DNA of 64,000 bases, from positions 8,062,083 through 8,126,082 of the forward strand of contig NZ_CP109199.1 of assembly GCF_036250065.1 (NCBI RefSeq), in the 5' to 3' direction. Shown here in pieces: positions 1-64,000 of this stretch. The position numbers and the translations under genes are program-made. Position 1 is the stretch's first letter, and each line of letters starts with the position of its first letter. The notes under the pieces are model-generated. The model searched no databases and was not told the DNA's origin. It worked only from the letters and a program-made list of their open reading frames with translations. This DNA is from Micromonospora sp. NBC_01699 (GTDB lineage: Bacteria; Actinomycetota; Actinomycetes; Mycobacteriales; Micromonosporaceae).

Positions 1-1415
1 TTCAGCACCCGGTCGATCCGGGCCTTCTCCACGTTGAGGATCTTGCCGCGAATCGGCAGGATCGCCTGGGTACGCGGATCCCGCCCCTGCTTGGCCGAAC
101 CACCGGCGGAGTCACCCTCGACGATGAACACCTCGGACTCGCGCGGGTCGGTCGACTGGCAGTCGGCCAGCTTGCCCGGCATCGAGCCGGACTCCAGCAG
201 CGACTTGCGCCGGGCCAGCTTGCGCGCCTGCTGTGCGGCGATCCGGGCCCGCGACGCCTGGGTCGCCTTGGTGATGATCAGCTTGGCCTCGGCCGGGTTC
301 CGCTCGAACCAGTCGACCAGCCACTCGTTGCAGACCCGGAGCACGAAGCTCTTCACCGGGGTGTTGCCCAGCTTGGTCTTGGTCTGACCCTCGAACTGCG
401 GGTTGGCCAGCTTGACCGAGATGATCGCGGCCAGCCCCTCCCGGACGTCCTCACCGGAGAGCTTCTCGTCGCCCTTGAGGAACTTCTTCTCGGTGCCGTA
501 CTTGTTGACCACACCGGTCAACGCGGCCCGGAAGCCCTCCTCGTGGGTACCACCCTCGTGGGTGTTGATCGTGTTGGCGAAGGTGTAGACCGACTCGCCG
601 TACGACTCGTTCCACTGCATGGCGATCTCGACCGACATGCCCTCTTCCTCGGCCCCGAACTCGACCACGGTCTTGTGGATCGGGCTCTTCGAGGCGTTCA
701 GGTGGCGGACGAAGTCGGAGATGCCGCCCTTGTAGCAGAAGGTCACCTCGCGCGGCTTGCCGTCGTCCTCCTGGACCCGCTCGTCGCGCAACTGGATCGT
801 CAAGCCCCGGTTGAGGAACGCCATCTCCTGCAACCGGCGGTAGATCGTCTCGAAGGTGAACTCGATCGTCTCGAAGATCGTCGGGTCCGGCCAGAACGAC
901 ACCGAGGAGCCGGTGAGGTTGGTGCTCTCACCCTTCTCCAGCGGCGTCGGCTTGGAGTTGTGGTACTGCTGCCGCCAGACGAAGCCGTCCTTGTGGATCT
1001 CCAGCGCCATCCGGACGGAGAGCGCGTTGACCACCGAAACACCCACGCCGTGCAGGCCGCCGGAGACCGCGTACGCCTTGCCGTCGAACTTGCCGCCCGC
1101 GTGCAGGATGGTCAGCGCCACCTCGACGCCCGGCTTCTTCAGCGTGGGGTGGAGGTCGACCGGGAAACCACGGCCGTTGTCGATCACCCGCACGCCGCCG
1201 TCGGCGAGCACCGTCACCTCGATGGTGTCGCAGTATCCGGCGAGTGCCTCGTCGACCGCGTTGTCGACAACCTCCCAGACCAGGTGGTGCAGACCACGCT
1301 CGCCGGTCGATCCGATGTACATACCGGGCCGCTTGCGAACCGCCTCCAGGCCCTCAAGCACCTGGATCGACCCGGCACCGTATTCCTGCTTGTCCTGCGT
1401 TGCCACCTTGGCCAC
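1..1415 (-). CDS. gyrB: DNA gyrase subunit B, 3' end outside window
   Basis: ATPase subunit of the type II topoisomerase that introduces negative supercoils. The visible part (about 471 residues) holds the GHKL ATPase domain: RPGMYIGST near residue 28, the DNAVDEA motif, DNGRGFPVD, and the [15 protein letters not shown] loop. The transducer domain and the start of the TOPRIM domain ([25 protein letters not shown]) follow. The C-terminal part lies left of base 1, so this is truncation by the window and not a broken gene. GTG at 1415 or the second GTG at 1406 could be the start; the nearest purine-rich stretch fits 1406 better. gyrA would be expected next, outside the window. Confidence 0.97.
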
Positions 1416-1609
1416 TTTCTCGCACCATCCGGGCACCAGGGCGCGGCGGGCGCGGGTTTGGCGGGCACGCGACTCAGCGCACAGGCCGGCACCACGATTG
1501 ATCTGCGGATACGGCCGAAAGCGCCGGTCGCCGCGGATGCCCGCGGATCGCGATCGGCTCGGACCCGGTGCGGACTGGTGGCCCAGGCCACCCTGGCCCG
1601 CGTCGTCGC

Positions 1610-1638
1610 TCCACACCGTGTCCTCGTCTCGATGTCAA
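1610..1638 (-). promoter_or_regulatory. candidate gyrB promoter
   Basis: On the minus strand TTGACA (1633-1638) is followed after 17 bases by TGTGGA (1610-1615). This resembles a housekeeping -35/-10 pair about 195 bases upstream of gyrB. The -10 is poor. The rest of the 487-base gap 1416-1902 shows nothing else recognisable. Confidence 0.35.
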
Positions 1639-1902
1639 TCCTACTGTGCCGAGACGACAGAACCAGTACGCGGCACCCCTGCGGACCCACCTCAGACCTC
1701 CGTAGCCGGCCGCACCCCGCCTACCGCGACTCCCCCCACACGCCATCGGTCGGATCAAGGCCGCTCCGCGCCGCCGCGCTCAAATCGGAGGCGGATCTTG
1801 GGTACGGGGGTCGCGCGAACGCCTCGCCGTGCCGTAACTTTGCGTCGCTGTCGCCGTGCCTCGGACGGCCGGTTTGGTACGTGCTCAGGAAGGTGACGCT
1901 CG

Positions 1903-2457
1903 ATGGGGCTGGACAACGTCGCGGTGCATTGGCCGCGTACCGGCCGCTTCTACGATCCGGTGGCCCCGGCCGATTTCGTCGACTTCGGCGACCTGGCCGA
2001 CGCGCCCGAGGTGGCCGCTCCGACCGCCGCCCTGGCCGGATACATCGCGAAGACCGGAACGGTACGCGCGACCGCGTACACCGAGCTTGTCGATCTTCTG
2101 CTCGGCCTCGACGGTGTGCTCTACGCCACAGAGGCCGCAGCCGAGGACGAGGACCCGGTGATCGACCCGGATGGCTGCGCCTGGATCGCCGGCGGCCTCG
2201 AACGCTTCGTCGACGGCCACCGCCAGTACGGCGATCTGGTGACCTTCGACACGGTCGGTGCGGTGCTCCGGTCCGCGCTGTCCGACGGGCGCCTCGCCGA
2301 GCAGCAGTTGCGTTGGCTGGACAGCCGGCTCGACGCCCTGCGCGACGAGTCGGGCGCGGCCCCGCAGTGGAGCTTCGTCCGGTCCGAGCTGAGTGTGCTC
2401 GCCGGCTTCTACCGGCGCTGCGCCGACCGCGGCTTCGCCGTCTACGCCGACTCCTGA
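1903..2457 (+). CDS. conserved-looking hypothetical protein, 184 aa
   Basis: I do not recognise this protein. It is acidic and soluble, with no signal peptide or membrane segment, and starts MGLDNVAVHW. The sequence reads like an alpha-helical small domain: it has the segments AYTELVDLLLGLDGVLY and VGAVLRSALSDGRLAEQQLRWLDSRLDAL, and ends FYRRCADRGFAVYADS. ATG at 1903 is preceded by AGGAAGGTGA at good spacing, which supports the start. It lies divergently from gyrB and 194 bases before an MFS gene. Codon use is GC-rich like its neighbours, so it is probably a real gene. Function unknown. Confidence 0.75.
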   Translation: MGLDNVAVHWPRTGRFYDPVAPADFVDFGDLADAPEVAAPTAALAGYIAKTGTVRATAYTELVDLLLGLDGVLYATEAAAEDEDPVIDPDGCAWIAGGLERFVDGHRQYGDLVTFDTVGAVLRSALSDGRLAEQQLRWLDSRLDALRDESGAAPQWSFVRSELSVLAGFYRRCADRGFAVYADS

Positions 2458-2536
2458 GTCGGTCCCGCCGCCGACCCGGGTCGACATAGGCACAGGTCAG
2501 GACCGCCCTCGCCGGGCATGAACCGCATCACTAGAA

Positions 2537-2552
2537 GTAAACGATCCGTTAC
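2537..2552. promoter_or_regulatory. imperfect palindrome before MFS gene
   Basis: GTAAACGATCCGTTAC pairs at 12 of 16 positions (GTAA at one end, TTAC at the other) and sits in an AT-richer patch 100 bases before the MFS start. It resembles operators of TetR-type regulators, but no such regulator is encoded nearby. Confidence 0.3.
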
Positions 2553-2651
2553 CTCCCGAGCCATGATTGCGCGTCGTCGCCGAGAGCCGGCGGCGGGTTC
2601 GGGATCTGGTGTGCGTACGTCGCCGCCGTCCGAGGGGGGTCGGCCCGCGGC

Positions 2652-4160
2652 ATGCGCGCCACATTCGCTGCTCTGCGCCATCGCAACTACCGCATCTGGG
2701 CCGGCGCCGGCTTCGTGTCGATCATCGGCACCTGGATGCAGGTACTCGGCATCAACTGGTTCGTGCTCCAGGCGACCGGTTCGGTGACCTCGATGGGCTG
2801 GGCGGTGCTGCTCCAGGCCGTACCGACCCTGCTGCTCAGCACCTGGGGCGGCGCGCTCGCCGACCGGCTGCCGCCCCGGCCGCTGCTGATCGGCACCCAG
2901 ATCATGCACACCGCGCTCGCCCTGGGACTGGCCACCGTGGCCTGGTCACACGTCGGCGGACTATCGGTGATCTACGCGATCTCGCTGGTCAGTGGTGCCG
3001 TCTCCGCCGTCGAGGGCCCGGTGATGGGTCGCTGGGGTTCCACCCTGGTCGACCGCGCCACTCTCGGCAACGCCCTCGCGCTCGGCTCGCTGACCAACTC
3101 GGCCGGTCGGATCCTGGGCATGAGCGTCGGCGCCGTGCTGGTCGCCGCAGCCGGCCCGGCCCCGCTGTTCCTCGTCAACGCGATCAGCTTCGCCGCCGTG
3201 GTGCTGGCCCTGCTCGCCATCCGGCAGCGGGATCTGCACACCCCCGAACCCCGATCGGTCGGCGTCGCGGCACGGACCGACACCGGGGGCGTACGGGCCG
3301 GTTTCGCGTACCTGCGCGGGCAGCCCCTGGTGCTGACCATGCTCGCGCTCGCCTTCGTGCTCGGCAGCCTCGGGCGCAACTACCAGGTGACCATGGCCGC
3401 CATGAGCGACGGCCCGCTCCGCGCCGGAGCCTCCGGGTACGGCATGCTCTCGACCGTCTTCGCGGTCGGCACCGTGATCGGTGCGCTGGTCGCCGCCCAG
3501 CGACGCGAACTGGGCCACGGCATCCTGGTCGGCGCCGGGATACTCGCCAGCCTGATGCAGATCCTGGCCGGGCTGGCGCCCGGCACCTGGACCTTCGCCG
3601 CGTTCATCCTGCCGATCGCGGCGACCGCCGTCATCATCGACACCACCGTCGGGACCCGGGCCCAGCTCGACACCGACGGTGCCATGCGGGGTCGGGTCCT
3701 CGCCGCCGTCGGCGTCACCGGCGCGGTCTCCGCCGCGGTCGGGGCGCCACTGCTCGGCTGGCTCTCCGAGCACTTCGGGCCACGCCAGACGCTGGTACTG
3801 GCTGGGGCGGTCGCGGCGGTCGCCTCGGTGGCAGGCGGGCTGGCCCTCGCCCGGCAGCGGGCTCGGACCGTACTGGTCGGGTCGCTGCCAGCGGCGGCGG
3901 TGACCATCGGTCGGGCGGCGGCCCGGCGGCGCGGTGTGGCGGCGGTCAGCCGTATGTGTCCCGCGGGCCACGCCCCCGTACCCGTCGCGGCCCACGCGAC
4001 CACGACGGCGCCGTCGGCCCATGGATATGCAGCTTCCGAACCACGTTATGGCCGACCTCGCCGGCGATCCGCTTCAACAGCGAGCCGGCGAGCAGCCGGA
4101 GCTGGGTCGCCCACGCGGTCGACTCCGCCTCCACCGTCAACTCGCCGTTCTCCAGCTTGA
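2652..4160 (+). CDS. MFS transporter, EntS-like
   Basis: Polytopic membrane protein of the major facilitator superfamily, of the type often annotated as enterobactin or multidrug exporter. It starts MRATFAALRHRNYRIWAGAG, a typical opening of MFS_3-type exporters. About 10 to 12 hydrophobic helices follow to residue ~415, with LADRLPPRPLL in the first cytoplasmic loop. The last ~70 residues are Arg/Ser/Pro-rich and run antisense over the end of dciA (3946-4160). Either the tail is real and poorly constrained, or the stop has drifted. Substrate cannot be told from sequence. Confidence 0.85.
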   Translation: MRATFAALRHRNYRIWAGAGFVSIIGTWMQVLGINWFVLQATGSVTSMGWAVLLQAVPTLLLSTWGGALADRLPPRPLLIGTQIMHTALALGLATVAWSHVGGLSVIYAISLVSGAVSAVEGPVMGRWGSTLVDRATLGNALALGSLTNSAGRILGMSVGAVLVAAAGPAPLFLVNAISFAAVVLALLAIRQRDLHTPEPRSVGVAARTDTGGVRAGFAYLRGQPLVLTMLALAFVLGSLGRNYQVTMAAMSDGPLRAGASGYGMLSTVFAVGTVIGALVAAQRRELGHGILVGAGILASLMQILAGLAPGTWTFAAFILPIAATAVIIDTTVGTRAQLDTDGAMRGRVLAAVGVTGAVSAAVGAPLLGWLSEHFGPRQTLVLAGAVAAVASVAGGLALARQRARTVLVGSLPAAAVTIGRAAARRRGVAAVSRMCPAGHAPVPVAAHATTTAPSAHGYAASEPRYGRPRRRSASTASRRAAGAGSPTRSTPPPPSTRRSPA

Positions 4161-4653
4161 TCGGGCGGCTGTGCTTGGCCACGTCCGGGCCGACCACCTT
4201 CTCCCACGCACCGAAGACCGTCGCCTCCGCCGTGGGCTGCTGCCAGCCACGGGCCTTGACCAACCGGGCCAGCACCGTACCGAGCAGTTGCGGATCGCGC
4301 GGGTCCGGTCCCGGGCCCGAGTAGCCGCGCAACCGCCGCCGGGGCTGGCCGTCCCGGCCCACCCCCCGGTCGTCGCCGGTCACCCCGTCGACGTCCGCGC
4401 CGGTCCGGCGCGCACGTGGCGCCCGGTTCGTCTCCCGGCGGGCCCGCGCCGCATCCAGTACGGCCCGAGCCAGCTCCGGCCCGCTCGCCCCGGCCGTCGG
4501 GTCGGGCGACTGCGCGGGTGCCACCGGAACCTCGGGCGCACCGGCGGCCGGAGCCTTGGCCGCTGCCGACCCGGTACCCCGCTTCGCCTTCGGAGTCGTG
4601 CCCGGAGTCGTCCTCGGGGCCGGATTCGAGCTCGGCTTCGGATCAGCCGGCAC
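3946..4653 (-). CDS. dciA: DciA-type helicase loader (DUF721)
   Basis: DUF721 protein, 235 aa, corresponding by position to M. tuberculosis Rv0004. DciA proteins interact with the replicative helicase DnaB and are thought to load it. The N-terminal ~115 residues are Pro/Ala/Arg-rich and probably disordered. The conserved domain runs from about residue 120 ([18 protein letters not shown]) through [18 protein letters not shown], then [17 protein letters not shown] and [10 protein letters not shown] near the end. The ATG overlaps the end of recF by 11 bases, so the two are translationally coupled. The 3' end overlaps the MFS gene on the opposite strand. Confidence 0.9.
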
Positions 4654-5776
4654 GGCGGACCGTCCCGTCGGTCACGGCGTACCTGGACCCCCGCAGCAGC
4701 CGTGGCACGTCGTCGTCGACCGCGCAGGTGACCAGCAGCTGACTGGCCCCGCCGACGAGTTCGGCCAGCCGCTCGCGCCGTCCGGCGTCCAACTCGGCGA
4801 ACACGTCGTCCAGCGCCAGCACCGGCTCGATGCCGTCCGCCCGCAACAGCTCGTACGCGGCCAGCCGCAGCGCCAGCGCGTACGACCAGGACTCGCCGTG
4901 GCTGGCGTACCCCTTGGCCGGCAGCGGACCGAGGGTGAGGCTCAGCTCGTCGCGGTGCGGCCCGACCAGGGTCACGCCCCGCTCCACCTCACCCGGCCGG
5001 GACTCGACCAGCGCGGCGAGCAACACCGCCTCCAGCGTCGACCGGTCCGGCACCGAGTCGGTCAGCTCGACCGAGGGCCGGTACGCGATCCCGGCCGCAC
5101 CGTGACCGGCGGCCACCGCGTCGTACGCCTTCGTGACGTGCGGCCCCAGGGTGGCGACCAGGTCGAGCCGACCGGCGAGCAGTTCCGCGCCGTGCCGGGC
5201 GAGCTGGGCGTCCCAGACGTCGAGGGTGGACAGGTCACCACCCCGCGAACCGCCGGTCTTACGGGCCAGGTACGACGTCCGCAGCAACGCGTTGCGCTGC
5301 TTGACCACCCGCTCGTAGTCGGCCCGCACCCCGGCGTACCGGGGCTGCCGGGTGACCAGCAGGTCGTCCAGGTAGCGCCGCCGCTCGGCCGGATCGCCCC
5401 GGACCAGTTCCAGGTCCTCCGGGGCGAAGAGCACCAGCCGCAGGGCACCGAGCACATCCCGGGCCCGCCGGACCGGCGAGCGCCCCAGCCTGGCCCGGTT
5501 GGCCTTGCCCGGCACGATCTCCAGCTCGACCAGCAGTTCCCGCCCGTCGTGCACGATCGCGCAGCGGAGCACCGCGGCACCCGCCCCGACCCGGACCAGC
5601 GGGGCATCGGTGGCGACCCGGTGGCTGGCCAGGGTCGCCACGTAGCCCAGCGCCTCGACGAGGTTCGTCTTGCCCACCCCGTTCGGGCCGACGAAGACGT
5701 TCCCGCCCGGCTCAAGATCCAACTCGACCCGCTCGTACGAGCGGAAGTCGATCAGTTCGAGCCGGCGGACGTGCAC
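4643..5776 (-). CDS. recF: DNA replication/repair protein RecF
   Basis: SMC-like ATPase that helps load RecA at gaps through RecOR. 377 aa. The GTG start gives [19 protein letters not shown], the usual RecF opening. Walker A is [14 protein letters not shown] near residue 33, the signature is HRDELSL near residue 282, and Walker B is [21 protein letters not shown] near residue 335. It starts five bases after the gnd stop and overlaps dciA at its end. It lies in the order dnaN-gnd-recF-dciA-gyrB on the minus strand, so it is probably part of one transcription unit. Confidence 0.97.
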
Positions 5777-5781
5777 GGACG

Positions 5782-6654
5782 CTAGCTCTTGTGGGTGGCG
5801 TGGCCGCCGAACTGGTTGCGCAGTGCGGCCACCGCCTTGATCGCGGGCGAGTCGTCCTGGCGGGATACGAAACGGGCGAACAGCGACGCGGTGATCACGT
5901 TCAGCGGAACCGCGAGCCGGATCGCCTCCTCGACCGTCCACCGCCCCTCGCCGGTGTCCTCGGCGTAGCCACGCAGGTTGGCCAGCTCCGGGTCCTCGTC
6001 GAGCGCCCGGTCGAGCAGGTCGAGCAGCCAGGACCGGACCACGGTGCCCTCACGCCAGGACTTGATCACGCCCGGCACGTTGGTAACCAGCTCGGAGGCG
6101 GACATCAGTTCGTAGCCCTCGGCGTACGCGTGCATCAGGCCGTACTCGATGCCGTTGTGCACCATCTTGGCGTAGTGGCCGGCGCCGACCGGGCCGGCGT
6201 GCACGAAGCCGAACTCGCCGGCCGGCTTGAGCGCCTCGAAGATCGGCATCAGCCGGTCCACGTGCTCCTGCGCGCCACCGACCATCAGCCCGTAGCCGTT
6301 CTGCCGGCCCCAGACACCGCCGGAAACGCCGACGTCGACGTAGCCGATACCGAACCGGTCGAGCTTCTCCGCCCGAGGGGCGTCGTCGCTGAACCGGGAG
6401 TTGCCGCCGTCGATCACGATGTCGCCCGCCGCCAGCACCCCGGACAGCTCGTCGATGGTGGCCGAGGTCACCGCGGCCGGAACCATCACCCAGACCACCC
6501 GGGGGGCGGCCAGCTTCTCGGCCAGCTCGGCGAGACCGGCAACGTCGGTGACCGCGGGGTCACGGTCGAAACCGACCACCTCGTGTCCGGCGGCGCGCAA
6601 CCGTTCGCGCATGTTGCCGCCCATCCGACCGAGCCCTACCAGGCCGATTTGCAT
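5782..6654 (-). CDS. gnd: 6-phosphogluconate dehydrogenase, short decarboxylating type
   Basis: Oxidises 6-phosphogluconate to ribulose 5-phosphate in the pentose phosphate pathway. 290 aa, the short GndA/YqeC-like type. The N-terminal Rossmann motif is [12 protein letters not shown], followed by VIDGGNS and the substrate motif [22 protein letters not shown]. The catalytic region [23 protein letters not shown] follows. The C-terminal helical domain is short, as usual in this subtype. Its place between dnaN and recF is typical of several actinomycete families. The ATG at 6654 is preceded by AAGGGGA. Confidence 0.95.
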
Positions 6655-6693
6655 TTCCGTGTCCCCTTATGAGTTACGTTCTACCGCTTCGGG

Positions 6694-7827
6694 TCAGCGA
6701 GTGACCCGGATCGGCATGATCAGATAGCGATAGCCGGGGATGACCTCCCCGTCCTCTCCGGAAGGAGAGATCACCGCGGGCTTGAAGGCGTCGACGAAGG
6801 AGAACACCGCCGTCGCCGCGCCCAGGTTCTGAAGCCCGTCGATCAGATAGCCGGGGTTGAAGCCGATGGTCAGCGGCTCACCGGTGAAGGTCGCCTCCAT
6901 CGCCTCGCTCGCCCGCGCGTCCTCGGTGCCGCCGGCCTCGACCACCAGACCGTCCGAGCTGAAGCTCAGCAGCACCGGCGTGGTGCGCTCGGCGACCAAC
7001 GACACGCGCTTGACGACCTCGATCAGCCCACTGACCGCGACCCGCGCCTCGGCGTTGTGGCTGCTCGGGAAGAGCGACCGGACCGGCGGGTAGTTGGCTC
7101 CGTCGAGCAGCCGACTGGTCGTACGCCGGGTGCCACCGGCAAAGCCGATCATCCCCTCGCCGGCCGCGCCCTGGGCCAGCGCCATGGTCACCTGGCCACC
7201 GATCGGGCCGAGCGTCTTCGCCGTGTCGTTCAGGGTCTTGGCCGGCACCAGCGCGTTGAGGCTGATCTCCGGGTCGTCCGGCTGCCACTGCATCTCGCGC
7301 AGGGCGAGCCGGTAGCGGTCGGTCGCCAGCATCGACAGCGTGCCGCCGTTCAGCTCGATCCGTACCCCGGTCATCATCGGCAGCGTCTCGTCCCGGCCGG
7401 CGGCGATCGCGACCTGGCCGACCGCCGCGGCGAACGCGGCGGCGTCGATGGTGCCGGTGCTGGCGGGCATCTCCGGCAGCGTGGGGTAGTCCTCGACCGG
7501 CATCGTCGGCAGGGTGAACCGGGCGCTGCCGCAGACCAGCTCCAGGTGCGAGCCGACGGCGGCGATGTCCACCGGCTTGTTCGGCAGCGCCTTGGTGATC
7601 TCGGCGAGCAGCCGGCCGGAGACGAGGGCCGCGCCGTCGGCGTCGGCCTGTACGTCCACCGTCACCTGGCTGGAAACCTCGTAGTCGAAGCCTGACACAT
7701 GCAGGCTCCCCTCGGCGACCCGCAGCATCACGCCGGCGAGCACCGGAACCGATGGCCGGCTCGGCAGACTCTTGGCCGTCCAGGCCACGGCGTCGGCGAG
7801 CGCGTCGCGCTCCACTCGGAACTTCAT
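6694..7827 (-). CDS. dnaN: DNA polymerase III beta sliding clamp
   Basis: Ring-shaped processivity clamp that tethers the replicase to DNA. 377 aa, the normal length, with three repeated clamp domains. It starts MKFRVERDALADAVAWTAKSL and ends with YRYLIMPIRVTR, the conserved clamp C-terminus (usual form MP.R). ATG at 7827 follows GCGGAGGCA. It faces away from oriC on the same strand as dnaA, the classic dnaA-dnaN order, but with a 1 kb origin region in between. Confidence 0.98.
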   Translation of the reverse strand: MKFRVERDALADAVAWTAKSLPSRPSVPVLAGVMLRVAEGSLHVSGFDYEVSSQVTVDVQADADGAALVSGRLLAEITKALPNKPVDIAAVGSHLELVCGSARFTLPTMPVEDYPTLPEMPASTGTIDAAAFAAAVGQVAIAAGRDETLPMMTGVRIELNGGTLSMLATDRYRLALREMQWQPDDPEISLNALVPAKTLNDTAKTLGPIGGQVTMALAQGAAGEGMIGFAGGTRRTTSRLLDGANYPPVRSLFPSSHNAEARVAVSGLIEVVKRVSLVAERTTPVLLSFSSDGLVVEAGGTEDARASEAMEATFTGEPLTIGFNPGYLIDGLQNLGAATAVFSFVDAFKPAVISPSGEDGEVIPGYRYLIMPIRVTR

Positions 7828-7989
7828 GCCATTGCCTCCGCGTCGACGTCAGCGACCACTGTCTCATGCCGGGTGGCGCCTGCCCGCCCGGCCAACCGTG
7901 CGGATCCCCATCGCACCTTAGGCCGCGATGTCATCGGCTCTGCGTCCGACCCCGGTGGTTCGGCGGTCGATGCCGGGCTCTGCTGCGGT

Positions 7990-8470
7990 CGATCAGCACA
8001 ATCCACAGAATGCCCAACGGTGATGATTGGTTTTTGTTGTCTTAGAGATAAAACTCATCGTCTTCATCGGTGTTGTGCAAACTGTGGATGAGCGGCGTTT
8101 GGCCTGGCCAGAGGATTATCCACCGGTGGGTTAGCTGGGGAAAACCTGGGGTAAAACCCGGCCCGCGATCCACAGCCCACCGGTCATCCACGGTTGTCCA
8201 CGGTTATCCACCGGTTGTCCACCGGTTCTCCACCGGGTTTCTCCCCAGGGTTGGGGACAGTCGAATCCCCATCGACCACCACTGTCCCCAGAACCTTCAA
8301 CAGGCGGTCCACAGGCACCCGCCACCCGTGGATAACTCGACTACGGAGCGTGTCTGTCCACAGCGGTTTCCCCAGAAGTTGTCCACAGGTTGTGGATGAC
8401 GGAGAAGATCGGCACCACCGGTTGTCCACCGTCGGTGGATAACCGGGTGTGGACAACTTCCGCCCGTCCA
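7990..8470. other. oriC: chromosomal replication origin oriC
   Basis: The 1035-base dnaN-dnaA gap carries a dense set of DnaA boxes. Perfect TTGTCCACA lies at 8379-8387 (+) and 8448-8456 (-). One-mismatch boxes lie at 8116-8124, 8194-8202, 8204-8212, 8215-8223, 8354-8362 and 8422-8430 (+), and at 8083-8091, 8327-8335, 8391-8399 and 8434-8442 (-). Weaker boxes lie at 7999-8007, 8166-8174, 8184-8192 and 8305-8313. Bases 8471-8862 hold no boxes that I can see. Confidence 0.93.
8020..8059. other. AT-rich patch in oriC, candidate unwinding element
   Basis: About 40 bases (TGATGATTGG, then a T-rich run and AGATAAAACTC) stand out as clearly AT-rich in a very GC-rich surround. The patch directly abuts the DnaA box field on the dnaN side. 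It is therefore a candidate duplex unwinding element; it may also contain the dnaN promoter. Confidence 0.5.
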
Positions 8471-8862
8471 CCGCCGATCGTCCTCGGCAAGGTGCGGCGA
8501 GGCGGCCGTACGCCGTCAATGTGGCCCGGACGACCCCGTGGCAGTGCCCGATCCGGGGCGGGACGGGCCCCTCGGAAGACCATCCGCCGCTGTCGTCGGT
8601 GCCGCCGGGCGCCCCGGATCCGACCCGATCGTCGTGCCGGACGGTACGAAAGGACAGCCCACCGGTGGAAGATCAGCGGCCCGAGCGGGGGACGCGACGG
8701 CGGCAGGGAGACAACGCAACCTGACCGCGCGGGGTCGATCACCGTCGGCGTAGGCGCACGACAAGCGGGCGGACGCGCCGACGCGTCCGGCTATCGGCGG
8801 GGTCGGTTCCGGCGTACGGGGTTCGGCACCCCTCGCCGGCTCGTCCGCGTACCGTCCTGAGT

Positions 8863-10755
8863 TCAGGTGTTCTGCTTGATCCGGTTCGTCAGCTCGGCGA
8901 TCTGGTTGTAGAGCGAACGCCGTTCGGCCATCTGCTGGCGGATCTTGCGGTCGGCGTGCATCACCGTCGTGTGGTCCCGGCCGCCGAACGCCTGGCCGAT
9001 CCGGGGCAGCGACAGCTCGGTCAGCTCCCGACACAGGTACATGGCCACCTGGCGGGCGTTGACCAGTACCCGGGACCGGGACTGACCGCGCAGGTCCTCC
9101 AGGCTCACCCCGAAGTAGTCGGCGGTGGACACCATGATCTGGTCGGCGTTGATCTCCGGGCCGGAGCCGTCCGGGATGAAGTCCCGCAGGACCTCCTCGG
9201 CCAGCGACAGCTCGACCGTGGCCCGGGTCAGGCTGGCGAACGCGGTCACCCGGATCAGGGCACCCTCAAGCTCCCGGATCGAGTTCGAGACCCGGGACGC
9301 GATGAACTCCAGTACGTCCGGCGGGGCGTACATCCGCTCCTGGGCGGCCTTCTTCTGGAGGATCGCGATCCGCGTCTCCAGATCCGGCGGCTGGATGTCG
9401 GCCAGCAGGCCCCACTCGAACCGGGTACGCATCCGGTCTTCCAGCGTGGCCAGGTCGCGGGGCGAGCGATCGGAGCTGATCACGATCTGCTTGTTCGCGT
9501 TGTGCAGCGTGTTGAAGGTGTGGAAGAACTCCTCCTGGGTCCGCTCGCGGTTCTCCAGGAACTGGATGTCGTCGATCAGGAGGATGTCGACGTCGCGGTA
9601 GCGGCGCTGGAACGCACTGGTCTTGTCGTCCCGCAGCGAGTTGATGAAGTCGTTGGTGAACTCTTCGGTGGAGACGTACCGCACCGAGCGGGCGTTGCCC
9701 AGCGTGGTGGCGTAGTGCCCGATGGCGTGCAACAGGTGGGTCTTGCCCAGCCCCGAGCTGCCGTAGATGAAGAGCGGGTTGTACGCCTTGGCCGGCGACT
9801 CGGCCACCGCGACGGAGGCGGCGTGGGCGAACCGGTTCGACGAACCGATGACGAAGGTCTCGAACATGTACTTCGGGTTCAACCGGTTGCCGCCGGCGCT
9901 CCCGTTGTCCATGCCGCCGCCGAGCCGGCGGTCGTCCCGGACTCCCGAGCGGTGGTCGATCGGCGAGCTGCCCCGACCGGGTCCGCTGTCGGTGCCGTTG
10001 TCACGGGGCAGGACGCGGGGCCCCTGGTCGCCGATCGAGTCGTCCCGGTAGCGGTGTTCCAACTGCCGGGGGTCCAGGCCATGCGGGCCGCCCGCGTTCC
10101 GGTCGACGCCACGGTCGTCCAGGTTGCGCCGCTCCTGGTGCGAAGCCGCGCGGCCGGGATCGGGATAGGTTCCGTCCGGGTAGCCCGGCTCGGGGTACGA
10201 CGACTGCTCGGGGTAGCCCGAGTGGTCCGGGTAGCCGGGCCCGAACAGGGTGTCCTGGCCACCGTCGCGACTGTTCGGGATCAGCCCCATCCGGGGCGAC
10301 TCGACCGGGGCGGCGGGAGGGTACTGGGCGGAGCCGGTGGGCACTCGGTCGATCGGACCGGTCGGTGCGGTGTCCCGGGGCCCCTCCGGCATCGGGCCGT
10401 AGGCACTCGGTACGGGCGCCGGGGCGTACCCGCTCGGGGCCGGGTTCGGGGTGCCGCTGCCGTACAGGGTGCCGGTCGGCCGTCCCTGGCCGTCCTCCGG
10501 CGGGCGGACCGTGACCGCGACCTGGATGGCCCGGCCGAGGTGGCGGGAGAGCGCGTCGGTGATCGCCGGGCGGAGCCGGGACTCGATGACGTCGCGGGTG
10601 AACGCGTCCGGGACCGAGAGCAGTGCCGTGTCCTCGACGATGGCGCGCAGGCGGGTGAGGCGGAGGTACGCGCGCTGTTGCGCCGAGATAATCTCGTCGG
10701 CAAGATCATCGGTTGCGGCCAGCCACACCGCGGCAAGGTCGATCGTGTCGGCCAC
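8863..10755 (-). CDS. dnaA: chromosomal replication initiator DnaA
   Basis: AAA+ initiator that binds DnaA boxes at oriC and opens the duplex. The GTG at 10755 gives [21 protein letters not shown] and 630 aa. A longer in-frame ORF upstream would run through the DnaA boxes of the promoter and is unlikely. Domain I covers about residues 1-90. Domain II (about 95-285) is a long Pro/Gly/Asp/Tyr-rich linker, as in other high-GC actinomycetes. The AAA+ core has [15 protein letters not shown] and [20 protein letters not shown]. Domain IV carries the DnaA-box signature [14 protein letters not shown]. It ends IKQNT. Confidence 0.97.
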
Positions 10756-10881
10756 CGTCGCGCCACCCCCATCGCCTCTGCGTCCCCGGTCGCCGCTGCT
10801 GTCTTGCCAGTCGACGCTTTCCGGGCCTGCTACCGCTCTCGAACAGGCACGACCTGGCATGCCCGGCGGTTGACCGCACCG

Positions 10882-10901
10882 TCGTCCACAAGTTATCCAC
10901 A
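10882..10901 (+). promoter_or_regulatory. DnaA boxes upstream of dnaA
   Basis: A one-mismatch box TCGTCCACA (10882-10890) and a perfect TTATCCACA (10893-10901) lie side by side 130 bases before the dnaA start. This suggests autoregulation by DnaA or a second origin subsite. The remaining gap 10902-11191 shows no gene. Confidence 0.7.
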
Positions 10902-11191
10902 ACCTGTGTATCGACTGATTGTGGCTCCCCGCCGGACCCCTGCCCTACCTGCCCCCGGCTGAATCAGCGCTGACGCGGGTTCACCTGTCGAACGATCGAC
11001 TAGCTTGTCCAGTTTTGCACGGTAGCGGCAACAGCCCCCTGACGCTCACCGGCAAACGGGCACGCTAACAGCGTTCTCCACAACGCTTCAACCGTCGGAC
11101 GGGTGTGGGCAGGCCGAACATCGGCGAAAACTGCCCCTTCCGACCCCGTCGTCCCATGCTGACCGATTTTCTGGCACGGTTCCGGTGGTGT

Positions 11192-11220
11192 TTGACGGTC
11201 ATTGCGCCCGTGCGTAGGCT
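11192..11220 (+). promoter_or_regulatory. rpmH promoter
   Basis: TTGACG (11192-11197) and TAGGCT (11215-11220) are separated by 17 bases, a near-consensus housekeeping promoter. It lies about 195 bases before rpmH and probably drives rpmH-rnpA-yidD-yidC. Confidence 0.7.
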
Positions 11221-11413
11221 TTAGCGGCTGCTCTCTCGCCCTCTGCTAGGGTGATGGGTGCTTGCTGTCCGCGGCCGCCACCCCGCGCCTCGCCGGTCCG
11301 TGCACCAGCGGGCAGCATCGACCGTAGGCCACCCGCGACGGTGGTCGACGGCGGACCACCATCCGACCCCGTAGTCGACCGACCGGGGCTCGTACGAAGA
11401 CGGAGAGCCTGAC

Positions 11414-11551
11414 GTGAGCAAGCGCACCTACCAGCCGAACAACCGCCGGCGCGCGAAGACCCACGGCTTCCGGCTGCGCATGCGTACCCGCGCCGGCCGC
11501 GCCATCCTTTCGACCCGCCGCGCCAAGGGCCGCGACCGCCTGTCGGCCTGA
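11414..11551 (+). CDS. rpmH: 50S ribosomal protein L34 (bL34)
   Basis: 45-residue, very basic ribosomal protein. GTG at 11414 gives [19 protein letters not shown], and the middle carries [11 protein letters not shown], both diagnostic for L34; it ends GRDRLSA. It is the first gene of the conserved rpmH-rnpA-yidD-yidC group, facing away from dnaA. Its promoter is visible at 11192-11220. Confidence 0.98.
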
Positions 11552-11585
11552 GGGCCGATCGGCCCGGCCCGGGGATGTAGACGTC

Positions 11586-12014
11586 GTGCTGGCGGCCGCG
11601 CAGCGACTGCGGCGTAGCGGCGAGTTCGCCGTTGCGATCCGCGGCGGACGGCGTGCCGGTCGGGGCGCCGTCGTGGTCCACCTCGACCTGTCGTCCGGTT
11701 TGCCGTCCGTCGGGCCCGAAACAGCAACGCCAGAGCCGGTGCGTCCGGCCGGCGCGGAGCACGACTCCACGCCGGCGCGCGCCGGCTTTGTCGTCTCCAA
11801 GGCGGTCGGCGGCGCGGTGGTCCGCAACACTGTCCGTCGCCGGTTGCGGCACCTGGTCCGGGAACGGTTGGTCACCCTGCCGGCCGGGACAACCCTCGTC
11901 GTACGGGCGCTGCCCGGCGCTGGCGACCTGACGTACGACCGACTCGCAGCCGACCTGGACGCGGCCCTCGCCGCGGCCCGGCGACCCCGGCGTTCGGGGC
12001 GGCGGGCCGAATGA
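11586..12014 (+). CDS. rnpA: ribonuclease P protein component
   Basis: Protein subunit of RNase P, which matures tRNA 5' ends together with the catalytic RNA. 142 aa, GTG start, opening [21 protein letters not shown]. The family signature (R-N-R motif) appears as [20 protein letters not shown] around residues 72-90. A Pro/Glu/Ala-rich segment of about 30 residues (roughly 38-68) precedes this motif and is longer than in the usual ~115-aa protein. It overlaps yidD by 4 bases (ATGA). Confidence 0.95.
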
Positions 12015-12304
12015 GCGGGGCTACCGGGAGGTCCCGAGCCACCACACTCGGTGCCCGCGTGCTGGCAGGAGCCATCGTCGCGTACCGTCGTTGGATAAGC
12101 CCGGCGCTGCCGGCCCGCTGTCGGTTCTACCCGTCGTGCAGCGCATACGCCCTTGAGGCGGTGACGCGGCACGGTGCCCTCCGGGGAACCGGCCTCGCGG
12201 TCTGGCGGCTGTCGCGCTGCCACCCTTTCCACCCTGGTGGATATGACCCGGTACCGGAACCGGGCGGCCGCCGACATGCCGATGTGACTGGAGCCCCGAA
12301 TTGA
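12011..12304 (+). CDS. yidD: membrane protein insertion efficiency factor YidD
   Basis: Small (97 aa) membrane-associated protein that assists YidC-dependent insertion. It contains the family motifs [27 protein letters not shown] and [10 protein letters not shown], including the two conserved cysteines. The ATG overlaps the rnpA stop and the stop overlaps the yidC start, so the three genes are translationally coupled. The N-terminal 20 residues are basic. Confidence 0.97.
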
Positions 12305-13353
12305 GTCTCGACTGGATCTACTGGGCGATCTCGTGGATCCTGCTGATCTGGCACTCCGCGTGGGACGCGATCGGGGTACCGGAGTCAGCGGTCCTCGGTA
12401 CGAACTGGACCTGGATCCTCTCGATCGTTTTCCTGGTGATCACCGTTCGGGTGATCCTCTTCCCGGTCTTCGTCAAGCAGATCAAGTCCCAGCGGGCGAT
12501 GCAAGCCCTCGCGCCTCAGATCAAGGCATTGCAGGAGAAGCACAAGGGTGACCGGGAGACGCTCCAGAAGGAAACGATGGAGCTGTACCGGAAGGAGAAG
12601 GCCAACCCGCTGATGGGTTGCCTTCCGATGTTCCTACAGATCCCGGTCTTCCTCGGCCTCTTCCACGTGCTCCGCCGGGTCAACCCGGACAACCCGCGGC
12701 CGACGATCTACGGCTGGAGCCTGGACCAGTTCACCAGCGCCTCCAACGCGAAGCTCTTCACCGCCCCGATCTCCGGCCGGTTCGGCTCGACCGCGGCCGA
12801 GATGAGCGCCCTGGGCGCCAACCCGACCACCGTGAAAATCATCGCGGGCTTCCTGGTCCTCATCATGATCGCCACCACGTACCTGACCAGCCGTCAGATG
12901 ATCCTCAAGACCGGCTGGGCCCAGGACCCGCAGCAGCGAATGATCCAGCGGTTGATGCTCTACGGCATCCCGGCCTCGCTGCTCATCTCCGGCGCGATCT
13001 TCCCGATCGGCGTGATCATCTACTGGGTGACCAACAACCTCTTCACCCTCGGCCAGCAGCAGTGGGTGCTGCGGAAGTACCCGCCGCCGCCCACCGCGAG
13101 CCTGCCCGGCCTGCCCGGATCGAGCTCGCGGAACGCGGGCACCGGCAACCGCCCGGGTACGGGCAACCGGCCGGGCACCGGCAGCAAGGCGGCACCGGCG
13201 GCCAAGCCGAGTGGTCTCTTCGGCCGTACCAAGGCCAACGGCGCCGCGCAGCCGGCACCCAAGCCCGCCATCGACACCAAGGCGCTGGCGCCGAAGCCGG
13301 GTGCCAAGCCGGTCAACCCGAAGAAGGGTCGCCCGGCCAAGCGTCAAGGTTGA
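12301..13353 (+). CDS. yidC: membrane protein insertase YidC/Oxa1
   Basis: Inserts and folds membrane proteins, alone or with Sec. 350 aa. The start is TTG at 12301, overlapping the yidD stop by 4 bases, with GGAG eight bases upstream. Transmembrane segments lie at about residues 5-20, 30-55, 105-125, 180-200 and 225-245. The cytoplasmic C1 loop contains the [20 protein letters not shown] helix, followed by [20 protein letters not shown], a family hallmark. The hydrophobic part ends near residue 260. The C-terminal 90 residues are a basic Gly/Pro/Lys-rich tail with short NRPGTG repeats, as in actinobacterial homologues. Confidence 0.97.
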
Positions 13354-13358
13354 GCTAT

Positions 13359-13395
13359 CGGGCTGCCGGCGGTACCCACCCCCGCCGGCAGCCCG
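13359..13395 (+). terminator. hairpin after yidC
   Basis: A perfect 14-bp stem (arms 13359-13372 and 13382-13395, nine-base loop) begins five bases after the yidC stop. There is no T-tract. It could terminate or attenuate transcription between yidC and jag. Confidence 0.55.
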
Positions 13396-13578
13396 CAGGA
13401 ATCCGGAGTCCAGGCAGCCGCCAGCGCGCCCGGCGCCGGAACCGGATTCCACCGCGCGCGGTCGCGGTAGCGGGCGACCCGCCCGAGAAGACGTGCCCGT
13501 GGCACTCGGCGACCTCCCGCCGGGCCCGGGAATCAGCGGACCGTACAGGTCCGGCCGAGCGAGTACGGAGATGAGACC

Positions 13579-14202
13579 GTGACCGACACCAGCATTCCGC
13601 GCGCCGAGCAGCAGACCCTCGAAGAGGAGACGGATCCGATCACGGTCGAGTCCGACGACATCGACGACGACACCGACGAGGAGGCCGCCGAGGGCGGCAC
13701 CGAGGTGCGTACGGCGGCGGCTGGCAAGCCCGCGATCACCGAAGCCGACCTGTTCCGGCAGAGCGAGATCGCCGCGGACTATGTCGAAGGGCTGCTGGAC
13801 ATCCTCGACTACGACGGTGACATCGACGAGCTGGTGTCGGCCGGCCGTCCGGTCGTGGAGGTCGTGGGGGGCCGGCTGCAACCGCTGGTCGGCCAGCGCG
13901 GCGCCACCCTGGAGGCGCTCCAGGAGCTGACCCGGCTCGCCGTCTTCCGGCAGACCGGTACGCCGAGCCGTCTGCTGCTCGACGTCGGCGGCTACCGCGC
14001 CAACCGGCGCAAGGAGCTGGCCGCGGTGGCGAAGAACGCGGTGGAGAAGGTCAAGGAGCACGGCGAGCCGGTACGCCTCGAACCGATGTCCGCGTTCGAG
14101 CGCAAGTGTGTGCACGACGTGGTCAACGCCATCAGTGGCGTGGAGAGCGAGTCGGAGGGCGTCGAGCCCAACCGTCGCATCATCGTCCGTCCGGTTGCCT
14201 GA
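13579..14202 (+). CDS. jag: Jag/KhpB family RNA-binding protein
   Basis: KH plus R3H domain protein, 207 aa, GTG start preceded by GGAGATGAGACC. The first ~50 residues are acidic ([20 protein letters not shown]). The KH domain follows with [19 protein letters not shown] and the [16 protein letters not shown] loop. The R3H domain at the end holds [16 protein letters not shown] and [15 protein letters not shown], close to the R-x3-H core. Homologues bind RNA and affect cell shape in Gram-positives. It is followed by rsmG after 4 bases. Confidence 0.93.
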
Positions 14203-14206
14203 CCGG

Positions 14207-15064
14207 ATGATGACGTACGACCCTGCGGCTGACGCCGCCGCCGGCCCGGGTGGTGACACACCGCCCGGGCCGTCTGCTTCCGCCGTCCCGGACGGAGTGG
14301 ACCAGTCCGCGGCCCCGGACGTGTCGCTGCCCGACGAACTGGTCGACGCCGCTCGTACGCTCTTCGGCGACCGACTCGACCTGGCCACCGCGTACGCGGA
14401 ACTGCTGGCCACCGACGGGGTGCTGCGTGGTCTGATCGGGCCACGCGAGGCGCCCCGGATCTGGGCCCGACACCTGCTCAACTGTGCGGCGGTTGCCGAA
14501 CTCATCCCCACCGGCGCTTCCGTACTGGACGTCGGTTCCGGGGCCGGTCTGCCCGGCATCGTGCTCGCCATCGCACGGCCGGACCTGTCGGTCGTACTCG
14601 TGGAGCCGTTGGCCCGGCGGACCGCCTTCCTGACCGAGGCGGTGACCGCCCTCGGTCTGGATCCGTCGGTGACGGTGCTCCGGACGCGGGCGGAGGAGTT
14701 GGCCGCCGGCGGGCCTCGCGGGGTGCCGGCCGACATCGTCACCGCCCGAGCCGTGGCCCCGCTCGACCGGCTCGCCGGTTGGTGCCTGCCGCTCACCACC
14801 CTCAAGGGACGAGTGCTCGCGCTGAAGGGTTCCTCGGCCGCCGAGGAGGTCGCGGAGTACGGCAAGGCCGTAGCGCGGCTCGGTGGTGCGGCTCCCGAGG
14901 TGAAGCACTGCGGGGTCGGGCTGGTCGACCCGCCGACCACCGTGGTGGAGATCGTGCGTGAGCGCCTGGTCGGTGCCGCAGCGCGGGCCGCCCTGGCCGA
15001 GCGCCGCGCGGCCGCCCGCGCGGAGTCGGGCCGCCGTGGTGGCGGTCGAGCCCGGGGCCGCTGA
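14207..15064 (+). CDS. rsmG: 16S rRNA (guanine527-N7)-methyltransferase
   Basis: SAM-dependent methyltransferase RsmG (GidB) that makes m7G527 in 16S rRNA. 285 aa. ATG at 14207, with another ATG at 14210, starts an N-terminal Pro/Ala-rich extension of ~35 residues. Core motifs are [12 protein letters not shown], the SAM loop [30 protein letters not shown], and [13 protein letters not shown]. It ends in a basic Arg/Gly tail. It sits directly after jag, the usual jag-rsmG-parA-parB order. Confidence 0.96.
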
Positions 15065-15090
15065 CCCCGCGCGTTCTCGGCATCCTGTCG

Positions 15091-15125
15091 GCCCGGCCCT
15101 GGTTCACGATGAGCCAGGGCCGGGC
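15091..15125 (+). terminator. terminator-like hairpin after rsmG
   Basis: A perfect 12-bp GC-rich stem (15091-15102 with 15114-15125) and 11-base loop, 26 bases after the rsmG stop. It lacks a T-run, as is common in actinomycetes. Confidence 0.6.
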
Positions 15126-15552
15126 TGTGTCGGCACCCGTTCCGGAGATCGGGCGGTCCCGCTGGTTCTGGTGAGCATCGGTGGGTATGGCGGGCGGGTC
15201 GCCCGTGGCGAGGCCGACCTCGGCTTCCGGTCGGCGTGAAGCGGCTGCTCGACCGGAGTCGGGCCGGGCCGGGGTTGCTGCCATCGAGCGGCGGTCGACG
15301 CGAGCGAATGGTCGGCGGCCGCCAGGCCACGCACACGGCCAGGGGCGCGACCAACGATCGGACGGGTGTTGCGACATCGGGTCGGCGATGCCGGACCGGT
15401 GAGCGAGCACCGTCGTGGACGGCCGAGGTGTGCGGTCAGGCCGGCACCTCTGCCGTGGTTGGCTCGTTCCTAGTGTGGTTGCCTCGTTCGGAGGGTTGTT
15501 TCTGGCGGCCTCGGCGGTGGACCTTGTTGTCAGCCATGGTCTCGTCGGCCCA

Positions 15553-15644
15553 TCGGCCGTAGGCTGGCCGCGCGTCGATAGTGTGGACCGGGCGTCGGCC
15601 GGCGGCCCTGTGGGCCCCTGCCGTTTCTTACCGGGCCGTAGGCT
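15553..15644 (+). promoter_or_regulatory. candidate -10 elements for parAB
   Basis: The 9-mer CCGTAGGCT occurs near 15556 and again at 15636-15644, and the hexamer TAGGCT matches the -10 of the rpmH promoter. No convincing -35 is visible, so this is a weak call. The rest of 15126-15714 shows no gene. Confidence 0.3.
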
Positions 15645-15714
15645 ACAACCCGGAAGCGCGAAGTTCTTGGGCGCTGGCGGTGCCGACCCATCCGAAGCTG
15701 GCAGGGATGACACG

Positions 15715-17130
15715 GTGCATGACAACGGTAGGTACGACGATCAAGCGATAACCGAAGCCCGGCGCCATCAGCCCGATGGCCCCGATGTTTCACGTGAAAC
15801 CGAGTACGAGGGCTGGTCGGCCGGAAGTCGAGCCCGGTTACCCCACGGGATAGATTCAGCGGCGAGTCCAGCAGAGGAGTACGGCCCCGCGTTACCAGGA
15901 GTCGATCGGACAACCGCTCGCCCCGCGACCGGAACGGCGGAAGCGGGAGCATCGACACGGAGGCGGCTGGTAGCGGAGCGGCACCGGTCCGACGGGCCGG
16001 CGGTCGAGCGGGGCGGGGCGCCACGGCAGGCGCCCGTAGTACCGGAACAACCCGTACCGGTGTCGGCCGGTTCGTCGTACCAGTCGTCGGGAGTGGGTGG
16101 GCCCGTGGTGCAGCAGCCCAACGCCAGTGCGCCCGTTCAACCGGAGCCGGCGGCGGCCGCCCCGCCAGACACACCCCCGCACAGCACCGGACCCTTCCCG
16201 GAAGATCCGGGAAGGGACGCGTACGTTTCACGTGAAACTTCGTCTCGGGAAGAGGATGATCCCCCGTTGGCTATGGAGGCAATGCGCGCCGTGCAAATCC
16301 TGAACCCGAGTGGCGAGGTGACCATGCCCCGCCCCACCCGGACGCGGATCATGTGTGTCGCGAACCAGAAGGGCGGCGTCGGCAAGACCACGACCACGGT
16401 CAACCTGGCGGTTGCGCTGGCGCTGCACGGTAACCGGGTACTCGTGGTCGATCTCGACCCCCAGGGAAATGCCTCGACCGGACTCAACGTTCCGCACCAC
16501 GCGGGTATCCCCGACGTCTACGACTGCCTGATCGAGAACGTGCCCCTCGCCGAGGTGGCCCAGGCGGTCGAGGGCATTCCGAACCTCTGGTGCGTACCGG
16601 CGACCATCGACCTTGCCGGCGCCGAGATCGAACTGGTCTCCGTGGTGGCCCGCGAGTCGCGGCTGGGACGCGCCATCAACGCCTACCCCGGCCAGTTCGA
16701 CTACGTGTTCATCGACTGCCCGCCCTCACTCGGCCTGCTGACGGTCAACGCTCTGGTCGCCGCCCAGGAGGTGCTGATCCCGATCCAGTGCGAGTACTAC
16801 GCGCTGGAGGGGCTCAACCAGTTGATCAACAACATCAATCTGGTGAAGCAGCACCTGAACCCCACCCTCGACGTCTCGACCATCCTGCTCACCATGTACG
16901 ACCGGCGTACCCGGCTTGCCGACGCCGTGGAGCAGGACGTCCGCAACCACTTCGGCGACAAGGTCCTCCAGGCGGTCATCCCGCGTAACGTGCGGGTTTC
17001 GGAGGCTCCTAGTTACGGTCAGTCGGTGATGACCTACGATCCCGGTTCGCGGGGCGCGACGAGTTACTTCGAGGCGGCCCAGGAGATTGCGGAGCGGGGG
17101 GTCAAGGACCCCGCCGGCCGGAATGCTTAG
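15715..17130 (+). CDS. parA: chromosome partitioning ATPase ParA, with long N-terminal extension
   Basis: Walker-type ATPase that moves ParB-parS complexes. GTG at 15715 has AGGGA nine bases upstream and gives 471 aa. The catalytic domain starts near residue 200 (RTRIMCVANQKGGVGKTTTT, deviant Walker A). It continues with VLVVDLDPQGNASTGLN, FDYVFIDCPPSLGLLTVNAL and QCEYYALEGLNQLINNI. The first ~190 residues are Ser/Pro/Ala-rich and probably disordered. Two parS sites (15787 and 16225) lie inside this extension and are read as VSRET. An internal ATG at 16273 would remove it but has no ribosome binding site. parB follows after 27 bases. Confidence 0.93.
   Translation: MHDNGRYDDQAITEARRHQPDGPDVSRETEYEGWSAGSRARLPHGIDSAASPAEEYGPALPGVDRTTARPATGTAEAGASTRRRLVAERHRSDGPAVERGGAPRQAPVVPEQPVPVSAGSSYQSSGVGGPVVQQPNASAPVQPEPAAAAPPDTPPHSTGPFPEDPGRDAYVSRETSSREEDDPPLAMEAMRAVQILNPSGEVTMPRPTRTRIMCVANQKGGVGKTTTTVNLAVALALHGNRVLVVDLDPQGNASTGLNVPHHAGIPDVYDCLIENVPLAEVAQAVEGIPNLWCVPATIDLAGAEIELVSVVARESRLGRAINAYPGQFDYVFIDCPPSLGLLTVNALVAAQEVLIPIQCEYYALEGLNQLINNINLVKQHLNPTLDVSTILLTMYDRRTRLADAVEQDVRNHFGDKVLQAVIPRNVRVSEAPSYGQSVMTYDPGSRGATSYFEAAQEIAERGVKDPAGRNA
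15787..15800. promoter_or_regulatory. parS: parS centromere site 1
   Basis: Perfect 14-bp palindrome GTTTCACGTGAAAC, the ParB binding consensus. It lies inside the N-terminal part of parA. Confidence 0.95.
16225..16238. promoter_or_regulatory. parS: parS centromere site 2
   Basis: Perfect GTTTCACGTGAAAC inside the parA coding region, just before the ATPase domain. Confidence 0.95.
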
Positions 17131-17157
17131 GTCGGTTGATTCGGTGGGAGGCGTGGC

Positions 17158-18195
17158 ATGAAGAACCGTCCGCGGGGCGGACTTGGTCGGGGTCTCGGGG
17201 CGTTGATCCCCACTGCCCCGGTACCGGCGTCCGGAGTGGCGACGGCCGAGGACGACGTCCCGAGCCGGATCGAGGCCACCCAGCAGGTCGCCGACGACAG
17301 CGCCTTCCCGGCCGCGCCCGAGCCGTTCGAACCTGAACCGGCGATCGAGTCCGGTCCCGAACTGGCACCGGTGCCGGGGGCGCACTTCGCGGAGATCCCC
17401 GTCGGCTCGATCGTGCCCAACCCGAAGCAGCCCCGGCAGGTCTTCGACGAGGAGGCACTGGAGGAGCTGAAGACCTCGATCCAGGAGGTCGGCTTTCTCC
17501 AGCCGATCGTCGTACGGCGCCTCGACGGCGATCAGTACGAGCTCGTCATGGGCGAGCGGCGGTGGCGCGCGGCGCAGGCGGTCGGCCGGGAGGTCATCCC
17601 GGCGATCGTCCGGGACACCCGCGACGATGCGATGCTGCGGGACGCGCTGCTGGAGAACATCCACCGGGCGAACCTGAACCCGCTGGAAGAGGCGGCCGCG
17701 TACCAGCAGCTGCTGGAGGAGTTCGGGGCCACGCACGAGGAACTCGCTCGGCGGATCGGCCGCAGCCGGCCCCAGATCTCCAACACGATCCGGCTGCTGA
17801 ATCTCCCGGCACAGGTTCAGCGGCGGGTCGCTGCGGGCATACTGTCCGCCGGTCACGCTCGTGCCCTCCTGGGTCTCGACGAGGCGGACGCGCAGGAGGC
17901 ACTCGCGCTGCGAGTGGTGGCCGAGGGGCTCTCCGTGCGTACGACCGAGGAGCTTGTGCAACTGGCAATCTCCGAGGGCGCGGCAACCAAGAGTGCGCCT
18001 GCGGCGCGACGGGCCAAGCCGCACGCTCCGGCGCTGACCGATCTCGCCGACCGCCTGTCCGATCGTTTCGACACCCGGGTCAAGGTGGACATCGGTCGGA
18101 GCAAGGGCAAGATCACGATCGAGTTCGCCTCGGTTGACGATCTCGAACGCATCGTGGGCATCATCGGCATGGAGGAGCAGGACGCTCCCGGCTGA
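17158..18195 (+). CDS. parB: chromosome partitioning protein ParB
   Basis: CTP-dependent DNA clamp that loads at parS and spreads. 345 aa, ATG with GGGAGG nine bases upstream. The N-terminus [18 protein letters not shown] is typical. The ParB/Srx domain runs from about residue 78 ([19 protein letters not shown]) with the [12 protein letters not shown] box and [16 protein letters not shown]. The helix-turn-helix region is [20 protein letters not shown]. The C-terminal dimerisation segment is [17 protein letters not shown]. It forms an operon with parA. Confidence 0.97.
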
Positions 18196-18213
18196 CCGAT
18201 CCTGGAGCTGAAC

Positions 18214-18254
18214 CGATGGCCGCGCCCGCCGACTCCGGCGGACCGCGGCCATCG
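18214..18254 (+). terminator. hairpin after parB
   Basis: An 11-bp perfect stem (18214-18224 with 18244-18254) encloses an inner GC stem, 19 bases after the parB stop. It probably ends parAB transcription. Confidence 0.55.
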
Positions 18255-19524
18255 CCATTTTCGGGGTACGCCGCCTTCCGGCTCGCGCCGCAGGCATGTC
18301 TCGTTCGGACGAGGTGCGGCTCCGGTGGGGCGCGTTCCGCCGGTCGGCCCGTTTCACGTGAAACCGTGCGGCGATCTTCGAGGTGTTTCACGGCAGAGAT
18401 TGTCGGGCGGGACGCGGCCGAGCGTCGGGCACTCCCGCGACGGATCGCCGGGCAGCACGCTGAGACTGGCTGTCGGGTCCGCGTCCGTTGATCCCGAGTC
18501 GACCGGGAAGTGTCCGGCCGGAGGGTCATGCCGAATCGCCGCCCCGCCGCTGTCGACGCTACTGCTCCGCTGGGCGCAGCGTCTCAGACAATCACCGGGA
18601 CGGGACAGGCGTACGACGGGACGGGCGGGTTAGACGAGTCGGGGACGGGTCGGGGCGGGGCAGGTGCGCGGCACCTTTTCGCGGTTGCCCGAACCCGTAG
18701 TCCTCGGGCGGCGTCGGCGTACCGGCATGGCGGGCGGTCCGGCCGTCACGGGGTCCGAGTGCCCTCGCCGCCTCGGTGTCCTTCGGTGGAACGCAGTCAC
18801 TCGAAGGTTTGCTTCGGGAACGGGAAGGAAGAGGCCGACCAGGTGCGGACGCCGAGGCCCCTGGGACGACGCGGAGCCTCGGCCACCTCGGACCGACGAG
18901 CGGTCGGAGCCTCAACTGGCTCGGACCGACCGACGGACTGATCAACGGGACGGCTCGCCGGAGTCAGGTTCAGTCGGTACTCGGCTGTCCGCCCGTACCC
19001 CGAGTCAACCGTTTCTGGTGCCGACGCCGGCAGTCACTCGTGAAGGCCGCCACACGCGAGTGGCATCGCGGGCACGGTCGAGATGCGGTGGCCAGATTCG
19101 GAACAGGACGGGACTGCCGCATGGACAGGGCGGGTCGAGACAGGACGGGACGGGCCGACCCACCGGATCCGGGGACGGCCGACCCATCGGATCCCGGTCC
19201 GGCGATGGTCGGTGCGGCACCCGGTGTCCCGCCGACGGTGGCCGAGCCCCGGCGCCTGTCCGGCTCCGTGAGTAGTCCGGGTTCGCGCGTCCGGGTGGTG
19301 TATGCCGGAGATGGCGGCGTTGGCCGGCCTGGAGCGGCTGGACATGCGCCGGGCGGGACGGAGGCAGTGCCCGATCGGCTAACGGCAGGGTGATCCGGAG
19401 ACGGCCGAGAGACGCGGGGGCCGGTCGCTTCCGGGGTCGACGGGGCCCCCGCAGATCGGCTGGGAGAGGGCCCGAACCAGGGGTCGGGATCATCGCGGAG
19501 GCCGATCGACGGGGCGTCCGAAAG
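18255..19524. other. long gene-free spacer
   Basis: No reading frame here has a ribosome binding site, recognisable motif or convincing codon use. GACGGGACGG-like runs and low-complexity G-rich stretches occur (around 18600-18660 and 19130-19160). The recognisable content is one parS (18351) and a degenerate parS half-site at 18384-18397 (GTTTCACGG then mismatches). It probably serves as centromere-flanking DNA. Confidence 0.5.
18351..18364. promoter_or_regulatory. parS: parS centromere site 3
   Basis: Perfect GTTTCACGTGAAAC in the spacer after parB. A degenerate second copy follows 20 bases later. Confidence 0.95.
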
Positions 19525-19603
19525 TAATCCACAGGGTTTGTCCACAGCCTGGCCCCGTTTCACGTGAAACCGCGCGTAAAACGGGGTGCGGGCCTGTGGA
19601 TGA
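19525..19603. promoter_or_regulatory. DnaA boxes flanking a parS site
   Basis: A perfect box TTGTCCACA (19538-19546, +), TAATCCACA (19525-19533, +) and TGTGGATGA (19595-19603, minus orientation) surround the parS at 19557. They lie 220-300 bases upstream of the HIT-like gene. Confidence 0.7.
19557..19570. promoter_or_regulatory. parS: parS centromere site 4
   Basis: Perfect GTTTCACGTGAAAC, 11 bases downstream of a perfect DnaA box. Confidence 0.95.
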
Positions 19604-19824
19604 CGGACCGAAAACCGGGCCGTTGTCGGCTGGTTCCGGGGCTGGTCGGTCCTGATCAGGTCCTCCGGTCGGGCCGTGTTGCTCTTCCGGGACCGGGTCG
19701 ACCAGGTGCTCGCCGGGAGCCGGAACGCGCCCGGCCGGAGCCCGTGATCAGGACCGGTACGCGTACCGGTCGCGGGCCGAGATGGGGAGGGACAGTCGTC
19801 TACAACTCGGTTAGGGTCAGCGTC

Positions 19825-20706
19825 GTGCCCCACACCCCTCTTTCTGTTCCAGACTTCGCGAAGTGGCCGTCGTTTCCCTTCGAGGGAGACCTCAGCGTCA
19901 AGCACCTCGACGACCCGGTCGACGTCGAGCCGGCTCGCAAGGGCGAAGGTTCGGCCGAATGCCTCTCCTGCAACGCGCCGGATGACGCCTACATCTGGGT
20001 CAGTGAGCGTTGGCGGGTACGCGCCATGGACCGTCCGACCGGACTGCCGATGGTGCTCATCCTCGAATCCCGGTCGCATCTCGACCTGGGTGACCTACCC
20101 AACCTGCTCGCGGCCGAGCTCGGTGTGATGACCGTGCGTCTGGAGCGAGCGATCCGGTCCCTCGACGGCGTCGCCCGGGTACACGTCAACCGATGGGGTG
20201 ACGGCTCGGCGCACCTGCACATGTGGTTCCTGGCGCGACCGTACGGTCGGTTGCAGTTGCGGGGCACCTTCCTGTCGCTGTGGGACGCCATCCTGCCGGC
20301 GATTCCCGAGTCGACCTGGCGGGAGAACCTCGCGCACGTGGCGGCCTGGCTGGCCGAGTTCGGCGGGCGGCCGTTGGCGGAGCCGCCGCGCATCCAGTGG
20401 CAGGCACCCTCGAACCTGACCCAGCAGGCCGCAGCCGGTCTGGGCCTGGAAGACCTCGAACTGGAGCCGGCAAGCCCGAGTGGCGCCGCCGGTGCCGATT
20501 CCCCGACCGGCAGGGCTTCGACCGGCACGGCTGCGGACAGCGCAGACAGCACGGTCCCGGACGGAGCTACCTCGGACAACTCTCCGGCGGGCCGATCGGT
20601 GACGGACGCGTCCCTGGTCGCGTACGCCGAGGCACCGCCGGAGCAGGATGACAGCCCGGAGCAGGACGGTCGGACCGGGCAGCCGCTCGACCGGTCAGCC
20701 GGTTGA
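19825..20706 (+). CDS. HIT-superfamily-like protein, degenerate histidine triad
   Basis: 293 aa from GTG at 19825 (AGGG nine bases upstream). A CLSC pair near residue 52, then DAYIWVSERWRVRAM, and a central HVNRWGDGSAHLHMWFLARPYG segment resemble the HIT (nucleotide hydrolase/transferase) fold. The triad reads H-L-H-M-W, so the last His is Trp. The C-terminal ~80 residues are acidic, Ser/Pro/Ala-rich and probably disordered. By synteny it follows parB in this lineage. It is likely real, but substrate and activity are unknown. A longer ORF reaching back to 19564 is rejected because it would run over parS and DnaA boxes. Confidence 0.75.
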   Translation: MPHTPLSVPDFAKWPSFPFEGDLSVKHLDDPVDVEPARKGEGSAECLSCNAPDDAYIWVSERWRVRAMDRPTGLPMVLILESRSHLDLGDLPNLLAAELGVMTVRLERAIRSLDGVARVHVNRWGDGSAHLHMWFLARPYGRLQLRGTFLSLWDAILPAIPESTWRENLAHVAAWLAEFGGRPLAEPPRIQWQAPSNLTQQAAAGLGLEDLELEPASPSGAAGADSPTGRASTGTAADSADSTVPDGATSDNSPAGRSVTDASLVAYAEAPPEQDDSPEQDGRTGQPLDRSAG

Positions 20707-20768
20707 TCAGGCGGCGGGCAGGGCGCCGGGGATCGGGTCGGGCACCGGTGCCGCCCGCTCCCCGGACG

Positions 20769-21797
20769 CTAGCGGCGGCGGCCGACCGCGCGGGCGACGA
20801 GCGAGCCGAGCAGCTTGCCGAAGTCGAGGCCGGCGGCCTGCACCGCGAGCGGGAGCAGTGAGGTTTCGGTCATCCCCGGCGAGACGTTGACTTCCAGTAC
20901 GTGTGGGCGTCCGGCCTCGTCGACGATGAGGTCGACCCGGGACAGGTCACGCAGGCCGAGTGCCGTGTGCGCGGCCAGGGCGGTGTCGGCGACCTCGGCG
21001 GCCACCACGGGGGTCAGTCGGGCCGGCGCGTGCCAGGTGGTCAGACCGGCCGTGTAGCGGGCCGCGTAGTCGTACACGCCGTTGCGGGGCACGATCTCGA
21101 CCGCGGGTAGTGCCCGGGGCCCGTCGCCCAGGTCGACGATAGAAACCGCCACGTCCATGCCGGGCACGTAGCGCTCGGCCAGCGCCGTCGAGTCGTACGC
21201 GAAACAGCCGACCATCGCGGCCGGCAGCGCGGCGGCGTCCCGCACCACGGCGGCGCCGAGGCCCGATCCGCCCTGCGCCGGCTTGACCATGAGCGGCAGT
21301 CCCAGTCGGTCGACGATCCGGTCCAGCACCGCGACCGCGCCGAGCTCGGAGAAGCGATCGTGCGGCAGCGCTACCCAGTCCGGCGTCGGGATGCCCGCCT
21401 CGCGCAACACCGCTTTCGCCGAGGGTTTGTCCCAGGCGAGTCGGGAGGAGCGGGCGTCGCAGCCGACGTACGGGACGTCGCAGAGGTCCAGCACGCCGCG
21501 CAGCGAGCCGTCCTCACCGGTCGCCCCGTGTAGTGCGATCACCACCGCGTCCGGCGGGTCGGCCTGTAGCGCGGGCAACAGCGCCACGTCGGCGTCGCGG
21601 AGTTCCACCTCCACCCCGACCGTGCGCAGCGCGTCCAGTACCCGGCGTCCGGAGCGCAACGACACGTCGCGTTCGTAGGACAGGCCGCCGGCCAGCACCA
21701 GTACGCGCATGTCGGTGAGGGTGTGCGCGGTGGGGATCAGCGGTTCGTTCGTGGGCGGACCGGAATCGGCCGGCGGCGTACTCATGCCGGAGATCAT
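20769..21797 (-). CDS. D-alanine--D-alanine ligase-like ATP-grasp protein
   Basis: ATP-grasp ligase of the Ddl family, which makes D-Ala-D-Ala for peptidoglycan. 342 aa from ATG 21797, or 338 from 21785. Family landmarks are GGLSYERDVSLRSGRRVLDAL near residue 37, VVIALHGATGEDGSLRG, MVKPAQGGSGLGA, and the metal-binding end EVNVSPGMTETSLLPLAVQAAG. The first start overlaps the stop of the upstream aminotransferase gene (ATGA), so the two are coupled. A canonical ddl may exist elsewhere, so the exact substrate is not certain. Confidence 0.85.
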   Translation of the reverse strand: MISGMSTPPADSGPPTNEPLIPTAHTLTDMRVLVLAGGLSYERDVSLRSGRRVLDALRTVGVEVELRDADVALLPALQADPPDAVVIALHGATGEDGSLRGVLDLCDVPYVGCDARSSRLAWDKPSAKAVLREAGIPTPDWVALPHDRFSELGAVAVLDRIVDRLGLPLMVKPAQGGSGLGAAVVRDAAALPAAMVGCFAYDSTALAERYVPGMDVAVSIVDLGDGPRALPAVEIVPRNGVYDYAARYTAGLTTWHAPARLTPVVAAEVADTALAAHTALGLRDLSRVDLIVDEAGRPHVLEVNVSPGMTETSLLPLAVQAAGLDFGKLLGSLVARAVGRRR

Positions 21798-23110
21798 GCC
21801 AAGTCGGGACCCGGAGCGTCGGCGCCGGCCTGCCCGCGGCGACCCGCCGCCGGCCGGCTGACCGTGCCGAACACCTGGCGCATCGCCATTTCTTGTTCCA
21901 TCACGCTGGCCAGCCGCCGGACGCCCTCACGGATCCGGTCCGGCGGCGGGAAGGAGAAGTTGAGCCGCATGTGACCGGTGCCGGTTCCGTCGGCGTAGAA
22001 ACCGGTCCCCGGCACGTACGCGACCCGGGCGGCGATCGCACGCGGCATCATCGCCTTCGAGTCCAGACCGTCCGGGAGCGTCGCCCAGACGAAGAGCCCG
22101 CCGCCGGGTTTGGTCCAACTGGTGCCGGCCGGCATCAGGTCGCCGAGCGCCCCGAGCAGGGCGTCCCGGCGTTCCCGGTAGACCTCGCGGTACGTCTTGA
22201 GCTGTTCCCGCCACGGCATGGTGGTCAGGTAGCTGGTAACGGCGGACTGCGCGAACGCGCTCGGGCAGAGGATCTGCGCCTCGGAGGCGATCACCAGCTT
22301 GTCTCGTACGGCGTGCGGGGCGAGGATCCAGCCCACCCGCAGGCCCGGCGCAAAGGTCTTGGAGAAGGTGCTGAGGTAGAAGACGCCGTCCCGGCGACGG
22401 GCCCGCAGGGGCGCGGGTGCGTCCCCGTCGAAGCCGAGCTGGCCGTACGGGTCGTCCTCGACCACCAGCAGACCGGCGCGTTCGCAGATGTCGAGCACCC
22501 GCTCCCGCCGCTCGTCGGTCAGGGTCACGCCGGTCGGGTTCTGGAAGGTCGGGATGGTGTAGAGGAACTTCGCCCGCCGCCCGCTCCGGGCCACCTCGGC
22601 GATGGCCAGTTCCAGCGCCTCCGGGATGAGCCCGTCGCCGTCCATCGGCACGTGCACGACCTGGGCCTGGGCGGCCTGGAAGACACCGAGTGCGCCGACG
22701 TAGGTGGGGCCCTCGGTGAGCACCACGTCGCCGGGGTCGAGGAAGAGTCTGGCGACCAGGTCGAGGGCCTGTTGACCGCCGACGGTGACGACGACGTCCT
22801 CCGGGGACGCACCGCAGCCGACGTCGATGCCGGAGAGCGCCATCACCTCGCAGATGCGTTCCCGCAGGTCGAGCATGCCCTGGCCGATGCCGTACTGGAG
22901 GGTGGTGGTGCCGTGTTCGGCACCGAGTCGGCCGAGCATCTCACCGACCGCGTCGAGCGGCAGGGCGGCGATGTACGGGGCGCCGCCGGCGAGTGACACC
23001 ACCTCGGGGCGACTGGCCACGGCGAAGAGCGCTCGGATCTCCGATGCCGTCATGCCCCGCACGCGGCGGGCGTAGCGGTCGGTATAGTCGTCGAGCGTCG
23101 TGCCGGTCAT
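21794..23110 (-). CDS. PLP-dependent aminotransferase (class I/II)
   Basis: Fold-type I aminotransferase of the MocR/LysN-like group, without a DNA-binding domain. 438 aa. ATG at 23110 follows GGGAGAGG; an upstream ATG at 23137 is less likely. Motifs are TVGGQQALDLVARLFLDPGD, PTFQNPTGVTL, VVEDDPYGQLGF, and the PLP lysine in FSKTFAPGLRVGW. Homologues use 2-aminoadipate or aromatic and branched amino acids. It overlaps the Ddl-like gene by 4 bases, which hints at D-amino-acid or wall metabolism, but that is inference. Confidence 0.88.
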   Translation of the reverse strand: MTGTTLDDYTDRYARRVRGMTASEIRALFAVASRPEVVSLAGGAPYIAALPLDAVGEMLGRLGAEHGTTTLQYGIGQGMLDLRERICEVMALSGIDVGCGASPEDVVVTVGGQQALDLVARLFLDPGDVVLTEGPTYVGALGVFQAAQAQVVHVPMDGDGLIPEALELAIAEVARSGRRAKFLYTIPTFQNPTGVTLTDERRERVLDICERAGLLVVEDDPYGQLGFDGDAPAPLRARRRDGVFYLSTFSKTFAPGLRVGWILAPHAVRDKLVIASEAQILCPSAFAQSAVTSYLTTMPWREQLKTYREVYRERRDALLGALGDLMPAGTSWTKPGGGLFVWATLPDGLDSKAMMPRAIAARVAYVPGTGFYADGTGTGHMRLNFSFPPPDRIREGVRRLASVMEQEMAMRQVFGTVSRPAAGRRGQAGADAPGPDLA

Positions 23111-23435
23111 GGCCTCTCCCTCGCTGCGCTCGGTCATGACAACCCGGTCTCTCGGTCATGACACACCTGATCGCAGGGTGCCGGGCAACCCTAGCCACAC
23201 GGCACCGTTAATTCGATCGTAATCTGCGCCGCAGCGTTACGGCCGTACAGCCGACCCGTGGTCCACATCCCGGACAGCGGTCGGCGACCCGATCCGCGAC
23301 CCGGGTCGTACCGGTCAGCCCGACCTCTCCCGTGCCGCGAAGTTACGGCGTACGATCGCTCGTTGGGGGCAAGGCGCGGCTGTGGCGATATTTCGCGGTC
23401 TTTGGGCCTCCGACCGGATTTTTGGGGATACGGCG
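23111..23435. other. divergent intergenic region
   Basis: 325 bases between divergent aminotransferase and GNAT genes. The motif CGGTCATGAC occurs twice (near 23130 and 23153). An AT-richer run near 23210-23230 may hold promoters. Nothing else recognisable. Confidence 0.4.
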
Positions 23436-24101
23436 ATGTCGCGACGTCTGGTCAGTCTGACCCTCGATACGCTCGAAGATCTGCCGCGCCCGTGTCGGCA
23501 GTGCGTCTACTGGGAGCTCGACCCGGTGGCCGCCGACCGGGCCTGCGCGGCGGGTGATCCGGGCCTGGAGAAGGAAGCCTGGGTTTCGCAGACCCTGCTG
23601 GAGTGGGGTTCCTGCGGCAAGCTCGTCTACGTGGACGGGATGCCGGCCGGCTTCGCCATGTACGCGCCACCGGCGTACGTGCCCCGGTCGATGGCGTTTC
23701 CCACCTCGCCGGTCTCGGCCGACGCCGCGTTGCTGACCACCGCGCACGTGGTGGCCGCGTTCGCCGGCGGTGGACTGGGCCGGATGCTCGTCCAGGGCGT
23801 CGCCCGCGACCTGACCAAGCGGGGCATCAAGGCGATCGAGGCGTTCGGGGACGCGAAGTTCGGCGAGGCCGGTGACGAGGCCGGCGGGTGTGTCGCCCCG
23901 GCGGACTACTTCCTCTCCGTGGGCTTCAAGACGGTACGCCAGCACCACCGCTACCCGCGCCTGCGGTTGGAGCTGCGCACCGCGCTCTCCTGGAAGTCCG
24001 ACGTCGAGTACGCGCTGGAGAAGCTGCTCGGGTCGATGAGCCCGGAGAGCCTGCTGCGCCCGGTCCGCCCGGCCACCCGTACCACCACCACGACGGGTTG
24101 A
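23436..24101 (+). CDS. GNAT-family acetyltransferase-like protein
   Basis: 221 aa from ATG 23436 with GGGGATA upstream. It opens MSRRLVSLTLDTLEDLPRPC with a CRQC pair and VYWELDP. The acetyl-CoA loop looks like AFAGGGLGRMLVQGVARDL (around residue 110), followed by IKAIEAFGDAKFGE and the YFLSVGFKTVRQHHRYPRL end typical of GNAT proteins. This type is conserved near the trx/parB cluster of actinomycetes. The substrate is unknown. The C-terminal end converges on the amidase gene with 23 bases between stops. Confidence 0.82.
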   Translation: MSRRLVSLTLDTLEDLPRPCRQCVYWELDPVAADRACAAGDPGLEKEAWVSQTLLEWGSCGKLVYVDGMPAGFAMYAPPAYVPRSMAFPTSPVSADAALLTTAHVVAAFAGGGLGRMLVQGVARDLTKRGIKAIEAFGDAKFGEAGDEAGGCVAPADYFLSVGFKTVRQHHRYPRLRLELRTALSWKSDVEYALEKLLGSMSPESLLRPVRPATRTTTTTG

Positions 24102-24124
24102 GGCACCGGCGGCGGCGCGAGCCT

Positions 24125-25288
24125 CTACTTGGGCGCGCCGGCCGCCACCGCCGCGCGCAGCTCGCTGACGTCGATCGAGCCGGTCGGTACGTCCTGCTCG
24201 ATCGGGAAGTACATCCGCTGTACGGCGGCGACGATCGCCTCGACCACGTGGTCCCGGAAGCCGGGGTTGGTCAGTCGGGCCAGGTCGACGGGTGAGGTGA
24301 GGTAGCCGACCTCGACCCGTACGGCCGGCATCCGGGTGAGTCGGAGCAGTTCCCAGGTCTTGGCGTGCACCTGGCAGTCGCGCATGCCGGTCCGGGCCAC
24401 GATCTCCCGCTGGACCAGGCCAGCCAGCCGTTCACCGAAGGTCGAGGTGACCCCGTTGTCGGTGCCGTAGTGGTAGGTCGCCACCCCGTCCGCCTCCGGG
24501 TTGGCGTGGCCGTCGGTGTGCAGCGAGATGAACAGGTCGCCGCCGAGTTCGTTGGCGAGTTCCGCGCGGGCCAGGTCGGGCAGTACGGCGGCGGGCACCG
24601 GCCCCCTGGTGAGGTGGACCCGCATGCCGGCGGCGACGAGTCGCCCGCGCAGCCGGTTGGCCAGGTCGTAGGCGAGTTCCGCCTCGGTCCAGCGCAGCCC
24701 GCCGTCGGGTACGACGATGCCCGGGTCGGAGCCGCCGTGACCGGGGTCGATGACGATGACCTTGCCCATCAGGTTGGGGCCGGACTGCCGGATCGCGTCG
24801 GACTCGCGCAGCAACTGTGGCCGTCCGCCGACCACCTTGCGACCCAGCCGGCGGAGCGCGTGCATGGTGTGCGGCCCGCAGGTGCCGTCCGGGGAGAGGC
24901 CGACCTCACGTTGGAACTGGGCCACCGCGCGGGCGGTCTGGATGCCGTAGATGCTGTCCGCCCGGCCGACGTCGTAGCCCATTTCGAGCAGCCGTTCCTG
25001 CAACGTGCGTACGTCCTCGCCGGTGAGCGGGTCGGGAATCGCGTGGTAGAGGGTACGGGCGCCGAGCCGCCAGCGGGCGGCGTCGAGAGCGCGCCACGTT
25101 TCGGCGCCGACCTGGCCGTCGACGCTCAGTCCACGGCTCTGTTGGAAGGCGCGTACGGCGTGCTCGATGTCCGGCCCGAACTCGTCGGTCGTGGCCGAGG
25201 TGCCGGGGGTGAGCAGGGCGAGGCCGAGCAGGACGCCTCTGATCTCGGTGACCGCAGGGCCGCGGTCACCACGTCGGACAGGACGCAC
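24125..25288 (-). CDS. cwlM: N-acetylmuramoyl-L-alanine amidase, CwlM-like
   Basis: 387 aa from GTG at 25288, with GGGAGG nine bases upstream. Two peptidoglycan-binding domains (about residues 5-80 and 90-155) precede an Amidase_3 domain. Zinc-binding and catalytic positions appear present: VIDPGHGGSDPG (His), WTEAELAYDL (Glu), FISLHTDGHAN (His) and VRVEVGYLTSP (Glu). Gene order next to trxA-trxB equals that of M. tuberculosis cwlM (Rv3915). There CwlM acts mainly as a phosphorylation-dependent regulator of MurA. No signal peptide is visible, which fits a cytoplasmic regulatory role. Confidence 0.88.
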   Translation of the reverse strand: MRPVRRGDRGPAVTEIRGVLLGLALLTPGTSATTDEFGPDIEHAVRAFQQSRGLSVDGQVGAETWRALDAARWRLGARTLYHAIPDPLTGEDVRTLQERLLEMGYDVGRADSIYGIQTARAVAQFQREVGLSPDGTCGPHTMHALRRLGRKVVGGRPQLLRESDAIRQSGPNLMGKVIVIDPGHGGSDPGIVVPDGGLRWTEAELAYDLANRLRGRLVAAGMRVHLTRGPVPAAVLPDLARAELANELGGDLFISLHTDGHANPEADGVATYHYGTDNGVTSTFGERLAGLVQREIVARTGMRDCQVHAKTWELLRLTRMPAVRVEVGYLTSPVDLARLTNPGFRDHVVEAIVAAVQRMYFPIEQDVPTGSIDVSELRAAVAAGAPK

Positions 25289-25505
25289 GAACGACCTCCC
25301 TCTGCGGGTGCTGTGTTCGGTCGGTCTGGCGGCGGGGCGAGTCGGGCCCAACGTCCGGCGGTGTCCTGTTCGCCGGTTGCCGACTGCTCCTGAGAACGCT
25401 TCCGGAGCGTACCGTGACCGGGTGCCCACCGCCCTGACTTGACCGGATGCGGACGGCTGTCGGATCGCGTGCCGCCGGTTTCCGGACATCGTTGCCGGAA
25501 CGGAA

Positions 25506-25539
25506 CGTGCCCGTCACCGGTGGAGCGGTGACGGGCACG
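25506..25539 (-). terminator. terminator downstream of trxA
   Basis: A perfect 14-bp stem (25506-25519 with 25526-25539) with a six-base loop, 36 bases after the trxA stop. The rest of 25289-25505 shows nothing recognisable. Confidence 0.7.
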
Positions 25540-25575
25540 GACGTGCAGACTCGAATGCGAGTCGGTGGTGCAGCC

Positions 25576-25899
25576 CTAGAGCGCGGCCTCGATCAGCTTG
25601 ACCAGGTCGCTCTTGGGGCGGGCGCCGGCCACCGACTGCACCGGCTGGCCGCCCTTGAAGATGGTGAGGGTCGGCACCGACATCACCCGGTAGGCCATGG
25701 CGGTCTCGGGGTTCTCGTCGATGTTGAGCTTCACGATGGTGACCCGGTCGCCCATCTCGCGGGCGATCTCCTCCAGCAGCGGGGAGACCTTCCGGCACGG
25801 TCCGCACCACTCGGCCCAGAAGTCGACCAGGACCGGCTTGTCCGACTGGAGCACGTCACTGACGAAATTCTTGTCGGTGACCGCCTTGGTTGTTCCCAT
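25576..25899 (-). CDS. trxA: thioredoxin
   Basis: 107-aa thioredoxin that reduces protein disulfides, using electrons from TrxB. The active site is DFWAEWCGPCRKVSPLLEEIA, and the cis-proline region is VMSVPTLTIFKGGQ. ATG at 25899 follows a strong GGAGGG box. It lies 37 bases after trxB, so it is co-transcribed from the SigR-type promoter at 26989-27015. Confidence 0.97.
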   Translation of the reverse strand: MGTTKAVTDKNFVSDVLQSDKPVLVDFWAEWCGPCRKVSPLLEEIAREMGDRVTIVKLNIDENPETAMAYRVMSVPTLTIFKGGQPVQSVAGARPKSDLVKLIEAAL

Positions 25900-25936
25900 G
25901 AAAAGACCCTCCTCCGGGCGTGCGCTTTCGGTTGTC

Positions 25937-26890
25937 TCAGACTTCCAACGTGGCCAGGAAGCGTTCGGCGTCCAGCGCCGCGGCGCAGCCGGTGCCGGCG
26001 GCGGTGATCGCCTGGCGGTAGGTGTGGTCGACCAGGTCTCCGGCGGCGAAGACGCCCGGTACGTTGGTCGTGGTGCCCGGCGCGTTCACCCGTACGTAGC
26101 CGTTCTCGTCCATGTCGACCTGACCCTGGAAGAGCTGGCTGCGGGGGTCGTGACCGATGGCCACGAACACGCCCGCGACGTCGAGCACCTTGGTCTCACC
26201 GGTGTGTACGTTACGCAGCCGTACCCCGGTGACCTTGCCGTCGGCACCGAGAACCTCTTCGACCTGGCTGTTCCACTCCACCTGGATCTTCTCGTTGCCC
26301 AACGCCCGCTCGGCCATGATCTTGCTGGCCCGGAAGCTGTCCCGGCGGTGCACGATCGTCACCTTGGCCGCGAACTTGGTGAGGAAGCTCGCTTCCTCCA
26401 TCGCCGAGTCGCCGCCGCCGACCACCACTATCTCCTGGCCCCGGAAGAAGAAGCCGTCACAGGTGGCACAGGACGAGACACCGTGGCCGAGGTATTCCTG
26501 CTCGCCGGGAACGCCGAGCGGCCGCCAGGCGGAGCCGGTGGTGAGGATGACCGCCTTGGCCCGGTACGCGGTCTCGCCGACGTATACGACGCTGACGGCG
26601 GCGGAGCCCGGTTCACCGGTGTCGGTCAGCTCGACCCGGCTGACGTCGTCGGTGAGGAACTCGGCGCCGAACCGCTCGGCCTGCTTGCGCATCGAGTCCA
26701 TCAGCTCCGGCCCGAGGATGCCGTCGGGGAAGCCGGGGAAGTTCTCCACCTCGGTGGTGGTCATCAGGGCGCCACCCGACTGCACACCCTCGATGATCAG
26801 CGGTTTGAGGTTGGCCCGGGCGGCGTACACGGCGGCCGTGTAGCCGGCCGGCCCAGAGCCGATGATGATGAGGTTGCGGACCTCGTCCAC
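25937..26890 (-). CDS. trxB: thioredoxin reductase
   Basis: NADPH- and FAD-dependent reductase of thioredoxin, 317 aa. GTG at 26890 (GGGAGA upstream) gives [20 protein letters not shown] with the FAD loop. The redox centre is [16 protein letters not shown] and the NADPH loop is [13 protein letters not shown]. The FAD end is [22 protein letters not shown] longer ORF to 26977 is rejected since the family starts at this point. It precedes trxA. Confidence 0.97.
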
Positions 26891-26988
26891 TGCCGTCTCC
26901 CGAGAGTCTGTGTGTCGCCGACCCGTGTGGCCCATCGATGCCGGCGAGCCGCCGGCCGACGATCCGACGACCGGCAACTGTTGAGCAG

Positions 26989-27015
26989 AACGTCATCCTA
27001 CGAAGGGGAAATTCC
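26989..27015 (-). promoter_or_regulatory. SigR/SigH-type promoter of trxBA
   Basis: On the minus strand GGAAT (27011-27015) and GTT (26989-26991) are separated by 19 bases. This fits the oxidative-stress sigma factor consensus GGAAT-N18/19-GTT known from trxBA of Streptomyces. It lies about 100 bases before trxB. Confidence 0.72.
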
Positions 27016-27075
27016 CCAGCCGGACATCCGGTGGGTCACGTCACGCCGAAGGCCTTACAGCCGTGCGGAGTCGAT

Positions 27076-28104
27076 TCACCCTACCTGGGACTGGTAACGG
27101 GTGTCCGCACCCGACGTGGGCAGGCCGCAGTCCGCGCCGCTGACCCAGGCCCAGCGACCGCCGGTGCCGTCGGTGAGGCTGATCACGAGCGCGGGAACGC
27201 CCTCGAAGGTGGCGTAGTCCACCAGGTTGAAGGTGACCGCGCCGCGGCCGTGAGCGAGGGCGATCGCTTCGAGGCAGGCGGTGAGCGCGTCCCGGTCGGC
27301 CAGCCGGGCCAGGCCGGCGGCGATCGGGCCCCGGTCCGGCTCGGGGGCGGCGCCGAAGGTGCCCAGCGAACCGGTGTTGGGCGGGCTGGCGGCGTCGGTG
27401 CCGCTGCGCTCCTCGGTGTTCGCAGGCAGCCTGCTGGCCAGCGACTTGGGCAGGGAGTCGGGCAGGTAGTCCGTACCGGTGGCGATCAGCTGTTGGGCGG
27501 CGGGCAGCGCGATCGGTGGGACCGGGCCGGAGACGACGGGCGCGGCGGCGCTGTCTGCGGAACCGCCGTTGGACGCGACGTCCGACACACCGAGGCGGCT
27601 GAGGCCGAAGCCCGCGAAGGCGACCGCGGCGGCCGCGACGGTGACCGCCCCGGCCATTCGCGACCAGCGTCGCCGGGCCGACCGGGGAACGCGGTCCCGG
27701 CCGCCGGCCACCCGGTCACCAATTCCGGGTACGGCGGTGAGCCGGCGTTCCGCCTGCTCGGTGCGCCGCGTCGACTCGGTACGTTCCGCCCGCTCGGTGA
27801 GCTGGGCCTGCTCGGTGAACTGGGTCGGGATGGCGGGCTGGCCGAGTGCCCCGGCGTCGGTGAGCGCGTTGGTGAGCCGGTGGCTGATCTCGGCCGGCAT
27901 CGGTTCGGTGGTGTCCGCCCAGGCGGCGAGGTCCTGCCGGACCGAGTCGAACGCCCGGCTCAGTGCCGCGTACGCGGCCGCCCACTCCGGGTCCGCATCG
28001 ATCAGACGGGCGACCGCAGCCTCTTCCGGGGTGTCCGCCAGGACCCCCCCGAGATAGTCGGCCAGCAGGTCGAGGTCGACCTCGCTGGACTGGCCCGCGG
28101 TCAC
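27076..28104 (-). CDS. probable membrane anti-sigma factor (RsmA position)
   Basis: 342 aa, GTG start with GGAGG upstream. The cytoplasmic N-terminal half begins DLDLLADYLGGVLADTPEEA and resembles anti-sigma domains. One membrane helix (MAGAVTVAAAAVAFAGFGL, about residue 155-175) is followed by a Ser/Pro-rich outer part. The end is a compact domain with LTACLEAIALAHGRG and CGLP. It overlaps sigM by 4 bases, so it is translated with it. Position equals M. tuberculosis Rv3912 (RsmA). No zinc-binding HxxxCxxC motif is visible, so sensing is of another kind. Function inferred from context. Confidence 0.78.
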   Translation of the reverse strand: MTAGQSSEVDLDLLADYLGGVLADTPEEAAVARLIDADPEWAAAYAALSRAFDSVRQDLAAWADTTEPMPAEISHRLTNALTDAGALGQPAIPTQFTEQAQLTERAERTESTRRTEQAERRLTAVPGIGDRVAGGRDRVPRSARRRWSRMAGAVTVAAAAVAFAGFGLSRLGVSDVASNGGSADSAAAPVVSGPVPPIALPAAQQLIATGTDYLPDSLPKSLASRLPANTEERSGTDAASPPNTGSLGTFGAAPEPDRGPIAAGLARLADRDALTACLEAIALAHGRGAVTFNLVDYATFEGVPALVISLTDGTGGRWAWVSGADCGLPTSGADTRYQSQVG

Positions 28105-28865
28105 TGTTCCTCCTGCATGCGGTCGCGCCCGGATTGACTCGACCCCGATCGGACGCCGTCACCGGGCGCCGGGTTCCCCCGGGTGACCGACGGCACGTCG
28201 TCGTTCGCCCTGTTCGGCGCCGCTGCGGCCGGTCCGCGGGGACGCAGGTGACCGAGGATCAGGGCGAGTCGGGCCCGACCTCGGGCGCAGCGGCTCTTCA
28301 CCGTGCCCTCGGCGACCCCGAGCATGATCGCGACCTCGGCGATCGGGTAGCCCTGGACGTCGACCAGGATGATCGCCGCCCGCTGCTCGGCCGGAAGCCT
28401 GGCCAGCGCCTGCTGGACGACGAGCGCGGTGTCGTGGTCGGGGGCCGGCGCGGCGGGCTCGACGCCCACCCACCGGCCGGTCTCGTCGGTCCGCGAGCCG
28501 TCGGGCAGCGGGACCGTGGGGTGTGCCTGCCGGCGCCGGATCCGGTCCAGGCAGGCGTTGACCACTATGCGGTGCAGCCAGGTGGTGACGGCGGCGTCAC
28601 CGCGGAAGCGGGCGGCGGCGCGGTGGGCCGAGAGCAGGGCGTCCTGTAGGGCGTCGGCCGCGTCCTCCCGGTCGGCGAGGGTACGCAGGGCCACCGCCCA
28701 GAGCCGGTCCCGGTGCCGGTGGAAGAGCTGGGCGAAGGCGTCCCGATCGCCGTCGACGTGCGCCCGGAGCAGCTCAGCGTCGCTGAGTCCGGCCAGCCGG
28801 TCGGGGGCACCGGCGGTGTCGGCCGGGGCGCCGCTCGTCTCGTCCGGCACGGGAGGGCTGGTCAT
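28101..28865 (-). CDS. sigM: ECF sigma factor SigM
   Basis: Extracytoplasmic-function sigma factor, 254 aa. Region 2 covers DAFAQLFHRHRDRLWAVAL through DALQDALLSAHRAAARF and TTWLHRIVVNACLDRIRRR. A ~40-residue linker with Pro/Asp follows. Region 4 has LARLPAEQRAAIILVDVQGY and AEVAIMLGVAEGTVKSRCARG. Neighbours (anti-sigma factor, TrxB, TrxA, MurJ) match the sigM locus of mycobacteria and Streptomyces. The pseudokinase gene ends 46 bases downstream of its start side, and the anti-sigma gene overlaps its stop. Confidence 0.94.
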   Translation of the reverse strand: MTSPPVPDETSGAPADTAGAPDRLAGLSDAELLRAHVDGDRDAFAQLFHRHRDRLWAVALRTLADREDAADALQDALLSAHRAAARFRGDAAVTTWLHRIVVNACLDRIRRRQAHPTVPLPDGSRTDETGRWVGVEPAAPAPDHDTALVVQQALARLPAEQRAAIILVDVQGYPIAEVAIMLGVAEGTVKSRCARGRARLALILGHLRPRGPAAAAPNRANDDVPSVTRGNPAPGDGVRSGSSQSGRDRMQEEQ

Positions 28866-28911
28866 GACCCGGCCCGGTCCGGTGGACGGGTGCGGCGCGC
28901 CGGCTGACCGA

Positions 28912-30459
28912 TCACGGTTCCCGGACCGTGATTTCCTGGATGCCGAGCCGGTAGTCGCCCTTGGCGTTCTTGATGATGTCGGTGACCCAAAAGAGCAGGT
29001 ACTGGTACTTCTTCTCGGATTCGAACGCGCTGAAGGTCATCACCGATCCGGCCCGTTCGAACGGCTCGCCGATGATCTGGTACGAGGTGACGAGCTGGGT
29101 GTCCGATGCCTTGCTCGACGGCAGGGTGGTCGTGCCGGTCTTCAACTCGGCGGTGGCACCGGTGTTGGCCAGGGTCACCTGCACGTCCTTGATGGCCCGG
29201 GGCTCCTTCAGGTCGATCAGGACGCCCATGCCGGTCTTGAGGTTGGCGAACTTCGGGCCGTCGTAGGAGTCGGACTCCCAGCCCTTGTTGACGTCACCGT
29301 CCACCACCGCCGCGGCGCCGTTCAGTTCGTCACCCCGGTCGGTGCCGGTGCTGACGATCCGTACGCTGCTGCCGTCGATCGGGATCTTCTTCGGCTGGGT
29401 GGTCGGGGCGTCGGTGCCGCCGGCCGGGGCGGTGGCACCCGGCGGGGTGGCCGGCGAGGCGGTGCCGGTGCCGCCGTTGTCGGAGAGCGCGTTGATGCCG
29501 AAGTAGAGGCCGATCAGGGCGATCACCAGCAGCCCGGCCACCCCCGCGACGATCTTGCGGGCACCGGCCGGCGCGGCGGGTGCGCCGATGTTTTCCTCGT
29601 CGTGGCTGGTGAACCGCAGCGGGCCGCTGTTGTCCAGGTACTGCTCCTCGGCGGCGGCGTTCAGCCGGCCGAGTTCGGCGGCGAGCACGTCGACCGAGGG
29701 AACGGCGAGCTGCGGGTCGAGCAGGTCCATGGTCAGGTCGTCGAGGTACGCCGGCACGCCGGCCCGGACCTGCCGGGGGGCGGCGAGGGCGCCGTTCGCG
29801 TCCCGGACCCCGTCGGGCAGGGCGGATCGGCCCCGGCCGCCGGAGAGGTTGGCCTCGACGTGCGGCCACGCCCCGGTGAGGGCGAAGTAGAGCACACCAC
29901 CGACCGCGCGGGCATCGGTCTCGATGGTGTCGTTGCCGTCGGCGCGGGCGTCGGCGAGCACCACCCGACCGTCGTCGCCGACCATCACGGTGCCGGGGTG
30001 GACGTTGCCGTGCACCATTCCGGTGGCGTGTACGGCGGCGATGGCACCGGCGACGGCGTGCGCGATGCTGGTGGCGCGGGCCGGTTCGAGTGGGCCGTCG
30101 GCGACCAGTTCCCGCAGCGAGTGGCCGTCCACCCACTCCCGTACGACGTATGCCCGCTCGTCCTCGTCGATCGCGTCGTAGACGCCGACGAGGTTGGGGT
30201 GGATCACCCGGCTCGCGGTCACCGCGGCTTGGAGCATCTCCATCGCCGAGTCGCCGCCGGGATAACGGAGTACCACGGCCACGGGTCGGCGGAGGACCAC
30301 GTCGACACCGCGCCAGACCTGGCGGCCGGCGCTGTCGTCGTTGATGTGCTCGGCCAGCTCGTACCGCTCGGCGAGGACCTCACCGACGGCGGGCGCACCG
30401 AAGGCCATAACGGGCGGCGCGACCTCGTCCGCCTCCTGACCTTCGCCGACCTGGGTCAC
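28912..30459 (-). CDS. MurJ-associated membrane pseudokinase
   Basis: 515 aa from GTG at 30459 (GGAGG seven bases upstream). The N-terminal half has a serine/threonine kinase fold (RYELAEHINDDSAGRQVWRG, then VAVVLRYP). Catalysis should be lost: the Lys of the VAxK strand is Arg, HRD reads HGN (VHGNVHPGTVMV) and DFG reads ADA (VVLADARADG). One membrane helix lies at about residue 308-330 (IVAGVAGLLVIALIGLYFGI). The outer part ends in a beta-rich domain with DGDVNKGWESDSY and YRLGIQEITVREP, similar to discoidin-like folds. In M. tuberculosis these parts are fused to MurJ (Rv3910); here they form a separate gene directly after murJ. Confidence 0.85.
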   Translation of the reverse strand: MTQVGEGQEADEVAPPVMAFGAPAVGEVLAERYELAEHINDDSAGRQVWRGVDVVLRRPVAVVLRYPGGDSAMEMLQAAVTASRVIHPNLVGVYDAIDEDERAYVVREWVDGHSLRELVADGPLEPARATSIAHAVAGAIAAVHATGMVHGNVHPGTVMVGDDGRVVLADARADGNDTIETDARAVGGVLYFALTGAWPHVEANLSGGRGRSALPDGVRDANGALAAPRQVRAGVPAYLDDLTMDLLDPQLAVPSVDVLAAELGRLNAAAEEQYLDNSGPLRFTSHDEENIGAPAAPAGARKIVAGVAGLLVIALIGLYFGINALSDNGGTGTASPATPPGATAPAGGTDAPTTQPKKIPIDGSSVRIVSTGTDRGDELNGAAAVVDGDVNKGWESDSYDGPKFANLKTGMGVLIDLKEPRAIKDVQVTLANTGATAELKTGTTTLPSSKASDTQLVTSYQIIGEPFERAGSVMTFSAFESEKKYQYLLFWVTDIIKNAKGDYRLGIQEITVREP

Positions 30460-30802
30460 CCGTCCTCCCTCGATGATTGTCGCGATCGATGGACCCGTGC
30501 TGCTGGGCATTGGTTTTCCGCTCTATCGCCGGTGGACCGGACGCTGGGCGCCATTCCATAGCGTAGGCGCTCTCCGCACCTGTCGAGAGCGACCTTACCT
30601 GGGATGGACTCATCCCCGACATGTCATCTTGCGGGCGTACCCGACCTGGTGCCGGGAGTATGCCGAACAGTCCAAGTACGACCGGTGTCATCCGCCTCGA
30701 TGGCACCGGCAATTCCTAATCTATCGGTTCATTTCAACTACTTGCGCGAGGGCCACCGGTGTGGCCCGGCCACCCGTACCCACCGTCGGGGGTGATCTGC
30801 CG

Positions 30803-30855
30803 TTGTCCACAGCCCGAGGGCAGGTCATCCACGCCACTTCCCTCGGTTATCCACA
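30803..30855 (+). promoter_or_regulatory. DnaA box cluster between murJ and pseudokinase
   Basis: Perfect boxes TTGTCCACA (30803-30811) and TTATCCACA (30847-30855), with TCATCCACG (30825-30833) between, all in one orientation and about 22-nt spacing. They lie 22 kb from oriC in a 422-base gap. The rest of the gap (30460-30802) holds no gene. Confidence 0.7.
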
Positions 30856-30881
30856 GGTCATCCCCAGTCATGCCGTGCCAA

Positions 30882-32627
30882 TCAGCGACCGACCTTGCGT
30901 CGTACGAGCTGGACGACCTCGCTGATCTCGTGGATCCGCAGCAGCATGGCGAGCCCGACGTAACTCGCGCCGATCAGGCCGCCGCCGACCACCAGTCGGA
31001 CGATCGCCTCCAGCCGACTCGGGGTCGAGTCGCCCGGCAGCAGTTGCAGGACCAGCCAGCCGACCAGTGCCGAGCCGAGCGCGGCGACCACCACCTTGCC
31101 GACCGTCTTCATGATCTCGCCGAGCCCGAGTCGACCGATCCGGCGACGCAGCAGCATCGCCGTGATCACCACTGCCGCCAGGTACGACACCGCGTTGCCG
31201 AGCATCAGCCCGGCGGCGGCGAACGAGGCGCTGAACGCGGCGAACAGCCCGATCTGTACCAGCACCCGGATCCCCACCACCGGAATGTTGATCAGTGCCG
31301 GGGTCTTGGTGTCCGGCAGCGCGTAGAAGGCGAAGGTGAAGAGCTGGCTGACCGCGAACGGGATCAGCGCCAGCGCACCGACCAGCAGTACCACCGAGGT
31401 CGCGGTGGCGCTCTTGTCGCTGAACGCGCCGTACCTGAACAGGACGACCGCGATCGGGCTGGCCAGCACGGCGTAGCAGACCGAGATGGGTGCGAGCACC
31501 GCGGTGACCACCCGGGTTCCCCGGGACAGGTCGGCGACGACGTCGGCGTACCGGCCCTCGGCGGCGGCGGCGCTCATCCGGGGCATCAGCGCGGTGAGGA
31601 TCGACACCGCCACGATCCCGTGCGCCATCATCACCAGCAGGAAGACGTTGTTGTAGATCAGCGGGCCGGCCTCGTCGGCGTCCCCGGCCCGGTTCAGCAG
31701 GTTGAACAGGACGGCCAGGCCGATCTGGCTCACCGCGACGTAACAGAACATCCAGCCGCCGAGCCGGGCCAGCTCCCGCAGGCCCAGGGCGCGGAAGTCG
31801 AACCGCCAGCGCCACCGGAACCCGACCTTGCGCAGCGCCGGCACCAGCCCGACGGCCTGGACGACGACACCGAGCAGGGTGCCACCGCCGAGCAGCGCGA
31901 TCCGGCCGGGCGTCATCTCGTCCGCCGGGATCACCTTCGCGCCGAAGACGGCGATGTAGATGCCGAAGGTGGCGATAACCACCAGGTTGTTCAGGATCGG
32001 CGTCCACATCGGGGCGGCGAAGTGGCCCCGGACGTTGAGCACCGCGCTGATCAACGCGGACAGGCCGGTGAAGAAGATCATCGGCAGCATCAGGTAGGAG
32101 AGCCTCGTGACCAGGCCCTGGAAGTCCGCGCTGGTCTTGTCGCTGCCGTAGAGCGCGGTGAGCCAACTGGCCGCGGCCACCGCGATGATCGCCGCCACGC
32201 CCAGGGCGAACACCGCCAGGGTGAGCAGGCGCTGGGCGTACGCCTGGCCCTGGTCCGGGTCGCCCTTGCGGCGGCGGACCAGCACCGGGATCAGCACGCT
32301 GGTCAGGATGCCGCCGAGCAGGAACTCGTAGACCATGCCCGGGAAGATCTGTGCGGTGGTGTAGGCGTTGCCGACCGCGAGCGAGCCCAGCGCCGAGCCG
32401 AGCGCGACCGTACGCAGGAAGCCCGTACCCCGGCTGACCAGGCTGCCGATCGCCATCACCGCGCTGTTCCCGGCGGCGGTCCCCTCGCCCGGCGGCTCCG
32501 GGGCCGGCGCGGTGGTCTCGACCATGGGCTGGTCCTGCGACTCGATCGAGATCAGGGTCGCGCCGTCGGCCGGCGGCGGAACCCCGTGCGGCATGGCGTT
32601 CGCGCTGCGGTACAGCCCGTCGCCCAT
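30882..32627 (-). CDS. murJ: lipid II flippase MurJ
   Basis: Moves the peptidoglycan precursor lipid II across the membrane. 581 aa, ATG at 32627 with GGGGAGG upstream. After ~55 Pro/Glu-rich residues, about 14 transmembrane helices follow, starting AVMAIGSLVSRGTGFLRTVAL (with the conserved RxxGFxR-type motif). The PGMVYEFLLGGILTSVLIPVL segment is typical. The C-terminus ends EVVQLVRRKVGR without the kinase domain found in mycobacterial MurJ. The pseudokinase is encoded separately downstream. The nudix and DUF6049 genes expected upstream in relatives are absent here. Confidence 0.95.
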   Translation of the reverse strand: MGDGLYRSANAMPHGVPPPADGATLISIESQDQPMVETTAPAPEPPGEGTAAGNSAVMAIGSLVSRGTGFLRTVALGSALGSLAVGNAYTTAQIFPGMVYEFLLGGILTSVLIPVLVRRRKGDPDQGQAYAQRLLTLAVFALGVAAIIAVAAASWLTALYGSDKTSADFQGLVTRLSYLMLPMIFFTGLSALISAVLNVRGHFAAPMWTPILNNLVVIATFGIYIAVFGAKVIPADEMTPGRIALLGGGTLLGVVVQAVGLVPALRKVGFRWRWRFDFRALGLRELARLGGWMFCYVAVSQIGLAVLFNLLNRAGDADEAGPLIYNNVFLLVMMAHGIVAVSILTALMPRMSAAAAEGRYADVVADLSRGTRVVTAVLAPISVCYAVLASPIAVVLFRYGAFSDKSATATSVVLLVGALALIPFAVSQLFTFAFYALPDTKTPALINIPVVGIRVLVQIGLFAAFSASFAAAGLMLGNAVSYLAAVVITAMLLRRRIGRLGLGEIMKTVGKVVVAALGSALVGWLVLQLLPGDSTPSRLEAIVRLVVGGGLIGASYVGLAMLLRIHEISEVVQLVRRKVGR

Positions 32628-32780
32628 GAGCGCCTCCCCAACCGGTACGGCGGGCAGGCGTGCCCACCGATACTGCTCAGACCTTAGTCAACCGGTGTCA
32701 CCGCTCGCCGCGCCGAGTCCGATCCGGCTGGTCCGCCCGCCGGGGTGCCGCCCCGGGTGGACCGATAGGCTGGCGTTCCC

Positions 32781-34286
32781 ATGTCCGAAACCTCCGCTCC
32801 CGACGCCGCTGGACCAGCCGCCGCACCCGCCGCCGGACCAGCCGCGCCCCAGCCCTCCGAGGCCGGGTTGACCGCCGCCCAACGCAACGCCGTCGCCGAA
32901 CTGCTGCGGGTTTCCCCCGTCGCCGACGAACTGGGGCGCCGATTCGCCCGCGCCGGCCACGAACTGCACCTGGTCGGCGGCTCGGTCCGGGACGCGCTGC
33001 TCGGCCGGCTCGGCGACGACCTCGACTTCTGCACCGACGCCCACCCGGACGACACGCTGCTGATTCTGCGGGGCTGGGCCGAGGCGACCTGGGAGACCGG
33101 GCGCGAGTTCGGCACCATCGGCGCCCAGCGCGAGGGTCTGCGGCTGGAGATCACCACGTTCCGGGCCGAGTCGTACGACCAGATCACCCGCAACCCGGTG
33201 GTGCGGTACGGCACGAACCTGATCGACGATCTGCAACGGCGCGACTTCACCATCAACGCGATGGCGGTCAGCCTGCCCGGACACGTCTTCACCGACCCGT
33301 ACGGCGGGCTGGCCGATCTGGCCGCGCGGGTGATCCGTACGCCGGGCACGCCGCGGGCGTCGTTCGGTGACGATCCGTTGCGGATGCTGCGCGCGGCCCG
33401 GTTCGCGGCCCAACTGGGCTTCGCCGTGCAGCCGCAGGTGCGCACCGCGATGGTCGAGATGGCAACCGACCTGGACCGGATCACCGCCGAGCGGATCCGG
33501 GACGAGTTCACCAAGCTGCTCTGCGGTGCGGATCCGATCACCGGCCTGCGGCTGCTGGTCGAGACCGGGCTGGCCGATCGGTTCCTGCCTGAGTTGTCCG
33601 GGCTGAAGCTGGAGATCGACGAGCACGCCCAGCACAAGGACGTGTACGAGCACACCCTGACGGTGGTGAGCAACGCGGTCGGGTTGGAGGAGCAGGGCTG
33701 CGACTTCATCCTGCGGATGGCCGCGCTGATGCACGACGTCGGCAAGCCGGCGACGAAGGCGGTCGGCTCGGACGGGCGGGTCAGCTTCCACCACCACGAG
33801 GTGGTCGGGGCCAAGCTGACGAAGCAGCGGATGAAGGCGATGCGCTACCCCAAGGACGTGATCTCGCAGGTGGTCGCGCTGGTCGGGCTGCACCTGCGGT
33901 TCTACGGGTACGGCCGGGGCGAGTGGACCGACTCGGCGGTCCGCCGGTACGTCGCCGACGCGGGTGAGCTGCTGGAGCGGCTGCACAAGCTGACCCGGTC
34001 GGACTGCACCACCCGCAACCGGCGCAAGGCCCGCCAGCTCGCCTCGGACTACGACGCGCTGGAGGAGCGGATCGCCCGGATCCGGTCGGAGGAGGACCTG
34101 GCCCGGGTCCGGCCCGACCTGGACGGCAACGCGATCATGGAGTTGCTCGGCGTACCGCCCGGACCGCTGGTCGGGCAGGCGTGGCGGCACCTCAAGGAGC
34201 TGCGGCTGGAGCGCGGGCCGATGGACCGGGACGAGGCCGAGGCGGAACTCCAACGCTGGGCGCGGGACCGGGGCGTCGGGGGCTGA
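32781..34286 (+). CDS. pcnA: CCA tRNA nucleotidyltransferase
   Basis: Adds or repairs the CCA end of tRNA. 501 aa, ATG start. After a ~35-residue Ala/Pro-rich leader come the nucleotidyltransferase motifs LVGGSVRDALLGRLGDDLDF and RRDFTINAMAVSLPG. The neck region FGDDPLRMLRAARFAAQLGF follows. The C-terminal HD domain holds ILRMAALMHDVGKPATKA and FHHHEVVGAKL. It is divergent from murJ, which is the pcnA-murJ neighbourhood of actinobacteria, although intervening genes are missing. Confidence 0.95.
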   Translation: MSETSAPDAAGPAAAPAAGPAAPQPSEAGLTAAQRNAVAELLRVSPVADELGRRFARAGHELHLVGGSVRDALLGRLGDDLDFCTDAHPDDTLLILRGWAEATWETGREFGTIGAQREGLRLEITTFRAESYDQITRNPVVRYGTNLIDDLQRRDFTINAMAVSLPGHVFTDPYGGLADLAARVIRTPGTPRASFGDDPLRMLRAARFAAQLGFAVQPQVRTAMVEMATDLDRITAERIRDEFTKLLCGADPITGLRLLVETGLADRFLPELSGLKLEIDEHAQHKDVYEHTLTVVSNAVGLEEQGCDFILRMAALMHDVGKPATKAVGSDGRVSFHHHEVVGAKLTKQRMKAMRYPKDVISQVVALVGLHLRFYGYGRGEWTDSAVRRYVADAGELLERLHKLTRSDCTTRNRRKARQLASDYDALEERIARIRSEEDLARVRPDLDGNAIMELLGVPPGPLVGQAWRHLKELRLERGPMDRDEAEAELQRWARDRGVGG

Positions 34287-34314
34287 CGGCGGGTGGGCGG
34301 CCGGAAGTGACGGC

Positions 34315-34350
34315 AACGGGGCGGCGTCCGGACCGGACACCGCCCCGTTT
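34315..34350. terminator. bidirectional terminator between pcnA and FMN reductase
   Basis: A 17-bp stem with one mismatch (34315-34331 with 34333-34350) lies between convergent stops and ends in TTT on the plus strand. Confidence 0.75.
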
Positions 34351-34371
34351 CGTCGTACCGCGCGGTGGCGA

Positions 34372-34929
34372 TTACTTGCGCAGCGTTTCGAGCGCGCGGC
34401 CCCAGGCGACCGTCTGGTCGAGCACGGTGTTCAGCGCGTCGTCGTGCATCGCGGCCGGCTTGAACACGCTGTAGTTCTCGAAGTCGGTGTGCAGGGAGAG
34501 CGCGACCTGGGCGCGTACGGTCGCGACCTGAAGCTCGGCCATGATCAGGCGGAGGTGCTCGACGGCGCGGGCGCCACCGAGGCTGCCGTAGCTGACGAAG
34601 CCGGCGGCCTTGTTGTTCCACTCGCCGTACAGGTAGTCGATGGCGTTCTTCAGCGCGCCGGAGGTGGAGTGGTTGTACTCCGGGGTGACGAAGATGTACG
34701 CGTCGAACTCCGCGATCTTCGCGGCCCACTCCTTGGTGTGATCGTTGGCGTACTGGCCCATCGCCGGCGGGATGGCCTCGTCGAGGTGCGGGAGGTTGTA
34801 GGTCGCGATGTCGACCAGCTCGAACTCGGCGTCGGTGCGCTTGCTCGCCAGGTCGTAGACCCAGCGCGCGACGGCCTCGCCGTTACGACCCGGGCGGGTG
34901 CTGCCGAGGATGATGGCTACCTTGGTCAT
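34372..34929 (-). CDS. NAD(P)H-dependent FMN reductase
   Basis: Flavodoxin-like reductase (NADPH_dep_FMN_red family), 185 aa. It starts MTKVAIILGSTRPGRNGEAVA with the FMN phosphate loop and has the second FMN motif FVTPEYNHSTSGALKNAIDYL. VSYGSLGGARAVEHLRLI is also typical. Homologues reduce quinones, azo dyes or chromate; the substrate is not known. ATG at 34929 follows GGAAGA. A strong inverted repeat (34947-34999) sits directly upstream and probably controls it. Confidence 0.92.
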   Translation of the reverse strand: MTKVAIILGSTRPGRNGEAVARWVYDLASKRTDAEFELVDIATYNLPHLDEAIPPAMGQYANDHTKEWAAKIAEFDAYIFVTPEYNHSTSGALKNAIDYLYGEWNNKAAGFVSYGSLGGARAVEHLRLIMAELQVATVRAQVALSLHTDFENYSVFKPAAMHDDALNTVLDQTVAWGRALETLRK

Positions 34930-34946
34930 GTGGATCTTCCTTTACT

Positions 34947-34999
34947 AGGGTGACGTGTCATCCTTAGACATCGCCATAGCCAGGATGACACGTCACCCT
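34947..34999. promoter_or_regulatory. large inverted repeat operator before FMN reductase
   Basis: Two perfect 18-base arms (34947-34964, AGGGTGACGTGTCATCCT, and its complement 34982-34999) are separated by 17 bases. Each arm contains TGACGTGTCA, itself nearly palindromic. The repeat lies 17 bases upstream of the start and should overlap the promoter. The gap 35000-35268 holds nothing recognisable. Confidence 0.8.
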
Positions 35000-35268
35000 T
35001 GTTGGGATCATCGGACGTGACACACGCCTCACGGCTACCCGGACGGCGACCCGCGCAACCAGTGGATCCGGCGTAGCCGTGGGGCGAAGGACCCGGTTGG
35101 CGCCAGCATCGCACGAGCGGCCGGCACAGGTCCGGCCTTCCGCCAAGCACCACAACTCCCTGCCCAGCGGCCGGACGGCGGCGACCACCTCGGTGGTCCC
35201 CGACCCGGCCGCGACGGTCACCGGAGCGGGGATGCAACGCCGGCTTCGGGGCGCCACGTTCTACAGGC

Positions 35269-35940
35269 GTGGTCAACCACCGGGGCAAGCGGACGAAGCC
35301 GAACGCGCGGGCACGGACGGTGTCGGCGCTCGCCGTGATGCTGCTCGCGCTGGCCGGCACGACCCTGTCGGCCTGCGCCGACCGACCGGGGGCGCGACCG
35401 CCGGCTGCCGGCCGACCCGTCGCGGTGGAGCCGGCGCTGCTGAGCGCGAGTGCGCTCGGCGCGGACTGGGCCGCCGGCACCACGTCGGTGGACGGGGTCC
35501 GGTGGCCCTGGGCCCAGGAGGACTGTCCGGGATACCGGGACGGGGACTTCCCGGCGCAACGACACCGGCAGGCCGCCGCCGCCCGCCAGTACCTGCGTAC
35601 GACACCGAGGGCCGCCGCGCTCCAGGTGGTCGAGGCGTACGAGCCGGAGTGGGCCGGGCGGGCGCTGGATGACGTACGCCGGGTGCTGCTGACGTGTGGC
35701 AGCTATCCGGCCTACGGCGGGCAGGTCTCGTTCAGCCTGCTCGACTCGGACTTCGCCGGCGACGGGGCACTACTGGTACGGGGCCGGATCGTGACAGCCG
35801 AGGCGCCCGCGGCGGTTTCCTACTTCGTGGTCGTACGCCGGGGTTTGGTGGTCTCCACCCTCAACCTGCCCGATCCCGGCGACGAGAGCGGGGCGCGGGC
35901 GGTCGCGGCCCGACTCGTGGAGCAGCTCGACCGGGTCTGA
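35269..35940 (+). CDS. putative lipoprotein, 223 aa
   Basis: GTG start. A basic N-terminus (VNHRGKRTKPNARARTV) is followed by a hydrophobic stretch and a lipobox-like LSACA near residue 36, so it is probably an exported lipoprotein. The mature part has two cysteines (EDCPGY, LLTCGSY) and a beta-rich end with SYFVVVRRGLVVSTLNLPD and AARLVEQLDRV. This resembles the extracellular sensor domains of PknH-like kinases, but the similarity is only by eye. It lies 23 bases before ogt. Confidence 0.75.
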   Translation: MVNHRGKRTKPNARARTVSALAVMLLALAGTTLSACADRPGARPPAAGRPVAVEPALLSASALGADWAAGTTSVDGVRWPWAQEDCPGYRDGDFPAQRHRQAAAARQYLRTTPRAAALQVVEAYEPEWAGRALDDVRRVLLTCGSYPAYGGQVSFSLLDSDFAGDGALLVRGRIVTAEAPAAVSYFVVVRRGLVVSTLNLPDPGDESGARAVAARLVEQLDRV

Positions 35941-35963
35941 ACCTTCCCCTGGATAATGGGCCG

Positions 35964-36539
35964 ATGCGCTGGACCGTGCTCGACACGCCGATCGGCGAAC
36001 TGTCCGTGGCCGCCGACGACGCGGGGATCTGCGGTGTGCACTTCGGCCCGATCGCCGGTGCGCTGCCGGCCGGTGCGGAACCGACGGCGGGTGATACGGA
36101 ACCGGCGGCGGGCGGCGCGGCGGTTTCGGCCGGCGAACCGGGCGCGGGCGACGCCGTGGACGATCCGGCGGCCGGGCGGTGGCGTCGGGCGGCGATCGAG
36201 CAGCTCCGGTCGTATTTCGCCGGGGAGTTGACCGACTTCACGGTCCCGCTCTCGGTCCGTCGCGGCTCCGACTTCGAGCGGGCCGTCTGGCGGGAGATGT
36301 CGACCATCCCGTACGGGAAGATGCGCACGTACGGCGAGGTGGCGACGGCGCTGGGCGACCCGGGTGCGGCTCGGGCGGTCGGGGTTGCCTGCAACCGCAA
36401 CCCGATCCCGGTGATCGTGCCGTGTCACCGGATCGTCGGCGCGGGCGGCAAGCTGGTCGGCTTCGGGGGCGGTCTGCCCCGGAAGCGGCAGCTGCTGGAG
36501 ATCGAGGCCGGCGTCGCGTTGCGGCGGGCCTGGGGCTGA
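35964..36539 (+). CDS. ogt: methylated-DNA--[protein]-cysteine S-methyltransferase
   Basis: Suicide repair protein that removes O6-alkyl groups from guanine. 191 aa, ATG 35964. The helix-turn-helix part reads FERAVWREMSTIPYGKMRTY, and the active-site motif NPIPVIVPCHRIVGAGG has the acceptor cysteine. It ends RKRQLLEIEAGV. An Ala/Gly/Glu-rich insert of about 40 residues separates the N-terminal strand pair from the rest. Transcribed with the lipoprotein gene, 23 bases upstream. Confidence 0.95.
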   Translation: MRWTVLDTPIGELSVAADDAGICGVHFGPIAGALPAGAEPTAGDTEPAAGGAAVSAGEPGAGDAVDDPAAGRWRRAAIEQLRSYFAGELTDFTVPLSVRRGSDFERAVWREMSTIPYGKMRTYGEVATALGDPGAARAVGVACNRNPIPVIVPCHRIVGAGGKLVGFGGGLPRKRQLLEIEAGVALRRAWG

Positions 36540-36548
36540 GCGGACCAG

Positions 36549-36581
36549 CGAGGGCCGGATCCCGATCGGACCCGGCCCTCG
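36549..36581. terminator. bidirectional terminator between ogt and ino1
   Basis: A perfect 10-bp stem (36549-36558 with 36572-36581), 13-base loop, between convergent genes. Confidence 0.65.
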
Positions 36582-36629
36582 AAGTGTGCTGATCGGCGCT
36601 GCGCCGGTGGTGGTCACCGTGGGGGTGAA

Positions 36630-37709
36630 CTACCGCTCGACGGTGCCCGCGATGAAGTCCTCGACCGACTGGTGGGCGTCGTGGTCGGAGTACTGCACCG
36701 GCGGGGACTTCATGAAGTAGGACGAGGCCGAGAGGATCGGCCCGCCGATGCCCCGGTCCAGGGCGATCTTCGCCGCGCGGACCGCGTCGATGATGACACC
36801 GGCGGAGTTCGGCGAGTCCCAGACTTCCAGCTTGAGCTCGGCGTTGAGCGGCACGTCGCCGAAGGAGCGACCCTCAAGCCGGATGTACGCCCACTTGCGG
36901 TCGTCCAGCCACGGCACGTGGTCCGACGGGCCGATGTGCACGTCACCCTTGTTGATCTCGTGCGGGATCTGCGAGGTGACCGACTGGGTCTTCGAGATCT
37001 TCTTGGAGACCAGCCGGGTGCGCTCCAACATGTTCATGAAGTCCATGTTGCCGCCGAAGTTGAGCTGGTACGTGCGCAGCAGCTCGACCCCGCGGTCCTC
37101 GAACAGCTTGGCCAGCGCGCGGTGCACGATCGTCGCACCGACCTGGCTCTTGATGTCGTCGCCGATGATCGGCAGCCCGGCGTCGGTGAACTTCTGCGCC
37201 CAGGCCGGGTCGGAGGCGATGAAGACGGGCAGGGCGTTCACGAACGCGCAGCCGGCGTCGATCGCCGCCTGGGCGTAGAACTTGTCCGCCTGCTCGGAGC
37301 CGACCGGCAGGTAGGAGACGACCACGTCGACCCGGGCGTCGCGCAGTGCCTGCACGACGTCGGCCGGCTCGCGGTCGGACTCCTGCACGATCTCCCGGTA
37401 GTACTGGCCCAGCCCGTCCAGGGTCGGACCGCGCTGGACGGTGACGCCGGTCGGCGCCACGTCAGCCAGCTTGATGGTGTTGTTCTCGCTGGCCACGATT
37501 GCCTCGGCCAGGTCCATGCCCACCTTTTTGGCGTCCACGTCGAACGCCGCGACGAATTCCACGTCGGAGACGTGGTAGTCGCCGAAGGTAACGTGCATGA
37601 GACCCGGCACGCGGTCGTTTGGGTCGGCATTGCGGTAGTACTCCACGCCCTGTACCAGGGACGAGGCGCAGTTTCCGACACCGACGATGGCGACGCGGAC
37701 GGAGCCCAT
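36630..37709 (-). CDS. ino1: inositol-3-phosphate synthase
   Basis: NAD-dependent conversion of glucose 6-phosphate to inositol 3-phosphate, the first step to phosphatidylinositol and mycothiol. 359 aa. ATG at 37709 has GGAGG 13 bases upstream and gives [21 protein letters not shown]. Further motifs are [38 protein letters not shown] and [12 protein letters not shown]. The length fits the actinobacterial type (Rv0046c). It follows the PadR gene by 20 bases and is probably transcribed with it. Confidence 0.97.
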
Positions 37710-37729
37710 CGCGTTTGCCTCCTTCTTTA

Positions 37730-38395
37730 TCACGGCCGCTCCGGCTCATTGCTGGACTGCTGTCGTCCAGGCGGAGACGGGCTTATTTCGGTTGATGGGG
37801 TCCCGCCGGCACTTGACGGTGCCGCCGGGGACCGGCCGGAGCGCTCGTTTGCGATGAGCTCCTCCAGCCAGCGGACTTCGCGTTCGCAGGCGTCCAGCCC
37901 GTGGCGCTGAAGTTCGAGTGTGTACGCGTCGAGACGCTCGGCCGCTCGGCCCAGCACGTCGCGAAGACCCTCGCGACGTTCCTCGATCTTGCGTCGGCGA
38001 CCTTCCAGGATCCGTAGCCGGGTTGCCTGGTCGGTGCGGGCGAAGAACGCGAAGTGAACCCCGAATCCGGTGTCCTCGTACGTCTCCGGGCCGGTCTGCG
38101 CGATGAGCTCGGCGAACCGCTCCTTGCCTTCCGCAGTGATCTTGTAGACCACCCGGCCCCGGCGGCTGGTCAGCGCCGGCACCACCTCGGTCGTGACCGA
38201 GGTCTCGGCTGCCTCGACGATCCAACCGGCGCTTTGCAGCCGGCGTAGCGTCGGGTAGAGGGAGCCGTAGCTGATCGCCGCACGGATGGCTCCGAGCTTG
38301 GCGGCGAGCTCCTTGCGCAGCTCGTAGCCGTGCATGGGGGACTCCTGTAGGAGGCCGAGGATGGCGAGTTCGAGCATCTGTTGCCAGTCCTCCAT
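37730..38395 (-). CDS. PadR-family transcriptional regulator
   Basis: 221 aa, start ATG 38395 ([20 protein letters not shown]). A winged-helix domain covers residues 1-90, with [34 protein letters not shown] and [19 protein letters not shown] helical dimerisation part follows. The last ~30 residues are Ser/Pro-rich. It corresponds to Rv0047c beside ino1. A palindrome 28 bases upstream (38423-38445) is a good autoregulatory site, which would also control ino1. Confidence 0.93.
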
Positions 38396-38422
38396 TCCCC
38401 GCTTGGTCCCCGGTAATCCACC

Positions 38423-38445
38423 CGATGTATCGGCCCGATACATCG
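38423..38445. promoter_or_regulatory. PadR-type operator
   Basis: A perfect 23-bp palindrome around a central C, with arms CGATGTATCG (38423-38432) and CGATACATCG (38436-38445). It contains the ATGT...ACAT pattern of PadR operators and lies just before the padR start. Confidence 0.78.
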
Positions 38446-38554
38446 CACCGTAGACCTCCGGGGGTGGCGAGGGCAAACCCCTGATCGGCATGCGTGTCGC
38501 TACAGACTGTGACGGTGGTCGCCTCGTCGGGCCGAACCGCGTACCCTTCACCGC

Positions 38555-39016
38555 ATGCGTACGCAGCGCCGGGTGGTGGACTACTCGCTCCAGAAGCGGG
38601 CGGTGCTGCGCGAGGTCTACGCCGGGCGGGTCGGCACGTACGAGGTGTGCGACGCGTCTCCGTACCTGAAGAACGCCGCTCACTTCCACGGCGAACCGAC
38701 CGAGGTGCGGTGCCCGATCTGCCGGCGCGAGAATCTCACGCACGTCCACTACATTTACGGCGATGAGCTCAAGCAGTCCGCCGGTCAGGCCCGCAGGTTG
38801 GCGGAGCTTCCCGTGCTCGCCATGACTGTGCGTGAATTCCAGGTGTACGTGGTTGAGGTCTGCCAGAGCTGCAACTGGAACCACCTCGTCGAGCAGTATC
38901 TGCTCGGGCGGGACGGCCTGGCGGCCGAGCCGGGTGAATCGCCCGTCGGCGAGGCGATGGCCGGCACGGGCTCGCGGACCCCAACAGCTCGGCGAAGGCG
39001 TGAGGCGCAACGGTGA
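38555..39016 (+). CDS. DUF5318 zinc-ribbon-like protein
   Basis: 153 aa, corresponding by position to M. tuberculosis Rv0049. It starts MRTQRRVVDYSLQKRAVLRE. A CPIC pair near residue 50 and a CQSC pair near 106 (VVEVCQSCNWNHLVEQYLLG) suggest a zinc-binding site. No membrane segment. The last ~25 residues are basic. Function unknown; it is conserved upstream of the class A PBP gene. Confidence 0.88.
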   Translation: MRTQRRVVDYSLQKRAVLREVYAGRVGTYEVCDASPYLKNAAHFHGEPTEVRCPICRRENLTHVHYIYGDELKQSAGQARRLAELPVLAMTVREFQVYVVEVCQSCNWNHLVEQYLLGRDGLAAEPGESPVGEAMAGTGSRTPTARRRREAQR

Positions 39017-39048
39017 ACCCACCGCCCCCGGCCCCTAACACGGTTTCC

Positions 39049-39097
39049 TTGACCAGTCAGGGCGCGTGGCGGATTTCTAACCGGATAAGTCCGGTTA
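39049..39097 (+). promoter_or_regulatory. palindrome and -35-like element before PBP gene
   Basis: TTGACC (39049-39054) lies ~25 bases before a perfect palindrome with arms TAACCGGA (39078-39085) and TCCGGTTA (39090-39097) and loop TAAG. This may be an operator overlapping the promoter or a small RNA hairpin. Confidence 0.4.
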
Positions 39098-39213
39098 TTC
39101 CCGAAATAGCTGCAAGCAATGGGCAATCCCGGTCAGGCTTGCAGCGTGTCCTAGCTCACGGCAACCCGGTGGTGGCGCTGGCGCGCCCCACTGCGACCGG
39201 CAGGGTGTGACAG

Positions 39214-42195
39214 ATGAACTCGTACGGCGACCCCAGCTCCGCACGCGGTCAGGCCCGTGGTTCAGGGCCGAACGGCGAACCCGGACCCACGGCGGACGAC
39301 CCGTACCGGCGTCCGGCTCCGGACGCCCCCCCGACCTACCATTCGTCCGCGCCGGAGGGCGCGGGATCGGGCTGGTCGGCCCACGGCGGCCCGAACGGCG
39401 GCCACGGCCCGGCGGGACCGGCCGCACCCCGCGGCTCCGCGTCGGTCGGTCCGCCCGCCGGTGGACGTGCCTCGGTCGGCTCCGCCTCGGTGGGCGGCTC
39501 CGGCCCGCGCAGCGCGCCTCCGAACGGCCCGATGGCCTCGGGATCGGCCTCCGTCGGTCCGGGTGCCAGGGGTACGGCGTCGAGAGGGTCGGCCTCGGTC
39601 GGCTCCGCCTCCGTCGGCTCGGCCTCGGTCGGCTCCGCTTCAGTTGGCTCGGCCTCGGTCGGCTCGGCTTCGGTCGGCTCCGCCTCGGTCGGGGCCGGTC
39701 CCGCCGGTCGGGCCCGGGTCGGTCGGGCCAGTGTGGGCTCGGCGGCGGTCGGTGGTGCGGCCGGCAGCGCGGGGGTAGCCGGTCGGGCCAGCGTCCGCCC
39801 GGTCTCGCCGGCCGGGCCGGGTGGCCCCGGTGGACCCGGCGGCCCGAACGGTCCCGGTGGACCAGGTGGACCGGGACGGCGCGGTCGGCGGGGCGGCGAC
39901 GACCCCGAGGCACTGCGCAAGGCCAAGATGCGTAAGCGGATCAACTGGCTCATCGCCGGATTCGCGGTGCTGATCATGTTGGCCGGCGGTGGTGTCGTGG
40001 CGACCACGTACTACACCACGACGGTGACGTTGCCGCAGGACCTGCCGCTGCCGCTCTCCAGCACCATCTACGCCAGCGACGGCACCACCCAACTGGTGAA
40101 GCTGGGCGAGTACAACCGGAACTTCGTCACGATCGAACAGATCCCCGACCACGTCGAGAAGGCGGTCGCGGCGGCCGAGGACGGCAACTTCTACACCCAC
40201 GGCGGTCTCGACTACATGGGTATCGCCCGTGCCGCGTGGAACAACTTCACCGGCGGCAGCAAGCAGGGCGCGTCCACGATCACCCAGCAGTACGCCCGCA
40301 ACGCGATGGAGTTGAGCGGCGGCTACGGCCGGAAGATCAAGGAAGCGGTGCTCGCCTCGAAGCTGAACGAGAAGTACAGCAAGTCCGAGATCATGCAGTT
40401 CTACCTGAACACGATCTACTTCGGCCGCGGCGCGTACGGCATCGACGCGGCGGCGCAGGCGTACTTCGGTCTCTCGGTGGACAAGCTGAACCCCGCCCAG
40501 GGCGCGGTGCTGGCAGCGGTGATCAAGCAGCCGCAGCCGGACGAGGTGACCGGGCACAAGGGTTTCGACCCGTCGGACAACCCCGAGGCTGCCAAGGACC
40601 GGTGGACGTACGTCCTCAACGGCATGGTGGACAAAAAGTGGCTGCCGGCGGACCAGCGGCCGGTCGAGTATCCGAAGGTCAACCCGCCCAACACCACCTG
40701 CGTCAACGAGTGCGGCATCAACAGCCCGGTCGGCAACGTCGTCAACTACGTCCGCGACGAGATGGTCCAGCTCAAGATCTGTTCGAGCGCGGAGACCTGC
40801 GTCAAGGAGATCCGGGACGGCGGCTACAAGATCACCACCACCATCGACGGCAAGATGCAGAAGGCGATGGAGGCCGCGGCCTGGCGCAAGGCCAAGGGCT
40901 CCGAGCTCAGCGACCAGCCGGACAACCTGATGGCGGCGGCGGTGGCGATCCAGCCGGGAACCGGGCGGGTGCTGGCCTACTTCGGTGGTGACAACGGCAC
41001 CGGTCACGACTACGCCGGCAAGAACCTGGAAGGCACCCTCACCGGTGGCCACCCGCCGGGCTCGACCTTCAAGATCTACACCTTGGCGGCGGCGCTGGAG
41101 GCCGGGATCTCGGTCGATTCACACTGGGACGCGATGCCGTTCAAGGTCGGCGGCAACGGCCCCAGCGTGCAGAACGCGGGTCGTAACCCGACCTGTGGCA
41201 AGAACTGCTCGCTGGAATACTCCACGGTCCAGTCGTACAACGTGCCCTTCTACCACGTCACGGAGAAGATCGGCGTCGACAAGGTGGTGGACATGGCAAA
41301 GGACGCCGGCATCACCACCATGTGGACCGACGCCGGCAAGCCCTTCGACATGATCAAGGGCACCGGCAAGGACTCCCCGTTCGACACCTACGTCGGTTAC
41401 GGCCAGTACGCGATCACCGTGCTCGACCACGCCACCGGGGTGGCCACCCTCGCCGCCCGGGGCAAGTACAGCAAGCCGCACTTCATCATCAAGGTCGAGC
41501 AGAAGGACAAGGAAACCGGCGCCTGGACGAAGGTCGGCGGCGAGCAGCTCAAGGTGGAACAGCGGATCCGTACCGAGGTTGCCGACAGCGTCAACGCGGT
41601 GCTGGAGAAGATCCCCGAGGCGAACAAGGACACGCTGTCCGGCAGCCGCCCCGCGACCGGCAAGACCGGCACCTGGGAACTGAGCCCGACCAGCAAGGAC
41701 AACGCGCACGCCTGGATGGTCGGTGCCACGCCGCAGATCGCCACCGCGGTCTGGGTCGGCAACGTGGGCGACCTGAAGGCGATCAAGGACAAGAACAAGA
41801 CGGCGATCGGTGGTAACGGCCTGCCGGCCGACATCTGGAAAGACTTCATGAACGCCGCCTCCAAGGGCATGAAGACGCAGAAGTTCCCCGATCCGCCGAA
41901 GGACTTCGGTGACCCGGACGCCGGCAACGGGGTGGCTCCGCCCCCGCCGCCGCCGGTCTGCGACAACCCGATCCAGATCCTCTGCCCGCCCGGCAGCGTG
42001 CCGGGTCAGCCGAACCAGCCGAACCAGCCGGGTCAGCCGAACCAGCCGGGTCAACCCAACCAGCCCGGCCAGCCGAACCAGCCGGGTCAACCGAACCAGC
42101 CGGGCCAACCGGGTCAACCCAACGAGCCGGGTCGCCCCAACGGCGGCGGCGGTGGCGGCGGGACGGCGTCCCCCACCCCGCGGACGCGGAACTGA
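39214..42195 (+). CDS. bifunctional class A penicillin-binding protein
   Basis: Glycosyltransferase plus transpeptidase that builds peptidoglycan, 993 aa, in the position of ponA1 (Rv0050). The N-terminal ~240 residues are cytoplasmic and Gly/Ser/Pro-rich with seven GSASV repeats. One membrane helix follows (INWLIAGFAVLIMLAGGGV). GT51 motifs are AAEDGNFYTHGGLDYMG and GASTITQQYARN. Transpeptidase motifs are GSTFKIY (SxxK), SYNVPF (SxN) and TGKTGTWEL (KTG). The C-terminal ~70 residues are Pro/Gln/Asn-rich repeats outside the cell. Confidence 0.96.
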   Translation: MNSYGDPSSARGQARGSGPNGEPGPTADDPYRRPAPDAPPTYHSSAPEGAGSGWSAHGGPNGGHGPAGPAAPRGSASVGPPAGGRASVGSASVGGSGPRSAPPNGPMASGSASVGPGARGTASRGSASVGSASVGSASVGSASVGSASVGSASVGSASVGAGPAGRARVGRASVGSAAVGGAAGSAGVAGRASVRPVSPAGPGGPGGPGGPNGPGGPGGPGRRGRRGGDDPEALRKAKMRKRINWLIAGFAVLIMLAGGGVVATTYYTTTVTLPQDLPLPLSSTIYASDGTTQLVKLGEYNRNFVTIEQIPDHVEKAVAAAEDGNFYTHGGLDYMGIARAAWNNFTGGSKQGASTITQQYARNAMELSGGYGRKIKEAVLASKLNEKYSKSEIMQFYLNTIYFGRGAYGIDAAAQAYFGLSVDKLNPAQGAVLAAVIKQPQPDEVTGHKGFDPSDNPEAAKDRWTYVLNGMVDKKWLPADQRPVEYPKVNPPNTTCVNECGINSPVGNVVNYVRDEMVQLKICSSAETCVKEIRDGGYKITTTIDGKMQKAMEAAAWRKAKGSELSDQPDNLMAAAVAIQPGTGRVLAYFGGDNGTGHDYAGKNLEGTLTGGHPPGSTFKIYTLAAALEAGISVDSHWDAMPFKVGGNGPSVQNAGRNPTCGKNCSLEYSTVQSYNVPFYHVTEKIGVDKVVDMAKDAGITTMWTDAGKPFDMIKGTGKDSPFDTYVGYGQYAITVLDHATGVATLAARGKYSKPHFIIKVEQKDKETGAWTKVGGEQLKVEQRIRTEVADSVNAVLEKIPEANKDTLSGSRPATGKTGTWELSPTSKDNAHAWMVGATPQIATAVWVGNVGDLKAIKDKNKTAIGGNGLPADIWKDFMNAASKGMKTQKFPDPPKDFGDPDAGNGVAPPPPPPVCDNPIQILCPPGSVPGQPNQPNQPGQPNQPGQPNQPGQPNQPGQPNQPGQPGQPNEPGRPNGGGGGGGTASPTPRTRN
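39586..39690 (+). repeat. GSASV-coding tandem repeat
   Basis: Seven tandem 15-base units, each coding GSASV, inside the N-terminal tail of the penicillin-binding protein. Units differ mainly at third positions. Further scattered SASVG copies precede it. Confidence 0.9.
42001..42135 (+). repeat. QPNQPG-coding tandem repeat
   Basis: Tandem 15-base units coding QPNQP/GQPNQ-type repeats in the C-terminal tail of the penicillin-binding protein. Likely an extended wall-spanning tail. Confidence 0.9.
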
Positions 42196-42203
42196 TCGAT
42201 TCG

Positions 42204-42243
42204 ATGGGCCGGCGGCCGGGTGACCACCCGGCCGCCGGCCCAT
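42204..42243 (+). terminator. terminator of PBP gene
   Basis: A perfect 18-bp stem (42204-42221 with 42226-42243), four-base loop, followed by TTT. Confidence 0.85.
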
Positions 42244-42316
42244 TTCCGTACCCGGCCGCCGACACGGGCGGACCGGGCGGGACGAATGGCGGTCGCGTAC
42301 GGCAGGATGCCTGTTC

Positions 42317-43867
42317 ATGAGCGCGCAGTCGACGGCAGGCATCGACGAGCCTGAAAAGGTGGACCATCCCTCCCGCTCCGACGGCTTCGTCCGCGGACTG
42401 GCCGAAGCGATCGGTGGGCCCATCGGCGAACACGCCGTGGGCGTCGACCGGCGACGCGGCGGTGGTCGCGGCGGACTCGTCTTCTGGAGCGCGGCCCGGA
42501 TCGTGCTGGCCCTGACCTGCCTCACGCTCGCCCTGCACTGGGTGCAGAAGTCGCCCTGCCAGGACGGTGCGTGGCAGAACAACTACCAGTACACCCGGCT
42601 CTGCTACACCGACGTGCTCGCGCTCTACTACGCCGAGGGCCTCAACGAGGGCAAGGTCCCCTACGCCGACCACCCGGTCGAGTACCCGGTGGTGACCGGG
42701 TACTTCATGGGCGCGCTGGGGCTGCCCGTACACGCGCTCGGCGAGTCCCGGCCCGGCATCAACCAGGGCCAGTGGTTCTACAACCTGAACGCCCTGGTGC
42801 TCAGCGCCCTGGCGGTCGCGACCGTGGCCATGCTGCTCTCGATGCGGCGCCGCCGGCCCTGGGACGCGGCGCTCTTCGCCCTGTCACCGGCGCTGCTGGT
42901 CACCGCCACCGTCAACTGGGACCTGCTCGCCATCGGCCTCGCCGCCTTCGGCATGTACGCCTGGGCCAGACGACGGCCGGTCGCGGCCGGCATCCTGCTC
43001 GGCCTGGCCGGTGCGGCAAAACTCTTCCCGCTGTTCATCTTCGGCCCGCTGCTGATCCTCGCGCTCCGCGCGAACCGGCTGAAGCAGGCACTCATTGCCG
43101 CCGGCACCGCCGTTGTCACGGTCGTCGCGGTCAACCTGCCGGTGGCGATCCCGTACCGGGAGAGCTGGGACCGGTTCTTCGAGCTGAACACCGAACGACC
43201 GATCGACTGGGGCACGCTCTGGTACATCGGCCGCTACCTGGACGGGAAGTGGAACACCGGCAACCCCGGTGACCAGGGGCCGTTCCAGTGGCTGAGCAAC
43301 AACGTCGACCCCACCCTCAACTACCTGACGTACGCCCTGTTCGTGCTGGCCTGCATCGGCGTGGCCCTGCTGGCGGTGCTCGCTCCGCGCCGGCCGAGGC
43401 TGGCCCAACTCGCCTTCCTCGTGGTAGCCGCGTTCCTGATCTTCAGCAAGGTCTGGTCCCAGCAGTACACGCTCTGGCTGCTGCCGCTGCTGGTGCTCGC
43501 CCGCCCCCGCTGGGGCGCGTTCCTGGCCTGGCAACTCGCCGAGGTCGGCTACTTCGTCGCGTTCTACGGCGAACTGCTCGGTGCCTCCGGCAAGCAGGTC
43601 TTCCCCGAGGGCGTGTTCGTACTCGCCGCCACCCTCCGGCTGGTCACCGTGGCCATCCTCTGTGGACTGATCATCCGGGAGATCCTCCGCCCCGAACTCG
43701 ACCCGGTCCGCGCCACGTACGACGATGACCCCGATGGCGGCGTGCTGGACGGCGCACCGGACGCGCCCTGGTTCACCCGATGGCGTACGGGACGCGGGCC
43801 GGCCGGGTCCGACCCGTCCCCCGAACCACCACCGCCAGCGAGCGACCAGCCGGTACCGGTGAGCTGA
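42317..43867 (+). CDS. GT87-family membrane glycosyltransferase
   Basis: 516 aa polytopic membrane protein in the position of M. tuberculosis Rv0051. About 9 to 11 hydrophobic helices start after ~55 residues (LVFWSAARIVLALTCLTLAL). The first outer loop holds CYTDVLALYYAEGLNEGKVP and YADHPVEYPVVTGYF, with acidic residues typical of GT-C enzymes using polyprenyl-phosphate mannose or arabinose. The tail is Pro-rich and cytoplasmic. Acceptor unknown. The N-terminal part overlaps no other gene. Confidence 0.85.
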   Translation: MSAQSTAGIDEPEKVDHPSRSDGFVRGLAEAIGGPIGEHAVGVDRRRGGGRGGLVFWSAARIVLALTCLTLALHWVQKSPCQDGAWQNNYQYTRLCYTDVLALYYAEGLNEGKVPYADHPVEYPVVTGYFMGALGLPVHALGESRPGINQGQWFYNLNALVLSALAVATVAMLLSMRRRRPWDAALFALSPALLVTATVNWDLLAIGLAAFGMYAWARRRPVAAGILLGLAGAAKLFPLFIFGPLLILALRANRLKQALIAAGTAVVTVVAVNLPVAIPYRESWDRFFELNTERPIDWGTLWYIGRYLDGKWNTGNPGDQGPFQWLSNNVDPTLNYLTYALFVLACIGVALLAVLAPRRPRLAQLAFLVVAAFLIFSKVWSQQYTLWLLPLLVLARPRWGAFLAWQLAEVGYFVAFYGELLGASGKQVFPEGVFVLAATLRLVTVAILCGLIIREILRPELDPVRATYDDDPDGGVLDGAPDAPWFTRWRTGRGPAGSDPSPEPPPPASDQPVPVS

Positions 43868-43895
43868 CCGGCGGCACCGAGGGCAGAAGTCGAAC

Positions 43896-43933
43896 CGGCC
43901 CGGTTCACCCGATCGTCGGGGTGAACCGGGCCG
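43896..43933. terminator. bidirectional terminator
   Basis: A perfect 15-bp stem (43896-43910 with 43919-43933), eight-base loop, between convergent membrane protein genes. Confidence 0.8.
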
Positions 43934-43971
43934 TCGCGTTCGGGGCCGCCGTGGGGCTCGGGCGTACCGGC

Positions 43972-46215
43972 TCAGTTTCCGTCGAGGTGGAAGACGATGG
44001 TGTCGCCACTGTCCTCGCGCCGGATGTTGAACTGCTCCGCCGGCATGTCTGCGGCACCCGCCCAGGGCGTACCGGCCACCCGGTTCTTGAGCAGGACGAC
44101 CGTCTTCACCCCGAGCCCGCGCAGGTAGTCGACGCTCTCCTGGTCGGGGAACGCCTCCGCACGCTTGCGCGCCTGGGCCAACGACTCCGGGGTGAAACCG
44201 CTGCCGCCGTTCACCACGTCCTGGAACCGGCTGGTCGACCAGAGCATCACGTGCTGGTCGGTGCCCTGGTCCGAGGGGAGCACCAGGATCGGGCCGTCGA
44301 CCGTACGCAGCGCCGCGGGCTGGGCCGGCACGATCGGCGTCGGGGTCGAGTTCAGCCCCTCGGCCAGCACCAGCACCAGCGGCAGCAGGGTGGCCAGCCG
44401 CAGCAGCGGGCCGGGTCGCGGCGGTATCCGTTCCGCCGCCGAGATGTCCCGGGCCCGCTCGGCGAACGCGCTCACCGAACCGGCGGCGATGATCCCGAGC
44501 AGCAGCGTCGTCCAGATCATCAGCCGGCCCGGCGTACGCAGCCCGTCCCAACCGGGTAGGTGCTCGAACAGCGGGAGGTAGGAGAACCGACCGCCGAAGA
44601 ACTCGGTGCCCATCGTGAGGATCGCGCTGACCAGCACCCCGGCGAGCAGCAGCAGGCGCTGCCGGATGGTCCAGATGGAGAACAGCAGGCCGGCGAGGGC
44701 CAGCGCGTAGAGCACGAATCCGGGCAGCAGGGTGTTCTCCGGTGCCCACGGCAGTCCGGCCCGCGCCGCGTCGTGCAGCCTGCCCCAGACCAGCGACTCC
44801 TGCGGCGCGACCACGAACCCGCTGGGCGGGGGCGAGTAGAGCGCGAGGTCGCCGACCGTACGCCGGGCGTTCGGGTGCAGCTCGGCGACCCGGAAGTACG
44901 GGATGGCCAGCAGTACACCGATCCCCGCGAAGATCACCGCGCCCCAGAAGTCGGCCAGCAGCAGCCGTACGCCGAGCGGCCGGCGCTCCGGCCAGAACCA
45001 GGTACGCCGCACGAACCAGGTCACCGAGGCGACGAGCACGATCCCGGCCAGCAGGTACGCGAACGGCAGGCCGATGCCGAAGCCGAGACTGAGCTGCCAC
45101 GCCGCGACCAGCCAACCGCCGAGCGCCCAGCCGGCGTGCTTGCGCTCCGGTCGGAAGCCGTGCCGCAGCGACCAGCCGTGGCCACGGGCCAGCATGGCCA
45201 GCGCCAGCGGGATCCCGCCGTTGGAGATGACGTGCAGGTGACCGGCCTGGGAGAGCAACCACGGCGGGTACGCGAACGCCACCCCGGCGACCGCCGCGCC
45301 GATCCGCCCCGCCCCGAGCTGCCGCACCAGGGCGTACGCGCCGACGGTGGCGAGAGCGTGCGCCAGCACGAAGATGATGTTGTAGCGGACCAGTGCGGCA
45401 ACCGGGCCGTTGCCGATCATCCCGGCCGGGGCGTACCCGAGCAGGGTGTCGGAGAAGGCGAAGCTCCACGACTCCGGGTAGAACGCGTTCGACTGCCAGA
45501 GCAGCGCCGGGTTGGTCAGCAGGATGTGCCCGGACCAGGACATCTGCCACGCCTGAAGGGTCGGGTCCCAGATGTCCTGCGGGATGGTGTGCGCCGGGTA
45601 GCGCAGCGTCGGCCAGGTCATGACGACGGCGAGGACCAGGCTGGCCAGACCGGCGAGGGTCCACTCGTGGAACAGGACCCGGGTGACCCGGCTCAGCCGA
45701 CCGGGCACCGGCTCCGGGGCGGGCGCGAACGCCGCCCACCGGTCGGCCGGCTCGGCGTCGGGCTGATCGGTCGCGTCCGTACCGGTCGGTTCCCTGAGCT
45801 GCTCGCCGCTGCTCGCCGCCGGCCGCCGCAACGGCCAGGTCCGCCGCCACCACGGCGGGCGCGACCCGGTGCCGGATGCCGAGGTGTTCCGCTCGACGAC
45901 GCCCAGGTCGATGACCGCCGGTTCGACCAGCGTCGCGGTCGAGCCCGTGCCCGTGCCGGTCTTGTCGCGGCCCTCGGTGGCGCCGTCGGCATCCGGCTGG
46001 TCGGTGGCGTCGGGTCCGACCGTCGTACGCGGCTGGTCGGGCTGGCCGGCGCCCTCGGACCTGTCGGTGGCTTTGGTGTGGCCGGACCCGTTGGTCGTGG
46101 GACCGGACCCGTTGGTGGTCGCCGCGTCCGTGCCGGTGGCATCCCGATCGGCCGGGTCGGCCTGACCGGTCGCCTCGGCGGGCACGTCGGTGGCGTTCGA
46201 CTGGTCCGTTGTCAT
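43972..46215 (-). CDS. large polytopic membrane protein, GT-C-like
   Basis: 747 aa. The first ~150 residues are Thr/Asp/Gly-rich and likely cytoplasmic. About 11 hydrophobic helices follow (from TLAGLASLVLAVVMTWPTL). The first outer loop contains QDIWDPTLQAWQMSWSGHIL, similar to GT-C glycosyltransferases (GT39/83). The C-terminal ~170 residues are a soluble outer domain with GPILVLPSDQGTDQHVMLWS. ATG at 46215 with AGG upstream. Substrate unknown. It lies 14 bases after nfo, so both share a transcript. Confidence 0.78.
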   Translation of the reverse strand: MTTDQSNATDVPAEATGQADPADRDATGTDAATTNGSGPTTNGSGHTKATDRSEGAGQPDQPRTTVGPDATDQPDADGATEGRDKTGTGTGSTATLVEPAVIDLGVVERNTSASGTGSRPPWWRRTWPLRRPAASSGEQLREPTGTDATDQPDAEPADRWAAFAPAPEPVPGRLSRVTRVLFHEWTLAGLASLVLAVVMTWPTLRYPAHTIPQDIWDPTLQAWQMSWSGHILLTNPALLWQSNAFYPESWSFAFSDTLLGYAPAGMIGNGPVAALVRYNIIFVLAHALATVGAYALVRQLGAGRIGAAVAGVAFAYPPWLLSQAGHLHVISNGGIPLALAMLARGHGWSLRHGFRPERKHAGWALGGWLVAAWQLSLGFGIGLPFAYLLAGIVLVASVTWFVRRTWFWPERRPLGVRLLLADFWGAVIFAGIGVLLAIPYFRVAELHPNARRTVGDLALYSPPPSGFVVAPQESLVWGRLHDAARAGLPWAPENTLLPGFVLYALALAGLLFSIWTIRQRLLLLAGVLVSAILTMGTEFFGGRFSYLPLFEHLPGWDGLRTPGRLMIWTTLLLGIIAAGSVSAFAERARDISAAERIPPRPGPLLRLATLLPLVLVLAEGLNSTPTPIVPAQPAALRTVDGPILVLPSDQGTDQHVMLWSTSRFQDVVNGGSGFTPESLAQARKRAEAFPDQESVDYLRGLGVKTVVLLKNRVAGTPWAGAADMPAEQFNIRREDSGDTIVFHLDGN

Positions 46216-46229
46216 CAGCCTGCTTTTCC

Positions 46230-47006
46230 CTACCGGCCCACGCGGTCGCGCAGGAATGCGATGTCGGCGCTCTGGCCGTCGACCCCGCCGGGGGTTTCCA
46301 CGACGACCGGGGCGCCGGCCGCGCGGATGACGGCGACCACCAGGTCGGGATCGATGTTCCCCTGACCCAGATTGTCGTGACGATCGCGGCCCGAGTCGAA
46401 TCCGTCCTTCGAGTTGTTGGCGTGGATCAGGTCGATCCGACCGGTGATCGCCTTGACCCGGTCCACGATGTCGAGCAGGTCCTCGCCGCCGGCGTGGGCG
46501 TGGCAGGTGTCGAGGCAGAAGCCGACGCCGTACTCACCGACCGCGTCCCAGAGCCGGGCGAGCGCGTCGAACCGGCGGGCGCACGCGTTGTCGCCGCCGG
46601 CGGTGTTCTCGATCAGCACCTGGGTGGCGAACCCGCCGGACTCGGCCGCGTACGCGAAGGTCTTCCGCCAGTTGTCGAAGCCCTTCGTGATGTCGTCGCC
46701 CTTGTTCACGTGACCGCCGTGGACGATCAGCCCTCGGGCGCCGACTGTCGCGGCGGCGTTGGCGTGCTCGACGAGCAGCTTGCGACTGGGGATCCGGATC
46801 CGGTTGTTCAACGTCGCCACGTTGATCACGTACGGCGCGTGGATGTAGACGTCGACCTCGGCGGCGCGCAACCGGTCGGCGTCCGCCCGTGGCTCGGGTG
46901 CTTTCCAGCCCTGGGGATCGGCGAGGAAGAACTGCACCGTGTCCGCCTTGCGGAGGGTGGCCTCGTCCAGCGGGTCCGCAGAGTCGACGTGGGCTCCGAT
47001 ACGCAT
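46230..47006 (-). CDS. nfo: deoxyribonuclease IV (AP endonuclease)
   Basis: Zinc-dependent AP endonuclease of the EndoIV TIM-barrel family, which cuts DNA at abasic sites. 258 aa, ATG 47006 ([16 protein letters not shown]). Metal-site motifs include [60 protein letters not shown] and [10 protein letters not shown], and PVVVETPGG. The family signature regions are all present. A longer reading frame to 47462 is not coding. Confidence 0.94.
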
Positions 47007-47184
47007 GAGGGCGAGCCTACGTGCCACAGACCAGGGCCGGCATCGCGGCGGCTGTCGGGTGGGGCGGTGCGGCGTCGCGGAGCGGGCCGCGTTACCGCCT
47101 GCCGGGCCGGTCGTTAGCAGTGGTGAGACTCCTGGCCCGGCACTCGGATCAGGTGCAACCGCTGCCGACCGAGGGACGAGGAAA

Positions 47185-47496
47185 GTGCCGTCGCTGCTCC
47201 GACACCGCCGCGCCACCGTGGCCGTTGCCGCGTTGTTCGCCGGTGCGCCGCCGCTGGCGGCGGCGACCCTCGGTGGGCAGATCGCGGTGGTGCCGGCCGT
47301 CGGGCGTACGACTGACCTTGATTCATGGCACCCCTCCGCCGCGCGGCCCGGCGCGGCGGAGGGGAGCACCCTTGCCGGGGACGCCGGGTTGACCCGCCTG
47401 CTCGCGCTCATTGCCACGATCTGCGTGGTAGGCGTAAGCGCCGGGGCAATTCGGGCTATCATCGCTCAACGGGCAACACGGACTGTTGTGGCGTAA
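47185..47496 (+). CDS. small membrane protein, 103 aa
   Basis: GTG at 47185 follows GAGGGACGAGGAA. A basic N-terminus ([17 protein letters not shown]) leads into a signal-like hydrophobic segment. A short Pro/Ala loop and a second helix ([21 protein letters not shown]) follow. The end is basic. Two membrane helices with a periplasmic loop are the simplest reading. Unrecognised; lies just upstream of rpsF. Confidence 0.6.
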
Positions 47497-47515
47497 GATG
47501 ACAACTAAGTAGGCT

Positions 47516-47601
47516 CCGCGGGGCGCCTCCTGTCCAACCTCATCGGTGTGGTCGTTCCTCCCCAGGTCCCACCCAAAGAATGCGGACAGGGCGCCCCGCG
47601 G
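47516..47601 (+). promoter_or_regulatory. long-range hairpin in rpsF leader
   Basis: Arms CCGCGGGGCGCC (47516-47527) and GGCGCCCCGCGG (47590-47601) pair perfectly. The pairing extends inward as CTGTCC (47530-47535) with GGACAG (47584-47589) after a two-base bulge, leaving a 48-base loop. This lies ~215 bases before rpsF and may be an attenuator or a protein-binding leader. Confidence 0.6.
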
Positions 47602-47768
47602 CTCTGCAAGGAAGGGCCCCTTTCTGTCGATCTTCGACGGGAGGGGGCTCTGTCAACACCCCGTACGCCCGGTGAACCTCCCGGTACGCCACCGGGTATC
47701 CTGGTCAGGTTGTCTGTGTCACCACGGGTTCCCCCGCCGGTGCCGAGGCAACGACGCACGACCTCCTG

Positions 47769-47785
47769 CCACGGAAGGACCGTGG
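47769..47785 (+). promoter_or_regulatory. small hairpin before rpsF
   Basis: CCACGG-AAGGA-CCGTGG folds into a six-bp stem 28 bases before the rpsF start. The S6:S18 complex is known to bind rpsF leaders in other bacteria; this stem is one candidate. Confidence 0.35.
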
Positions 47786-47813
47786 CCGTTAGCCCATAGG
47801 AGGTGAGCACGTC

Positions 47814-48104
47814 TTGCGTCATTACGAGATCATGGTCATCCTCGATCCAAGCCTCGAGGAGCGCACCGTCGCCCCGTCGCTCGACACGTACCTCAACGTG
47901 ATCCGCACTGCGGGTGGCTCGGTGGAGAAGCTCGACGTGTGGGGCCGCAGGCGCCTCTCGTTCGAGATCAATAAGAAGGCCGAGGGCATCTACGCCGTCA
48001 TCGATTTGCAGGCATCCCCTGCGGCGGTGGCTGAGCTGGACCGTCAGCTGCGACTCAACGAGTCCGTGCTGCGCACCAAGGTCATCCGGCCGGAAACGCG
48101 CTGA
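47814..48104 (+). CDS. rpsF: 30S ribosomal protein S6 (bS6)
   Basis: 96-aa ribosomal protein, starting [20 protein letters not shown] from a TTG codon at 47814. A very strong AGGAGGTGA lies at 47799-47807, which decides the start. It continues [20 protein letters not shown] and ends [10 protein letters not shown]. First gene of rpsF-ssb-rpsR-rplI. Confidence 0.97.
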
Positions 48105-48203
48105 CGCGCGTTCTTTCCCGGCACGCCCGGATCAGCCTCAGGGCTCTGTCGTACTGCTCTGGCAGCCTACGACGGAGTCTGATGAGTGCGCGAGGAGTTG
48201 GTC

Positions 48204-48731
48204 ATGGCAGGAGATACCACCATCACGGTCATCGGCAACCTGACTGATGACCCCGAGTTGCGTTTCACCCCGTCTGGCGCGGCGGTAGCCAAGTTCCGGG
48301 TCGCATCGACGCCCCGGTTCATGGACCGGGCCACGAACGAGTGGAAGGACGGCGACCCGCTCTTCCTTGCCTGCACCGTATGGCGGCAGGCAGCGGAGCA
48401 CGTTGCCGAGTCACTACAGCGGGGTGCCCGCGTGATCGTCTCGGGCCGGCTGCGCCAGCGGTCGTACGAGACCCGCGAGGGTGAGAAGCGCACCGTCATC
48501 GAGCTGGAGGTCGACGAGATCGGCCCGTCGCTGCGGTACGCCACGGCGAAGGTGCAGAAGATGTCGCGTTCCGCTGGTGGAGGTGGCGGCTTCGGCGCCT
48601 CCGGCGGTGGCGGTGGCGGTGGTGGCCAGGGCGGCGGAGGCAACTTCGACGACCCGTGGGCCACGGCAGCCCCGTCCTCCTCGGCTTCCGGTTCGGGCGG
48701 CGGAAACTTCGACGAAGAGCCCCCGTTCTGA
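48204..48731 (+). CDS. ssb: single-stranded DNA-binding protein
   Basis: 175 aa from ATG 48204 ([21 protein letters not shown]). The OB fold covers residues 1-115, with [21 protein letters not shown] and [21 protein letters not shown] Gly-rich linker with runs of glycine follows. It ends NFDEEPPF, the acidic tip that recruits partner proteins. An earlier in-frame ATG (48186) is unlikely because it lies before the ribosome binding site GAGGAG. Confidence 0.97.
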
Positions 48732-48775
48732 TGGCGCCGCCGAGCGCTCGCGATCGCAAACCAGGAGCAAGAGCA

Positions 48776-49015
48776 ATGGCAAAGGCTGCGGCACTGCGCA
48801 AGCCGAAGAAGAAGGTGAACCCGCTCGACAAGGACGGGATCACCTACATCGACTACAAGGACACCGCGCTGCTGCGGAAGTTCATCTCCGACCGCGGCAA
48901 GATCCGCGCTCGGCGGGTGACCGGGGTCACCTCCCAGCAGCAGCGCCAGATCGCCCGTGCGGTCAAGAACGCCCGTGAGATGGCGCTCCTGCCGTACACG
49001 GCCACGGCCCGCTGA
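48776..49015 (+). CDS. rpsR: 30S ribosomal protein S18 (bS18), cysteine-free type
   Basis: 79 aa, ATG 48776 after CAGGAGC. It starts [20 protein letters not shown] and has [20 protein letters not shown] and [20 protein letters not shown]. It lacks the CxxC zinc pair seen in C+ S18 proteins, so it is the zinc-independent form. An in-frame ATG at 48731 overlapping the ssb stop would add 15 residues, but is less likely. Confidence 0.95.
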
Positions 49016-49029
49016 GAGGAGACGCCGAC

Positions 49030-49479
49030 ATGAAGGTCATCCTGACGCAGGAAGTGTCCGGTCTCGGTTCCCCCGGCGACGTTGTCGAGGTGAAGGACGG
49101 CTACGGCCGTAACTACCTGCTTCCGCAGGGCTTCGCCATCGTCTGGACCAAGGGTGCGGAGAAGCAGGTTTCGGTCATCAAGCGGGCCCGCTCGGCTCGC
49201 GAGATCCGCGACCTCGGCCACGCCACCGAGGTCGCCGGCCAGCTCGAAGGGCTCAAGGTCAGCCTCAGGGCGCGGGCCGGCGAGGGTGGCCGGCTCTTCG
49301 GCTCGGTCACCCCGGCCGAGGTCGTCGACGCGGTCAAGGCCGCTGGCGGCCCGGTCCTCGACCGGCGCCGGCTGGAACTGCCCGGCCACATCAAGTCGGT
49401 CGGTGCGTACCCGGTGCGGGTCAAGCTGCACCCGGACGTCACCGCCAAGTTCGACCTGAACGTGGTGCAGGGCCGGTAG
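49030..49479 (+). CDS. rplI: 50S ribosomal protein L9 (bL9)
   Basis: 149 aa, ATG 49030 after GAGGAG. It begins [20 protein letters not shown] and carries the L9 signature [20 protein letters not shown]. The long connecting helix and C-terminal domain ([34 protein letters not shown]) complete it. Last gene of the operon, followed by a strong terminator. Confidence 0.97.
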
Positions 49480-49490
49480 TACGGAACTGA

Positions 49491-49528
49491 CGAGTGAAGG
49501 CCGCACCCTCGGGTGCGGCCTTCACTCG
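49491..49528. terminator. bidirectional terminator after rplI
   Basis: A perfect 18-bp stem (49491-49508 with 49511-49528) lies between convergent rplI and the membrane protein gene. Confidence 0.88.
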
Positions 49529-49589
49529 TTGCATCGAACGAACACTCGCGACCGGGGGACACCGTCGACGCCGACCGTCCCCGCCCCGG

Positions 49590-51854
49590 TCAGCCGAGCT
49601 GCTGACCGGTGATCACGCTGTAGAGCACGGTGGACAGACCGCCGCCGACAACCGCCGAGGCGAGTCCGAGGCTGGCCGGCCGCCAGGCTCGACTCACCCA
49701 GCGCAGCAACAGTGCCACCACCAGGCTGCCCGTCAGCGCGGCACCGAAGCGTGGTGCGGCACCGAGGATCGAGGCCAGCGCCTGGGCCCGCTGCGAGTCA
49801 CATCCGCCGCCGGTCGGGTCGGTCACACAACCATCCGGGACGCTGTTGTCCAGGGTCACCAGCCAGACGAAGAAAACCAGCACCGGTACGGCGTACCAGG
49901 CGGCGGTATAGAGCACCGCCGCGAGATGGCTGCCGGGTTCCGCGGCGAGCAGGTCCTCTTCGATCCGCCGTGGCGGTCGACTGCTCCGGCCCGGCAGGTT
50001 GCCCGGTCCGGGCGGCGCGGTCGGGGCGTTCCGAACACTGCGACCGGTACGCCGTTGCGCCGCGACGGCGGGCGCGGTCCTGGCCCCCGTCGTCGGTGCC
50101 GCCGGAGTACGCGGCGGTCCGGTCCTGGGCGGACGGGGATAGGCCACCGCCGGAGACCGGGGCGCCGAGGTGGGCGTCTCCATCCAGCGCGGATCGTCGC
50201 CGGCCAGGCGGGTGCCGGACCAGAAGGCGTCCCGGTCCCGCCACGGCGGTGCCGCGCCCTCCCGCCGGTCCGGGTCGTCCAGCGCGGCCAGCTCGCTCCG
50301 GTCCCAGACGCCGGTGTCGGTGAACCGGTCCCACTGACCGGTGTCGGTGGAGCCATCCCACCGGCCGGTGTCCGTGGAGCCATCCCACCGGCCGGTGTCC
50401 GTGAACGAACTCAAGACCCCGGTGCCCGCCTCGTCGGGGCCCCGGCTGTCGAGGTCGAACCGGTCCCAGACGCCGGTGTCGTCGAACCGGTCCCACTGGC
50501 CGGTGTCGGCGGCTCGGTGCCGGTGACCCGGCCCGGCGGCCCGGTGCCGCTCACCGGTGTCGGTCACCCGGTTCCACTGGCCGGTCTCGGTGAACCTGTC
50601 CCGGCTGCGCCGGCCCGTCGAGGGCTCGTCCGGCGGCGCCTCCGGCGGGTCGGAGCGCGGCGCGCGTACCCGATCCTCCGGCCCTGGCACCGCGCGCAGA
50701 TCCGGCCGTCCGGCCCGGTCCGCCCGCCCTGCTCGGCTCTCCCCGGTCGGGCGTTCGGCCCGGCTCGCTCGCTCGGCCCGCGTTCGTTCGGCCCGGTCCC
50801 CACGACCTGTCCGGCCGGTGGGTTCGGTTCGGTCCGCGCGACCTGTCCGGCCGGTGGGCTCGGTCCGGTTCGCACGCTCGGGCCGTTCGGTGCGGCCCGC
50901 GCGTTCGGACCGTCCGGTCCGGTCCGCGCGTCGGGGCTCCGCCGACAGCCCACCACGAGCCGTCGGACCGGCCCGATCGGCCCGCTCGACGCCCTTGTCG
51001 GGGTCCTGGTCGAGGAGGTCGGATCGGTCCCAGACGCCGGTGTCGTCGAACCGTTGCCAGCGGGCGGCGTCCGCAGAGCGGTCAGAACCGGCCGTACGCC
51101 GCCGCCGGCCACCGCTGCTGGTGGTGGCGGCGTCGGAGCCGGTGCTCCACCGGCTCGTGCCGGTCGCTTCGCCCCGACCGTCGACGGGTGTGTCGCCCGC
51201 CCAGTCCCGACTCCGGCGATCGGAGCGCTGCCGGGTGCCCCCCGCCGGGGAACCGCCGGTACGGGTGTCGTCCGTGCCCGCCCCGCCGTCGGTCCAGGTG
51301 CCGGCGGTCGACTCTCCATCCTCGGAACGGCTGCGTCGCCGAGGGGCGTACCCGTCGCTGATTCGGCGGTCGGAGCGGCCGCCACCGGCCCGTTCGTCGG
51401 TGTCGTCCGCGTGCCGGCCCGAGCGGCCCGCCGGCCGGTCGTCCGGCTCGGCCCTGCGCCGTCCACCGCCCGACGGCTCGGTGCCCTGCCAACCGGTCGG
51501 GGCGGTCCAGTAGTCCGTCGCCGAGGTGTCCGTGCCGGAGTCGGCCGTACGCGACCCACTGCCGCCGCGCCCGGCGGTGCCGCCGACGTCGGCCCAGGGG
51601 CGATCGGGCTCTGGATCGGCCGGATACCGCGCGACGTCGTCCCGAGCCCCGGCCGCGGATTCCAACGCCCAACTCGGGGTGTACCGCTCCGGGTCACTGC
51701 GGTGCGCGCCGCGACGGCGGCTGGTGGGCTCGTAACCCTCGCCGGTGTGCGAGTAGGGGTCACCGGGGCGTGGATCGCCATCATCGACCCAGGCGTCGGC
51801 TGGTCGCCGCGCGGGGCGGGTGAGGTCACCGCGCCCCCAGTCCCGATAGTCCAC
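49590..51854 (-). CDS. repeat-rich membrane protein, unknown function
   Basis: About 754 aa if GTG at 51854 is the start (VDYRDWGRGDL); the start is uncertain because no clear ribosome binding site is seen, and the frame stays open to 51998. The first ~600 residues are Arg/Asp/Thr/Gly-rich and low complexity, with nine copies of a DTGxWDR motif and Arg/Thr/Glu-rich repeats. The last ~130 residues carry about four membrane helices (LYTAAWYAVPVLVFFVWLV, ALTGSLVVALLLRWV, LASAVVGGGLSTVLYSVI). It lies between rplI and dnaB. No known domain recognised. Confidence 0.7.
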   Translation of the reverse strand: MDYRDWGRGDLTRPARRPADAWVDDGDPRPGDPYSHTGEGYEPTSRRRGAHRSDPERYTPSWALESAAGARDDVARYPADPEPDRPWADVGGTAGRGGSGSRTADSGTDTSATDYWTAPTGWQGTEPSGGGRRRAEPDDRPAGRSGRHADDTDERAGGGRSDRRISDGYAPRRRSRSEDGESTAGTWTDGGAGTDDTRTGGSPAGGTRQRSDRRSRDWAGDTPVDGRGEATGTSRWSTGSDAATTSSGGRRRRTAGSDRSADAARWQRFDDTGVWDRSDLLDQDPDKGVERADRAGPTARGGLSAEPRRADRTGRSERAGRTERPERANRTEPTGRTGRADRTEPTGRTGRGDRAERTRAERASRAERPTGESRAGRADRAGRPDLRAVPGPEDRVRAPRSDPPEAPPDEPSTGRRSRDRFTETGQWNRVTDTGERHRAAGPGHRHRAADTGQWDRFDDTGVWDRFDLDSRGPDEAGTGVLSSFTDTGRWDGSTDTGRWDGSTDTGQWDRFTDTGVWDRSELAALDDPDRREGAAPPWRDRDAFWSGTRLAGDDPRWMETPTSAPRSPAVAYPRPPRTGPPRTPAAPTTGARTAPAVAAQRRTGRSVRNAPTAPPGPGNLPGRSSRPPRRIEEDLLAAEPGSHLAAVLYTAAWYAVPVLVFFVWLVTLDNSVPDGCVTDPTGGGCDSQRAQALASILGAAPRFGAALTGSLVVALLLRWVSRAWRPASLGLASAVVGGGLSTVLYSVITGQQLG
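50290..50605 (-). repeat. DTGxWDR-coding repeat cluster
   Basis: Eight copies of a 7-10 residue motif (D/E)TG(Q/R/V)W(D/N)(R/G) occur in tandem or near tandem, one degenerate (DTGERHR). A ninth copy lies at about 51020-51055. At DNA level a 27-base unit is repeated almost exactly near 50341-50400. Confidence 0.85.
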
Positions 51855-52026
51855 GGTCGGAGCGTGACCTTTCTGAGATCGAATGGCAATCGACCGTCCA
51901 GACGGATCTGTCGATGTCGGCATAATCCTGCCAGCTCGGACGGATCTTCTGGGTTTTTCTTTCCTCCACACCGTGGGGACGGAGTACGCCCATGTCACGA
52001 CTGGTACAGGCTACCTTCCCCAGCCG

Positions 52027-52079
52027 TTATGCACAGCCTGTGCACAGGGCTGCACACACCCTGGCGCCCGCTGTCCACA
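52027..52079 (+). promoter_or_regulatory. weak DnaA-box-like group before dnaB
   Basis: TTATGCACA (52027-52035), a CTGTGCACA-like copy (~52038) and CTGTCCACA (52071-52079) lie in the dnaB upstream region. None is perfect. Confidence 0.35.
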
Positions 52080-52109
52080 GGTTGTCCCGAGGCTCGTCCA
52101 CCGCCGCGT

Positions 52110-52139
52110 TTGAGGTCCTGACCTCGACTTTCGTATGGT
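52110..52139 (+). promoter_or_regulatory. candidate dnaB promoter with palindrome
   Basis: TTGAGG (52110-52115) and TATGGT (52134-52139) are 18 bases apart. A perfect palindrome (GAGGTC, CT, GACCTC; 52112-52125) overlaps the -35 and may be an operator. Confidence 0.5.
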
Positions 52140-52188
52140 TACCTGGCGGAACCCCACCCCTGACGCGATGTTCCCCGGCCGTGCCGGT

Positions 52189-52230
52189 AGGTAGGCCCGA
52201 ACCGAAAACAGGTAGGCGCGAACCCGAAAA
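52189..52230 (+). repeat. direct repeat in dnaB leader
   Basis: Two near-identical 20/21-base copies (AGGTAGGCCCGAACCGAAAA at 52189-52208, and a copy at 52210-52230 with one substitution and one inserted C). They lie about 58 bases before the dnaB start. Confidence 0.7.
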
Positions 52231-52287
52231 TTTGTCGTACCTCGGCGGTATCGCTCAGACACAGCCGATCCAGCGGAGGGGGAGTCG

Positions 52288-55020
52288 GTGTCGGTCAGCG
52301 ATGACATACGCGCGGAGGCCAGGGCGGCCGGACCACCCTCGGGACCACCGGCCCAGCGCGACGGTCAGTTCGACAAGACCCCGCCCCAGGACATCGCGGC
52401 CGAACAGTGCGTGCTCGGCGGGATGCTGCTGTCCAAGGACGCCATCGCCGACGTGGTCGAGATCCTCAAGACCGGTGACTTCTACCGGCCGGTACACGGC
52501 ACGATCTTCGACATCATCCTCGACCTGTACGGGCGGGGAGAGCCGGCCGACTCGATCACCGTGGCCGCAGCGCTCGCCGACTCCGGGGACCTGGCCCGGA
52601 TCGGTGGCGCGCCGTACCTGCACACGCTCATCGCCAGCGTGCCGACCGCCGCGAACGCCGGCTACTACGCCCGGATCGTCGGCGAGCGCGCGGTGCTGCG
52701 CCGCCTGGTCGAGGCCGGCACCCGCATCGTCCAGCTTGGCTACGGCTCGGCCGCGGGCGGCGGGCGCGACGTCGACGACGTGGTCGACCTGGCCCAGCAG
52801 GCCATCTACGACGTCACCGAGAAGCGGGTCAGCGAGGACTTCGCGGTCCTCGCCGACATGCTGCAACCCACGCTCGACGAGATCGAGGCGGTCGGTGCCT
52901 CCGGCGGGATGATGACCGGCGTACCGACCGGCTTCAGCGACCTGGACCGCCTGCTGAACGGGCTGCATCCGGGCCAGTTGATCATTGTTGCCGGTCGGCC
53001 CGGTCTAGGGAAGGCGCTGGCGCTCGACACGCCGCTGCCGACCCCCGATGGGTGGACGACGATGGAAGCCGTGCGCCAGGGCGATCAGCTGTTGGGTGCC
53101 GACGGCCGTCCAACCGTTGTCACGGCGGTTTTCGAGGTGATGCACGACCGGCCGTGCTACGAGGTCGAGTTCTCCGACGGGTCGGTCATCGTCGCGGACG
53201 CTGAGCACCTGTGGAAAACAACAACCAGGGCAAGCCGCCGAGGCGGCAGTACCCGCCGGCAGATCGGCTGGTCTGGCAATGCCCTCACCGGGTTGCGGCG
53301 CGCCCACCAGGAGCACGCGACAGCGCCGGATACGGAAGTCTCTATCCAGGAAGCGCTTGCTATGGTCGGCCCGGAGTTCAAGAGCACCCTTCAACGCGTG
53401 GTGCGCGGCCTGCCGGTCCAGTCGGTCCGATCAACTGCCGGGACGGGGCGACGAGGCCGTCCTGCTCAAACCTACTCCGCCCAGGTGTTGTATTCGGGCT
53501 TGCTGGATCGCGGCGAGGGTTGGAGCGAGACGCTGGACCGGGCGGCACAGCAGAGCGTGGTTACGACCGAGCAAATCGCTGCCACCCTGCGAACCGACAC
53601 TGCTGATCGGCGTCTCAACCACGCGGTTGAAAACTGCGCCCCGCTCGCACTTCCGGAACAAGAACTACTCGTGCCTCCGTACGTGTTGGGGGTGTGGCTG
53701 GGGGACGGTCATAGTGCTGGCGATCGTTTCACCAGTGCCGACCCCGAGATAGCGACCTACATCGAGGAAGCCGGCCTTCTCGTCCGCCAAACCGGCCCGA
53801 TGCTCTACGCGATCAGCCGGCGGTGCGAGGACTGTCACCGTACGTTCGGGTCTTTCGGGGGGATGCTGAAGTCGATCGGGGTGCTCAACAACAAGCACAT
53901 TCCCCAGAGTTACCTCCGGGCATCCGAGGCCCAGCGTCGAGCACTCCTGGCGGGGCTGCTCGACACGGACGGCACGGTCGCCCCCAGCGGGAACCTCCAG
54001 TACACGTCGACTTCTCGGCGCCTGGCTTACAACGTTCGAGAACTGGTCGTCACCCTCGGGTACCGGTGCAGCGTGACCGAAAAGAAGGTACGGGAACGCG
54101 GGCCCGAGTCGTCGACGGCGTACACGTTGAACTTCTCTACCAACGACGTCGTGTTTCGACTGCGACGGAAGCAGGAAGCGCACCGAACTCGGCGCAGAAC
54201 CGATTCAGAGGTCCGCAGCGGCTCCCGGTTCATCGTTGCCGTGCGTGCGGTTCCCAGCGTGCCGGTCCGCTGCGTCACCGTCGACAACGAGGACCACCTG
54301 TACCTCGCTGGCGAGACGATGGTTCCGACTCACAACAGCACCGCATCTATGGACTTTGCCCGAAATGCTGCGATTCGGGCTAATCAGGCGGCGGCCATCT
54401 TCTCGCTCGAAATGAGCAAGGTCGAGATCGTCATGCGGTTGCTCTCGGCCGAGGCCCGGGTCCCGCTGCATGTCCTGCGCAGTGGGCAGCTCTCCGACGA
54501 CGACTGGACCAAGCTCGCCCGGTGCATGGGCGAGATCAGCGAGGCCCCGCTCTTCGTGGACGACACGCCCAACATGAACCTGATGGAGATCCGGGCAAAG
54601 GCTCGCCGACTCAAGCAGCGGCACGATCTGAAGATGATCGTGGTCGACTATCTCCAGCTGATGAGCTCGCCAAAGAAGACGGAGAGCCGCCAGCAGGAGG
54701 TCGCCGAGCTGTCCCGAGGACTGAAGCTGCTGGCCAAGGAGGTCGAGTGCCCGGTCATCGCGGTCAGTCAGCTGAACCGTGGACCGGAGCAGCGTACGGA
54801 CAAGCGACCCCAACTGTCTGATTTGCGTGAGTCTGGGTCAATTGAGCAAGATGCTGACGTTGTCATCCTGCTGCACCGCGACGACTACTACGACAAGGAG
54901 TCCCCGCGCGCGGGCGAGGCCGACTTCATCGTCGCAAAACACAGAAACGGCCCAACAGACACCGTGACCGTCGCCGCACAACTCCACCTGTCACGGTTCG
55001 TAGACATGGCCATCGTCTAA
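52288..55020 (+). CDS. dnaB: replicative DNA helicase DnaB with intein
   Basis: Hexameric helicase that unwinds DNA at the fork. 910 aa precursor; 469 aa after splicing. GTG 52288 follows GAGGGGGAG. The N-terminal domain starts at PPQDIAAEQCVLGGMLL (residue 31). The RecA-like domain begins near TGVPTGFSDLDRLLNGLHPG. Walker A is split: GRPGLGK (236-242), then the intein (243-683), then STAS. Walker B is MIVVDYLQLM. H3/H4 read VIAVSQLNRGPEQR and SDLRESGSIEQDADVVILL. The end is AKHRNGPTDTVTV. The protein cannot bind ATP properly until the intein leaves. Confidence 0.97.
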   Translation: MSVSDDIRAEARAAGPPSGPPAQRDGQFDKTPPQDIAAEQCVLGGMLLSKDAIADVVEILKTGDFYRPVHGTIFDIILDLYGRGEPADSITVAAALADSGDLARIGGAPYLHTLIASVPTAANAGYYARIVGERAVLRRLVEAGTRIVQLGYGSAAGGGRDVDDVVDLAQQAIYDVTEKRVSEDFAVLADMLQPTLDEIEAVGASGGMMTGVPTGFSDLDRLLNGLHPGQLIIVAGRPGLGKALALDTPLPTPDGWTTMEAVRQGDQLLGADGRPTVVTAVFEVMHDRPCYEVEFSDGSVIVADAEHLWKTTTRASRRGGSTRRQIGWSGNALTGLRRAHQEHATAPDTEVSIQEALAMVGPEFKSTLQRVVRGLPVQSVRSTAGTGRRGRPAQTYSAQVLYSGLLDRGEGWSETLDRAAQQSVVTTEQIAATLRTDTADRRLNHAVENCAPLALPEQELLVPPYVLGVWLGDGHSAGDRFTSADPEIATYIEEAGLLVRQTGPMLYAISRRCEDCHRTFGSFGGMLKSIGVLNNKHIPQSYLRASEAQRRALLAGLLDTDGTVAPSGNLQYTSTSRRLAYNVRELVVTLGYRCSVTEKKVRERGPESSTAYTLNFSTNDVVFRLRRKQEAHRTRRRTDSEVRSGSRFIVAVRAVPSVPVRCVTVDNEDHLYLAGETMVPTHNSTASMDFARNAAIRANQAAAIFSLEMSKVEIVMRLLSAEARVPLHVLRSGQLSDDDWTKLARCMGEISEAPLFVDDTPNMNLMEIRAKARRLKQRHDLKMIVVDYLQLMSSPKKTESRQQEVAELSRGLKLLAKEVECPVIAVSQLNRGPEQRTDKRPQLSDLRESGSIEQDADVVILLHRDDYYDKESPRAGEADFIVAKHRNGPTDTVTVAAQLHLSRFVDMAIV
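53014..54336 (+). mobile_element. class 3 intein with LAGLIDADG endonuclease in DnaB P-loop
   Basis: 441 residues, Ala243 to Asn683, inserted between Lys and Ser of the DnaB Walker A motif. It starts with Ala (ALALDTPLPTPDGWTTM) rather than Cys or Ser. The class 3 signature is complete: Trp at intein residue 67 (AEHLWKT), Cys at 420 (VPVRCVTVDN) and Thr at 439 before the final His-Asn (VPTHN). The next host residue is Ser. Two dodecapeptide motifs, VLGVWLGDG (Asp473 of the precursor) and LAGLLDTDG (554-562), mark a homing endonuclease with acidic residues kept. A CxxC pair (CEDC) lies between them. Codon use is less GC-rich than the host gene. Confidence 0.92.
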
Positions 55021-55082
55021 CCCAACCCCCCGAACGCCACCCCTCGCACCCCTCGCACCCCCCGGCACCCCCCACACGCCGT

Positions 55083-55140
55083 CGATCTAGGGCAAATACG
55101 TGCTAGTGGATCTCTATCCACCACCATTTGCCCTAGATCG
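55083..55140. repeat. 58-base nested palindrome after dnaB
   Basis: Perfect 15-base arms CGATCTAGGGCAAAT (55083-55097) and ATTTGCCCTAGATCG (55126-55140). Within the 28-base loop a second stem GTGGAT/ATCCAC forms. It is AT-richer than its surround and lies between convergent genes. Confidence 0.85.
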
Positions 55141-55171
55141 CGGAGGAAGTAGGGACGGGGGGAGGGGGTGG

Positions 55172-55218
55172 CGGCCGGGAGGGGGGCGTCCCGGGCCCGG
55201 CCGACACCTTGTTTTTTT
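55172..55218 (+). terminator. dnaB terminator with T-tract
   Basis: Stem CGGCCGGG (55172-55179) with CCCGGCCG (55196-55203) is followed within eight bases by a run of seven T (55212-55218). This is a rare textbook rho-independent terminator for this GC-rich genome. Confidence 0.75.
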
Positions 55219-55238
55219 GCTGGGCGAGTTGGTGGTGG

Positions 55239-55661
55239 TTAGTCGAAGAGCTCGTTCAGGAAGCTCTTACGCTTCTTGTTCCGGTAGTGCCCGTGGTAGC
55301 CCTGGTGCTGTCCCTGGTGCTGTCCGTACGCCGGAGCCGGCGGGTAGCCGTGGGTGACCGGCGGCGGCGGGGCGTGGCCCGGGGCGGGATAACCGGGCTG
55401 GTGCTGTCCCGGGGCGGGCGGGGGCGGCGGGTAACCGGCGCCGGGCGGAGGCGGCGGCGGTGCGTAACCGCCGGCCGGCGCGGCGGAAGGCTGGCGCGGT
55501 GCGCCACCCTGCTGGTTCCAATTCGACTCGGCCTCGAAAAGCTTCTCCAGCTCGCCGCGGTCAAGGAAAATTCCACGGCATTCGCTGCACTGGTCTACGG
55601 TGACGCCGCTGCGCTCGTACTGGCGCATGTCGCCCTGGCACTTCGGACATGTCAGATGCAT
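55239..55661 (-). CDS. TFIIB-type zinc ribbon protein
   Basis: 140 aa from ATG 55661 (MHLTCPKCQGDMRQYERSGV). The zf-TFIIB domain has CPKC and CSECRGIFLDRGELEKL, typical of short bacterial proteins of unknown role. After residue 55 a Pro/Gly/Tyr/Gln-rich tail with HQGQHQGYHGH repeats leads to a basic end (YRNKKRKSFLNELFD). Function unknown; may bind RNA or protein partners. The DnaB gene ends 218 bases away on the other strand. Confidence 0.85.
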   Translation of the reverse strand: MHLTCPKCQGDMRQYERSGVTVDQCSECRGIFLDRGELEKLFEAESNWNQQGGAPRQPSAAPAGGYAPPPPPPGAGYPPPPPAPGQHQPGYPAPGHAPPPPVTHGYPPAPAYGQHQGQHQGYHGHYRNKKRKSFLNELFD

Positions 55662-55689
55662 CACTCGAAGGTACCGGGTCAAGTCACCA

Positions 55690-56316
55690 TCACCCACCGA
55701 GCGCGGCCGTGACTTCGTCGTCGGACACCTCACGGAAGTCTTCGTAGAAGCGGCTGACCGCGCCGAACTGCTCCGGTCGGTGCGGGCAGACGACCTGGTC
55801 GGCCTCGGTGGCGAGGGCCGCGTACGCCTCCGGCGAGCCCACCGGCACGGCCACCACCACCCGCTGCGCGCCCAGCCGACGGGCCACCGCCACCGAGGCC
55901 CGTGCGGTGGCGCCGGTGGCGAGCCCGTCGTCCACGATCACGGCGGTACGGCCATCGAGCGACAGCGGTGGTCGACCGGCCCGATAGAGCTGCTCCCGGC
56001 GTTCCAGCTCGGCCGCCTCCCGGCGGACGACCTCCGCTATCCGCTCGGGGTCGAGCCGGTCCGCCAACTCCGGATTGAGCACCCGGACACCGCCCGGACC
56101 GAGCGCGCCGAACGCCACCTCGGGGGCCTGGGGCAGGCCGAGCTTGCGTACGACGAGCACGTCCAGTGGCGCGCCGAGCCGTTCGGCCACCACGGCGGCG
56201 ACCGGGACACCGCCCCGGACCAGGCCGAGCACGCTGGTGTCCGGCCGCCCGGCGAGGTCGGCCAACTGATCCGCGAGTGCCCGGCCCGCGTCGACCCGGT
56301 CCCGGTAGAAGGTCAT
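55690..56316 (-). CDS. phosphoribosyltransferase-like protein
   Basis: 208 aa. The PRPP loop VIVDDGLATGATARASVAVA (around residue 125) is clear, and the N-terminus MTFYRDRVDAGRALADQLA with LGLVRGGVPVAAVVAERLG fits the type I phosphoribosyltransferase fold. VVRKLGLPQAPEVAFGALG is characteristic of the short proteins often seen fused to dienelactone-hydrolase-like domains. Substrate unknown. Confidence 0.88.
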   Translation of the reverse strand: MTFYRDRVDAGRALADQLADLAGRPDTSVLGLVRGGVPVAAVVAERLGAPLDVLVVRKLGLPQAPEVAFGALGPGGVRVLNPELADRLDPERIAEVVRREAAELERREQLYRAGRPPLSLDGRTAVIVDDGLATGATARASVAVARRLGAQRVVVAVPVGSPEAYAALATEADQVVCPHRPEQFGAVSRFYEDFREVSDDEVTAALGG

Positions 56317-56366
56317 GCCTCAGGTGTACGCCTCGTCGGCGTAGCCCGCCGGCTTCTCCGCCAGAC

Positions 56367-56738
56367 TCAGAGCGTCTGGCCGAGCCACCAGCCGAGTGCG
56401 GCCGCGCCGAGTCCGGCGATCAGCGTCGCGGCGACGTAGAGCAGCGCCCGCAGCCGCCCGTACGTCGTCTCGCCGGCCAGCCGCACGGTCTCGTAGCTGA
56501 AGGTGGAGTACGTGGTCAGCGCGCCACAGAAGCCGGTTCCGACGAGTACGCCGACCCAGCCGGGCAGGGCGCTGCCGAGCCCGGCGAGCAGCCCGAGCAC
56601 CAGCGAGCCGGCCACGTTCACGGTCAGGGTGCCCCAGGGCAGGGTCCGGTCGAGCCGGCGGGTGGCGATCCGGTCGACCAGGAACCGGCAGGCCGCCCCG
56701 ATTGCCCCGCCGGCCAGCACGAGCAGCAGGTTCGTCAC
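56367..56738 (-). CDS. crcB: fluoride channel CrcB, copy 1
   Basis: Fluc-type fluoride exporter, 123 aa, four membrane helices. GTG 56738 overlaps the stop of the second copy (GTGA). Motifs include GGAIGAACRFLVDRI, PWGTLTVNVAGSLVLGLL, and GFCGALTTYSTFSYETVRL with the pore TTYSTF. Fluc channels are antiparallel dimers, and two genes in tandem can give a heterodimer. Confidence 0.95.
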   Translation of the reverse strand: MTNLLLVLAGGAIGAACRFLVDRIATRRLDRTLPWGTLTVNVAGSLVLGLLAGLGSALPGWVGVLVGTGFCGALTTYSTFSYETVRLAGETTYGRLRALLYVAATLIAGLGAAALGWWLGQTL

Positions 56739-57181
56739 GTCGGCCGGTCGGAGTCGAAGGCGCCGGGAACGATCCGCTCGACCAGCCGGCCGCCGAGCCA
56801 GGCGGCCGTCAGCGCGCCGGCCAGGGTGCCGAGCACGTACCCGCAGGCGAGCAGGGGGCGGTCGGTGGCGAGCAGTCCACGGGTCTCGACCGCGTACGTG
56901 GAGAAGGTGGTGTAGCCGCCGAGCAGACCGGTGCCGAGGAACGGGCGGATCAGCCGGTGCGGGGCGATCCGGCCGTTGACGAATCCCATCAGCAGGCCGA
57001 GCAGGAGACAGCCGGTCAGGTTGACGGCCAGGGTGGTCCACGGGAAATGGCCGGACGGGGTCGGCCAGAGCACGGCGACGCCGTACCGGGCCGCCGCGCC
57101 GAGGGCGCCGCCGACCGCCACCGTGGCGAGCACGTCCAGCGGCATTCGGTCACCGTCGACCGCTCCGGTCGGGTTCCTCAT
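56735..57181 (-). CDS. crcB: fluoride channel CrcB, copy 2
   Basis: 148 aa from ATG 57181, or 136 from ATG 57145 (MPLDVLATVAVGGALGAAAR). Family motifs are PWTTLAVNLTGCLLLGLLMG and GLLGGYTTFSTYAVETRGL with the TTFSTY pore. It overlaps the GT87-like gene (ATGA) and copy 1 (GTGA), so all are translationally coupled. Confidence 0.95.
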   Translation of the reverse strand: MRNPTGAVDGDRMPLDVLATVAVGGALGAAARYGVAVLWPTPSGHFPWTTLAVNLTGCLLLGLLMGFVNGRIAPHRLIRPFLGTGLLGGYTTFSTYAVETRGLLATDRPLLACGYVLGTLAGALTAAWLGGRLVERIVPGAFDSDRPT

Positions 57182-58545
57182 CGGGCGGTGGCGGCCGCCG
57201 GTGGGGTCCGGTCGGTGGCGGGGTCGGCTGCGGGTCGGCCGAGCCACAGGGCGGGCGCCCAGGTCAGGAACACGATCGGGTAGAGCAGGTAGCCGAAGCG
57301 GGTCGAGGGCATCAGCACGATCGCGGCGAGCAGTCCGTACCCGCAGATCAGGGTGGCCGATCCGGCGGTTTGCGGGGGGCGGCGGACGAGTCGTACGGCG
57401 ATCAGCAGCCCGGCCCCGACGAGCAGCGCGGCGGCGATCACCCGGCCGGCGGGCAACGCCGCCGCGATCAGGTAACCGGGGAACGGCGACTGGGCCGGGC
57501 TGGTCACCACACCGTGGCCGAGCGGGAATCGCAGCACGTTCTCCACCAGCGCCGACGAGTCGACGAGCTGGACCGGGATCAGCGCGGCGACGGGCAGGCC
57601 GATCGCGCCGGCGGCCAGTCGGGCGGCGGTCCGCCAACCCCGGGTCGCGGCGTAGCCGATCAGCACCAGGGCGACCGGCCAGGCGAAGAGCTTCAGCGCT
57701 CCGGCGAGCCCGATCGCCACCCCGGCGGCACCGAACCGGTGCTTCGCGCCGAGGGCCAGGGCGAGCAGGCAGAGGGCCAGGACCGGCAGGTCGTCTCCGC
57801 CGGTGGCCAGGGTCAGCGCGCAGACCGGCAGCACGGTGGCGAACTGCACCGCCCGTACCAGGGCATGGTCGCGGGCGTCGGCCCGGTCGGACCGGTCCGG
57901 TCGCGCGGCGGTCCGGGCCAGGGCTTTTCCGGTACGCCGCAGCGTCGTCACCGCGACGCCCAGCGCGACGGCGGTGACCAGGGCGAACCAGATCCGGGCG
58001 TCGGTCCACCAGGCGTCTGCGGCGATCGCCCTCGGCAGCCCGAACAGGGCCATGCCCGGCTGGTACGGGGTGTAGCCGGACAGTTGCTCGCCGGCCGGCA
58101 ACGCCCTGATCGCGTCCGGTCCGAGGTATGGCGTTCCGTGGTCGAGCAGGCGGATGCCGGCGTGCTCGATCACGGCCACCTCCTCCTGTGCCCGGTCGGC
58201 GTGTCCACCGGCCCGTTCGACGGACTGCCACACCATCGGTAACAGTGCGGTGGTCGCCCAGGTCACTGCGGTGAGCGTGGCGCGGGCGGCGGTGCCGGTC
58301 AGCCGGGTCACGCCCCGGCGGCGGGCGAGGAACTGGCCGGTGGCGGCGAGCACGGCCAGCAGGTAGCCGGCGGTGGCCACGGTTCCCCAGGCGCGGTGCG
58401 GCAGCAGGGTGGAGGTGGCCGCGGTGACGGCGGCGAAGACGGTCGAGGCGCCGTAGAACCACAGGTCTCCGGCGAGCCCACCGGCGGCACCGTCCATCCG
58501 GCTCCACAGCCGGTGGGCGCGGCCGCGCGGGTCCGGGGAGATCAC
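57178..58545 (-). CDS. GT87-like membrane protein
   Basis: 455 aa, about 10 to 12 membrane helices. Outer-loop features IRLLDHGTPYLGPDAIRALP and LSGYTPYQPGMALFGLPRA resemble GT-C mannosyltransferases. Starts GTG 58545, overlapping the GGDEF-EAL stop by 4 bases, and ends overlapping crcB. Co-translation with a c-di-GMP enzyme is suggestive but does not show function. Confidence 0.8.
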   Translation of the reverse strand: MISPDPRGRAHRLWSRMDGAAGGLAGDLWFYGASTVFAAVTAATSTLLPHRAWGTVATAGYLLAVLAATGQFLARRRGVTRLTGTAARATLTAVTWATTALLPMVWQSVERAGGHADRAQEEVAVIEHAGIRLLDHGTPYLGPDAIRALPAGEQLSGYTPYQPGMALFGLPRAIAADAWWTDARIWFALVTAVALGVAVTTLRRTGKALARTAARPDRSDRADARDHALVRAVQFATVLPVCALTLATGGDDLPVLALCLLALALGAKHRFGAAGVAIGLAGALKLFAWPVALVLIGYAATRGWRTAARLAAGAIGLPVAALIPVQLVDSSALVENVLRFPLGHGVVTSPAQSPFPGYLIAAALPAGRVIAAALLVGAGLLIAVRLVRRPPQTAGSATLICGYGLLAAIVLMPSTRFGYLLYPIVFLTWAPALWLGRPAADPATDRTPPAAATAR

Positions 58546-61067
58546 GCCGGCAAGTGTGGCAGACGGTCGGTCTGTCGGATGCCGGTGCGCCGTCCGGGGG
58601 ACAGCCGGATCACCGCGCCCTCGTCGTGCAGCGGCGGGGCGAGGGCGCCCGGCCGGCCGTCGGCGCCCCGGCGCAGCGCGGCGAGCATCCGGGTGGCCGG
58701 CATCGGGCGGGCGAACAGGTGGCCCTGTCCGGCGGTGCAGCCCAGTTCCCAGAGCGCCAGCCGCTGCGGTTCGCTCTCCACACCCTCGGCGATGACCTGG
58801 AGGTCGAGGCTGCGGCCCAGGTCGACGGTTGATCGGATCACCGCCACCGCCTCGGCCGAGGTCTCCATCGCCATCACGAAGGTCCGGTCGATCTTCAGTT
58901 CGTGCACCGGGATCCGGGACAGCACCGACAGCGAGGAGTAGCCGGTGCCGAAGTCGTCGAGGGCGAGCCGGACGCCGGCGTCGCGTAGTTGCCCGAGCAC
59001 CCGGTCGACGATCTCAAGCTGGCTGAGGGTGAGGTTCTCGGTGAGTTCCAGGACCAGGCGTTCGGGTGGCAGGTCGTGGGCGTGCAGCCGGGCCAGTACG
59101 ACCTCGGGGAAGCTGGCGTCGAGCAGGCTGCGTGGGGACACGTTCACCGCCACCGGCAGGTCGAACCCGGCCGCGTGCCAGTCGCGGGCGGCGACGATGG
59201 ACTGGTCGAGTACGGCGGCGGCGAACGCCGGCAGCAGGCCGGAGCGTTCGACAGCGTCCAGGAACCGCAGCGGGTCGATCGTGCCGTGGGTCGGGTGCTG
59301 CCAGCGGGCCAGTGCCTCCGCGGCCACCACCACGCCGGTGCCGAGGTCGACGATCGGCTGGAACTCGACGGTGAACTCCCGCTCGGCGACCGCGCGGGAC
59401 AGCTCCCCGCTGAGGGTGAGCCGTCCGAGGTCGGCGGTGTCCCGGCTCGGTACGTAGTTCGCGAGCCGCTGGCCGCTCCGTTTTGCCTGGTACATCGCGA
59501 CGTCGGCGCGGCGCAGTAGTTCGGACATGCCGCCGGTGTTGGGCGCGACGGCGATCCCGCCGCTGGCCTCGACGCTGATCCGCATGCCGTCGAGCTCGAT
59601 CGGTTCGTGGAGTACGGCCAGCAGCTTCTCGGCCCGGTGGGTGGCGACCGCCGGGGCGGGGAGGCCGGCGATCAGTACGGCGAACTCGTCGCCGCCGAGC
59701 CGGGCGACCAGGTCCTCGGGGCCGGCGGCGGCGCTGAGCCGCTCGGCGACCTCGATCAGCACCCGGTCGCCGGACGGGTGGCCGAGGGTGTCGTTGACCT
59801 CCTTGAAGTGGTTCAGGTCGATCAGCAGTACGGCGGCGACCCCGTCGGCGTGCCGCAGGTTCAGTTGCTCGGTGCCGCGCTCCAGCAGGTGGCGCCGGTT
59901 GGCCAGGCCGGTGAGTACGTCGTGCGAAGCCGCGTGCGCGTGTTCGTCGGCGACCCGGGTCAGTTCGGCGTACGCCGAGGCGTTGCGGATGGCGGTGCAG
60001 AGCGCGGAGGCGAACGTACGCAGCGTGTACCGCTCGCGTTCGGAGAACTGGACCGGGCCGGGGAACCAGAGCCGGAGCAGCCCGATCTCGATGCCGTCGT
60101 GGCCCTGGAGCGGGGTGGTGATGGTGGTGCCGCTGCCGGGTAGCGGCTCGCCGCCGGTGCCGTCGGAGGTGATCGTGGCGCTGTCGCCCCGGATGGTTCG
60201 CCCGCCGTCGTGGCGTACGACCTCGACCTCGTCGGCGGCGAAGAGTTCGGCGGCGCTGTGCACGGCGGTCCGGAGCACCTGTCCGAGGTCGACGTCGTTG
60301 AGCGCGTCGGTGGCTCGGGCGAGCTGCTGCCAGGCGTGTCGTTCGGCCCGGCTGCGCAGTCGGGACGAGTACGCCAGGTGCAGGCTCAGCACCAGGGGCG
60401 GGACGATGAGCAGCAGGTTTATGTCGACCTGGAGGATCAGCAGGATGGCCAGGATCACCAGGAAGTGGGCGATGCCGCTGGCCAGCCGCAGGTCCAGGTG
60501 ACCGGAGAAGAGGCTGCGTACGCTGACCCGGCTGGCGAGTGCGACGACCGGCAGGACGAGTAGTTCGTCGAGCACCACGACCGCGAGGTACGCGGCGGCG
60601 AGCGGCAGGATCAGTTCGGTGAGTGGCCGGTCGGTGGGACCGGATGCCCCGAATTGCATGAGGACCAGCCCGGCCGCGGACGCGAGCAGCATGTCCTTGG
60701 CGACGCCGAAGGTGAGTTTCAGCGGCGCGAGTCGGACGATCACCCGGGCGATGGCGACACCGAGCCCGGTGCAGAGGATGACCCAGGGGGTCGGCGCGGT
60801 CGCGAGTCCGGTGAGGAAGGCGACCTCGGTCCAGGAGATGCCGTGCGCGGTGGAGCGGATGCGGATCTGGACGCTGACCGTCGCGCCGACGACGACCAGG
60901 AAGGTCAGTTTGGCGGCGGTGGACAGTTCCGCGAATGACGGGAGTCCGTGGGTCGAGATATCGCCAATGCTGATCACTGCGGCTATGCCCGCACAAACGA
61001 CGACGAGACCGACAAGCAGCACCAGCCGCCGATCGGTCCCAGTGTCGTCCTGATCAGTCCGAGTCAT
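58542..61067 (-). CDS. membrane GGDEF-EAL cyclic di-GMP protein
   Basis: 841 aa. The first ~230 residues contain about seven hydrophobic helices (LVLLVGLVVVCAGIAAVISI onwards). A GAF-like domain covers about 240-360. The GGDEF domain has LLIDLNHFKEVNDTLGH and RLGGDEFAVLIAG, so the active site is intact. The EAL domain has VVAAEALARWQHPTHG, LELTENLTLS and LALDDFGTGYSSLS, also with key residues kept. It may therefore both make and break c-di-GMP. ATG 61067 is the usual start. Heads a minus-strand operon with the GT87-like and crcB genes. Confidence 0.92.
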   Translation of the reverse strand: MTRTDQDDTGTDRRLVLLVGLVVVCAGIAAVISIGDISTHGLPSFAELSTAAKLTFLVVVGATVSVQIRIRSTAHGISWTEVAFLTGLATAPTPWVILCTGLGVAIARVIVRLAPLKLTFGVAKDMLLASAAGLVLMQFGASGPTDRPLTELILPLAAAYLAVVVLDELLVLPVVALASRVSVRSLFSGHLDLRLASGIAHFLVILAILLILQVDINLLLIVPPLVLSLHLAYSSRLRSRAERHAWQQLARATDALNDVDLGQVLRTAVHSAAELFAADEVEVVRHDGGRTIRGDSATITSDGTGGEPLPGSGTTITTPLQGHDGIEIGLLRLWFPGPVQFSERERYTLRTFASALCTAIRNASAYAELTRVADEHAHAASHDVLTGLANRRHLLERGTEQLNLRHADGVAAVLLIDLNHFKEVNDTLGHPSGDRVLIEVAERLSAAAGPEDLVARLGGDEFAVLIAGLPAPAVATHRAEKLLAVLHEPIELDGMRISVEASGGIAVAPNTGGMSELLRRADVAMYQAKRSGQRLANYVPSRDTADLGRLTLSGELSRAVAEREFTVEFQPIVDLGTGVVVAAEALARWQHPTHGTIDPLRFLDAVERSGLLPAFAAAVLDQSIVAARDWHAAGFDLPVAVNVSPRSLLDASFPEVVLARLHAHDLPPERLVLELTENLTLSQLEIVDRVLGQLRDAGVRLALDDFGTGYSSLSVLSRIPVHELKIDRTFVMAMETSAEAVAVIRSTVDLGRSLDLQVIAEGVESEPQRLALWELGCTAGQGHLFARPMPATRMLAALRRGADGRPGALAPPLHDEGAVIRLSPGRRTGIRQTDRLPHLPA

Positions 61068-61682
61068 ACCAGTCCTTTGTCGCCACTCGGTATTTCTCTC
61101 GTGACGGTATGTCTCGCCAGCCTACGACTCGTAGTGGTTGTCGGATACCTCTTGCTCAGGTCCAGTCGAGGGTGCGCATGGGGCCCGTCCTTCCGTGTAT
61201 CCGTGAAGGCGGGAGGGGGTCCCGCGCTTCGCTCGTCCGTGTTCGACGGGAGAAGCGTATGGGCTGGCGTGACAAATATATACCGTTAGGTGTCGATATG
61301 CGCAGTATTCGCTAATCCTCACCTAGTTTGCTACTTTGCGTCCCGATATGGAGACTGAATGCTTATGCGTCCGTCTGAACGGCGTCATATTTCCCATTTG
61401 TGGATTGGGGTCGGAGAATCGTGAGTCCACGCCCCCCGTTGACAGCCGGCGCCGCTCGGGCCCAAGGCCCTATTCGCCTGCCACGTCGCTGTGGCCAGGT
61501 CGATCGGGTCGGTCCGATCGGCATCGAGCCGCCCCCGGCCAGCCGCCGTACCGCCCCCAGACATCCCCGCTCGGGTGTCATCGGCGGATGTTCTCTCGAT
61601 TCGCCGGACTAGTCAATTCCCGAAATGCACCTCCGGGTCGGGTTCTCGCGAACCGACGGCGACGGTCGATAGGCTCGCGGAC
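61068..61682. other. divergent intergenic region with AT-rich patch
   Basis: 615 bases between the GGDEF-EAL gene and moaC. Bases 61262-61345 are clearly AT-rich (ACAAATATATACCG, CTAATCCTCACC, TTTGCTACTTTGCG), unlike the rest of the window. No gene or known riboswitch is recognised. Confidence 0.5.
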
Positions 61683-62174
61683 GTGACCACCTCGGACCGT
61701 CTTACCCACGTCGACCGGGCCGGCGCGGCCCGCATGGTCGACGTGTCCGGCAAACCGGTGACCGGCCGCCGGGCCGTCGCCGCCGGTCGGCTCCAGACCA
61801 CCGACGAGGTGGTCCGGCTGCTACGCGAGGACGGCCTGCCCAAGGGCGACGCCCTGGCGGTCGGCCGGCTGGCCGGCATCATGGGCGCCAAACGGACCCC
61901 GGACCTGATCCCGCTCTGCCACCCGATCGCGCTGCACGGGGTCACCGTCGAGCTGAACCCGGACGGCTCGACCGTGGAGATCACCGCGACCGTACGGACC
62001 GCCGACCGGACCGGGGTGGAGATGGAGGCGCTGACCGCGGTCGCCACCGCCGGCCTCGCCCTGATCGACATGGTCAAGGCCGTCGACCCCGCCGCCTCCC
62101 TCGAACACGTACGGGTGCTGCGCAAAGAGGGCGGCAAGACCGGAGACTGGGACCGGCCGGCGGACCGCCCGTGA
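61683..62174 (+). CDS. moaC: cyclic pyranopterin monophosphate synthase MoaC
   Basis: Acts in molybdenum cofactor synthesis, forming cyclic pyranopterin from the MoaA product. 163 aa, GTG 61683. Motifs are RMVDVSGKPVTGRRAVAAGR, MGAKRTPDLIPLCHPIALHG (catalytic region) and TGVEMEALTAVATAGLALID. Its stop overlaps the start of the mog/moaB gene by 4 bases. Confidence 0.96.
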   Translation: MTTSDRLTHVDRAGAARMVDVSGKPVTGRRAVAAGRLQTTDEVVRLLREDGLPKGDALAVGRLAGIMGAKRTPDLIPLCHPIALHGVTVELNPDGSTVEITATVRTADRTGVEMEALTAVATAGLALIDMVKAVDPAASLEHVRVLRKEGGKTGDWDRPADRP

Positions 62175-62653
62175 TCCGGGCCAGGGTCGTCGTCGCGTCC
62201 AACCGGGCCGCCGCCGGGGTGTACGCCGACACCAGCGGCCCCCGCCTCGTCGCCGGCCTGCGAGAACTCGGCTGTCAGGTCGACGATCCGGTGGTCGTGC
62301 CCGACGGTGAGCCGGTCGGCGCGGCGCTGCGCCAGGCGCTCGCCGACGGGATCGACGTCGTGCTCACCAGCGGCGGCACCGGGGTCACCCCGACCGACCG
62401 GACGCCCGAGGTGACCCGGCCGGTGCTCGACTACGAGATCCCCGGCATCGCCGAGGCGATCCGCGCGCACAGCCGGGCGGCCGTACCGACCGCCGTCCTT
62501 TCCCGGGGACTCGCCGGGGTGGCCGGCCGGATGCTCGTGGTCAACCTGCCCGGATCCACCGGCGGCGCCAAGGACGGGCTCGCCGTACTCGGTCCGATCC
62601 TCGCCCACACCGTGGACCAGCTACGCGGCGGCGATCACCCACAGCCGGCCTGA
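62171..62653 (+). CDS. molybdopterin adenylyltransferase (Mog/MoaB-like)
   Basis: 160 aa, GTG 62171. The MoCF-binding motif VVLTSGGTGVTPTDRTPEVT is clear, and PGIAEAIRAHSRA with LVVNLPGSTGGAKDGLAVL completes the family pattern. It adenylates molybdopterin before metal insertion, or is a MoaB paralogue. Coupled to moaC. Confidence 0.92.
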   Translation: MIRARVVVASNRAAAGVYADTSGPRLVAGLRELGCQVDDPVVVPDGEPVGAALRQALADGIDVVLTSGGTGVTPTDRTPEVTRPVLDYEIPGIAEAIRAHSRAAVPTAVLSRGLAGVAGRMLVVNLPGSTGGAKDGLAVLGPILAHTVDQLRGGDHPQPA

Positions 62654-62751
62654 GCCCGGACCGGCCCGCAGCCCCGACCGGGACCAACCGGCGGTGCACG
62701 ACGATAGGCTCGATCGGTGGATGGAAGTTTCAGCCGGTCGAGGCCGGCCCG

Positions 62752-64000
62752 ATGAGCGTCGAACCCGCCGTCGCCACGGACCGGGGCGCCGGAGCGCCGC
62801 CGGTCGACTGGGCGCAGGCGCGGGCCCTCGTCTACGCGACCGGCCGGGCGGACACCCCGGCACCGGTCGACGTCCCGCTGGCCGACGCCGACGGGCTCAC
62901 CCTGGCCGAACCCCTGCGCACCCTGACCGACCTGCCCGCGTTCCCGACCTCCAGCGTGGATGGGTGGGCGGTCCGGGGCGACGGACCGTGGCGGGTGGTC
63001 GGGCGGGTACTGGCCGGCGGTACGCCACCGCCGCTGACCGACGACGGCACCGGCGTGGAGATCGCCACCGGGGCCATGCTGCCGGCCGGCGCGGACGAGG
63101 TGCTGCGGATTGAGGAGTCGACCCGTACCGCCGACGGGCGGGTGGCGGGCACGCCGCGAAGCACGCCGGAGTGGCGGGTTCCGGGCGAGGAGGCGTACGC
63201 CGGAGAGGAACTGCTGCCGGCCGGCACCCCGGTCGGGCCGGGCGTGATCGGGCTGGCCGCCTCCTGCGGCTACGACCGGCTCCGGGTGTTTCCCGCGCCC
63301 CGGGCCGCCCTGCTGGTCTTCGGCGACGAACTGCTCACCGCCGGCCCGCCCCAGGCCGGCCGGGTACGCGACGCACTCGGCCCGGCCGTACCGGCCTGGC
63401 TGCGGCGGTACGGCGCCACGGTCACCCCGGACGACGTGATCGGGCCGGTCGAGGACACCCTGCCGGCGCACGTGACCGCGCTGCGCCGGGCGCTGGCCCG
63501 CGCCGACCTGGTCTGCACCACCGGCGGGACCATGCACGGGCCGGTCGACCACCTGCACCCGGCGCTGGCCCAACTCGACGCCGACTACGTGGTCAACACC
63601 GTGGCGGTCCGCCCCGGCTTCCCGATGCTGCTGGCCCGGATCACCGGCCCGGACGGGCGCAACCGGTACGTCGCCGGGCTGCCCGGCAACCCGCAGTCCG
63701 CCATCGTCGCCCTGGTCTCGCTGGTCGCGCCGCTGCTGGCGGCCCTACAGGGCCGACCGGCACCGCTGCTGCCGTACGTCACGCTGGCCGAACCGGTCGC
63801 CGGTCGGGGCGACTACACCCACCTGGCCCTGGTCCGGGTCGACCCGGTGCTCGGCACCGCCGCCCCGGTCCGGCACGTCGGATCGGCGATGCTGCGCGGG
63901 CTGGCCCGGGCCGACGGCTTCGCGGTCATCGAACCGGGCAGCACCGGCGAGGCGGGGGCGCGGGTTCCGGTTGTACCGTTGCCGTTGCTGCCCGGAGTGA
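62752..64000 (+). CDS. moeA: molybdopterin molybdotransferase MoeA-like, cut by window edge
   Basis: Inserts molybdate into adenylated molybdopterin. 416 codons from ATG 62752 are visible and the frame runs off the window, so the 3' end is missing. Features: PAFPTSSVDGWAVRG, IATGAMLPAGADEVLRIEES, ALLVFGDELLTAG and LPGNPQSAIVALVSLVAPLL. The usual GGVSVGDYD motif reads TTGGTMHGPVDHL, which is divergent but keeps the Gly-Gly and Asp pattern. Third gene of the cofactor cluster. Confidence 0.92.
   Translation, partial: MSVEPAVATDRGAGAPPVDWAQARALVYATGRADTPAPVDVPLADADGLTLAEPLRTLTDLPAFPTSSVDGWAVRGDGPWRVVGRVLAGGTPPPLTDDGTGVEIATGAMLPAGADEVLRIEESTRTADGRVAGTPRSTPEWRVPGEEAYAGEELLPAGTPVGPGVIGLAASCGYDRLRVFPAPRAALLVFGDELLTAGPPQAGRVRDALGPAVPAWLRRYGATVTPDDVIGPVEDTLPAHVTALRRALARADLVCTTGGTMHGPVDHLHPALAQLDADYVVNTVAVRPGFPMLLARITGPDGRNRYVAGLPGNPQSAIVALVSLVAPLLAALQGRPAPLLPYVTLAEPVAGRGDYTHLALVRVDPVLGTAAPVRHVGSAMLRGLARADGFAVIEPGSTGEAGARVPVVPLPLLPGV

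Follow-up and report, generated by a model that had tools for sequence, protein, structure and literature searches.

A class 3 intein with a LAGLIDADG endonuclease domain in the Walker A motif of DnaB from Micromonospora sp. NBC_01699

The dnaB gene of Micromonospora sp. NBC_01699 carries an insert in its Walker A motif, which raises the questions of what kind of element this is, how it would be removed from the helicase precursor and whether its homing endonuclease may still function. The gene lies in a window of 64,000 nucleotides, a term used here for the whole stretch of DNA analysed; the genome is designated G000. We read the insert as a full-length intein of class 3 that occupies DnaB site b, in the sole dnaB found in the genome, and put the probability of this reading at roughly 95%. 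The intein belongs to an already known type, as class 3 inteins at this site are found widely among actinobacteria. The features of the locus are as follows.

52288-53013, + strand: dnaB N-extein, 242 aa, GTG start, ending in the Walker A sequence GRPGLGK
53014-54336, + strand: class 3 DnaB-b intein, 441 aa, Ala1 to Asn441
53155-53157, + strand: Cys48, counterpart of the redox-partner Cys48 in M. smegmatis DnaBi1
53197-53214, + strand: block B, DAEHLW, with Asp62, His65 and Trp67 (W of W-C-T)
53224-53628, + strand: middle region, residues 71-205, helix-rich
53686-53712, + strand: first LAGLIDADG motif, LGVWLGDGH (LGVWLGDG being residues 225-232), catalytic acid D231 at 53704-53706
53815-53835, + strand: putative site, from comparison with G002, of a 189-bp (63-codon) in-frame loss beside an AGCC repeat, with RRCEDC, an orphan half finger, after it
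53944-53973, + strand: second LAGLIDADG motif, LLAGLLDTDG (residues 311-320), catalytic acid D319 at 53968-53970
54271-54273, + strand: block F Cys420 (F:4), class 3 initiating nucleophile according to the available text of PMC6195587
54328-54336, + strand: block G, Thr439-His440-Asn441
54337-55020, + strand: dnaB C-extein, 227 aa and stop, first residue Ser+1, the Walker A serine

The insert and its closest relatives

The dnaB reading frame (52288-55020, + strand) encodes 910 amino acids and is open across all 910 codons. Residues 243-683 form an in-frame, stop-free insert of 441 amino acids, and translation reproduces exactly the boundaries 53014-54336 given in an initial annotation of this DNA. 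The placement in Walker A made there also holds, since the insert separates the lysine from the serine of the motif. The upstream junction reads GRPGLGK/ALALDTPLPTPDGW and the downstream junction VPTHN/STASMDFARN, the slash marking the boundary. Uninterrupted host sequence around the site reads GRPGLGK/STASMDF, which places the insertion in the P-loop before the Walker A serine, at the position named site b in the available text of PMC6195587.

Pfam and NCBIfam profiles match DnaB on both sides of the insert (TIGR00665 on the host protein, E 9.3e-157), the intein_Cterm profile TIGR01443 scores 18 bits on the host protein against a cut-off of 15.6, and Pfam LAGLIDADG_3 matches the insert with E 4.5e-9. 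In sequence searches of the PDB, two DnaB inteins come out nearest, 6rix from M. chimaera (E 1.2e-36) and 6bs8 from M. smegmatis (E 6.7e-36). An AlphaFold model built from 53 sequences reaches a mean pLDDT of 93 and a pTM of 0.82, and Foldseek matches it to 6riy, 6rix and 6bs8 (E 1.2e-8 to 4.8e-8). These matches to mycobacterial class 3 inteins cover 69-73 columns of the N-terminal splicing part only, with an rmsd of 0.6-1.6 Å (6bs8: 0.6 Å over 69 columns). The best full-chain match is PI-SceI (E 3e-17, TM 0.59); for the predicted model this match reflects the domain order and not the exact arrangement, because the rmsd is 13.5 over 506 columns. The profile, PDB, AlphaFold and Foldseek results together exclude a chance resemblance to inteins.

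The residues that define the splicing class are where the initial annotation had put them. The first residue is alanine and not cysteine or serine, so that position 1 offers no Cys, Ser or Thr nucleophile, and the W-C-T signature is complete: Trp67 at block B position 12, two residues past His65, Cys420 at block F position 4, where it aligns with the block F cysteine of 6rix, and Thr439 at block G position 5. Asp62 and His65 (DxxH), His440, Asn441 and Ser+1 are present as well. The cysteines of the intein lie at positions 48, 208, 271, 274, 352 and 420.

The initial annotation had likened the insert to an intein of mycobacteriophage Bethlehem. The class 3 kinship stands, but the PDB search identifies Mycolicibacterium smegmatis DnaBi1 (6bs8) and M. 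chimaera DnaB1 (6rix) as the closest characterised relatives. Both are class 3 inteins at DnaB site b and share with the window intein the host gene, Ala1, Cys48, W67, DxxH, the block F cysteine and the block G threonine; DnaBi1 also shares the P-loop site and Ser+1, as far as the available text describes it. In contrast to these two, the window intein has retained both a middle region and a LAGLIDADG domain with two motifs; DnaBi1 is described in that text as a mini-intein without endonuclease, and the 6rix chain has 145 aa. The mycobacteriophage TerL inteins (TerL1-c, Bethlehem gp10; TerL1-e, Gaia gp2) are class 3 as well but occupy a different host protein, and phage inteins are 35.0-42.7% identical to the window intein among the 40 matches listed. 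The available text of PMC5050341 places TerL1-c and -e in one clade with mycobacterial DnaB-b inteins and reports that endonuclease activity was demonstrated for the Bethlehem TerL intein.

Around dnaB, an 802-aa ORF (49590-51998, - strand) encodes a protein with a very high content of Arg, Asp and Gly, short repeats and a hydrophobic C-terminal end; it has no Pfam match, and long open frames occur there on either strand. Two adjacent ORFs at 56367-58507 (- strand) have CrcB-like C-terminal parts (Pfam CRCB, E 3.4e-25 and 2.9e-25). ARAGORN found no tRNA or tmRNA gene in the 64,000-nt window.

The endonuclease domain and a zinc-finger-like module

For comparison, 131 loci were scanned and yielded 110 inteins (none at 21 loci), of which 100 were unique and 93 resided in DnaB. 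The two LAGLIDADG motifs of the window intein keep their acidic residues, as initially proposed, with D231 and D319 each ahead of the final glycine. They align with D218 and D326 of PI-SceI (numbers counted from chain positions) in a weak match with a whole-sequence E of 4e-4. PI-SceI (the VMA1 intein) is a yeast class 1 intein and 16% identical to the window intein. Both acids are kept in 68/81 DnaB-b inteins of at least 250 aa. Endonuclease decay is common in the group, given that 13 of these 81 lack an aspartate at one or both positions; mini-inteins (<250 aa) make up 12 of the 93.

The middle region is presumably comparable in place to the DNA-recognition region of PI-SceI. Its assignment to a known DNA-binding domain was rejected, as neither Pfam nor the phages gave a match, and the PDB gave only weak matches, to alkaline phosphatase (E 0.018). 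Such a region, scored where 60 or more residues lie between positions 80 and 181, occurs in 50 of the 93 DnaB-b inteins and is found both with and without the module described below.

The intein of a sister species in the same genus (G002, locus L162) has 504 aa and is 63 codons (189 bp) longer. The two genomes share an allele, their inteins being 91% identical at the protein level. The extra stretch sits in the endonuclease domain, and there G002 carries four cysteine pairs (three CxxC, one CxxxC), of which the window intein retains only the last, RRCEDC (Cys271, Cys274), as an orphan CxxC; it therefore does not have the two or more pairs in the endonuclease insert that define zinc-finger-bearing relatives. 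An AGCC (53815-53818) stands at the break, and the same AGCC occurs at both ends of the G002 stretch. The module region holds at least four cysteines in 56/93 DnaB-b inteins and at least eight in 25/93; among the 81 longer inteins, 22 show no CxxC-type pattern (a loose pattern with some false calls), so not every member carries the module. Since the Cys-rich module is widespread in the group, the simplest reading of the difference would be a loss in the window lineage.

The module may bind zinc, as suggested by the arrangement of its cysteines, by weak matches in PHROG and Pfam and by a model of middling quality for the relative L069. L069 matches phrog_1271 ("HNH endonuclease", E 2.8e-4) and phrog_1333 (E 5.5e-5), both weakly; Pfam zinc-ribbon matches stay below their cut-offs, and together they loosely favour a zinc finger. 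The L069 model has block-mean pLDDT values of 58-88 over the module, too low to prove a finger. The L069 module had no tblastn match in phages, and a two-pair cysteine pattern in the middle part was absent from 26 other class 3 inteins, two of which are minis.

Yeast HO and WHO likewise combine an intein-type LAGLIDADG protein with Cys-x-x-Cys fingers, and the available text of a 2020 paper (PMC7282813) calls them the only known intein-zinc-finger fusions. According to the same text, HO and WHO are free-standing and lack exteins, and their finger comes after the intein-like part; in the DnaB-b relatives it is embedded in the endonuclease domain, and these inteins have a full set of splicing residues. 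Among the open-literature papers listed, no title or abstract opening describes zinc-finger-like modules in bacterial inteins.

These observations bear on the initial proposal that homing may still be active, which stands in part. Both catalytic acids and a dN/dS of 0.19 for the endonuclease domain speak for it; the case is weaker because 63 codons of the module are gone from the domain, and from the sequence present homing activity is uncertain. A tentative but substantial alternative is that this class 3 intein can still splice but has a dead or dying homing endonuclease and is on its way to a mini-intein of the mycobacterial type. It is consistent with the 63-codon loss that left an orphan CxxC and with the minis and aspartate-lacking relatives counted above. 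Between G000 and G002, with 14 relatives as reference, whole-intein changes fall 17 on the window side and 11 on the G002 side, with 10 unresolved; those in the endonuclease part number 7 and 5, with 4 unresolved, and both counts, like dN/dS, average over time before the deletion and are blind to very recent death. The first count points towards a dying endonuclease; the second shows no marked excess, and marked endonuclease decay on the window branch was rejected. The retention of D231 and D319 also argues against this alternative, as do the full-length relatives without a CxxC-type module and the purifying selection on the endonuclease part. Against G002, dN/dS is 0.23 for the whole intein and 0.22, 0.35, 0.19 and 0.16 for residues 1-88, 89-205, 206-400 and 401-441, respectively.

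Class assignment and the conservation of Cys48

Would an alignment place the insert with class 1 inteins? A tree of 76 splicing domains (140 columns, several long phage branches, 43 of the 93 DnaB-b inteins) sets the window intein inside the DnaB-b group, paired with the sister-species copy (support 100/99). This group of 43 rows (86/94, not full support) is nested among other class 3 inteins, and the class 1 representatives, seven inteins of this bacterial family and every one from DnaB site a, split off with 100/100 support. With the signature present and the nearest solved proteins being class 3, the tree agrees with the class 3 reading of the initial annotation. That the insert belongs to class 2, or to class 1 with loss of the first nucleophile, and has a merely coincidental W-C-T signature has little in its favour beyond the occurrence of Cys1 class 1-type inteins at site a of the same gene, and is very improbable in view of the full W-C-T plus DxxH, the solved class 3 relatives, among them the biochemically studied DnaBi1, and the separation in the tree. 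A dead insert in a pseudogene, for which the available text of PMC3196547 gives Arth_1007 as a precedent and for which no support was found here, is hardly credible in a frame open over 910 codons with all known catalytic residues intact, exteins under strong purifying selection (dN/dS 0.05 and 0.004 against G002) and no other DnaB C-terminal part found in G000.

A1, C48, D62, H65, W67, C420, T439, H440 and N441 are all kept in 93/93 unique DnaB-b inteins, a biased sample, as queries and patterns came from the window intein and extraction was filtered on junction and block residues. Because one scan peptide itself contained C48, this position was controlled separately: it is present in 48/48 DnaB-b inteins without the exact scan peptide and in all 30 unique DnaB-b inteins from a whole-genome search (the window's own copy excluded). 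Cys48 is thus invariant within the DnaB-b inteins examined. Among 26 other class 3 inteins (25 distinct; 13 from 23 viral-contig loci, 8 from phage and 5 from plasmid records, the latter two drawn from 714 and 37 matching records), W67, C420, T439, H65, H440 and N441 are kept in 26/26, C48 in 19/26, D62 in 17/26 and A1 in 16/26. The available text of PMC6195587 states that Cys48 of DnaBi1 forms a disulfide with the catalytic Cys118 upon oxidation and that 7 of 7 tested Cys48 mutants were splicing-deficient, and labels the residue non-conserved. Since Cys48 and Cys420 match the DnaBi1 disulfide pair, redox control of splicing is possible by analogy, and the invariance of Cys48 may have a structural reason besides redox control.

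Splicing, mobility and allele turnover

The C-terminal part of DnaB has a single match in G000 (E <= 0.001; all 12 candidates scored), so that viable replication presumably needs splicing. In the precursor, Walker A would be cut between Lys and Ser, which would preclude normal ATP binding by the helicase until the intein leaves. The available text of PMC6195587 describes the class 3 order for DnaBi1 (block F Cys, Ser+1, usual late steps), and by analogy Cys420, Ser+1 and Asn441 would follow it. Cys420 would attack the Lys-Ala1 peptide bond to give a branched thioester, the N-extein would pass to the serine of Walker A (Ser+1), and cyclisation of Asn441 would free the intein, with an acyl shift yielding mature DnaB. 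The LAGLIDADG endonuclease of the freed intein would cut intein-less dnaB at GK/S, where the intein would be copied in; without most of the zinc-finger-like module this cleavage may be weakened or altered.

Among 200 Micromonosporaceae genomes, 198 have a dnaB match at E <= 1e-60, and a search with the intein gives hits at E <= 0.001 in 97, part of them other inteins; dnaB is split near residue 242-245 in about 60 genomes among the matches listed, an approximate count read by hand. Of 73 loci from a genome-contig scan, 72 bear actinobacterial titles and the other belongs to a Hymenobacter MAG. Matches occur in 714/50,697 phage records, all below 60% identity and six covering at least 80% of the query, and in 37/72,556 plasmid records. 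Intein-less sites of the GK/STASMD type are present at 26/33 family loci (two genomes occur twice among the 33), with 41-49 of 60 bases identical around the junction.

In seven family loci (L168, L182-L187), DnaB has a Cys1 intein of 424-429 aa at site a but lacks an intein at site b, and 24 loci, including L031 and L058-L062, seemingly have inserts at both sites of one dnaB (pattern scan; some loci overlap in the same genome). The DnaB-b inteins of L088 and L124, on contigs labelled Bifidobacterium breve MAG, closely resemble Mycobacterium-labelled ones, perhaps through wrong binning.

Between G000 and G002, dS is 0.19 for the intein and 0.28 and 0.43 for the exteins. In a further species of the genus (G001), exteins that are 97.2 and 99.6% identical flank a different allele of 341 aa (57% over 333 codons), which does not group with the window intein in the tree, its position there having weak support (81/86). 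This difference probably arose through allele turnover by transfer. The same genome carries, beside its intein-bearing dnaB, a second, intein-less dnaB-like copy (L164, G001:C1:8279416-8280798), 72% identical to the window DnaB and with one in-frame TGA within the match. The G+C content of the window C-extein (0.617) lies below that of the N-extein (0.704). Co-conversion or recent import as its cause was rejected, as the C-exteins of G001 (0.645), G002 (0.631) and G161 (0.631) drop likewise from 0.70 in their N-exteins; a fourth relative, G155, was left out of the comparison owing to an additional site-a insert in its C part.

The window intein is of comparative use as an endonuclease-bearing relative of the redox-sensing mini-intein of M. 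smegmatis, and all DnaB-b inteins examined retain the redox-partner Cys48. The chances are about even that the window intein arose as a natural deletion allele of a finger-bearing intein, with its 91% identical, full-finger twin present in the sister species. Set side by side, the two alleles offer a natural comparison of a homing endonuclease with and without a zinc-finger-like module and, if this reading is true, would directly reveal the role of the finger in target recognition or activity.
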